Assembly (NCBI GenBank): GCA_905236055.1
Contig: CAJOOA010000009.1
Coordinates: forward strand, 1-35,166
From: Candidatus Gastranaerophilales bacterium
GTDB lineage: Bacteria; Cyanobacteriota; Vampirovibrionia; Gastranaerophilales; Gastranaerophilaceae
Direction: 5' to 3'
DNA: 35,166 nt
Within the stretch, counting starts at the first letter, position 1, and every line of letters starts with the position of its first letter. The notes beneath the pieces were generated by a model, which saw only the letters and a list, made by a program, of their open reading frames with translations, was not told the origin of the DNA and searched no databases. Position numbers and translations under genes: made by a program. Positions 1 to 35,166 of the stretch are shown piece after piece.

Positions 1-648
1 CATATCCATGGTTTTTTTCATCGTTTCGGGGTCATCTTTAATAAATTCCGCAAATTCTTTCATCTTATCGGAATAAGAAACTTTTCCATGCTCACATTCG
101 AAAAGATTTATGTATTTGTCGTTGCGTAAAATTTCAATAACTTGTTCAGGATAGTCTTTGCTCATTTCTAAAAACGGATAAATGAATCTGGCTGAAAGTC
201 CTTTATATAGACAATATTTCATTTCTTTCATTTCGTCAGGTATTTCATTTTGGGCGTGGTGAAGAGCTTCTATCTTGCTTAACGAATAATTGTCGTTTTC
301 TTCAATAAAATCATAATCATTATTATATATATCTATTACGTAATCCCAATCGCGAGGGAGTCTGTAATCATCAGACAAATTGGCATATTCCTTTAATCGG
401 TTCGCCATATCCATGGCTTTTTCAGGGGAAGTTTGGTACAACTTATTAATATATTTAAGCATTGTATTATCATAAACATTTTCAGTTCTGACTTTGCTGC
501 TGTTAAAAAAGGTCATATTTGCCAACTGACTTATTACTGGACTTATAGGTAACTCAACTTGATTCTTTAATTGTTTGGTTTGCAGTTTTCTGCTCAATCT
601 TCTTTGCTTTAGATTCCTAAAACATTCCGTTATTGCCATTACGTACAT
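1..648 (-). CDS. Orphan protein, C-terminus cut by window edge
   Basis: This open frame is absent from the ORF track because it runs off the left edge. I translated 216 codons on the minus strand without a stop, starting MYVMAITECFRNLKQRR. An AGAGG Shine-Dalgarno lies 11 nt upstream of the ATG at 648; a second in-frame ATG at 639 (MAITECF) is possible but further from it. The N-terminal 25 residues are strongly basic. The rest is charged and apparently helical, with no signal peptide or membrane segment and no domain I recognise. The frame is open over more than 640 bases with codon use like its neighbours, so it is probably a real gene. It lies 70 bp downstream of trkH on the same strand, and no clear terminator separates them, so read-through from trkAH is possible. 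Function unknown. Confidence 0.75.
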   Translation of the reverse strand, partial: MYVMAITECFRNLKQRRLSRKLQTKQLKNQVELPISPVISQLANMTFFNSSKVRTENVYDNTMLKYINKLYQTSPEKAMDMANRLKEYANLSDDYRLPRDWDYVIDIYNNDYDFIEENDNYSLSKIEALHHAQNEIPDEMKEMKYCLYKGLSARFIYPFLEMSKDYPEQVIEILRNDKYINLFECEHGKVSYSDKMKEFAEFIKDDPETMKKTMDM

Positions 649-717
649 GTGTTTCAATTCCTCTTAGGTTTAATATCTCCTTAATTTAAAAACACGTAAA
701 AAAATATTTTGCTAGTA

Positions 718-2181
718 TTAATGTTTTATTCGCCATAAATCTTTTTGGAACAAGACTAAGAATGGTATTAATTCCAAACGGCCGATATACATATCTGCAG
801 TTAAAACCAGTTTAGAAATTTCTTTTAACCCATCATAGCTTCCTAATGGACCTATAATATGTCCCAACCCCGGACCAATGTTTCCTACTGCACTTATAGT
901 GCCAGTTATTCCGACAAGTGTGTTTTCTTCGGCTACGGAAATTATCAACCCCGAAATTATTGAAATTGCTATGTAAAAGAATACAAACATCAAGGTCTGG
1001 TATAAAACCTCTTTGGGAACAGTATATTTCCCGATTTTGATATTAAATACTGCTTTTGGATGCAGAATCTTTGACATTTCGGTTTTCATTATCTTAAAAA
1101 TCAACATCCAGCGCATAATTTTTATACCGCCGCCGGCTGAACTTGCGCAGCTTCCTGCAAGCATCGCAACGAACAGAATTGCCTTTGATGTGTAGTCCCA
1201 TGAAGCAAAATCAACACTGCAAAAGCCGGATGTTGACATTACTGATGCGACTTGGAAAAACGCATGGGTAGTGCTTTCTGCAAAATCATAGTTCATATGT
1301 ATAAAAAGTGAACCGGCTAACAATAAACCTAATATTGCAAACAGTTCGAAATATATTTTAAATTCTTCGTTCTTAAACAGTATAAACGGGTTAAATTTTG
1401 ACCAAGCTCTAAATTGCAAATTATAGCTGGCCCCTGCAAAAAACATAAAGAACGCCAATATCCAAACTATAGTGTTTGAATATCCGATAAAGCTCTGTGA
1501 ATTTGGTGAAAAGCCGCCGCCTGAAACTGCCGAAAAAGCGTGGCATATTGATTCGAATAAATCCATTCCGTTGAATTTCAGCAATAAAACGGCTAATATT
1601 GTCATTCCAAAATAAACTTTCCAAAGTGATGATGCTGTATTTTTAATTCTCGGGGTAAACTTATCTTCTGTAGGCCCCGGTGCTTCTGCAAAGAATAGCT
1701 GTCTGCCTGCAACAGCAAATTGCGGCAATATTGCAATAAACAGGACAATTATGCCCATACCTCCCAGCCATTGTGTAAAAGAGCGCCAGAAGAATAATGA
1801 GTGCGGATAATCAAAGTGCGTTAAAATCGTTGCGCCTGTTGCTGTAATTCCTGATGTTGCCTCAAAAAATGCATTTGTTGGTGTGAATCCGAAAAACAGA
1901 TATGGTATTGTGGCAAATAATCCCGCAAATATCCAGCAAAAAGTTACAACACAAAGACCTTCGGATTTTTTTATATCATTAACCGTTTTTATTTCAGAAG
2001 TTCCTTTTACAGCAAATCTTAAAATTAAGGAGAGTAAAAAGGCGGAAAGTCCTGCAATTACAAACGGCATTATTGCCGATGTTTCGCCGTATATCAACGC
2101 AACTATAATCGGAATTAGCAGAACAATGCTAAAGTACATCATAGCCAATGAAAAGGTATATGCTAAATAACTTAATCTCAT
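718..2181 (-). CDS. trkH: Potassium uptake protein TrkH (KtrB-like channel subunit)
   Basis: Membrane subunit of the Trk/Ktr K+ uptake system, which moves K+ through the inner membrane under control of a NAD-binding TrkA subunit. The 487-residue length fits the TrkH family. Four pore-loop regions with filter glycines are visible: ATSGITATGAT (about residue 108), SAVSGGGFSPN (about 218), VMSTSGFCSVD (about 313) and SAVGNIGPGLG (about 430). They are separated by many hydrophobic segments, as expected for four M1-P-M2 repeats. Its ATG shares one base with the trkA stop (TAATG), so the two are translationally coupled and made together. No terminator is obvious after the stop. Family assignment is secure; K+ versus Na+-coupled mode cannot be told from sequence. 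Confidence 0.96.
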   Translation of the reverse strand: MRLSYLAYTFSLAMMYFSIVLLIPIIVALIYGETSAIMPFVIAGLSAFLLSLILRFAVKGTSEIKTVNDIKKSEGLCVVTFCWIFAGLFATIPYLFFGFTPTNAFFEATSGITATGATILTHFDYPHSLFFWRSFTQWLGGMGIIVLFIAILPQFAVAGRQLFFAEAPGPTEDKFTPRIKNTASSLWKVYFGMTILAVLLLKFNGMDLFESICHAFSAVSGGGFSPNSQSFIGYSNTIVWILAFFMFFAGASYNLQFRAWSKFNPFILFKNEEFKIYFELFAILGLLLAGSLFIHMNYDFAESTTHAFFQVASVMSTSGFCSVDFASWDYTSKAILFVAMLAGSCASSAGGGIKIMRWMLIFKIMKTEMSKILHPKAVFNIKIGKYTVPKEVLYQTLMFVFFYIAISIISGLIISVAEENTLVGITGTISAVGNIGPGLGHIIGPLGSYDGLKEISKLVLTADMYIGRLELIPFLVLFQKDLWRIKH

Positions 2182-3521
2182 TAATCCGCCTTAAAATAAT
2201 CCCTAATCGCAGGAGCATTTTCGCTTAACGTAAATATTATCAAATTATCCCCGCTCATTATTTGAGTGGCTCCGTTAGGAATTATTATCCTGTTTCTTCT
2301 TTGCACAATTCCTACAATACCTTTTTCCGGGAGTTTCAAGTCCATAATTTTTGTTGTTTTAAAATTATCCGGCATAAGTATAGTAAGAACTTCCCCCTTG
2401 CCTTGTTCGACAGTCGCAAGTATCCCTATGTTCGTCCCGCATAAGTTACTCTTAATCTCATTCAGAGCAGCTATTTGGGTTGAAATAGAAACGTCAACAC
2501 CAACTTTCTCAAATAATTCGGCATTTGTTATTTTTGAAACCCTTGAAACTACTCTGTTTACACCGAGTTGTTTTGCAAGCAGAGAACATAACAAGTTCTT
2601 TTCGTCATTATTCGTAACGCTTATAACAACATCCGAATCCGATATATTTTCTTCGTTAAGAAGCTCTAAATCGGTTCCGTCGCCGTTAATAATCAAGGTA
2701 TCTGATAGCTGCTCCGCCAAATGATTACATCTATCTTCATCGCGTTCTATAATTTTTGTTTTAAATTTCATCCCTTCAAGACTTTTTGCAAGCTTTAATC
2801 CGACATTTCCGCCGCCGATTATTGTAATATTTTTTACAAAATCTTTTTTATGGAAAAATTTGCCGGCCAAAACATCAAGAGAGTGTGCCAATCCCATAAA
2901 AATGACTTTATCGTCTTTTTGTAAGACAGTTTCACCATTGGGGATGAAAAGCACTTCTTCTCTGGTAATACCTACAATCAGGGTGTCTTTAGGGAAAGTG
3001 CAGTTTCTGATTTTTTGATTAACTAAAATTGAATCTTCTTCAATTCGGTATTCCAAAAGTCTCGCACGGCCGCCCGCAAAATTTTCAACATCTAGAGCTT
3101 TTGCGACAGTAATAATCCTGAATATTTCCTGAGTAAGAAGTTCTTCCGGCCAAATAACTATATCAATATAAAAGTCGCTGTTATAATCTGAATCTTTTGC
3201 AATTCCTAAAGAGGCCTTATATTCTTCATTTCGAACGAAACACATTGTGCATTCGTTTCCTAGTTTTTTTGCAGTTAAGCAAGCAACAATATTAAGTTCA
3301 TCCGAATTTGTGCAGGCAATAAATACATCTGCATCCTTTACTCCGGCTTGTTTTAAAATTTCAATATCGGAGCCGTTACCGTCAACAAAACTGATATCAT
3401 ATTTAGAAATAGCGTCAACTTTATTCTTCTCATTATCAATAACGGTAATATCATTATCTGTATAAAATTGCGAAGCAATCATTGCTCCGACTTTATTTGC
3501 ACCAAAAATAATTATCTTCAT
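2181..3521 (-). CDS. trkA: Trk potassium uptake regulatory subunit TrkA
   Basis: Cytoplasmic, peripheral gating subunit of the K+ transporter encoded next to it. It has the full-length 446-residue layout of two tandem RCK units: RCK-N (Rossmann) at 1-120, RCK-C at about 140-220, a second RCK-N from about 228, and a second RCK-C from about 370. The first dinucleotide loop is GANKVG, followed by TVIDNE with its acidic ribose-binding position. The second is GGGNVG followed by KIIERD. The family is known to bind NAD(H) and often ATP. It overlaps trkH by one base (TAATG). It is divergent from glmS across about 137 bp. The Shine-Dalgarno is weak, an AAGG some 14 nt upstream. No convincing minus-strand promoter was found in the intergenic region. 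Confidence 0.96.
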   Translation of the reverse strand: MKIIIFGANKVGAMIASQFYTDNDITVIDNEKNKVDAISKYDISFVDGNGSDIEILKQAGVKDADVFIACTNSDELNIVACLTAKKLGNECTMCFVRNEEYKASLGIAKDSDYNSDFYIDIVIWPEELLTQEIFRIITVAKALDVENFAGGRARLLEYRIEEDSILVNQKIRNCTFPKDTLIVGITREEVLFIPNGETVLQKDDKVIFMGLAHSLDVLAGKFFHKKDFVKNITIIGGGNVGLKLAKSLEGMKFKTKIIERDEDRCNHLAEQLSDTLIINGDGTDLELLNEENISDSDVVISVTNNDEKNLLCSLLAKQLGVNRVVSRVSKITNAELFEKVGVDVSISTQIAALNEIKSNLCGTNIGILATVEQGKGEVLTILMPDNFKTTKIMDLKLPEKGIVGIVQRRNRIIIPNGATQIMSGDNLIIFTLSENAPAIRDYFKAD

Positions 3522-3612
3522 AGGTCTATTTTAACCTTAATGTCAAAACATGTAAAGATGAATACATATTGTTAATTTAATAAAATCTTAATAAAGCAGT
3601 TTTATATTTTAT

Positions 3613-3620
3613 GCTAGAAT
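3613..3620 (+). promoter_or_regulatory. Candidate extended -10 promoter of glmS
   Basis: TGCTAGAAT (TGn plus TAGAAT, starting at 3612) lies about 39 bp upstream of the glmS ATG. No good -35 sits at 17 bp, which is tolerable for an extended -10. No glmS-ribozyme-like structure is visible in the short leader. Confidence 0.4.
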
Positions 3621-3658
3621 TAATATATTATAAAAATCACATTAAAAGAGAGGTTGAT

Positions 3659-5503
3659 ATGTGCGGAATAGTTGGATATGTGGGAGAGAAATCTGCTCTG
3701 GATATATTGTTGGAAGGGCTTACCAATCTGGAATACAGAGGTTATGATTCTGCCGGAATTGCCGTTAATGTTGACGGTAAAGTTGAGCTTTACAAAGCGG
3801 AAGGTAAGCTTCAAAATCTTAAGGATTTAACATCAGAGCAAAGAGAACACATAATAAGGTCTAAAATAGGTATTGGACATATTCGTTGGGCTACACATGG
3901 GGCACCGACAACTATTAATGCGCACCCTCATTCCTGTAATTGCGGACGTGTTGCAGTTGTTCACAATGGTATTATTGAGAATTATAAAGAACTCCGCGCG
4001 AAATTGGAAAAGGAAGGTTGTGTTTTTCGTTCACAAACTGATACCGAAACTGTTGCACATCTTGTTGCTAAAAAATATGCCGAGACAAAAGATTTAACAG
4101 AAGCCGTAAGACTTGCAACAATGGAAATAGAAGGAGCTTATGCGCTTGCCGTTATTCATCAGGATGTTAAAAATACAATCGTAGCCACCAGAAGGAATGC
4201 TCCTCTGCTGGTTGGAATTGGGGAGGGTGAATTTTACATTGCATCAGATGTTCCGGCTATTATTCAATATACGAAAACGGCAATGTATTTGGACGATAAC
4301 CAAATTGTTACACTAACGCCTAAGACAATGAAGCTTATTGATATAAATAACAATGAGTTACCTCAAAAAATCGAAACTCTGCCTTGGGAACCGGTTGCTT
4401 TGAGCAAGATGGGGTATAAACATTTTATGCTTAAGGAAATTCATGAGCAACCAGATGTTGTTAGAAACGTTCTGGGTGGTAAATTAAGGACTATAGATGA
4501 AAATATTATTCTAAATGAAGTTACTTTAAACAAGGACTCTTTGAAACACTTAGGTCGGATTCAAATAGTTGCTTGCGGAACTTCATTACATGCTGCGATG
4601 GTTGGTAAATATATAATTGAAGAGTTGTGCGGTATAGCAGTCGATGTTGAACCATCAAGTGAATATATTTACAGAACAACTGTTGGGGATGAAAAAACTC
4701 TTGTAATAGGGGTTTCACAGTCAGGTGAAACGGCAGATACCATAACAGCGGTAAGACAAGCAAAGGCAAGGGGCTCACATATCCTGATTATTACGAATAG
4801 ACCTGATTCTACCATGGCACGTGAAGCAGGCAGTTTAGTCCCTGTAAATGCCGGTATTGAAGTGTCTGTAGCCGCTACAAAATCTTATATGGCACAAGTA
4901 ATTTCGTTTTATCTTTTAGCAATTTATATTGCCGAAATTAAACAATCAGCTTCAAAAGACGAGTTGCAGAAAATTAAGAGAGAATTGATTTTACTTCCTC
5001 AAAAACTTGAAAAAGTGCTTTCGCATAAAGAAGATGTTCAGTCATGTGCAAGAAAATTCTCAAATTCAAAGGACTTTATATTCATTGCAAGAGGAATAAA
5101 CTTCCCAACGGCATTGGAGGGTGCTTTGAAGCTTAAAGAAATAAGCTACATAAATGCAACCGGATACACAGCCGGTGAACTTAAACACGGCCCTATTGCT
5201 ATGTTGGATGAATCTATGCCTGTTCTTGCAATTCTTATGAAAGGTAAAGTATATGATAAAATACTTTCAAATGCGGAAGAGGCGAGAGCTAGAAATGCCA
5301 GAATGATTGCTCTTACTAACTCCGAAGATTCCAAACTAAATGAATTGTTTGAATCAATTATAAGAATTCCAGATGTTGATGAAACCCTGTCGCCGGTTTT
5401 GGCAATAGTGCCTTTGCAATTGCTGGCATATTATATTGCGGAATTTTTAGGCAAAGATGTTGATCAGCCGAGAAATCTTGCTAAGTCTGTTACGGTTGAG
5501 TAA
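3659..5503 (+). CDS. glmS: Glutamine--fructose-6-phosphate aminotransferase (isomerizing)
   Basis: Makes glucosamine-6-phosphate from fructose-6-phosphate and glutamine, the entry step to UDP-GlcNAc for peptidoglycan and lipid A. The track ORF starts at 3611, but the true start must be the ATG at 3659: the encoded MCGIVGYVG puts Cys2 as the N-terminal nucleophile of the class II glutaminase after Met removal, and an AGAGAGG Shine-Dalgarno sits just upstream. The protein is then 614 residues. Domain order is glutaminase (1-about 235), then two SIS sugar-isomerase domains (first with CGTSLHA and SQSGETADT, second with ARGINFPTALEGALKLKEISY), ending in the canonical DQPRNLAKSVTVE tail. It is monocistronic, with its own promoter and terminator. 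No feature suggests altered function. Confidence 0.98.
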   Translation: MCGIVGYVGEKSALDILLEGLTNLEYRGYDSAGIAVNVDGKVELYKAEGKLQNLKDLTSEQREHIIRSKIGIGHIRWATHGAPTTINAHPHSCNCGRVAVVHNGIIENYKELRAKLEKEGCVFRSQTDTETVAHLVAKKYAETKDLTEAVRLATMEIEGAYALAVIHQDVKNTIVATRRNAPLLVGIGEGEFYIASDVPAIIQYTKTAMYLDDNQIVTLTPKTMKLIDINNNELPQKIETLPWEPVALSKMGYKHFMLKEIHEQPDVVRNVLGGKLRTIDENIILNEVTLNKDSLKHLGRIQIVACGTSLHAAMVGKYIIEELCGIAVDVEPSSEYIYRTTVGDEKTLVIGVSQSGETADTITAVRQAKARGSHILIITNRPDSTMAREAGSLVPVNAGIEVSVAATKSYMAQVISFYLLAIYIAEIKQSASKDELQKIKRELILLPQKLEKVLSHKEDVQSCARKFSNSKDFIFIARGINFPTALEGALKLKEISYINATGYTAGELKHGPIAMLDESMPVLAILMKGKVYDKILSNAEEARARNARMIALTNSEDSKLNELFESIIRIPDVDETLSPVLAIVPLQLLAYYIAEFLGKDVDQPRNLAKSVTVE

Positions 5504-5526
5504 AGTAAAAATATTAATATTAAATA

Positions 5527-5566
5527 CAAAAAGGGTGCACTTTAAAATGCACCTTTTAAATTTTGT
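5527..5566 (+). terminator. Rho-independent terminator of glmS
   Basis: The inverted repeat AAAAGGGTGCA...TGCACCTTTT, with one bulged G and an 8-nt loop, is followed by a T-rich run. It lies about 25 bp after the glmS stop. Confidence 0.75.
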
Positions 5567-5580
5567 TACTTGTATGAAGT

Positions 5581-5608
5581 AAAAAAAAGCTGATCTTTAA
5601 GATCAGCT
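5581..5608 (-). terminator. Rho-independent terminator of the rplK-rplA operon
   Basis: On the minus strand, AGCTGATC-TTAAA-GATCAGCT is a perfect 8-bp stem followed directly by a run of T residues, 8 nt after the rplA stop. It marks the end of the operon, so rplJ and rplL are not co-transcribed here. Confidence 0.9.
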
Positions 5609-5615
5609 ATAAATA

Positions 5616-6341
5616 TCAACCAACAATTTCTTTAACTTCGGCTTGCAGGTTCTTTGAATCAACCTTTATTCCGGGACCCATTGTTGTTGTCAGATAAACT
5701 GACTTAACGTAAGTACCTTTAGCAGAAGATGGTTTTGCTCTCAAAACTGCATCTGCTAATGTTCCGAAGTTTTTAACCAAATCTTCGTGGTTAAATTGAA
5801 TTTTACCTATAGGACAGTGAATCATACCCTGCTTATCTGCTCTAAATTCAACTTTACCTGCTTTAGCATCCTTAACTGCTTTAGCTATATCAAGTGTAAC
5901 TGTACCTGTCTTCGGGTTTGGCATCAAACCTTTAGGACCAAGTACTCTACCTAATTTACCTAACATACCCATACAATCAGGCGTTGCAATTAATGTATCA
6001 AACTCGAACCAGCCGCCGGCTATTTTATCTATGATATCTTCAGTCCCGTAGAAATCAGCACCGGCTTCTTTTGCTTCGTTAACTTTAGGCCCTTTTGCGA
6101 TAACGCAAACTCTTACTTCCTTACCCAAGCCGGCTGGAAGTACGACAGTTGAACGAATTTGCTGATCTGCGTGTTTAACTTCAATACCTAATCTCATATG
6201 GCATTCTACTGTTTCGTTGAATTTTGAAACTTCTTTAGAAATTTCCTGCAATTTTGTTAACGCTTCTCTACCGCTTACAGGTTGTTCATATCCGGCAAGA
6301 AGTTCTTGTATTTTCTTTTGTTTTTTAGTTTCTTTAGACAT
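5616..6341 (-). CDS. rplA: Large ribosomal subunit protein L1
   Basis: Binds the L1 stalk of 23S rRNA and, in many bacteria, represses translation of its own operon mRNA. At 241 residues it is slightly longer than the usual 230 or so because of a basic N-terminal extension ([10 protein letters not shown]). Family signatures are clear: [50 protein letters not shown] and the C-terminal [16 protein letters not shown]. It is last in the operon, 102 bp after rplK, and is followed by a terminator. The gap holds a structured motif just before the GAAAGGA Shine-Dalgarno that closely repeats the one before rplK. Confidence 0.98.
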
Positions 6342-6348
6342 TTTTCTT

Positions 6349-6390
6349 TTCCTTTCATGGTGTTAGCGGATTTCTTACAAATCCTTCCAT
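6349..6390 (-). promoter_or_regulatory. Putative L1-binding leader motif before rplA
   Basis: Minus strand: ATGG-AA, then GGATTT-GTAAG-AAATCC, then GCTAACA, then CCAT, then GAAAGGA. An outer ATGG/CCAT stem and an inner hairpin are separated by an asymmetric loop, abutting the rplA Shine-Dalgarno. The layout and flanking bases match the motif before rplK. The role as L1 target is inferred from that match and from known L1 autoregulation. Confidence 0.55.
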
Positions 6391-6443
6391 TGTATTATGC
6401 TTTTGCTATTTGCGAGTGGCGGAATTTTGCCAGCTCCACTCAT

Positions 6444-6872
6444 TTACCCCTCTTTTACCGTTACGCCCATTGCTCTGCATGAACCTGCTATCATTTTAAC
6501 AGCAGCATCCATTGTAGTTGCATTTAAATCGTTCATTTTAATTTTAGCGATTTCTTCCAACTGGGCTCTTGTGATTTCAGCAACCTTAGTTTTGTTAGGA
6601 ACAGCTGAACCTTTTGGTATGTTTAAGGCCTTCTTGATCAAAACAGGTGCCGGAGGTGATTTGATAACAAAAGAGAAACTTCTGTCTTCGTATACATCAA
6701 TAATTACAGGGATAATGTAACCCGCTTGAGATTCTGTCTTAGCATTGAACTGCTTGCAGAAATCCATGATGTTTACACCGTGCTGACCTAATGCAGGACC
6801 AACCGGCGGTGACGGATTTGCCTTTCCTGCTTCAATCTGAAGCTTGATTTTTCCTACTACTTTTTTTGCCAT
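6444..6872 (-). CDS. rplK: Large ribosomal subunit protein L11
   Basis: Part of the GTPase-associated centre of the 50S subunit, needed for factor binding and the stringent response. The 142-residue length is typical. The N-terminal [17 protein letters not shown] proline-rich segment and the C-terminal rRNA-binding domain ([12 protein letters not shown], ending [15 protein letters not shown]) are both intact. The ATG follows a GAAAGGAG Shine-Dalgarno and a structured leader that could bind L1. It sits between nusG (92-bp gap) and rplA (102-bp gap), the usual bacterial order. Confidence 0.98.
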
Positions 6873-6879
6873 TTTTTTT

Positions 6880-6915
6880 CTCCTTTCGTGGTACTAACGG
6901 GGGCATCCCCTTCCA
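6880..6915 (-). promoter_or_regulatory. Putative L1-binding leader motif before rplK
   Basis: Minus strand: GTGG-AA, then GGGG-ATG-CCCC, then CGTTAGTA, then CCAC, then GAAAGGAG. The outer GTGG/CCAC stem and inner GGGG/CCCC hairpin enclose an asymmetric loop next to the rplK Shine-Dalgarno. As I recall it, the L1-stalk of 23S rRNA has a similar GUGGGAGG...UACCAC framework, so molecular mimicry is plausible. Function is inferred. Confidence 0.6.
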
Positions 6916-6964
6916 CATCTTGCTAGTTGTTATATTTAACCTCGCTGCTCAGCCATTTGACTGC

Positions 6965-7576
6965 TTACAGCTTTTGTATCTGTTTGTATTCCAATTCAAC
7001 AGGTGTTTCACGACCAAAGATTGAAACCATTGCACGAAGTTTTGCCTTATCCGGATAAACTTCGGTAATATCTCCGACAAATTCCGCAAACGGGCCGGAA
7101 ATAATTCTAACTTTTTCACCAACTTTAATATCCATTTCAACTTTTTGAGTTTGAGTAGATGAGCGGTGAATGATTTTCTTGATTTCGCTTTCTTTTGCCG
7201 GAATCGGTTTTTTAGCGGAACCAACGAATTTTGTAACCCCTGCTGTATGTCTTACAACATACCAACTATCTTCATCCATAATCATTTCAACAAGAACATA
7301 GCCCGGGAAAATTTTTTCTTCTTTTTCTTGCTTTCTTCCGCCTTTTATTTGAGTTACGGTTTTTTGCGGAACTTCAACTCGGAAAATTTTATCCCCCATG
7401 TTCATATACTCGATACGTTTTTCAAGGTTGCTTTTAACTTTATTCTCATATCCTGAATAAGTATGAACTATGTACCAGCGTTTTTGGCTGTTTTTCTCGG
7501 ATGATTTTGCACTTTCTTCCGGAGTTTCTTCCGTCATTTCGTTACTTGTCAGATTTTCGTCTTTTTCACTCATCAT
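6965..7576 (-). CDS. nusG: Transcription termination/antitermination factor NusG
   Basis: Binds RNA polymerase and links it to Rho or to the ribosome. Residues from about 33 (RWYIVHTYSGYENKV) to 130 form the NGN domain, and about 145-203 the KOW domain (VGEKVRIISGPFAEFVGDI). The first 32 residues are an acidic Ser/Glu/Asn-rich extension absent from the short E. coli protein; such extensions occur in other phyla. Two adjacent ATGs (MMSEK) fit an AAAGGG Shine-Dalgarno equally well. It follows secE by 26 bp in the conserved secE-nusG pair. Confidence 0.97.
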   Translation of the reverse strand: MMSEKDENLTSNEMTEETPEESAKSSEKNSQKRWYIVHTYSGYENKVKSNLEKRIEYMNMGDKIFRVEVPQKTVTQIKGGRKQEKEEKIFPGYVLVEMIMDEDSWYVVRHTAGVTKFVGSAKKPIPAKESEIKKIIHRSSTQTQKVEMDIKVGEKVRIISGPFAEFVGDITEVYPDKAKLRAMVSIFGRETPVELEYKQIQKL

Positions 7577-7602
7577 TCTTACCCTTTATGGTTAATTCGT
7601 AA

Positions 7603-7809
7603 CTAGATATGTGTATGCGGCAATATTGCATTGAATATTATATCCACGAGATAAATAAAAACAGTGAATACAAATACAATTGCTACAACAAAAAATGTTT
7701 CAACAACGACCTGGTTTTTTTCGGGCCAAGTTATTTTGCCCCATTCAGATCTAACGCCTTTAAAATATGTAATTATTGCATTTTTTGTGTTTTCGAAATT
7801 GTCGTTCAT
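7603..7809 (-). CDS. secE: Preprotein translocase subunit SecE
   Basis: Small essential clamp subunit of the SecYEG inner-membrane channel. The 68-residue single-spanning form is typical of most bacteria outside enterics. The amphipathic segment before the membrane helix carries the family pattern VRSEWGKITWPEKNQVV (about 19-36), and the membrane helix follows (FFVVAIVFVFTVFIYLVDII). It lies 27 bp downstream of tRNA-Trp and 26 bp upstream of nusG, so all are likely on one transcript from the rpmG promoter. Confidence 0.96.
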   Translation of the reverse strand: MNDNFENTKNAIITYFKGVRSEWGKITWPEKNQVVVETFFVVAIVFVFTVFIYLVDIIFNAILPHTHI

Positions 7810-7836
7810 CTATAGTTACCTAAGTTGTTTACAAAT

Positions 7837-7909
7837 CGCGCCCTGAAGGACTTGAACCCTCGACATCCGGTTTTGGAGACCGACGTTCTACCAACTGAAC
7901 TAAGGACGC
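7837..7909 (-). tRNA. trnW: tRNA-Trp (CCA anticodon)
   Basis: Minus strand. The acceptor strands GCGTCCT and AGGGCGC pair over 7 bp with one G-U, with discriminator G. The anticodon stem TCGGT/ACCGG encloses the loop CTCCAAA, giving anticodon CCA. The T stem GAGGG/CCTTC holds TTCAAGT. The 3' CCA is not encoded. Its place between rpmG and secE is a common bacterial arrangement, seen also in cyanobacteria and firmicutes. Confidence 0.97.
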
Positions 7910-7912
7910 AGG

Positions 7913-7927
7913 CGGGATAAAATCCCG
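7913..7927 (-). other. Hairpin 4 nt upstream of tRNA-Trp
   Basis: CGGGAT-TTT-ATCCCG is a perfect 6-bp stem in the rpmG-tRNA gap. It is not followed by a T-run on the transcribed strand, so it is more likely an RNA-processing or stability element than a terminator. Confidence 0.4.
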
Positions 7928-7965
7928 TTTATTCCCTATCATCTACACTTTACCGGAAAATTCGG

Positions 7966-8133
7966 CTACTTAGTTTCCTTGTGAGTTGTGTGATGCTTAC
8001 AAGTTGGGCAGTATTTAGAAAGTTCCATTCTGTCCTTTGTATTCTTTTTGTTTTTAACTGTTGTGTAGTTTCTTTCTTTGCAATCTTCACATGCGAGAAC
8101 TACCATTCTGTCGTTTTTTCCTTTGATACCCAT
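7966..8133 (-). CDS. rpmG: Large ribosomal subunit protein L33
   Basis: Too short for the track as a minus-strand ORF. The translated product is 55 residues and begins [25 protein letters not shown]. It carries both zinc-ligand pairs, CEDC (15-18) and CPTC (42-45), so it is the zinc-binding C+ paralogue type. The [18 protein letters not shown] end is characteristic of L33. It is the first gene after the promoter and leader hairpin at 8172-8250, and precedes tRNA-Trp, secE and nusG as in many bacteria. Confidence 0.95.
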
Positions 8134-8171
8134 TGTTTCTATCCTTTATGTGCTTTAAATTATTAACTTCT

Positions 8172-8200
8172 TAAAAAGAATGTGATTTTCTCACATTCTT
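8172..8200 (-). promoter_or_regulatory. Leader hairpin upstream of rpmG
   Basis: AAGAATGTGA-GAAAA-TCACATTCTT on the minus strand is a 10-bp perfect stem followed by TTT, lying between the rpmG promoter and its ATG. It resembles an attenuator or a ribosomal-protein leader. No gene lies between the promoter and this hairpin, so it is not an ordinary 3'-end terminator. Confidence 0.5.
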
Positions 8201-8221
8201 CTTAATTCGGCGTATGGTAAA

Positions 8222-8250
8222 ATATTAGAATAAACAAAATTAAAATGCAA
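8222..8250 (-). promoter_or_regulatory. Promoter of the rpmG-trnW-secE-nusG-rplKA operon
   Basis: On the minus strand TTGCAT, a 17-bp spacer and TAATAT give a good sigma-70-type match. The predicted start near 8215 gives a leader of about 80 nt that includes the 10-bp hairpin. Confidence 0.55.
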
Positions 8251-8278
8251 ATATATTATGAAGTTTTTTAAATATTCG

Positions 8279-8287
8279 TGATATAAT
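8279..8287 (+). promoter_or_regulatory. Extended -10 promoter of waaA
   Basis: TGATATAAT lies 23 bp before the waaA ATG, with a GGAAGAGGAG Shine-Dalgarno in between. No recognisable -35. Confidence 0.55.
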
Positions 8288-8310
8288 ACATTGACGGAAG
8301 AGGAGTTGTA

Positions 8311-9540
8311 ATGTTTAAACTTTTAAGTAATATATCTTTTTATATAGTAAAACCCATAATTAGCGTGGTTTTGAGAAAAAAGGATTATCCGGAATCTGCG
8401 ATTGCAAGAAAATACGGTAATATTCCCGAAACGGGCTTTGGGCAAGATGATAATCTAGTTATGTTTCATGGAGTTTCAGTAGGGGAAATTAATGCACTTG
8501 AGAATCTTGTTAAAAAGGTTAGGGCAGAGCATACTGATTTAAAAATAGTTGTAACAACCGGAACTCACACCGGGCAGGATTTGGCGAAAAAGAAACTTGG
8601 CGAAGTTGCAGATTTAATCACCTATTTTCCGGCGGATTTTCCTGTTGTTGTGGAGAAGTTTCTTGATAAGATTAATCCTACGAAAGTTTTTATTGCGGAA
8701 ACGGAAATTTGGCCAAATTTTGCGATGGAATGTAAAAAACGCGGTGTAGAAATTTATATAATTAACGGAAGAATTTCTGACAGCACGTTCAAATCTTATA
8801 AGACTTTTAAATTTCTGTTCAAATATTTTCTAACTTTCTATACGGGAATTTTTACCCAGAGTGATGAAGATAATGATAAATTTTTACAACTTGGTGCAAA
8901 TCCTGAAACTACAAAAAGGATGAATAATTTAAAATTTGATATTCAAAAGCCAATCGTCGATTTTGAGTTTGATAAGTGCGGAAACAGGGTTCTTCTGGCA
9001 GGTTCAACGCACAAGGGCGAAGACGAAATTGTTCTTTATATATACAGAAAATTAAAGGAAAAACATTCGGATTTAAAACTTATAATTGCGCCAAGGCATC
9101 TGACAAGAACGGAAGAAGTCAGGGCACTTACCGAAAGTTTCGGGTTTAAGTACGGATTTCGTTCAAATGGCATGTCAGATTTTAGCGAAAATGATGTTTT
9201 GATTCTTGATACAATTGGTGAATTAGGGAAAATGTACGCGTTCGCAGACATTGCGCTTATAGGAGGAAGCTTTAATAATACAGGGGGACATAATCCCTTA
9301 GAGGCAACTATTTTTGAGAAGCCGGTTATTTCAGGACCATCAATTCATAACTTTAAAGATATTTATAATATTATAAAAAATGCAGGTGCCGGCTTCGTAG
9401 TGAAAGATAAAGAGGGTTTGTATAATATTTCGGATAAACTTCTTTCTGACGCGGATTTTTATGCGTCAACTGTAAATTCTTCTGCAAAAGTTTTCAAGGA
9501 GCAGCAAGGCGCACTGCAATTTGTGTTGAATTTAATATAA
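8311..9540 (+). CDS. waaA: 3-deoxy-D-manno-octulosonic acid (Kdo) transferase
   Basis: Transfers Kdo from CMP-Kdo to lipid IVA at the inner face of the inner membrane, so the organism makes a Kdo-containing outer-membrane lipid. The 409-residue length fits the GT30 family. An N-terminal hydrophobic anchor (LLSNISFYIVKPIISVVL) is followed by FHGVSVGEINA with the catalytic-type Glu, AETEIWPN at about 130 and the C-terminal GGSFNNTGGHNPLE nucleotide-sugar motif. The start at 8311 has a GAGGAG Shine-Dalgarno. How many Kdo residues it adds cannot be told. It is alone on its promoter, divergent from the ribosomal operon; the other lipid A genes are not in the window. Confidence 0.95.
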   Translation: MFKLLSNISFYIVKPIISVVLRKKDYPESAIARKYGNIPETGFGQDDNLVMFHGVSVGEINALENLVKKVRAEHTDLKIVVTTGTHTGQDLAKKKLGEVADLITYFPADFPVVVEKFLDKINPTKVFIAETEIWPNFAMECKKRGVEIYIINGRISDSTFKSYKTFKFLFKYFLTFYTGIFTQSDEDNDKFLQLGANPETTKRMNNLKFDIQKPIVDFEFDKCGNRVLLAGSTHKGEDEIVLYIYRKLKEKHSDLKLIIAPRHLTRTEEVRALTESFGFKYGFRSNGMSDFSENDVLILDTIGELGKMYAFADIALIGGSFNNTGGHNPLEATIFEKPVISGPSIHNFKDIYNIIKNAGAGFVVKDKEGLYNISDKLLSDADFYASTVNSSAKVFKEQQGALQFVLNLI

Positions 9541-9564
9541 ATATATTGCGAATATTTAATTATC

Positions 9565-9573
9565 TGTTATCAT
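9565..9573 (+). promoter_or_regulatory. Extended -10 promoter of the HNH-like gene
   Basis: TGTTATCAT overlaps the ATG at 9572 that the ORF track uses as a start. If it is used, the transcript begins near 9580 and only the ATG at 9596 can serve, which also has the better Shine-Dalgarno. Confidence 0.4.
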
Positions 9574-9595
9574 GAAAGTACCAAGGGGTGTGAAA

Positions 9596-10696
9596 ATGTT
9601 GGTCCAACCTATTAGCGGGTTTAAACTTTTTGATGTTTATCCTAAGTTGCCCGTTCCCAAGCAACAATATTATAGCGTGCCAAATTATAGTAATGTGGCT
9701 TTTTGTGCGTTGACTTCTGCGGGTCAGGCGTTTAAGAAGTTAAAAAATGTCCCTGATGCTTTTTTTGGCGGAATTACAATTAATAGTTCTGATATAAGCA
9801 GAATTAGCAACGAATTAAAAAAATGTACAACCGTCAAAAAAGCAGTTCAATACTTAAAAAAATATAAGCCGAATATGTTGAAAACTGAAAGGGTTATTTT
9901 TGAACGCTTTGAGGCAGTTGCACAGAATAGTCCGAGGATGAAGTTTCAAGATCTTTTACAAAAATGGTATCCTGATGCACTTAGCGAATTGAAACGTGAA
10001 GAATTCGCGGTAATTGATGAAATAGATAAAATAGCGTTATCACTATCTAATGAATCAATGGTAAAAGTACGAAGAGAAACAACAAAATGTAGTACCGCAA
10101 TTATCGAAAATGATCCGCAAAATACATTTAAACGTAAACCCGCACTTGGGAATCTTCTTAAAATTGATGTAAAACCGGAAGAAGAAAAGATAATGGCAAA
10201 GCTTTTGGAAAAAGCAACATACTTACCGACTTCTGTTACGAGTGAAAATGCATTTATAGTAAAATATGCAGGTCGGTCACATAATGAAATTGCTTTCCGT
10301 CTTGTTTCGCCCTCTGTTGCTACAATTGATCATGTCCAAGCTGCTTCCAGAGGCGGAACAAATGATATAGGCAACTTCTTGTTGACGTCTGCAGGTGCAA
10401 ATACATTAAAGCAAGATATGTGGTTCAAAAAATTTGTAAAAAGATTCCCTGAAATTATTGCAAATTGTCAAAAATACATTGATTTTATTATAAATGTAAT
10501 TAACCGAGGCGGTCTAAAAGGTAACCAAGCGTATCCTTATAAAATAAGAAAAACGTTAATAAAAGAATCAGATGGTAAAGTCAAACTGGATTTATCTTTA
10601 TTAAAATATACCAAGGAAGAAGCAAAAGCTCTGGAAAAACAAACCTGCCATGGCAGCAGAAATTTGAAGCAGCAAAACTTTATAGCGGAGATATGA
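9596..10696 (+). CDS. HNH endonuclease-like protein with lineage-specific N-terminus
   Basis: I chose the ATG at 9596 (MLVQPISGF) over the track start because AAGGGG lies 7 nt upstream and a promoter -10 overlaps the earlier ATG. Residues about 240-275 read ATIDHVQAASRGGTNDIGN and then ANTLKQDM, which matches the HNH core: an IDH histidine pair, a GG turn, the central Asn, and the final N-x-x-K. The Cys pairs of zinc-bound HNH proteins are absent. The N-terminal 220 residues are basic and match nothing I know. No signal peptide or membrane segment. The stop overlaps the next gene by ATGA, so it is made together with a YraN-family protein of nuclease fold. A DNase role is plausible but unproven. 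Confidence 0.6.
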   Translation: MLVQPISGFKLFDVYPKLPVPKQQYYSVPNYSNVAFCALTSAGQAFKKLKNVPDAFFGGITINSSDISRISNELKKCTTVKKAVQYLKKYKPNMLKTERVIFERFEAVAQNSPRMKFQDLLQKWYPDALSELKREEFAVIDEIDKIALSLSNESMVKVRRETTKCSTAIIENDPQNTFKRKPALGNLLKIDVKPEEEKIMAKLLEKATYLPTSVTSENAFIVKYAGRSHNEIAFRLVSPSVATIDHVQAASRGGTNDIGNFLLTSAGANTLKQDMWFKKFVKRFPEIIANCQKYIDFIINVINRGGLKGNQAYPYKIRKTLIKESDGKVKLDLSLLKYTKEEAKALEKQTCHGSRNLKQQNFIAEI

Positions 10697-11055
10697 TATT
10701 GACGAACGTATCTGTTGGTAAAAATGGTGAAGAGATAGCGAAAAAATACCTTGAAAAACAAGGATACAAAATCCTTGAAACAAATAAGAGATTTTCACGC
10801 ATATGCGAAATTGATATTATTGCTCTAGATAAAGACACTCTTGTATTTTGCGAAGTTAAGACCCGAAAAACAAATATTTGCGGAAGTCCAATGGAAGCAA
10901 TTACAAAAACAAAGTATGCAAATATTAAAAAAGGAATGTTCTACTACCGACAGGAAAATCCTCAATATAAAAAAGCCAGAATCGACGCAATTTCAATTGT
11001 TTTTAAACCCGAATTTAAAATTGAACATTTAAAAAACATTTATATAAATTTATAG
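10693..11055 (+). CDS. YraN/UPF0102 family protein, restriction-nuclease-like fold
   Basis: The UPF0102 family has a PD-(D/E)XK nuclease fold; its biological role is unsettled. At 120 residues the length is normal. The family pattern is intact: GEEIAKKYLEKQGYKILETN at the start, EIDIIALDKDTLVFCEVKTR in the middle (acidic and Lys positions of the nuclease core: E-I-D, then E-V-K), and KKARIDAISI near the end. The usual Gly of GEIDLIA is Cys (CEIDIIA). The ATGA overlap with the HNH-like gene suggests translational coupling. In many genomes it neighbours rnhB; that is not so here. Confidence 0.9.
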   Translation: MILTNVSVGKNGEEIAKKYLEKQGYKILETNKRFSRICEIDIIALDKDTLVFCEVKTRKTNICGSPMEAITKTKYANIKKGMFYYRQENPQYKKARIDAISIVFKPEFKIEHLKNIYINL

Positions 11056-11105
11056 AATTTGTGCAAGTATATATTTTGGTAATTTTAACTGAAAATTGTT
11101 TGAGT

Positions 11106-11111
11106 TATAAT
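11106..11111 (+). promoter_or_regulatory. Candidate -10 element for the flavodiiron/rubredoxin operon
   Basis: TATAAT, 37 bp before the GTG start, with a weak T-rich -35 region. Confidence 0.35.
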
Positions 11112-11142
11112 TGGTTCAGATTGTTTATTAAGGAGAATGTTT

Positions 11143-12345
11143 GTGTATAATGTCAGAAAATTAACTGAGGATTTGCTTTATATTGGCTGTTCAGATAGAA
11201 GATTGGCTCTTTTTGAGAGTGCATACCCTATTCCAAACGGGATTTCGTATAATTCATACCTACTTAAAGATGAAAAAACTGTGCTTTTCGATACGGTAGA
11301 TAAATCGTGTTCCGCACAATTTTTTGAAAATCTAGTGGCGGGATTGGACGGCCGTCAGTTGGATTATTTGGTTATCCATCACATGGAGCCGGATCACTGT
11401 GCGCTTTTGGAAGATGTAATTTCAATATATCCCGATTTAAAAATCGTTTGTACGGCAAAAACGGTTGCGCTTATAAAGCAGTTTTTTGATTTTGAAGTTG
11501 ACTCCAGAGTAATGGTCGTTAAAGAAGGCGATTCATTGCGCACAGGTAAACATGAATTAACATTTATACCTGCGCCGATGGTTCATTGGCCCGAAGTTAT
11601 GACAACTTATGACAAAACGGATAAGGCATTATTCTCGGCAGACGCATTCGGTTCTTTTGGTGCAATTAACGGAAATTTAACAGATGAAGGGATAAACTTC
11701 GAGCGTGATTATCTTGATGAAGCCAGACGGTATTATACCAACATAGTTGGCAAGTACGGAATGCAAGTACAAATGCTTCTAAAGAAATTATGCAATTTTG
11801 AAATTGATACAATTTACCCCCTCCATGGACTTGTGATAAAAGAAAATATAAAGGCATATAAAGAAAAATATGATAAGTGGTCAAGATACGAAGCAGAAGA
11901 AAAATCGGTTCTAATTGCTTATTCATCTGTATACGGCGGAACGGAAAATACCGTCAATATACTTGCAGGAATGCTTGCAGATAAAGGCATAAAGGGTATA
12001 AAAATGTATGATGTATCCCAAACTCATTATTCCTATGTTTTATCGGATGCATTTAAATATTCTCATATTGTATTTGCAACAACAACTTATAATAACGGAA
12101 TATTTGAAACAATGGAAAATCTTTTGCATAATATTTCCGCACACAATCTTCAGAACAGAAAAATTGTTCTTATTCAGAACGGTTCTTGGGCTCCTGCGTG
12201 CGGGGGGCAAATGAAAACAATACTTGAAAAAATTCCAAATATCGAATTTCTTGATGAATCTTTGTGTATAAAATCAACGTTAAAAGAAAATCAGCTTGAT
12301 GAATTAGAATGTCTTGCAGATAAAATAGTAGATAGTATAAAATAA
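11143..12345 (+). CDS. Flavodiiron protein (FprA-type A flavoprotein)
   Basis: Reduces O2 to water and/or NO to N2O at a diiron site next to FMN, protecting anaerobes. The N-terminal metallo-beta-lactamase-like domain (1-about 250) shows the ligand set HxExDH (HHMEPDH), then VHWPEV, FSADAFGSFG and YPLHGLVI. The C-terminal flavodoxin domain begins at about 258 with IAYSSVYGGTENT as the FMN phosphate loop and has TTYNNGIFETM. I prefer the GTG at 11143, codon 3 of the track ORF: AGGAG lies 7 nt before it but only one base before the ATG at 11137. Rubredoxin follows 20 bp downstream and is the usual electron donor. There is no fused rubredoxin or flavin reductase domain, so this is class A. Confidence 0.95.
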   Translation: MYNVRKLTEDLLYIGCSDRRLALFESAYPIPNGISYNSYLLKDEKTVLFDTVDKSCSAQFFENLVAGLDGRQLDYLVIHHMEPDHCALLEDVISIYPDLKIVCTAKTVALIKQFFDFEVDSRVMVVKEGDSLRTGKHELTFIPAPMVHWPEVMTTYDKTDKALFSADAFGSFGAINGNLTDEGINFERDYLDEARRYYTNIVGKYGMQVQMLLKKLCNFEIDTIYPLHGLVIKENIKAYKEKYDKWSRYEAEEKSVLIAYSSVYGGTENTVNILAGMLADKGIKGIKMYDVSQTHYSYVLSDAFKYSHIVFATTTYNNGIFETMENLLHNISAHNLQNRKIVLIQNGSWAPACGGQMKTILEKIPNIEFLDESLCIKSTLKENQLDELECLADKIVDSIK

Positions 12346-12365
12346 ATTAAAAAGGAGGATTAACT

Positions 12366-12521
12366 ATGAAATATGTATGTTCTGTATGTGGTTACGAATA
12401 CGATCCGGCAAAGGGTGATCCCGATAACGGAATAGCACCAGGAACTGAATTCGCAGATTTACCTGAAGATTGGGTATGTCCGCTTTGTTCTGTTGGAAAA
12501 GACATGTTTAATGAAGCATAA
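12366..12521 (+). CDS. Rubredoxin
   Basis: Not in the ORF track because of its size. The ATG follows a strong AAAGGAGG Shine-Dalgarno. The product is 51 residues with both iron-binding pairs CSVCGY (5-10) and CPLCSVGK (38-45), plus the family pattern [23 protein letters not shown]. The second pair is CPLCSVGKD; the residue after Cys is Ser rather than the usual Gly or Val, a minor change. It lies 20 bp after the flavodiiron gene and likely passes electrons to it. Confidence 0.97.
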
Positions 12522-12540
12522 AGATAGTTTGAATCACTTG

Positions 12541-12577
12541 GGGGCAAATTCGTATAATGAATTTGCCCCTCTCTTTT
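12541..12577 (+). terminator. Rho-independent terminator after rubredoxin
   Basis: GGGGCAAATTC-GTATAAT-GAATTTGCCCC is an 11-bp perfect stem followed by TCTCTTTT, 19 bp after the rubredoxin stop. Confidence 0.92.
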
Positions 12578-12693
12578 GTGCCTTATTCAGCTTCCGTACA
12601 TTTGTAAACTTTTGTAACAAATTTAATCCAAATTGAAATTAGATATTTTATATATACTTTATATATATAAGAAGTAATATAAGAGGTAACGAT

Positions 12694-13818
12694 ATGCCAC
12701 ATCCAGGTCCTATAATAGGACATCATTATCCCCCTATACATCATGGTCACGGTCATTCACATGGCCACTGGCATGATTGCTGCTGCGGTAATTCTATATG
12801 GTGTACCGGTGGCGGCTATGGCGGTTCGTTTTTTGGCGGCATAAAAGGCGGCTTCTGGGGCGGTTTTCAAACTGCATTCGGACAATGTCTGGGCGGCTGG
12901 CTTGGCGGACTCGCAAGCGGGCTTATGAGCGGAATGATGGGCGGCATGATGGGGATGTCCATGTACGGCGGCGGCTGGTTCGGTGGAATGATGGGAATGC
13001 CGTTTATGGGCGGGGGCTCATTCAGCGGCTTCAATTTATATCCTGAAAACTATGATTGGATGGGTATGAACATGGGCTATGGTTATGGCTACGGCTATGG
13101 TAATGTCTACCCAAGTAACGTTACGCTTAAACCCGCTAGTAATACAGTGGAACCTCTTGCAAAAGGTGAAACCGAGACGGTAGGCCCTGTTGCTGCAGCA
13201 GCTGAAAAGCCAGAAGCTTTAGAATTAGATAGCTTGCTATCAAATCTTACTACTAAAACATTATTTACAGAACAAGAGTTAGAAACTCTGGTCGCAGGTG
13301 AAATTCCTCAGGATGAAAAAGATGCTGTTAAAAATATATTGCTAAGTCAGTTACAAAATTTGAAAGCAAAAGATGAGAACAGCAATGAATATTATAAAAT
13401 ATCGCAAGATTATGGCGTACTAAAAGCCCTTGAACTATTGTGCAAGCTTGAACCAAACACTGTAGTACGATGTGTAACAAGAGACCAAAGCAACGATAAA
13501 TTTATTCAAGGTACTATAAGTAATGTAAAAAGAGACGGAAATAAAATAACATACAATATTACTTGTAAAGAGCTTGTTGAAAATGATGAAAAATGCGGAT
13601 GTATCCTGGGAGCCGTCTATGAAATGGAGCAAAAAGGCGGAAAATGCAAACCTACAAATGTATATAAAGATATCGCTGGTAATAGAACAAAAGTACAGTT
13701 TAATACAGCTACAGATTACCGTTTTGAAGGCGGAATATGGGTTAATAAAGCCGATCCGACAGTATCTGCAGAAGAGATAAAGAGAATAAAAAATATAGAA
13801 AATCCTGATGAAGAATAA
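12694..13818 (+). CDS. His/Gly/Met-rich orphan protein
   Basis: No known family. The first 32 residues are packed with histidine (HHGHGHSHGHWHDCCC), a plausible metal-binding patch. Residues about 37-135 are Gly-rich with Met and aromatic residues (GGMMGMSMYGGG, GYGYGYGYG), suggesting a flexible or membrane-active low-complexity segment. The remaining 240 residues are an ordinary charged domain with TEQELETLVAGEIPQDE and a Cys-containing stretch (CKELVENDEKCGC, GGKCKP). There is no classical signal peptide. AGAGGT supports the ATG. It is monocistronic, between two terminators. GC content is locally higher because of Gly codons. Could be a surface or scaffold protein; I assign no function. Confidence 0.8.
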   Translation: MPHPGPIIGHHYPPIHHGHGHSHGHWHDCCCGNSIWCTGGGYGGSFFGGIKGGFWGGFQTAFGQCLGGWLGGLASGLMSGMMGGMMGMSMYGGGWFGGMMGMPFMGGGSFSGFNLYPENYDWMGMNMGYGYGYGYGNVYPSNVTLKPASNTVEPLAKGETETVGPVAAAAEKPEALELDSLLSNLTTKTLFTEQELETLVAGEIPQDEKDAVKNILLSQLQNLKAKDENSNEYYKISQDYGVLKALELLCKLEPNTVVRCVTRDQSNDKFIQGTISNVKRDGNKITYNITCKELVENDEKCGCILGAVYEMEQKGGKCKPTNVYKDIAGNRTKVQFNTATDYRFEGGIWVNKADPTVSAEEIKRIKNIENPDEE

Positions 13819-13850
13819 AAAAGAAACTCTCCCTCGAGAGTTTCTTTTTT
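13817..13850. terminator. Bidirectional terminator between the His-rich gene and pilT
   Basis: AAAAAAGAAACTCTC-CCTC-GAGAGTTTCTTTTTT is nearly symmetric, with an A-run on one side and a T-run on the other, so it can end transcripts from both converging genes. Confidence 0.9.
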
Positions 13851-13867
13851 TATGAATAAATTCAATT

Positions 13868-14953
13868 TTATGATTGTTGAATAGCGCGTTTGAATTCTTC
13901 CGGACGACTTGATCTCGCAAGTGCATCTTCAAGAGTTATTTGTTTCTTTAAGTATAAATCTCTTAAAGACATTTCAAGAGTTTGCATTCCAAATCCGGAG
14001 TTTGTCTGCATTGTTGAATATATTTGAGCAGCTTTTGCTTCACGAATCAGGTTAGCAATTGCAGGTATTACAAGCATGACTTCTTGAGCCATTATACGAC
14101 CTTGCTTTGTGCCATCCGGCTGTAACAACGGCAGAAGTGTTTGTGAAAATACCGCAACCAATGAGTTGGAAAGCTGTACACGAACCTGCTGCTGTTGGCC
14201 TTCCGGAAAAACGTCGATGATACGGTCGATTGTTTGGGAAGCTGACGAAGTATGCAGTGTGCCGAATACCAAGTGCCCTGTTTCTGCTGCTGTCAAAGCC
14301 AATCTTATTGTATCCAAGTCTCTCATCTCACCTACGAGTATGATATCAGGATCTTCACGAAGAGCTGCTTTAAGAGCATTTGCGAAACTTCTTGTATCCT
14401 GTCCCAATTCTCTTTGGTGGATAATTGAACGTTTTGAAGGATGTATAAATTCTATAGGATCCTCAATCGTTAATATATGTTCTGAACGTGTTTCATTGAT
14501 ATAGTTAATCATTGCAGCAAGAGTTGTTGATTTACCTGAACCGGTTGGCCCTGTTACAAGAATCAATCCTCTCGGTTTTTCCGCCATCTTACGAACAGTA
14601 TCTGATAACCCAAGTTCTTTGAATGAAGGAACTTTTGATGCAATTACACGGAAAGCTGCTGCGTAATTTCCTCTGTCTTTGTATATGTTAACCCTGAATC
14701 GGCTTAAGCCCTGTATGCCGTATGAAAAATCGAGTTCCCAGTCCTGTTCAAGTTTACGTCTTTGTTCCTTGTTCAACATTGGGAATAGAAGTAGCTCAAC
14801 CTCTTCCGGTTTCAGTGCAGGGACATCCATTCTCTGCAAATTACCGTCAATACGAACGACAGGAGGCAATCCGGCAGAAATATGTAAGTCTGAACCTCTT
14901 TGTCTTACTACAACTTCCAAATATTTTTCAATAAGCATATCCAAGCTCTCCAA
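13868..14953 (-). CDS. pilT: Type IV pilus retraction ATPase PilT
   Basis: Hexameric cytoplasmic ATPase that depolymerises type IV pili and drives twitching. The 361 residues show every PilT landmark: N-terminal PAS-like domain with RGSDLHISAGLPP, Walker A GPTGSGKST at about 135, Asp box (TIEDPIEF), Walker B LVGEMRD, His box TGHLVFGTLHT, and the C-terminal IANLIREAKAAQIYSTMQT (PilT usually has AIRNLIRE; the Arg is Ala here, as IPAIANLIRE). No pilB, pilC or pilM-Q genes lie nearby. A good promoter sits directly upstream. A prepilin gene at 30278 is the only other pilus-linked gene in the window. Confidence 0.96.
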   Translation of the reverse strand: MESLDMLIEKYLEVVVRQRGSDLHISAGLPPVVRIDGNLQRMDVPALKPEEVELLLFPMLNKEQRRKLEQDWELDFSYGIQGLSRFRVNIYKDRGNYAAAFRVIASKVPSFKELGLSDTVRKMAEKPRGLILVTGPTGSGKSTTLAAMINYINETRSEHILTIEDPIEFIHPSKRSIIHQRELGQDTRSFANALKAALREDPDIILVGEMRDLDTIRLALTAAETGHLVFGTLHTSSASQTIDRIIDVFPEGQQQQVRVQLSNSLVAVFSQTLLPLLQPDGTKQGRIMAQEVMLVIPAIANLIREAKAAQIYSTMQTNSGFGMQTLEMSLRDLYLKKQITLEDALARSSRPEEFKRAIQQS

Positions 14954-14973
14954 ACTGTATCAAAATAACATTT

Positions 14974-14995
14974 AAATTCTATCATACTAGAATTT
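14974..14995. repeat. AT-rich palindrome overlapping the pilT promoter
   Basis: AAATTCTA-TCATAC-TAGAATTT is an 8-bp perfect inverted repeat that contains the pilT -10. No T-run follows on the minus strand, so it is a better operator candidate than a terminator. Confidence 0.4.
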
Positions 14996-15004
14996 TTATG
15001 TAAA
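14976..15004 (-). promoter_or_regulatory. Promoter of pilT
   Basis: Minus strand TTTACA, a 17-bp spacer and TAGAAT preceded by TGA (extended -10). The predicted start is near 14969, about 16 nt before the pilT ATG. The -35 overlaps the region just before the stop of the upstream gene. Confidence 0.65.
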
Positions 15005-15007
15005 GTT

Positions 15008-16210
15008 TTATTCGACTAAGTATTTATAAATTATTTCGGACGCTTTTACAATAAAATCTTTTCCCTGTTGAGAATTATATGGGCGTTTAGCAAGGATAAC
15101 AACTATATACCTTTTACCGTTAGGTGCAAAAACTATACCTGCATCGCCTAGCATTGTGCCGATATCTCCTGTTTTGTGAATAAATAGAGCTCCTTCGCCT
15201 AAGCCGGCTTGAATAAGCCGATTATTCTTGACATGGCTCATGTAGTCAACAATATATTCTCTAGAATTTACATTTAAGAATCCGGGATTGTCAAGATTGT
15301 ATAGGATTTTAGCCATGTCTTTGGCCGTAGTTTTGTTAGTGCCTTGTAAATCAGGTAACCAGGTTCTCACATAAGTTGTTGAAATTCCCCAATCCCTCAA
15401 GCCCGCATTAACATCTTCCATGCCTCCCATTTTGGACATAATCATGTTTGTTGAAGAATTATCGGATTCTTGAATCATAATTTTAGCAAGATTATCCATT
15501 GAGTAGGTCTTTCCGGCCTGAGAATATTGTAAACTTCCGGAACCTGATGAACGATAGACTTCGCTAAATTTCATTTCGTCATATATTGTAAATTGATTGG
15601 CTTCAATCGACTTAAACATTCTAACAAGTATTGGAAGTTTTATAATACTTGCTGCAGGATAAAGTTCGCTCGCATTAATATCTACATAGCGGCCTTGTTC
15701 ATATTCCCAAACATATATAGCGGGAGTAATTGATTTGTACTCTTTGCCAAGATTAAGCAATTGTGACTTTAAATCAGCTATTTCATCTGTATGATACATT
15801 GTTGTAACCTCACTATGTTTTTTATCGATAGTGGGTATTAAAAGCAGCTGGTTATTAATGATTCCGTTATTTAAGTATTTTGAAACAGGAAATGCCATAC
15901 TATGCATGTTAATTTCGGTACTGAAAGCCGGGTCTTCAGCTGCCATTTTGTTATGATAACCTGCAGAAGTATTTAATCTGTCAGGATATGCAACTTGTTT
16001 TACCAAAATATTATAAGATGTGGGTAAAACAAATATTCCAAAAGACATTAAAAAGGCAAGTGTTACAAGAAGTCTTAAAAATTCAACAAAAGGATTCCTC
16101 TTTTTTGCCTGTTTTGGCTTCTTTTTGATTTTTTTTACAGGGTTTGTGTATGTCCTATTCGGAACAGCATATATATCAGTTCTCTGTATTTGCTGCTTAT
16201 ATGCGTACAA
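15008..16210 (-). CDS. Membrane-anchored class A beta-lactamase-fold serine hydrolase
   Basis: Start is a TTG at 16210, supported by GGGAGGG 8 nt upstream. Residues 1-40 are basic and cytoplasmic, about 42-70 form one membrane anchor, and the rest is periplasmic. The serine beta-lactamase/PBP fold is marked by SIIK (Ser188, Lys191), SDN (249-251) and KTG (346-348), in the right order and spacing for class A. The omega-loop segment reads WLPDLQ where class A enzymes have W-E-P-E-L-N, so the deacylating Glu166 position is Leu285 and Asn170 is Gln. That argues against efficient beta-lactam hydrolysis. A peptidoglycan-related hydrolase or a slow beta-lactam-binding protein is more likely. It lies 55 bp upstream of pilT on the same strand. 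Confidence 0.85.
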   Translation of the reverse strand: MYAYKQQIQRTDIYAVPNRTYTNPVKKIKKKPKQAKKRNPFVEFLRLLVTLAFLMSFGIFVLPTSYNILVKQVAYPDRLNTSAGYHNKMAAEDPAFSTEINMHSMAFPVSKYLNNGIINNQLLLIPTIDKKHSEVTTMYHTDEIADLKSQLLNLGKEYKSITPAIYVWEYEQGRYVDINASELYPAASIIKLPILVRMFKSIEANQFTIYDEMKFSEVYRSSGSGSLQYSQAGKTYSMDNLAKIMIQESDNSSTNMIMSKMGGMEDVNAGLRDWGISTTYVRTWLPDLQGTNKTTAKDMAKILYNLDNPGFLNVNSREYIVDYMSHVKNNRLIQAGLGEGALFIHKTGDIGTMLGDAGIVFAPNGKRYIVVILAKRPYNSQQGKDFIVKASEIIYKYLVE

Positions 16211-16423
16211 TATTACAACCCTCCCTTAATGTAACAATACTAACATTTTTAAGCATTTTTCAAATCCATTAAATGTAGGAAATATAAGGGATAAATTAAA
16301 GAAATGTTTATAAAAATATTTCTGAGTTTAAATTATTAAGAATTGTCGTGGATGTTCTCTATTTTTGCAATGTAACCATTCATAAATTTTTATCATACTT
16401 TATTAGAACAATGGAGAAATTAT

Positions 16424-17083
16424 ATGAGTATAAAAATTTTGCTTGTAGAAGATCAAAAATTAATGAGGATAGGTATAAAATCCTTGTTTGACGATTATAA
16501 AGAAATAGAAATAGTAGGCGAAGCATCAAACGGTAAAGAGGCAATTGAAAAAACCAAATTGATAAAACCGGATATTGTTTTGATGGATTTAGGGTTACCT
16601 GATTTGTCAGGAATTGATGCGGCTAAACAAATTCTGGAGCATAACAACAATATCTATGTAATAGCACTCACTTCTCATATAACGGAAGAGGAGGTTAATG
16701 CATCATTGCAAGCTGGTATAAGTGCCTATGTTATTAAAGATATTGCTACAGAATTTCTTATGAGTATTATCAAGATGGTTAAAACAGGGGCTATGTGGTT
16801 AGATCCGCATGTCGTTCCTTTTATACGTGACAAGAATTGCGGCACTATTCCGGCCAGACAATTATCTAGAAGTGTTTTTAGAGAACGTCATTCTAATCTT
16901 ACGCAAAGAGAATATGAGGTTTTGAAATTAATAGTTGACGGTCAGTCAAATAGCGATATTGCGAGGACATTAACAATAAGCGAGCATACTGCAAAGGCGC
17001 ATGTTTGTAATATTATACAAAAACTTGTTGTAGACGACAGAACGCAAGCTGCTGTAAAAGCATTAAAAGAAGGGTTGGTTTAA
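16424..17083 (+). CDS. NarL/FixJ-family response regulator (orphan)
   Basis: DNA-binding response regulator. The receiver domain occupies 1-about 120 with phospho-acceptor Asp55 (VLMDLGLPD), switch Ser/Thr (ALTS) and conserved Lys (YVIKD). A LuxR-type HTH runs from about 157 to 219 (LTQREYEVLKLIVDGQSNSDIARTLTISEHTAKAHVCNIIQKL). GGAG supports the ATG. No histidine kinase adjoins it. It resembles the second NarL-type regulator in this window (27965-28630), with near-identical C-terminal ends (RTQA-VKA-KEGLV), so the two are paralogues and may respond to related kinases or recognise similar sites. The 213-bp upstream gap shows no clear promoter. Its stop overlaps that of the convergent gene by 4 bp. 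Confidence 0.92.
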   Translation: MSIKILLVEDQKLMRIGIKSLFDDYKEIEIVGEASNGKEAIEKTKLIKPDIVLMDLGLPDLSGIDAAKQILEHNNNIYVIALTSHITEEEVNASLQAGISAYVIKDIATEFLMSIIKMVKTGAMWLDPHVVPFIRDKNCGTIPARQLSRSVFRERHSNLTQREYEVLKLIVDGQSNSDIARTLTISEHTAKAHVCNIIQKLVVDDRTQAAVKALKEGLV

Positions 17084-17670
17084 TCTTCCTCGTCTTGCAA
17101 CTTGAAATTCATAAGAAAAGTCTGGCCTGCTTTAATTTCCATTTCCTTACCTTTGCTAATATAAGACAATGGAGTGCTTTGATATACCGAAATGGCGGCA
17201 GATTTTACCCTGTTTCCGCTCTCGTTTTTTACAGCTCCTTGGACTAAAGCAACTCCCGGACCGATTGTACTGCTTATAAAATAATTTCCTGCCGTTATTG
17301 CGCCTTTTTCAACTACTTCGCCGGCTGTTACATCGCCAATTGAATTGTATTTGCCAACATAGTCTTTGTTAACGTGATAGCTTGTCTTGGTTTTAATGTC
17401 GTAAAAGCTTACCGGAATAAATTTGAATGATGCATTTCTTTTAAGCCGTTTAGGGTCTGTTACGTCTGTGATTTTGCCTGTTAATACAGACCCGGCATAT
17501 ACTTCATATCCGTTTTTGGTTGTAAACGGTTCAACAATTTTTAAGTTCCACGTTTGCGGAGGATTTGCTGTGGAAAAGTCTGACATAGCCATAACTTTTA
17601 CATTTTTAGCAAATGTGGGTAAGGAACTTCCCAGCAAAAACAATAAAGTAATAAGTAATGTTTTTCTCAT
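17080..17670 (-). CDS. Secreted orphan protein with signal peptide
   Basis: The N-terminus is a classical Sec signal peptide (MRKTLLITLLFLLGSSLPTFA, cleavage likely after TFA), so the mature protein is about 175 residues and exported. The rest is beta-rich with SVLTGKITDVTDPKRLKRNA, FKFIPVSFYD and a Gly/Ala stretch (TAGNYFISSTIGPGVALVQGAVKNESGN). This resembles proteins with conserved organic-solvent or envelope barrel-like motifs, but I cannot name a family. No lipobox Cys. It is monocistronic and converges on the regulator at 16424, sharing 4 bp at the stops. Likely an envelope protein of unknown function. Confidence 0.8.
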   Translation of the reverse strand: MRKTLLITLLFLLGSSLPTFAKNVKVMAMSDFSTANPPQTWNLKIVEPFTTKNGYEVYAGSVLTGKITDVTDPKRLKRNASFKFIPVSFYDIKTKTSYHVNKDYVGKYNSIGDVTAGEVVEKGAITAGNYFISSTIGPGVALVQGAVKNESGNRVKSAAISVYQSTPLSYISKGKEMEIKAGQTFLMNFKLQDEED

Positions 17671-17787
17671 ATGTGCATTATAAATTAGAAATATTTGCTT
17701 TACAATATGGCACTTTTTATTTTTTGTTGTAAAATGTATTTATCGATTAGGGAAAGAGGTCGGCAGTAAAACGCCGGAGTTATATAT

Positions 17788-18663
17788 ATGACAATACAAG
17801 AATGGTTTGATAAACGTAAAGAGGCGCAAATCGAAAGACGAGCAAAAGATATGCGCGGAATAGAGGATGCAACCCCAGGTCTTTGGACCAAATGTGTTCA
17901 TTGTGATACGCAGATTCTTAAATCTGAATTAGAGGACAACATGATGGTTTGTCCGCATTGTGATTATCACTTTAGAATAAATGCAAGAACAAGAATTTCA
18001 CAATTGTTTGATGAAAATTCTTTTCAGGAACTGTACGGTAACATTTTGCCAACGGATCCATTGACCTTTGTCGATACGGAATCTTACGTTAGCAGATTAA
18101 AAAAAGCAAGCGATAAGACCGGATTGAATGAGGCAATTGTAACAGGCATAGGAAAAATTGAAGGGTACGGTATTGCTGCTGCCATAATGGATTTTGATTA
18201 TATGGGCGGCTCAATGGGGAGCGTTGTCGGGGAAAAAGTGGCAAGGATTATGGAAAAAGCCATAGAACTTAAAATACCTATGTTGGCCGTAACTTCTTCC
18301 GGTGGCGCAAGAATGCAGGAAAGTGCTTTAAGCTTAATGCAAATGGCAAAAACTTCGTGTGCAGCAGGTAAACTTGACGAGGCGGGAATTCTTTACATTA
18401 ACTTATTAACCGAACCTACTTTTGGCGGCATAACTGCAAGCTTTGGTACATTGGGCGATATTATTATCGCAGAACAGGGCGCAAGAATAGGTTTTGCGGG
18501 CAGAAGGGTAATAGAACAAACCATAAGGCAAAAATTACCGGATGATTTTCAAACGGCGGAATACTTGCTGAAATACGGGCAGGTAGATATCGTATCAAAG
18601 AGGAAAAATTTAAGAAAAACTATAGCTAATATACTGGATATTCATGGGGCAAAGAGGCAGTAA
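17788..18663 (+). CDS. accD: Acetyl-CoA carboxylase carboxyltransferase subunit beta
   Basis: With AccA forms the carboxyltransferase that makes malonyl-CoA for fatty acid synthesis. At 291 residues the length is normal. The N-terminal zinc ribbon is intact (CVHC at about 37-40, CPHC at about 56-59), followed by the crotonase-like domain with SGGARMQES and GGITASFGTLGD. A GGAG Shine-Dalgarno lies 8 nt before the ATG. accA follows after 2 nt, giving a coupled accDA operon. The short leader contains a weak CGGC/GCCG pairing that touches the Shine-Dalgarno; I do not treat it as a regulator. Confidence 0.97.
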   Translation: MTIQEWFDKRKEAQIERRAKDMRGIEDATPGLWTKCVHCDTQILKSELEDNMMVCPHCDYHFRINARTRISQLFDENSFQELYGNILPTDPLTFVDTESYVSRLKKASDKTGLNEAIVTGIGKIEGYGIAAAIMDFDYMGGSMGSVVGEKVARIMEKAIELKIPMLAVTSSGGARMQESALSLMQMAKTSCAAGKLDEAGILYINLLTEPTFGGITASFGTLGDIIIAEQGARIGFAGRRVIEQTIRQKLPDDFQTAEYLLKYGQVDIVSKRKNLRKTIANILDIHGAKRQ

Positions 18664-18665
18664 AA

Positions 18666-19622
18666 ATGGCAGTAATACTTGATTTTGAAAAACCTATAGT
18701 TGAAATACAAAAAAAAATAGAGGAACTTAAACAAATGAGTGCAGAGTCGGGTTTGGATATGCAGAGTCAAATTCAGACATTCGAATCACAAGCTCAGAGT
18801 TATAAAAAGGAGTTATATTCTAAATTGAAACCTTCACAAAAATTACAAATTGCAAGACATCAGGAAAGACCAAAATTTCTTGACTATGTTTCACTTATAT
18901 TCGAAAACTTTGTTGAATTTCACGGTGACAGAGAAGGAATGGATGACAGGGCTATCATTGGCGGAGTAGCGAAGTTAGACGGTAAGCCAGTGATGGTTAT
19001 TGGGGTTCAAAAAGGAAAAACGACAAAAGAAAATCTTGAGTATAATTTTGGTATGCCGCAACCGCAAGGTTACAGAAAAGCTTTAAGATTATTCAGGCAT
19101 GCAGATAAGTTCAAAATGCCGATCATAACAATGATAGATACACCAGGGGCATATCCCGGAATAAAAGCTGAAGAAACCGGTCAGGGTTCTGCAATAGCGG
19201 TAAACCTAAGAGAAATGTCAAAATTGAAAGTTCCAGTTATATCAATTATAACCGGCGAGGGCTGCAGCGGTGGTGCTTTAGGGTTGGCAGTCGCTAACAG
19301 AGTTATGATGCTTGAACATGCATATTATACGGTAATATCTCCGGAAGGGTGTGCTTCTATTTTATGGCGTGATGCAGCGATGTATGCAGAAGCTGCTCAG
19401 GCACTAAAGATTACTTCAAGGGACTTGCTCAAACTCGGAATTATTGATAACGAAATCAAGGAACCTTTGGGTGGTGCTCACACTAATTATGAAAAAGCTG
19501 CTTCAAATATAAAGGTAGCTATTACCGGTGCTTTGAGTGAACTGGAAAAGCTTTCTCCGGATGATTTGAAGGCGGAGAGATATAATAAATTCAGGACGAT
19601 GGGACAATTCTTGGAACAGTAA
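18666..19622 (+). CDS. accA: Acetyl-CoA carboxylase carboxyltransferase subunit alpha
   Basis: Partner of AccD; it binds carboxybiotin and transfers CO2 to acetyl-CoA. The 318-residue length is standard. An N-terminal helical segment (LDFEKPIVEIQKKIEELK) precedes the core with IDTPGAYPGIKAEETGQG, GEGCSGGALGLAVANRVMMLEHAYYTVISPEGCASILW and the C-terminal MGQFLEQ end. It begins 2 nt after accD. In cyanobacteria accA and accD are usually unlinked, so the pair here is like firmicutes and others. The accB/accC subunits are not in the window. Confidence 0.97.
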   Translation: MAVILDFEKPIVEIQKKIEELKQMSAESGLDMQSQIQTFESQAQSYKKELYSKLKPSQKLQIARHQERPKFLDYVSLIFENFVEFHGDREGMDDRAIIGGVAKLDGKPVMVIGVQKGKTTKENLEYNFGMPQPQGYRKALRLFRHADKFKMPIITMIDTPGAYPGIKAEETGQGSAIAVNLREMSKLKVPVISIITGEGCSGGALGLAVANRVMMLEHAYYTVISPEGCASILWRDAAMYAEAAQALKITSRDLLKLGIIDNEIKEPLGGAHTNYEKAASNIKVAITGALSELEKLSPDDLKAERYNKFRTMGQFLEQ

Positions 19623-19682
19623 AATGTTATAAAAATCGACCAAATTTCAACTGTAAGTGGGAGTCTTTTGTATTTTTTAAAA

Positions 19683-19691
19683 TGATATAAT
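19683..19691 (+). promoter_or_regulatory. Extended -10 promoter of the TPR/glycosyltransferase-like gene
   Basis: TGATATAAT, the same nine bases as at waaA, lies 30 bp before the ATG at 19721. No clear -35. Confidence 0.55.
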
Positions 19692-19720
19692 CCTTAATAC
19701 GTATATATGGAGTGGCTTTT

Positions 19721-21553
19721 ATGGTTCAAATTTCAAAGAAACTAGTAGTTAAAGAAAGTGTTACAGTCGATAATGCCAGAGATCTTACAAATGCTCTTGA
19801 TGTATCAATGGCAGAGTATTATTGTACACAGAAAAATTATGAAAAAGGTTTGGCGGAATACAAAAAAGTAATTCCTTATTTAAGTCAAAATGACCAAAGA
19901 ATTGCTATCGGAAGATATATAGAACATTCTCTCAATTATGGCGGGATATTGGTCGGAAATTCAAAATTTCCCGAAGCTATTGAATTATATAGAGAATTAA
20001 TGAAATTAGAGGGCTTTCCTGTTTGCATATATAAAAATATAGGTTTATGCATGAAGTCTATAGGTAATGCAGATATGGCAATAAGATTTCTAAAACAATT
20101 TGAGGAACTTTCTCCAGACAAAGAAGATGTCTATATATATCTCGCCGATATCACTTATACAGATATTAAAGATAATCTTAAAGCTATTGAATACTATGAA
20201 AAAGCTCTTGAAACTAAAAAAGACAATTTTTCCATATACAATATGCTTGGGCACTTATATTCAACATATTATCAGGATAAATTTAAAGACAAGCAAATTT
20301 ACTATTTAACGCAAGCATATCAACTTGCACCAAACAACAGAATCGTTGTTAAAAACCTTGCATATGTCTATGGGAAATTCCATGAGCAGGCAAAAGCGGA
20401 TGAGTTTTATGCAAAACTGATGTACTTGAATCCGACACACTCTGATTTGCACTCTTATGGTGCATATTTGGTTCAGCATAAACGATTCGCTGAGGGCTTT
20501 AAATTTTTGCAACACAGATTCCAAAAAGAAGATTTGAAGAATGCTTCATTTCCACAGATATTTAATAATAAAAAACGTCGTTGGAATATGAAGTATGATA
20601 TAACGGATAAGCATATTCTTGTGCATTTCGAACAAGGTTTCGGTGACTCAATTATGTTTGTTCGATTTGTCAAACAACTGAAAGATATGTGCGGAAAAAT
20701 TACACTTGTTGTGCAAAATGGATTGTATGACTTATTTAAAGATTCTGATTTGGGTGTAGATTTATGCAGAGAATCTGACGTCGCAAGTATAAAATACGAC
20801 TACTTAATTCCTATGATGGATTTACCGATAGTTTGTGAAACGAACCCGGATAATATACCTTGTCCTGAAGGATATTTAAAGGTTCCGCAAGAACTCGTAA
20901 AAGAATATAGAGATAAATATATTAAAAACACTAAAAAACTAAAAATTGGTATTGCTTACGAAGGAACGTTGGCTTCCAAGGAAACAGACAGAGACATATC
21001 TTTATCATACCTATACCCATTGATGCAAATGGAAGATGTTGAAGTATATAGTTTCCAAGTTGATGACTTGACCCGTCAAATGGATATAGTTCCTCCGGGA
21101 TATGAATTCACACGTTTGGGCGGCACTTTCAGAAATTGGGAAGACACTGCTGCGGCTATGAAAAATATGGATTTGATGATAACTACAGATAATGGTGTTA
21201 TGAACCTCGCAGGTGCACTCGGGGTGAAGACTTTCGGTTTGTTTAATACAATAACTGAATGGCGTTGGTTTAAGGTTACAGGTGATGATATTGCTTGGTA
21301 TAAAAGTATTAAGCCATTCCAAGCTCCAACATCAAGAGCGTGGGATGTTCCGATTAATAAGATAATTGAAGAAGTAAAAATTTTGGCTAAAAATAAAATA
21401 GCGAAGGACAAAACCGTCAAAAAGACAACTGTGACAAAAAAGGTTTCAACTACAGCCAAAAAGACGTCAAAACCGGCAACAAAAACTAAGTCAACAAAGA
21501 GTACAAAGTCTGCTAGTACTGCCAAAGCTAAGAAGACGACAACTAAAAAATAA
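19721..21553 (+). CDS. TPR protein with glycosyltransferase-like domain and Lys-rich tail
   Basis: The track starts at a GTG (19712) that lies within the Shine-Dalgarno region; GGAG is 8 nt before the ATG at 19721, giving 610 residues. Residues about 25-270 are tetratricopeptide-type helical repeats (for example KAIEYYEKALETKKDNFSIY). Residues about 290-550 match the Rossmann-like glycosyltransferase/heptosyltransferase module often fused to TPRs, with HFEQGFGDSIMFVRF and DNGVMNLAGALGVKTFGLF. The last 50 or so residues are almost only Lys, Thr, Ser and Ala (KKTTVTKKVSTTAKKTSK), like histone H1 or AlgP tails. No signal peptide or membrane segment, so cytoplasmic. Acceptor and donor unknown. 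The conserved Asp-Asn start of DNG may be the catalytic region. Confidence 0.82.
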   Translation: MVQISKKLVVKESVTVDNARDLTNALDVSMAEYYCTQKNYEKGLAEYKKVIPYLSQNDQRIAIGRYIEHSLNYGGILVGNSKFPEAIELYRELMKLEGFPVCIYKNIGLCMKSIGNADMAIRFLKQFEELSPDKEDVYIYLADITYTDIKDNLKAIEYYEKALETKKDNFSIYNMLGHLYSTYYQDKFKDKQIYYLTQAYQLAPNNRIVVKNLAYVYGKFHEQAKADEFYAKLMYLNPTHSDLHSYGAYLVQHKRFAEGFKFLQHRFQKEDLKNASFPQIFNNKKRRWNMKYDITDKHILVHFEQGFGDSIMFVRFVKQLKDMCGKITLVVQNGLYDLFKDSDLGVDLCRESDVASIKYDYLIPMMDLPIVCETNPDNIPCPEGYLKVPQELVKEYRDKYIKNTKKLKIGIAYEGTLASKETDRDISLSYLYPLMQMEDVEVYSFQVDDLTRQMDIVPPGYEFTRLGGTFRNWEDTAAAMKNMDLMITTDNGVMNLAGALGVKTFGLFNTITEWRWFKVTGDDIAWYKSIKPFQAPTSRAWDVPINKIIEEVKILAKNKIAKDKTVKKTTVTKKVSTTAKKTSKPATKTKSTKSTKSASTAKAKKTTTKK

Positions 21554-21559
21554 TGCTAA

Positions 21560-22900
21560 TTATTTCTTCTTTTCGCTTTTTGTTCTTACGGAAATTCTTA
21601 TTGAGGTTCCTTTAAATCCGAACGCTTCTCTGAGTTTGTTTTCCAGATACCTTTTGTAATGTTCTTTTAAAAGCTTTTCGTCATTAGCAAAAAGTACAAA
21701 AACAGGTGGGTGAGCTGATGCTTGTGTTGAATACAAAATTTTGAGTTTTTTATTTCTTATTGTTTGAGGCGGATTTAGAGCATAGGCCTCGTTAATAACT
21801 TTGTTTAAAAGTCCTGTCGAAACTCTTTTTACGCACTCTGCATATACTTCATCCACTGTTGCAAAAATATTGTTCAATCTTTGATGAGTAACTGCGCTTA
21901 TATAAATTTTTGGTATATAGCTCAGGAAAGGCAGTTCATTAGAAAGCATTTTTTCAAACTTATTAATGGTATTTGATTTTTTGTTTTCAATTAAATCCCA
22001 TTTGTTGATGGCGATTATCATACCTTTGCCAGCATCATTAATAATTGAAGCAATTTTTTTATCTTGATCTGATATTCCTTCTTCCGCTTCGACGGCATCA
22101 ATTACGAGAAGTGCCACATCACAATCCCTAATTGACTTTATTGCTCTGTCTACTGCGAATTTTTCAACTCCGTAGGTTACTTTTGCTTTCTTCCTTATGC
22201 CTGCAGTGTCAATAATTATGTAATCTTTGTTATTGTATTTTAGTCGTGAATCTATACTATCCCGCGTGGTCCCAGAAATATCCGAAACGATTACTCTTTT
22301 TTCTCCTAGTAGTGCATTTACAATAGAAGATTTACCCGCATTAGGGCGACCAACAATGGCGATTTTTATTGCGGAATCTTCGTTTTCTTCTTTATCTTGT
22401 TCAAAATCGGCTGTAATTTCTTCCAATAAATCTCCGACGCCACCAGAACCGTGAAGCGCAGAAATAGCGATTGGTTCGCCAATTGCCAGTGAATAAAAAT
22501 CACTTAGCATTGTAACTTGTTTTGAGGAATCTATCTTGTTAACGGCAAGATAAACCGGTTTGTCGGATTGTCTCAAAATATTTGCAATATCTTCGTCTAC
22601 TGGTGTAACTCCTTCGATTCCGTCAACGAGAAAAACTATTTTATCAGCTTCGTTGCAAGCAATACGTGCTTGATCGTATATCGAAATCATAATTTCGTCA
22701 CCGTCTCCAGGAATTATGCCGCCCGTATCTATTGCGGTAAATGACTTGTTCTGCCATTCGACATCAAAATATATTCGGTCTCTGGTAACGCCTGGTTGGT
22801 CATCGACTATTGACTGCCTTTTCCCAACAAGACGATTTACGAATGTTGATTTTCCGACATTTGGCCGTCCGACTATTGCAATAATTGGTTTTCGTTTCAT
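21560..22900 (-). CDS. der: GTPase Der (EngA), ribosome assembly
   Basis: Essential double GTPase for 50S assembly. Both G domains are intact: the first with GRPNVGKST (G1), DTGG (G3) and NKID (G4), the second with GRPNAGKSS, DTAG and NKWD. The KH-like C-terminal domain ends GTSIRISVRTKSEKKK. The 446-residue length is normal. The ATG follows an extended -10 so closely that the transcript may be leaderless (see promoter entry). It lies 38 bp downstream of the small orphan ORF in the nanE-ROK group, so it may also be read from there. Confidence 0.97.
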   Translation of the reverse strand: MKRKPIIAIVGRPNVGKSTFVNRLVGKRQSIVDDQPGVTRDRIYFDVEWQNKSFTAIDTGGIIPGDGDEIMISIYDQARIACNEADKIVFLVDGIEGVTPVDEDIANILRQSDKPVYLAVNKIDSSKQVTMLSDFYSLAIGEPIAISALHGSGGVGDLLEEITADFEQDKEENEDSAIKIAIVGRPNAGKSSIVNALLGEKRVIVSDISGTTRDSIDSRLKYNNKDYIIIDTAGIRKKAKVTYGVEKFAVDRAIKSIRDCDVALLVIDAVEAEEGISDQDKKIASIINDAGKGMIIAINKWDLIENKKSNTINKFEKMLSNELPFLSYIPKIYISAVTHQRLNNIFATVDEVYAECVKRVSTGLLNKVINEAYALNPPQTIRNKKLKILYSTQASAHPPVFVLFANDEKLLKEHYKRYLENKLREAFGFKGTSIRISVRTKSEKKK

Positions 22901-22907
22901 AAGATTT

Positions 22908-22916
22908 ATTCTACCA
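22908..22916 (-). promoter_or_regulatory. Extended -10 immediately upstream of der
   Basis: TGGTAGAAT on the minus strand ends only 7 nt before the der ATG, so initiation would occur at or next to the start codon. No strong Shine-Dalgarno lies between. The -35 match is weak. Confidence 0.4.
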
Positions 22917-22938
22917 CAAAATTTTAACGTATTTATTT

Positions 22939-23154
22939 TTAATGTAACAGTGCTCCAAGAGCCATAACATCTTCGTAATCTGCGCCTGCCTCAAGCATTT
23001 CTTCTGCAGAAAATCCAAAAAGGGTAATAGTATCTATTATTTCATTTTTTTCGTCAATATGCCGGATAACGTGACTAAGTGCAGAATCACGAGTCATATA
23101 TTTAAATTTGTCATTAATATTTCTGTTTAAACTTCTTGTTTTAGATTTACCCAT
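22939..23154 (-). CDS. Small orphan protein (71 aa)
   Basis: The track start is a TTG at 23172. The ATG at 23154 (MGKSKTRSLNRN) is better, with GGAGG 5 nt upstream. The N-terminal third is basic (KSKTRSLNRNINDKFKY) and the C-terminal half is acidic and helical (TLFGFSAEEMLEAGADYEDVMALGALLH). No recognised domain, but the frame is intact and coupled: its ATG overlaps the end of the ROK gene by 8 nt. It sits between a sugar-kinase gene and der. Function unknown. Confidence 0.7.
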   Translation of the reverse strand: MGKSKTRSLNRNINDKFKYMTRDSALSHVIRHIDEKNEIIDTITLFGFSAEEMLEAGADYEDVMALGALLH

Positions 23155-24025
23155 CCAGACCTCCGAGCGCAAGCAATGCTACCCCAATCATACCAGAAAA
23201 ATTTCCTGCGGTTGCAATTCTGATTGATGTAGGCGTTGTTACAATATCAGCGTTAACTGCGTCTTCTATTGTTTCAGGGTTTACAAATTGTGCCATTGAA
23301 CCTGATAGCACAACACAATCAGGATCAAAAATGTTCGCGAGCCCCATTATTCCTATTGTTATATCATTAACCCATTTATCAAATACTGCCTGCATTCTAG
23401 CATCACCGGTTTTTATTCCGTCAATGACATCATAGGTGGTTACGTTTTTATCATTAAGCATTTCTTCAGCAGTTAGCTTAAGGGCTGTTCCTGATGCGTA
23501 TGCCTCATAACAATCCCAACTTCCGCATGAGCATTTTCTTCTATGGTCGGGATACATCTTGAAGTGCATTTCACCCGCAGCGCCTGATTTACCCTTTAGG
23601 ATTTTATCATTTATAATAATTCCACCTCCGACACCTGTTCCCAGTGTGAGCATTACTGATACTTTTGAACCCTTGGAGGCACCAATTTTATATTCAGCCC
23701 AGGCCGCTGCGTTCGCATCATTCTCTAAAAATACCGGTTTTTTCGAAAGCTCTTGAAAATCTATTGTGTAGTATCCCTCAACGAGATTCCCGGTAGAACC
23801 TATTACAGCGGTGTTTTCGTTATTAACAGCACCTGCTGTTGCTATTGCAACAACATCTATTTCGTCTTCGTATTTTTTAATCTGTCCTTTTAGGATTTCT
23901 TTTATTCCGTCAATATCTTTTGGGGTAGCAAACTTAATAGGTTCTTCTAATAATTTACCCCTTTCATCAATAATAGTGCTGTATATTTTTGTTCCGCCTA
24001 TATCAAAAGCAAGAGCTTTATGCAT
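23147..24025 (-). CDS. ROK-family sugar kinase (possibly ManNAc kinase)
   Basis: ATP-dependent sugar kinase of the ROK family. The 292 residues carry the N-terminal phosphate loop FDIGGTKI, catalytic-region ENDANAAAWAEY, the GTGVGGGII motif and the zinc motif CSCGSWDCYE (family CxCGxxGCxE), plus the C-terminal VLSGSMA. Its start overlaps nanE by 8 nt (ATGCATAA), and GGAG is upstream. Coupling to ManNAc-6-P epimerase suggests ManNAc kinase (NanK) activity, but ROK enzymes also phosphorylate glucose and GlcNAc, so the substrate is inferred. It overlaps the next ORF by 8 nt. Confidence 0.88.
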   Translation of the reverse strand: MHKALAFDIGGTKIYSTIIDERGKLLEEPIKFATPKDIDGIKEILKGQIKKYEDEIDVVAIATAGAVNNENTAVIGSTGNLVEGYYTIDFQELSKKPVFLENDANAAAWAEYKIGASKGSKVSVMLTLGTGVGGGIIINDKILKGKSGAAGEMHFKMYPDHRRKCSCGSWDCYEAYASGTALKLTAEEMLNDKNVTTYDVIDGIKTGDARMQAVFDKWVNDITIGIMGLANIFDPDCVVLSGSMAQFVNPETIEDAVNADIVTTPTSIRIATAGNFSGMIGVALLALGGLDG

Positions 24026-24707
24026 TTTCGTACTCCATAAATCTTTTTGTAATTAATTGAGGCCTTGTTATTGCCGAACCTATTACTACGGCATATGCTC
24101 CAAGATCAAATGCTTTCTTAACTTCATGTTGTTCCCAAATTCTGCCTTCAAGAATCACAGGTGTGTTAATTGTATTGACGAGTTTCTCAAGCAATTCAAA
24201 ATCGGGAGTGTTGCCGGCTTTACCTGATTCATCAGTGTATCCGGCAAGTGTGGTAGAAATAATATCCGCGCCAAGCTTTGCACAGTTTATGCCTTCTTCA
24301 AAAGTTGAAATATCAGCCATAGCCAATTTCCCTGTTTCATGAATTCTTGCAATTATTTCACTCAATGTACAGTTATTTGGGCGTTTTCTTGAGGTCCCGT
24401 CAAAAGCTATAATATCAGCCCCAGCATTAATAAGTTCGTCAACTTCTTTTAATGTTGGTGTTATATAAACAACGTTTGTCCAGTTTTCGGGCAGTTTGTC
24501 AGGTTTTGTTAGTCCTATAACCGTTACACCAAGATTTTTGGCATTTCTTACATCTCTTGTTCCTGCTACGCGAAGAACCTTTGCCCCGCCGATGATAACG
24601 GATTCCATCATCGCAAGCATACACTTTTCGTCATATAAAGGTTCACCAGGCATTGCCTGTGAAGATACTATAACTTCTCCTTTTAATTGATTTAAAACGC
24701 TATTCAC
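24018..24707 (-). CDS. nanE: N-acetylmannosamine-6-phosphate 2-epimerase
   Basis: Converts ManNAc-6-P to GlcNAc-6-P in sialic acid/ManNAc use. TIM-barrel landmarks are GEVIVSSQAMPGEPLYD, TVIGLTKPD, ADIIAFDGTSRKRP, ADISTFEEGINCAKLGAD and ILEGRIW with AVVIGSAITRP. The track start at 24755 adds 16 residues that do not look like the family. GTG at 24707 (VNSVLNQLKGE) fits better, has a GGGAAG Shine-Dalgarno about 4 nt upstream, and the predicted transcript start near 24739 excludes the ATG at 24755. The protein is then 229 residues. It overlaps the ROK gene by 8 nt. No nanA or transporter gene is nearby. Confidence 0.93.
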   Translation of the reverse strand: MNSVLNQLKGEVIVSSQAMPGEPLYDEKCMLAMMESVIIGGAKVLRVAGTRDVRNAKNLGVTVIGLTKPDKLPENWTNVVYITPTLKEVDELINAGADIIAFDGTSRKRPNNCTLSEIIARIHETGKLAMADISTFEEGINCAKLGADIISTTLAGYTDESGKAGNTPDFELLEKLVNTINTPVILEGRIWEQHEVKKAFDLGAYAVVIGSAITRPQLITKRFMEYENA

Positions 24708-24745
24708 CAATACTTCCCATAATATAATTTGTAATAGTTTTTTAT

Positions 24746-24754
24746 ATTCTAACA
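24746..24754 (-). promoter_or_regulatory. Extended -10 promoter of the nanE operon
   Basis: TGTTAGAAT on the minus strand. Its predicted start near 24739 leaves the ATG at 24755 outside the transcript and fits the GTG start. It lies back to back with the promoter at 24767-24795. Confidence 0.45.
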
Positions 24755-24766
24755 TAAAAAATAATA

Positions 24767-24795
24767 TTGATAATATTTTATATGATATTTATAAT
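24767..24795 (+). promoter_or_regulatory. Promoter of the orphan membrane-anchored gene at 24822
   Basis: TTGATA, a 17-bp spacer and TATAAT, close to the consensus; the ATG lies 26 bp further. Confidence 0.75.
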
Positions 24796-24821
24796 GTTAA
24801 GTAGAGGAAGAGGAATTTTAT

Positions 24822-25814
24822 ATGAAAAACAAAAGAATTATTTTGTTAATAGGGCTATTGCTTTTGGCAGCAGGATTGATAGGTTTTTTCTTGATAGAGA
24901 AAACAACAGTTTTACAAGAAGTTAAGAATGCAAATCCAACTCAGCATAAGTCTGTTACTGATAAGAAGTCAGATTCAGATCTCGAAAAAGCAACCAAGAT
25001 AAATAAAATACAAACGAAACTATATTCCGAAAATCCAAATTATATGCCATTTGTATCGGCTGTAGAACTTTCAAAAATAGAACCGGCTACAAAAGCAAAA
25101 CTTTATGAAATATTGGAACAATCTCAAGGATTTTATTTGTTAAAACAAAATCCGGATACTCAGGATGTGTTTGTTATATTGCAAAATCCTGTTAAAAATG
25201 ATGAAAAGAGATATGCAAGACATAATTTACAGACGGTTAAAATTGGTGCTGACGGCAATGTAAGTTATATCAATATAGGTTTTGATGGGCTTGATAATGA
25301 AACGGAAAATGCCGTTGTTCAATGCAAAAATGAAGAATGGATTTTTGACGAATCAATTGAACCTTTTAGACCACTGAAACATATTATGTATGATAAAAAG
25401 AAAAAAGTTCTTTATACTGAAGTGTGGAATTATGATGATGCAGAGCCAATTAAGTATGAATTAATTGATGGTAACGGAAAGATATTATCGGTTAAAAAGG
25501 AAACCCAATCGGGTGATATGGAATATAGAGAAGAGCATGTTTTTTATAATGAAGAAGGAAATACCGTCAAAAGTATTTCAATAACTTATGAGGGTCCGGA
25601 TATTAGACGATTTACTTGTTATAATACGGAAATTCCGGATGAAAATATAACAATAGAGTCCATATACGATAACGGGTTAAAAACTGCTGAAAAAGTGTAT
25701 GATCAAGGTTACAAGCTTATTACAACAATCAATGCCGATTACAAAAATGGCGAAATTACTGCGTTAGAAGTTATAGATTTAGAAGATAGTGAAGCAGAAA
25801 CAGATAACGACTAG
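24822..25814 (+). CDS. Orphan protein with N-terminal membrane anchor
   Basis: Residues 1-26 (MKNKRIILLIGLLLLAAGLIGFFLI) form a signal anchor or uncleaved signal, so the rest is probably periplasmic. Residues about 30-60 are a charged linker. The remaining 270 residues are beta-rich and repetitive in character (FDGLDNETENAVVQCK, EYREEHVFYNEEGNTVKSISITYEG), recalling the beta-hairpin style of MORN/RHS-like repeats, but I cannot name a family. The AGAGGAAGAGG Shine-Dalgarno is strong. Strong consensus promoter. It is monocistronic and converges on the zincin-like gene, sharing a CTAG at the stops. Confidence 0.8.
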   Translation: MKNKRIILLIGLLLLAAGLIGFFLIEKTTVLQEVKNANPTQHKSVTDKKSDSDLEKATKINKIQTKLYSENPNYMPFVSAVELSKIEPATKAKLYEILEQSQGFYLLKQNPDTQDVFVILQNPVKNDEKRYARHNLQTVKIGADGNVSYINIGFDGLDNETENAVVQCKNEEWIFDESIEPFRPLKHIMYDKKKKVLYTEVWNYDDAEPIKYELIDGNGKILSVKKETQSGDMEYREEHVFYNEEGNTVKSISITYEGPDIRRFTCYNTEIPDENITIESIYDNGLKTAEKVYDQGYKLITTINADYKNGEITALEVIDLEDSEAETDND

Positions 25815-26632
25815 CGAGTTCGAACATTTTCTATCTTTTTAGGTCGGGTGAATACTTCCATAATTTTGTTCATTGCATATACAGAAACCCCGGTAATTGC
25901 AGCATAACCTACATAACTCAGTAGGGCTTTACCGTAGAACTTTTTGAGGTTTTTCACAGCAGAATTGGGCAGCTTGGCTTTTTTTGCCATTTTTATGCCA
26001 TTATGACTCGCTAATGCTTCTTCTGCGACAGTAGGAAGCATACCTGCAACTGCAATCCAATGGCAGTTATCTTGGACCCAATCCATTGCGTTTCTCGGCG
26101 CATCTTTGGGTTTTGGTCTGGTAAATAGCGCAATTGTTCCCATCATACCTGCAAGCCAATATCCAGGCCCTCTCATTCTCTGAAGTAGTTTACCAAACTT
26201 ACCTCTCATGTCATTCATAGCGTGCCCAAGTTCATGAAAGCCGGTAATGGATGCTTTATTCGTATTTAAAACTATTTCTGTTGTTTCTGGGTTAAAAAAT
26301 GCGTTTAATCCGGCTTTTACATCATAATTTAATATTTTGTTTTTAGGTAATAATGTATCTGCATGTGTAAAATCTTTATGTATTACTTTTAATCCTTTCT
26401 TTTCTAATCCGCTTAAATCAACTGCTTTAATAAATGCATCTTTATATAGGTTATTATTCGCGTGTTCTTTATGCATTTGTCTTAAAAATGGGTTTGAAAA
26501 CGGCGGCAGTGCCTTGTATATCAATGCAGAAGCAATCATTGCAGCTGTAGCACCTGCTTTTGCTTCAGCATAGCTTCTTCGTTGGTAAGTATTGCCATTA
26601 TAGTTATAGGTATCTGATATATATTCTACCAT
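25811..26632 (-). CDS. HELGH zincin-like membrane protein
   Basis: The track start is a TTG at 26644; the ATG at 26632 (MVEYISDTYNYNG) is likelier though no strong Shine-Dalgarno is present. A zinc-peptidase motif ITGFHELGHAMND lies near residue 138, and PTVAEEALASHNG about 65 residues later provides a Glu that could be the third ligand, as in gluzincins (M48-like HExxH...E). Hydrophobic segments at about 31-45, 160-175 and 240-257 suggest membrane contact. The family is not one I recognise, and substrate and membrane topology are unknown. It is convergent with the previous gene. Confidence 0.65.
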   Translation of the reverse strand: MVEYISDTYNYNGNTYQRRSYAEAKAGATAAMIASALIYKALPPFSNPFLRQMHKEHANNNLYKDAFIKAVDLSGLEKKGLKVIHKDFTHADTLLPKNKILNYDVKAGLNAFFNPETTEIVLNTNKASITGFHELGHAMNDMRGKFGKLLQRMRGPGYWLAGMMGTIALFTRPKPKDAPRNAMDWVQDNCHWIAVAGMLPTVAEEALASHNGIKMAKKAKLPNSAVKNLKKFYGKALLSYVGYAAITGVSVYAMNKIMEVFTRPKKIENVRTR

Positions 26633-26729
26633 TCCCACACCCAAAATATAGAATTCTACAATACATGCAAAACAAAACGTATCTCAAAGTTGCGTTATAT
26701 CGACCAAATTGTTACATTTTTAAATAAAA

Positions 26730-27965
26730 CTACATACCTTCGGTAGAAGTATTATTTTTATTTTTAGAATGTTTTTTTGCTTCTTTTAGTTTTAATTTAC
26801 GTTCTTTTATTTTTATAAGGGTTTCTATATCCATTTGGCGCAATTTACGTTTATATTCAAGTTTTTTTACTTTTTTATCAAACTTTTCGGCTTTTTTTAT
26901 TTTCTTTTTTTCGGCTTGTTCAAGTTTCTTAGCTTTTTTGGCTTCAAATTTAACTTCTTCAATATCTTTAATCGAATCTTCCGCAAGCTTAAAACCTATG
27001 ACAGATACAGGAACATTCAGACCGTCTATGTCTTCAAGTTTTGAGACTTCGCCTTCAACATCTATACTCCATGTCCCAAGGTATTCTGGCACATCGCCGG
27101 TATAGGCGTATGCACTCAATATAATTCTGTTATCATCATTCGCATCAAAGCCCATAGGATAGATATCCCATCGTTTTTCATCAAAATCAATATCATCATT
27201 TTTTGCCCAATAATTTACTATTGCGTCTCTGATTTGAGGCAACTTTGTTGCGGTCTTAGTTTCAAAGTTGTAAACCCACAAGTCCGTTTTCCAAATGCCA
27301 TCGTGTCTGTGTCCTACTTTTTCTTTGACAACCAGCTTTTTGTTATCTGCAGAAAAATCAATTGGTGTAAGCGTTCTAAATATAAATTTTGTATCAATGT
27401 CTTTGTCCGTGGAAATAAGCGGTGTTTCTTCTTTCTGAACAATATTTGCACGCATCGCTTTTTCCGTATCATTCAAGGTAGGATCAAGTTTTATTAAAAA
27501 TAAATCGCAGCAGGTACAATCGGTTTCTGCATAATAATAAACGGCAGGGTAAACTAGCATGGTTTTATCTCCGGATATTATTCCTTGTGCATTTATTTGT
27601 CTGTCAAAATTTAGTTTTCTCGGCAAACTTAACTCCGGACTGCCAACAGGACTATTATATTTTACTAATTTGTATGTCTTTTGTGGAACATAAACCATAT
27701 TTGAATCTTGTGGGACTTTTGCTTCATCGGGCTTAATTTCAGCTTTCGTTTTTGCTCTCGATTTTGCTTCATATTCTTCTACTGTCATATATCCGGACTC
27801 CGGCATACGACTTTTTTCGTATTTCTCTGTAGCGGCAACCTTTTCGACTTCATTTTGATATAAGAACTCTGCTACACCCCTATCTTGTCTTTTTGTAATA
27901 GGATATTTCATTTGGTTAAAATGTATTTTCATAGCCATTATTGAGCCAGCAAGAGTTGTAAACAT
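26730..27965 (-). CDS. Orphan protein with Lys-rich coiled-coil tail, coupled to a response regulator
   Basis: Its ATG shares one base with the stop of the regulator (TAATG), so it is translated with it. Residues about 100-330 form a beta-rich domain with propeller-like repeats (IDFSADNKKLVVKE; LWVYNFETKTATKLP; DIYPMGFDANDDNRIILSAY), recalling TolB-type repeats. A CTCC motif lies at about 150. Residues about 335-411 are Lys-rich and helical (FEAKKAKKLEQAEKKKIKKAEK), probably coiled coil or nucleic-acid/surface binding. There is no clear signal peptide, although the first 13 residues are hydrophobic. Likely an output or companion protein of the kinase/regulator pair; function unknown. Confidence 0.75.
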   Translation of the reverse strand: MFTTLAGSIMAMKIHFNQMKYPITKRQDRGVAEFLYQNEVEKVAATEKYEKSRMPESGYMTVEEYEAKSRAKTKAEIKPDEAKVPQDSNMVYVPQKTYKLVKYNSPVGSPELSLPRKLNFDRQINAQGIISGDKTMLVYPAVYYYAETDCTCCDLFLIKLDPTLNDTEKAMRANIVQKEETPLISTDKDIDTKFIFRTLTPIDFSADNKKLVVKEKVGHRHDGIWKTDLWVYNFETKTATKLPQIRDAIVNYWAKNDDIDFDEKRWDIYPMGFDANDDNRIILSAYAYTGDVPEYLGTWSIDVEGEVSKLEDIDGLNVPVSVIGFKLAEDSIKDIEEVKFEAKKAKKLEQAEKKKIKKAEKFDKKVKKLEYKRKLRQMDIETLIKIKERKLKLKEAKKHSKNKNNTSTEGM

Positions 27966-28630
27966 TATACCAAGCCCTCTTTCATCGCTTTAACAGTGGC
28001 CTGTGTTCTTGAAGCAGTACATAATTTTTGTAAAATACTGTGGACGTGCGCCTTCGCAGTGGCTCTGGTTATCACAAGTTTTTCTGCTATTTGCGGATTA
28101 GAAAGCCCATCTACCATTAGCTCGAGCACATCTAATTCTCTTTCCGTAAGTCCGTATGAATTTTTTGTTCTGTCAGATAAAACATCTGTTTGAGATGACT
28201 GACTTGATGTAGTTTTACCAAGATTTGAGAACACAATTTTTGCAATTGCAGGATCAATCCAGCCAACTCCATCATAAACGGCTCTTATAGCGGTTAAGGT
28301 TTGCTCCGGAGTAGCTCCTTTCATAACATATCCATCAGCGCCTGCTGCAAATGCACCCAGTATATCTTGTTCGCTGTTCCTTGATGTCAAAATAAGAATT
28401 TTGGTTTCGGGCAAGATTTCCTTTATTCTGGCAGTTGCCTCTATGCCATCCATATTAGGAAGCCCGATGTCCATGAGAATAACATCTGGTGTGTGCTCTC
28501 TGGCCAGTTTAATACCTGTTAAACCATCAGAAGCTTCTGCCACAAGACTTATACCTTCAGCTTTTTCAAGCACCATACCTAGTCCAATTCTGTATAATTC
28601 ATGATCTTCAACCAAAAGTACTCTTATCAT
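27965..28630 (-). CDS. NarL/FixJ-family response regulator
   Basis: Transcription factor of the kinase operon. Receiver (1-about 120) with acidic pair EDH, phospho-acceptor Asp54 (VILMDIGLPNMDG), ILTS switch and YVMKG Lys. The LuxR HTH is near 155-221 (LTERELDVLELMVDGLSNPQIAEKLVITRATAKAHVHSILQKL), joined by a Ser/Thr-rich linker (TTSSQSSQTDVLSDR). The ATG is 1 nt after the kinase stop, with a GGAGGA Shine-Dalgarno inside the kinase end. It also overlaps the next gene by one base, so three genes are tightly coupled. It is a paralogue of the orphan regulator at 16424. Confidence 0.94.
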   Translation of the reverse strand: MIRVLLVEDHELYRIGLGMVLEKAEGISLVAEASDGLTGIKLAREHTPDVILMDIGLPNMDGIEATARIKEILPETKILILTSRNSEQDILGAFAAGADGYVMKGATPEQTLTAIRAVYDGVGWIDPAIAKIVFSNLGKTTSSQSSQTDVLSDRTKNSYGLTERELDVLELMVDGLSNPQIAEKLVITRATAKAHVHSILQKLCTASRTQATVKAMKEGLV

Positions 28631-28631
28631 G

Positions 28632-30185
28632 TTATCCTCCGATACTTGCGGGCTGCTTTACGGCGTCAGTTAAAAGGAATGAAAATTCACTTCCTTTAGT
28701 AAGGACACTTTCAACCCATATTTTACCGCCATGTGATTCTATAATTTGGCGTGATAAATACAATCCCAAACCGGTGCCGGCAGAACGTTTAGTGCTTGTA
28801 CCCTGAGAAAAACGTTGAAACATATTTGGTATATCACACGCGGCGATTCCGGGACCGTTATCTGATACTGAAAAAATTAGGTCATTACCTTCATTTTTAA
28901 TTCTAATAACTACTTTCCCGTCTTCTTGGGTATAGTTGATTGCATTTCCGCACAAGTTGCATATTACACGTCTTAATTCACTTTTGTCTCCATAGACTTC
29001 CATATCTTGTTTCTCACAATCTATTGAAAAATCTATATTTTTACTTTCTGCTAATGGTTTTAATTCATCATATACAAGTTTTACGAGACTATATATATTG
29101 AAATCTTTTTTCTTCAATTCTAATTTTTCGGCATCATATTTATAGACTTCCAGCAAAGCATTTACAAGTCCTAGCAAATCTTCATTACTTTTTTGCATTG
29201 TAGCAAGTAATTTTCTTTGTTTTTCATCAAGTTCTCCAAGCGCACCATCAAGAAAGAACGTCAAAGTTTGGATAGCCGCAAGTAAAGGTGTCCTTAAATC
29301 GTGGGTTAATGTCGCAATAAAATCATCTCTCAATTTATCGGATTTTTTCTGTTCTGTTACATCTCTTATAACACCGACGAACTTTTTGTATTTATCATCA
29401 GGGTTGAACCTCGCAAAGCTAATTTCTACCGGGATAGCATTGTTGCAAAGAGGATTTTTAATATGAAAATCTCTTAAAAAGAGTTCATTTCCCTCAAATT
29501 GATGAAGCTCTTTTGATATAAAAGTCTTGTTGCTAAAAACATAATCGTCAATTGTTGAGCCAACTATTCGGCTGTTAACGAAACCAGTTAAATTTTCGCA
29601 GGCAGGGTTAACTTTCTCTATAATTCCGTCTTCATCGACAATAACAATACCGTCTGCACAATAATTTACTATTCCTTCCAGTTTTGCGTTTGTTTGTTTT
29701 AAATCGGCGGTACGGGCTTCAACAAGTTGTTCAAGATTATGGGAATATTTCTCCAACTCTTCATGAGCTATTTCCAACTCTTCAATTTTTTGTCTTAATT
29801 GTGACAATAAGTAACTTCTTTCAATTCCGTTTTTAATATTTATGATTAAGTCATCATTACTCCATGGCTTTTCGATATATCGGTAAAGACCGATTTCGTT
29901 GATTGCTCTTATCGCATTTTCTTTATCGGCATAACCAGTCAAAAGTATTTTACTAACTTCGGGATATAAATTCTTAACTTTTGATAAAAATTCTAAGCCG
30001 TTCATTTCCGGCATTAAAAAATCTGAGATAACCAAGTCCGGAGTGTTATTTCGCAAAAATTCCAGAGCTTCATTCGGATTGTTGAAAAAATGCGCATCAG
30101 AAAACCCCTCAACCTTTAGCAGTGTTGCAAAAGCAGAGGTAACTATTTTCTCATCATCGACTACAACAATCTTCCCCGTTTCCAT
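28632..30185 (-). CDS. Hybrid histidine kinase: REC-coiled coil-PAS-HisKA-HATPase
   Basis: Soluble sensor kinase with an N-terminal receiver domain (1-about 120; Asp55 in LVISDFLMPEMNG; TGYAD; Lys in YIEKPW). A coiled coil follows (IEELEIAHEELEKYSHNLEQ), then a PAS domain (about 165-275, ADGIVIVDEDGIIEKVNP), HisKA (H295 in THDLRTPLLA) and HATPase with NAINYT, DNGPGI and GTGLGLYLSR. No membrane segment, so signals are intracellular or arrive by phosphorelay through the receiver. It heads the operon and sits 1 nt before the NarL-type regulator, which is its probable partner. The ATG at 30185 falls at the predicted transcript start. Confidence 0.94.
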   Translation of the reverse strand: METGKIVVVDDEKIVTSAFATLLKVEGFSDAHFFNNPNEALEFLRNNTPDLVISDFLMPEMNGLEFLSKVKNLYPEVSKILLTGYADKENAIRAINEIGLYRYIEKPWSNDDLIINIKNGIERSYLLSQLRQKIEELEIAHEELEKYSHNLEQLVEARTADLKQTNAKLEGIVNYCADGIVIVDEDGIIEKVNPACENLTGFVNSRIVGSTIDDYVFSNKTFISKELHQFEGNELFLRDFHIKNPLCNNAIPVEISFARFNPDDKYKKFVGVIRDVTEQKKSDKLRDDFIATLTHDLRTPLLAAIQTLTFFLDGALGELDEKQRKLLATMQKSNEDLLGLVNALLEVYKYDAEKLELKKKDFNIYSLVKLVYDELKPLAESKNIDFSIDCEKQDMEVYGDKSELRRVICNLCGNAINYTQEDGKVVIRIKNEGNDLIFSVSDNGPGIAACDIPNMFQRFSQGTSTKRSAGTGLGLYLSRQIIESHGGKIWVESVLTKGSEFSFLLTDAVKQPASIGG

Positions 30186-30191
30186 ATTCTC

Positions 30192-30220
30192 ATATTAACC
30201 CAAATGCTTGCATTAGACAA
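30192..30220 (-). promoter_or_regulatory. Promoter of the REC-PAS-HisKA kinase operon (possibly leaderless)
   Basis: Minus strand TTGTCT, 17-bp spacer, TAATAT, followed by GAGAAT and then the ATG. The predicted start coincides with the A of the ATG, and no separate Shine-Dalgarno is seen. Confidence 0.55.
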
Positions 30221-30224
30221 ATTA

Positions 30225-30254
30225 TTAACAATTATTACTTAATTATGTTATAAT
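30225..30254 (+). promoter_or_regulatory. Promoter of the prepilin operon
   Basis: TTAACA, 18-bp spacer, TATAAT preceded by TGT (extended -10). It is back to back with the kinase promoter across 92 bp, so the two operons can be regulated together. Confidence 0.6.
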
Positions 30255-30277
30255 CAAACAAAAAGATGGTGGCATAG

Positions 30278-31021
30278 ATGAATAAAAATTCTAAATTTGG
30301 GTTTACATTGGCGGAGATTCTTATAGCGATGGGAATCGCAGGTGCTATTGCTGCTCTTACGATTCCACAACTTGTAGTGAGTACTCAAAGTAATAAGTTT
30401 GCTACGGCATTGGGACGCTCAGTGGAAACAATTGAGACCGGCTGCCAAGCTCTGATTCAGGACGCAGGCGAGTATTCCAGTGATGGGGAAATTTTTGGAC
30501 ACGCATTAATAGAAGTTGGATATGATACCAGGGGGACAGCTCCTCCGCTTATAATAGCTGATAGTAAGTTATTTGAGAATGCCGGAGCTTTTTTTGATGC
30601 AACGCCATTGTCAGATTCACAACAGTCTAGCTATACCGGTAGTGTAAAGTCTTATACAGGAGGTGCACCATCGCCAAGGGTAAGTAGTATAGCCGGAAAA
30701 TTTGCTGTCAATACAAAACTCGGAGCATATTATGGTGTGCTGAAAAGAACGGATGAAGCAAATGCGGATGATCCCTTGGTTGAATTAATTTATATTGATG
30801 TAAACGGTGCAAATCCACCAAACAGATATGGTAGGGATGTATTTTTATTCGGACTTACGGATGCTTGCCATATGATACCTGCAGGTACAAATCGTATGAA
30901 TTCATGGTATTCCGGTGTTGCACTCGCAACGTCAGCATGTGATGGTGGAAATGTAACAAATGGATTATCTTGTACGGAAAGAGTTGTTAGAGAAGGTTTT
31001 AAAAATAATTACAGCAGATAA
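30278..31021 (+). CDS. Type IV prepilin-like (pseudopilin) protein
   Basis: The N-terminus KFG|FTLAEILIAMGIAGAIAALTIPQL is a class III prepilin signal: a short basic leader, prepilin peptidase site after Gly8, Phe at +1 and Glu at +5, then the hydrophobic helix. The globular part (about 40-247) has Cys residues near the end (CHMI, CDGG, SCTERVVREGF) for possible disulfides. The 247 residues are longer than a classical major pilin, as for minor pilins or the pilin-like proteins abundant in this lineage. A GGTGG Shine-Dalgarno lies 10 nt before the ATG. It is followed by a PC4-like gene 14 bp later. PilT at 13868 could serve it. Confidence 0.88.
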   Translation: MNKNSKFGFTLAEILIAMGIAGAIAALTIPQLVVSTQSNKFATALGRSVETIETGCQALIQDAGEYSSDGEIFGHALIEVGYDTRGTAPPLIIADSKLFENAGAFFDATPLSDSQQSSYTGSVKSYTGGAPSPRVSSIAGKFAVNTKLGAYYGVLKRTDEANADDPLVELIYIDVNGANPPNRYGRDVFLFGLTDACHMIPAGTNRMNSWYSGVALATSACDGGNVTNGLSCTERVVREGFKNNYSR

Positions 31022-31035
31022 AAGGAGATAAAATT

Positions 31036-31269
31036 ATGGCAGGAAAATTACTTGCGAGTATTCAAAGATCAGATACAGAACAATTACAAATATCTATTTC
31101 CGAATACAAAGGGAAAAGCTATTTCAACTTGAGAATATTTTACACTACGGATGATGGCGCGAATTGGCTGCCGACTAAGAAAGGTGTTACTTTTGCACCT
31201 GATCAATTAGATATTTTATCGGATGCGATAGAAGAAGCTAAAAAAGAGTTTATGACTGAAGAGGGGTAA
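31036..31269 (+). CDS. PC4/YdbC-like ssDNA-binding protein
   Basis: Resembles the PC4 (transcriptional coactivator p15)/YdbC family that binds single-stranded DNA through a beta-sheet and a C-terminal helix. The hallmark is LQISISEYKGKSYFNLRIFYTTDDGANWLPTKKGVTFAP (about 17-55), then a helix (LDILSDAIEEAKKEF). At 77 residues the length matches the bacterial form. AAGGAGA is an excellent Shine-Dalgarno. It is the second gene of the prepilin operon. Its TAA stop lies in frame with the next ORF (see finding). Bacterial members' roles are poorly known; regulation of transcription or DNA repair is possible. Confidence 0.85.
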   Translation: MAGKLLASIQRSDTEQLQISISEYKGKSYFNLRIFYTTDDGANWLPTKKGVTFAPDQLDILSDAIEEAKKEFMTEEG

Positions 31270-31299
31270 ATATACTCATTCAACAATTTACTTAAAATT

Positions 31300-32010
31300 A
31301 TGACTTTACAAGATGAAATAATATCAACAGTTTCGCATGAAATGAGAACCCCCCTGACTAGTATCAGGGGCTTTTCTCAAACACTTTTAAATTCATGGGA
31401 AAAACTTGATGATGATAATAAAAGGAAGTTTATCAAAATTATAGAAGAACAGTCTAATCGATTGATTAATCTTGTTGAGAACATTCTTACTGTATCAAAA
31501 GAAAATTCGGAAATACTGGTTTTTAAAAAAATAGATGTGAACAAGTTGATTAAAGATATTTTACCAATTTTTACCGAAAAATATAAGGACCATAAATTTA
31601 TATTTAACGAAAGTAAAAACTCTTTGTTGGCGAGATTAGATGAAGATAAGTTTCAACAGATAATAACAAATTTGCTTGATAATGCAGGAAAATATTCTCA
31701 AGAAAATACCATGGTTACTATAACTACAGAACTGCAAAATGAATTTATATTGATAAAAATATCAGATGAGGGTATTGGTATTAAAGCTGAAGATGTGGAC
31801 AAGCTGTTCAAAAAATTTAGCCGTATTGAAAATCATTTGACAAGTAAAACTCAGGGGAACGGACTGGGGTTGTATATAACAAAAAATTTGGTTGAAAAAA
31901 TGAACGGAAAGATATCTTTAAAAAGCCAATTTAATAAGGGAACGGAATTTCAAATAGAATTCCCTTTGTATAATCCGGAGGAGGCGTTAAAATGCTCTCG
32001 AACCTCCTAA
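31300..32010 (+). CDS. Minimal soluble histidine kinase (HisKA-HATPase)
   Basis: Has only the transmitter: HisKA with H13 in STVSHEMRTPLTS, dimerisation helices, then HATPase with NLLDNAGKYS (N box), DEGIGI (G1), FKKFSR and GNGLGLYITK (G2). There is no sensor, transmembrane or HAMP region. Upstream of the ATG is no Shine-Dalgarno; GAGGGG lies 33 nt back at the end of the PC4-like gene. The 10 codons between the PC4-like TAA and this ATG are open and in the same frame. Either it starts by reinitiation, or the 5' end has been lost. It ends inside the next gene with a 19-bp overlap. Confidence 0.9.
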   Translation: MTLQDEIISTVSHEMRTPLTSIRGFSQTLLNSWEKLDDDNKRKFIKIIEEQSNRLINLVENILTVSKENSEILVFKKIDVNKLIKDILPIFTEKYKDHKFIFNESKNSLLARLDEDKFQQIITNLLDNAGKYSQENTMVTITTELQNEFILIKISDEGIGIKAEDVDKLFKKFSRIENHLTSKTQGNGLGLYITKNLVEKMNGKISLKSQFNKGTEFQIEFPLYNPEEALKCSRTS

Positions 32011-33278
32011 TAATAGATAAGAGGAAAGAACTTTCCGTCAAATACAAAAAAGCGCTTGATGATGAACAAACAAACGTAAAAATTGCGAAAAATCTCAGGG
32101 ACGCAATGAGTTTAATACAAACGTCAGAGCCGGATTTGATTATTATTTCGGATAGTATAGAAGAATCATTGATTTCTTTTTGTCAAAAAGTCAGAGCGCT
32201 TACTTACAATACAAGACCGGTTATTGTCGCATTGTCCAAATCAGCAGATATGAATGACAGAATTCAAGTTTTGGAAAGTGGCGCTGATGACTTTTGGAGT
32301 GAGCCAGTCGATATTGAGGAATTTAAGACCCGTATAAAAGCACATTTGAGAAGGGAATTAGAATCAAATTTAGATAATAAAACTTTGTTACCGAATAACT
32401 TCGCGACGGTTAAAAGCTTAAAAAGAGTTCTTAATAACGACAAAGACAGAGCTGTGCTTTTAATAGGTATTGACAATTTGAATGAATATATCAGTGTATA
32501 TTCGGATATTGCCGGAGATAAGTTGATACAAGCGTTTGTAGCAATAGTTAAATCTGCGATTGAGGTGAAGGACTTTTTCGGACAAATTGATAATAATAAC
32601 TTTGTTTTGATTACAAATCCATACAGAGCCGAAAAATTTGCTGCATATCTTGCATTTGCTTTCGATACGGTTGTACCTAAATTTTATTCTGAGACCGATG
32701 TTAAAAGGGGTTATGTGCTAGTAAAAGGCGACAATAAAGCGGGCATGAGAGCCAATTTTGTTTCTTTGCGAATCGGCGGAATTATGGACGGATACGACTT
32801 AATCGGTACAACAGATGCACTTTTGGAACGTCTATATTATTTGAAAAAATCCGCTCGACTACAATCGGGTTCAAATTATATAATTGATCGAGTCAAATTA
32901 ACAGGTGATATTTTAAATCTTAATGATTCAATGTTTGGCAAAATATATATAAAAGAGCCAGACGAATCACTTTCTTTGTTAATTAGGACCACTTTGGAAC
33001 TTCAAGGATATGAGGTTGTAAATACAATTGACTCTGAAAACCCCATACAACCGGCATTAATTATTATTGATAGCGGCGATAATATGAAGGAACTTGATTA
33101 TTGCAGAAATTTAAAAAATAATCCGAATTTTGCCAATACAAAAATAATTGTTACTACGTCCGTTCATGACAAAACAGCTGTGCTTGATGCCGGAGCAGAT
33201 TTGTACTTGCCAAAACCCTATGAATTGACTGATTTGATAGGGTGGATTGAGTACTTTTATAAAATGAACAATATTTAA
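31992..33278 (+). CDS. REC-degenerate GGDEF-REC signalling protein
   Basis: Starts inside the kinase gene with a GGAGGAGG Shine-Dalgarno, so the two are coupled. Receiver 1 (1-about 120) has Asp54 (IIISDSIEES) and a KLIID-like start (LLIIDKRKEL) with only one acidic residue of the usual pair. Residues about 140-310 look like a GGDEF-type domain (VLLIGIDNLNEYISVYSDIAGDKLIQAF), but the active loop is GQIDNNNF instead of GGDEF, so no diguanylate cyclase activity is expected. Receiver 2 (about 318-428) has LIIIDSG and a Lys in LPKPYE. Probably a phospho-acceptor/adaptor for the neighbouring kinases. No DNA-binding domain. Confidence 0.85.
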   Translation: MLSNLLIIDKRKELSVKYKKALDDEQTNVKIAKNLRDAMSLIQTSEPDLIIISDSIEESLISFCQKVRALTYNTRPVIVALSKSADMNDRIQVLESGADDFWSEPVDIEEFKTRIKAHLRRELESNLDNKTLLPNNFATVKSLKRVLNNDKDRAVLLIGIDNLNEYISVYSDIAGDKLIQAFVAIVKSAIEVKDFFGQIDNNNFVLITNPYRAEKFAAYLAFAFDTVVPKFYSETDVKRGYVLVKGDNKAGMRANFVSLRIGGIMDGYDLIGTTDALLERLYYLKKSARLQSGSNYIIDRVKLTGDILNLNDSMFGKIYIKEPDESLSLLIRTTLELQGYEVVNTIDSENPIQPALIIIDSGDNMKELDYCRNLKNNPNFANTKIIVTTSVHDKTAVLDAGADLYLPKPYELTDLIGWIEYFYKMNNI

Positions 33279-33289
33279 GTTATTTCTAA

Positions 33290-33628
33290 ATCCATAACGA
33301 TTTAGGTATTGATGAGAATTTCTTATTCAAGTCTATTAAAAAAATTGAAGGTGATTCTGATTTTGAAAATTTACAAGTAACGAACCTAGGGCAATTGAAA
33401 TATATAGGCGGAGATGGACATTTTTCTTGTAACAGAGTTAAGCGCTTAGGTAAATTGAAATATATAAAAGGGAATGCCTATTTTGATGAGTCATGGGTTT
33501 CGGATTTGGGAATGCTCAATTTTATCGGCGGAGATATTGAAATCTATGATGCACCATTAACAGAAAAAGCATTTGAATCGGTCAAAGTCGGTGGTGAAAT
33601 ACGAAAAGGTCAATGGAAACGTAAATAA
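33290..33628 (+). pseudogene. 5'-truncated leucine-rich-repeat protein remnant
   Basis: The track reports 77 residues from a TTG at 33395, but the frame is open from just after a TAA at 33287 with no ATG, GTG or TTG start before 33395, and the TTG lacks a usable Shine-Dalgarno. The translation holds about three 20-residue repeats of the form V-x-x-L-G-x-L-x-x-I-x-G-x-x-x-F (for example VTNLGQLKYIGGDGHF and VKRLGKLKYIKGNAYF). Such repeats occur in bacterial LRR-like proteins. The start of the gene is missing, so I read it as a remnant. The rest of the 33279-33633 stretch has no other feature. Confidence 0.5.
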
Positions 33629-33633
33629 AGAAT

Positions 33634-34572
33634 CTATTCCACTATAGATGCGCCGTTTTCTTCGACTTTAAGTGTCATTATATTGGCATTAATATTTTGT
33701 TTTGACCAAATATCATTAACTGTTGATTTAATTTTATCCAAATCGTATTTGTGAGAAATTACAAGTATTGTAGGTCCAGCCCCTGATAATACGCAGCCAA
33801 GGATTCCATCTTCATTCCGAAAAGCATCCATAATTTCTCTCATACCGGGGACTAATTTTTCCCTATATTGCTGATGTAATCTGTCTTGCAGAGCTTTCTT
33901 CATCAACTTTTCGTCTTTTGTATGAATTGCATGAATGAGCATCCCCAAGTGTTTTGCATTAAATACGGCATCTTGCATAGGAACTTCTTTGGGTAACACT
34001 GAACGTGCAATGTTTGTTGAAAGCTCAAAATCAGGAATGCAAACAGTTAAATCCCATTCTTCAGGCCAATCAAATTTGCAATAAGAAATGGTACCGTCAT
34101 CCTCTTGATTAGAGAGTACAAATCCGCCAAGAATAGCCGGAGCAACATTATCAGGATGTCCTTCAACCTCTGTTGCTATAGCTAGCAAAGCTGTTTCGTC
34201 TGCAGGATTTCCCAAAAGCTTATTTGCCGCAAGCAATCCTCCAACAATGACGGAGGATGAACTTCCCAACCCTCTTGCGACAGGTATTTGTGATTCTATG
34301 TTTATTTTAAGTTCGGATGGCTCTTGTCCTATTGAGTTGTACAAAAGCTCAACTGCTTTATAAACAATGTTATTTTCATCTCTTGGAATGTTTTCAAAGG
34401 CCGTTTCATCAAATGATTCATCATCAGCCATCATATTTATTTCAATGCCCGTTCCCGGCAGTACAGTTTCTTCAATAGTAACTGTATTGTATATAGGAAG
34501 TGCAATACCTAAACAATCAAAACCGGGGCCAATGTTTGCCGAACTAGCCGGAACTTTTACGCTCACTTTCAT
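33634..34572 (-). CDS. thrB: Homoserine kinase
   Basis: Phosphorylates homoserine on the way to threonine. GHMP-kinase family: N-terminal PASSANIGPGFDCLG, ATP-binding PVARGLGSSSSVIVGGLLAANKLLG, HPDNVAPAILGG and the C-terminal GCVLSGAGPTIL. The 312 residues match the usual length. The start MKVSVKVPASS is where family members begin; GAGGAGA lies 13 nt upstream, a little long. It is monocistronic here; thrA and thrC are not in the window. Confidence 0.96.
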   Translation of the reverse strand: MKVSVKVPASSANIGPGFDCLGIALPIYNTVTIEETVLPGTGIEINMMADDESFDETAFENIPRDENNIVYKAVELLYNSIGQEPSELKINIESQIPVARGLGSSSSVIVGGLLAANKLLGNPADETALLAIATEVEGHPDNVAPAILGGFVLSNQEDDGTISYCKFDWPEEWDLTVCIPDFELSTNIARSVLPKEVPMQDAVFNAKHLGMLIHAIHTKDEKLMKKALQDRLHQQYREKLVPGMREIMDAFRNEDGILGCVLSGAGPTILVISHKYDLDKIKSTVNDIWSKQNINANIMTLKVEENGASIVE

Positions 34573-34605
34573 TTCTTAAAATTATCTCCTCGTGAATATA
34601 TAGGG

Positions 34606-34634
34606 TTTATACAATAAATAAGAAAAAAAGACAA
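34606..34634 (-). promoter_or_regulatory. Promoter of thrB
   Basis: Minus strand TTGTCT, 17-bp spacer, TATAAA; about 34 bp before the thrB ATG. Confidence 0.55.
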
Positions 34635-34661
34635 GAATACACTTTGCCCAAATATTAAGAT

Positions 34662-34689
34662 TTGTAAAAAAATATCTTTTTATTATAAA
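34662..34689 (+). promoter_or_regulatory. Candidate promoter of the gene at 34755
   Basis: TTGTAA, 16-bp spacer, TATAAA, in the 182-bp gap divergent from thrB. Confidence 0.4.
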
Positions 34690-34754
34690 TCTCAGGCAAT
34701 TCTGAATATTCATTAAACTTAATGGGAATGTGTAGTACTTAGGAGTGTTAAATT

Positions 34755-35166
34755 ATGACATATTCTTATTCAGCCCCGATGACCTATGTTCAGCATGAAC
34801 CGGCTGTATATCAACAAAACTATTATCAGGTATCAACAAATAAGAAAAATTCGTCAATAAATGCAGGTCTTGCAGGTGCAGGAGTCGGATTAGCCGGCGG
34901 AGCCATTGTGGGGATGAGCAAGGGACATCCATATATACAAAACGGTGTTCCTACAAATGATTTTGTTAAATCTACAGTACAAAAATATATCAAAAAAGCT
35001 CCCGATGCTCAAAAACTTGCATATAATCAAACAAATGAAATATTGAGTAAGATAAAAAATGTACAAACAGTAGAAGAATTGAATGCTCTTTTGAGCAATA
35101 ATGCAGAGGCCTCAAAAACAATTGAACAGATTTTAGGGACTTCAATTGACTCATATATTAAGGATG
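34755..35166 (+). CDS. Orphan protein, C-terminus cut by window edge
   Basis: Absent from the track because it runs off the right edge. 137 codons are open from the ATG, which has AGGAG 9 nt upstream. The product begins MTYSYSAPMTYVQHEPAVYQ, a Tyr/Gln-rich start of about 35 residues. A Gly/Ala-rich hydrophobic stretch follows (AGLAGAGVGLAGGAIVGM, about 36-53), which may be a membrane-associated segment, and then a charged helical region (DFVKSTVQKYIKKAPDAQK). The overall look, including the Tyr-rich N-terminus and short Gly/Ala hydrophobic helix, resembles the zincin-like and HNH-like orphans of this genome. Function unknown. Confidence 0.75.
   Translation, partial: MTYSYSAPMTYVQHEPAVYQQNYYQVSTNKKNSSINAGLAGAGVGLAGGAIVGMSKGHPYIQNGVPTNDFVKSTVQKYIKKAPDAQKLAYNQTNEILSKIKNVQTVEELNALLSNNAEASKTIEQILGTSIDSYIKD

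Follow-up and report, generated by a model that had tools for sequence, protein, structure and literature searches.

Two probably independent two-component pairs adjoin a shared divergent promoter region in one genus of Gastranaerophilales

Analysis of a divergent signalling locus from a Candidatus Gastranaerophilales bacterium (non-photosynthetic Cyanobacteria; 1.76 Mb draft genome) suggests that the region probably consists of two independent, ancient two-component pairs standing side by side in one genus, rather than one new relay. The window, that is, the whole stretch of DNA analysed, is one contig (C9) of that genome and comprises 35,166 nucleotides; the locus was compared with more than 150 related loci. 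Of the named relatives, the closest are MAGs of 'Candidatus Gastranaerophilales', many of which come from gut samples. The original prediction had suggested a single multi-step relay joining both halves and the prepilin; the conservation of the neighbourhood and the oddity of the PC4-like protein stood, but the joining relay found no support.

Seven open reading frames were found at the predicted positions, with the predicted junctions and with domain assignments matching Pfam (Table 1). HK1 and the prepilin gene are 92 bp apart; a single nucleotide (28631) separates HK1 from the NarL-type regulator, which overlaps the Lys-rich ORF by 1 nt (TAATG at 27965). HK2 and RGR overlap by 19 bp (31992-32010), and the length of this overlap is nearly constant in the genus loci. 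Among the NCBIfam models listed, none scored over its cut-off as an equivalog for HK1, HK2 or RGR. A 77-aa ORF after RGR (window 33301-33628) looks like a repeat-protein remnant, and the repeat-like reading seems to extend upstream of the ORF start. A second NarL-type regulator (window 16424-17083) has no adjoining kinase within the window and lies near a PilT-like ATPase (13868-14953).

Table 1. Features of the divergent signalling locus, in window coordinates.
Feature	Position	Strand	Evidence or remark
Lys-rich ORF	26730..27965	-	Third gene of HK1-NarL unit; conserved core ~residues 95-332
NarL-type response regulator	27965..28630	-	Pfam REC + GerE (LuxR HTH)
HK1	28632..30185	-	Pfam REC + PAS + HisKA + HATPase
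Divergent promoter region	30186..30277	.	Promoter scan and conservation across genus sequences
Type IV prepilin-like protein	30278..31021	+	N_methyl, TIGR02532
PC4-like ssDNA-binding protein (predicted)	31036..31269	+	Pfam PC4; gene relocated from upstream of priA, judging by gene order in relatives
HK2 histidine kinase, no sensor domain	31300..32010	+	Pfam HisKA + HATPase only
RGR (REC-GGDEF-REC protein)	31992..33278	+	Pseudo-REC 1-122; dead GGDEF ~123-300; complete REC 316-428, acceptor Asp360

Analysis of RGR with Pfam revealed a REC domain, a weak GGDEF match (7e-8) and a second REC domain. Its AlphaFold model (mean pLDDT 85, pTM 0.63) has the REC/GGDEF fold by Foldseek comparison to 1w25, 3bre and 6zxb, with PleD and DgcR as the best PDB matches. 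RGR had been described as a double-REC protein; it does contain two REC domains, but the N-terminal one is a pseudo-receiver, leaving one usable acceptor only. Alignment to KdpE and PleD showed REC1 to be without the Asp, the Lys and one acidic residue. Serine occupies the phospho-Asp slot in 108 of 116 sequences (an Asp occurs one place later in 111/116) and glutamic acid occupies the Lys slot in 114/116, and with these residues RGR does not have two usable receivers. REC2 is complete in Gastranaerophilales: E322, D324, D360 and K408 were found in 115/115 readable sequences and T/S389 in 110. No more than 2 of 116 sequences have the second Gly of the GGDEF motif, and the motif here reads DNNNF, which is not a PleD-type diguanylate cyclase motif. 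The I-site (RxxD) is also lacking: almost all 116 sequences carry Asp, Glu, Ser or Asn at the Arg slot, and there is no Arg among the residues listed. Both REC1 and GGDEF are dead throughout Gastranaerophilales. Since RGR possesses no DNA-binding domain, cyclase motif or c-di-GMP I-site, its output would be by protein contact, made by the pseudo-receiver and the dead GGDEF body once REC2 is phosphorylated.

RGR occurs as a single copy and was found in 130 of 146 genomes of the class at E <= 1e-30. No full-length match was found in the sampled genomes from other classes of the phylum, of which eight gave a GGDEF match only, in other proteins (membrane HAMP-GGDEF cyclases where inspected). The closest GGDEF-domain relatives of RGR found were membrane Cache-HAMP-GGDEF (GGDDF) proteins of another lineage of the phylum (L204:2164-3864 and L205:2965-4665), and such proteins are a possible ancestor of its dead GGDEF domain.

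HK2 matched HisKA (4e-18) and HATPase (2e-28) in Pfam, with no further domain, and it possesses the phospho-acceptor His and the N, G1 and G2 boxes, all of them conserved. Its earlier description as sensorless thus fits its domain content, but the kinase is not minimal by origin; it appears to be a truncated, derived form of a PAS-HisKA kinase. HK2 is 227-239 aa long in the genus; it reaches 303-370 aa in 14 further genomes of the order and, measured from stop to stop, 351-409 aa in the wider class, and a PAS domain was detected in several relatives outside the genus. By these comparisons, HK2 has lost its PAS sensor. In the relatives just outside the genus (L151-L168) HK2 is already without PAS and no PC4 gene adjoins it; sensor loss therefore predates the rearrangement. 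Lacking PAS, HK2 would receive its input from a partner protein or through its own expression. PAS is also missing from HK1 orthologues in several families (L082-L088; REC-HisKA only, ~365 aa), and both kinases of the locus have therefore undergone PAS loss.

The HK2 and RGR genes are adjacent wherever loci of the genus or the order hold both, including other places in 14 genomes of the order, and in 13/13 wider-class loci from seven further families. Outside the genus no conserved functional neighbour of the pair recurs between families, and no description of the pair was found in the literature. HK2 would autophosphorylate at His13 and pass the phosphate to Asp360 of REC2, kinase-partner assignments here being based on adjacency and established two-component knowledge.

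Comparison of 33 wider-class loci revealed two states of the REC2 acceptor: Asp in families f9, f14 and f15 (8 loci) and Glu in 25/25 loci of f8, f10, f12 and f13 (L193-L198, L201, L208-L225), where the receiver is not complete. The REC2 Lys is kept in nearly all sequences of Gastranaerophilales, f9, f14 and f15. The His, Asn and G2 Gly of HK2 are intact in all 32 readable wider-class loci. In four f9 genomes (L199, L200, L227, L228) the G1-box Asp is replaced by Asn, possibly impairing ATP binding. By residue state, then, the pair is maintained both with and without a phosphorylatable REC2, and this is the least ordinary result of this study. Because Glu at REC2 accompanies an intact HK2 in f8, f10, f12 and f13, phosphotransfer from HK2 to RGR is not the class-wide reason for keeping the pair. 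We tentatively suggest, as a possibility well short of an even chance, that HK2-RGR is a class-wide core pair in which the kinase is intact and either controls its response regulator or is controlled by it, the acceptor of that regulator having switched between Asp and Glu at the family level. If so, it constitutes a natural series in which a response regulator shifts between work that depends on phosphorylation and work that does not, with its kinase retained.

The same residues bear on a further explanation, that RGR is mainly an unphosphorylated partner of HK2, a scaffold or allosteric regulator that binds the kinase or another protein through its pseudo-receiver, dead GGDEF and REC2, phosphorylation of REC2 being a lineage-specific extra. 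The Glu acceptor in 25/25 loci with HK2 residues intact and adjacency kept, together with REC1 and GGDEF being dead across Gastranaerophilales, is consistent with it; however, 115 of 115 readable Gastranaerophilales sequences, as well as f9, f14 and f15, retain the REC2 Asp, nearly always with the Lys, which suggests selection for phosphorylation there, and we consider this explanation unlikely. Three f14 genomes (G056, G083, G101) contain HK1 and HK2-like kinases with no RGR match at E <= 1e-30, a threshold that a very divergent RGR could have escaped.

For the leftward pair, alignment of HK1 revealed a complete REC domain (D10, D11, D55, T83, K106) and an invariant H295. HK1 and NarL are adjacent, at another locus, in 15/15 genomes of the order examined outside the genus, and in most of these 15 the orthologue of the Lys-rich gene comes next. 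The Lys-rich ORF is present in 33 of 37 relatives; outside the genus its orthologues carry no Lys-rich tail and begin with a hydrophobic, signal-peptide-like stretch. No Pfam family scored above cut-off for this ORF, and a TolB/S9-peptidase propeller fold was set aside, the model match being weak (E = 2e-4, TM <= 0.29) and suggestive only. A HELGH-motif, metallopeptidase-like protein without a confident Pfam match is encoded at window 25811-26644, and its orthologue adjoins the Lys-rich gene in L053 and L119. NarL is the sole DNA-binding output of the locus. HK1 would phosphorylate NarL, NarL would regulate genes, and the third protein of the operon is possibly exported.

Two genomes keep HK1 without HK2-RGR: in G146 (99% complete) RGR is absent and the best HK2-like match, within a frame of 415 aa, shows only 34% identity; G016 (89% complete) also lacks HK2-RGR. 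HK1 gave no match in f8, f10, f12 and f13 at E <= 1e-90; we set this result aside, since forms without PAS break up into weaker matches.

The two back-to-back promoters predicted between the units are credible, because 29 genus sequences largely conserve both -10 boxes as well as the -35/-35 core TTAGACAAATTATTAACA (30213-30230), which holds both -35 boxes. The putative rightward promoter (TTAACA-18-TATAAT, extended -10) was the top of 15 sites in a scan (11/12 matches) that gave the same number of hits in the region as in shuffled sequence; the real evidence for it is conservation over the 29 sequences, not the scan score. The leftward promoter (TTGTCT-17-TAATAT) scored under the threshold of the scan tool. 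The core is a single site in the whole window, with no extra copies that would mark a regulon motif. The HK1 ATG follows the end of the leftward -10 box by 6 nt, which makes a leaderless HK1 mRNA probable (window 28632-30200). In most genus members a comparable box lies roughly as far from the HK1 ATG, even where HK1 is located elsewhere.

The original prediction hinged in part on the neighbourhood recurring beyond this genome, and a search across genomes found that it does. The sample comprised 61 loci (L089-L149), 55 of which have PC4 upstream of HK2; the remaining six are L128, cut at a contig start, and L140, L142, L143, L144 and L147, which fall outside the genus in the RGR tree. HK1 is divergent from PC4-HK2-RGR in 47/55 genus loci. 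In a FastTree phylogeny of RGR every PC4-linked locus falls in one clade with weak support at its base (0.53), the other genera forming successive outgroups, and prepilin loss and HK1 detachment are scattered within the clade. This pattern indicates, on the simplest reading, that the full arrangement arose once, at the genus root, and was later eroded. HK1-NarL and HK2-RGR are unlinked in every genome of the order examined outside the genus, and some members of the genus itself also have them apart. The modular history, the residue states, the PAS loss and the PC4 relocation are direct results of sequence comparison.

For a multi-step relay through RGR, two acceptors would be required and usually also an HPt domain or a second His between two receivers. 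A genus-level circuit of HK2, RGR, the HK1 receiver and NarL, enabled by linkage, could draw on the complete N-terminal REC of HK1 as the target of another kinase and on the linkage and common promoter region in 47/55 genus loci. However, none of the seven proteins gave an Hpt match in Pfam, RGR offers a single acceptor, the two pairs stand apart beyond the genus and also in several of its members, and HK1 persists where HK2-RGR is missing. Such a relay through the double-REC protein is therefore unsupported, and we regard it as improbable. The conserved shared promoter region and the linkage in most of the genus could nevertheless reflect a shared function, which counts against two separate pairs. 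We favour the latter, in which HK1-NarL would be a separate pair with a divergent promoter region common to the HK2-RGR side.

The PC4-like protein is predicted to be of the ssDNA-binding type (Pfam PC4, E = 5.5e-15, 55.0 bits against a cut-off of 25; phmmer to 5a4n, 1.5e-7). Its presence beside kinases had been called unusual, and the comparison agrees. The PC4 gene lies directly before priA in 18/18 genomes of the other genera of the family and in 11/15 other loci of the order, the four exceptions all belonging to family f6 (one of them lies at the edge of a contig, beside a fragment resembling priA). It lies next to HK2 in this genus only, upstream of it in 55/55 genus loci with readable sequence. 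By gene order it is therefore a relocated housekeeping-type gene from upstream of priA and no original member of a signalling operon. A further explanation is that the locus is a co-expression unit, with PC4 expressed from the divergent promoter and influencing promoter opening or the replication-linked expression of the signalling genes. The retention of PC4 upstream of HK2 in 55/55 loci after leaving priA agrees with this, but we consider it very improbable: PC4-HK2 spacing ranges from 13 bp to 2.6 kb with intervening genes in some loci, and almost every other genus tested in the family conserves a single PC4 copy that does not adjoin these kinases, which places its main role elsewhere.

The prepilin shows the N-terminal prepilin peptidase motif GFTLxE followed by a hydrophobic helix (GFTLAEILIAMGIAGAIAALT); it scored 18.4 bits with TIGR02532 (cut-off 16.3) and just under the cut-off of 21.2 with N_methyl (E = 2.4e-4, 21.0 bits). 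It occurs in 34/55 genus loci at varying positions and is missing from 21/55, an absence that speaks against its proposed part in the signalling circuit; it is an optional, fast-evolving passenger of the locus. Under the two-pair reading, PC4 and the prepilin would have been brought into the rightward transcription unit in the genus ancestor, PC4 staying and the prepilin often being lost. A striking operon with PC4 among kinases can come from one relocation event, and a gene neighbourhood in a single genus is therefore weak evidence of a shared circuit.

A literature search turned up no account of comparable signalling pairs from these uncultured gut bacteria. The two conserved pairs identified are open to study with purified proteins alone, and the HK2-RGR family, with its fixed pseudo-receiver, dead cyclase and Asp or Glu acceptor by family, makes it testable how a response regulator outlives its phosphorylation site. 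Among known systems, Caulobacter PleD consists of a receiver, a pseudo-receiver (PsR) and a diguanylate cyclase (PMC12632262). RGR is likewise a soluble response regulator that unites a receiver, a pseudo-receiver and a GGDEF domain, and PleD 1w25 is the best PDB structure match of its model (E = 2.1e-17, TM 0.44). Unlike PleD (REC-PsR-GGDEF), RGR has the order PsR-GGDEF-REC, a dead GGDEF without the I-site Arg, and its sole complete REC at the C-terminus. Atypical response regulators, or pseudo-receivers, are without at least one of five conserved REC residues (PMC12632262); REC1 fits this definition, and REC2 is also without the Asp in f8, f10, f12 and f13. RGR differs from other atypical response regulators in its fixed, class-wide combination of pseudo-REC, dead GGDEF and switchable REC2, with an intact kinase adjoining. 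The HK1-NarL operon resembles NarL/FixJ-type pairs in its REC and GerE regulator, but its kinase carries an N-terminal REC, and most genomes have a third conserved gene after the regulator. The PC4-like protein shares the Pfam PC4 domain with known ssDNA-binding proteins (BPSL1147, PDB 5a4n; phage T5 protein, PDB 4bg7) and differs from them in that its gene stands before priA in relatives and by a kinase only in this genus.
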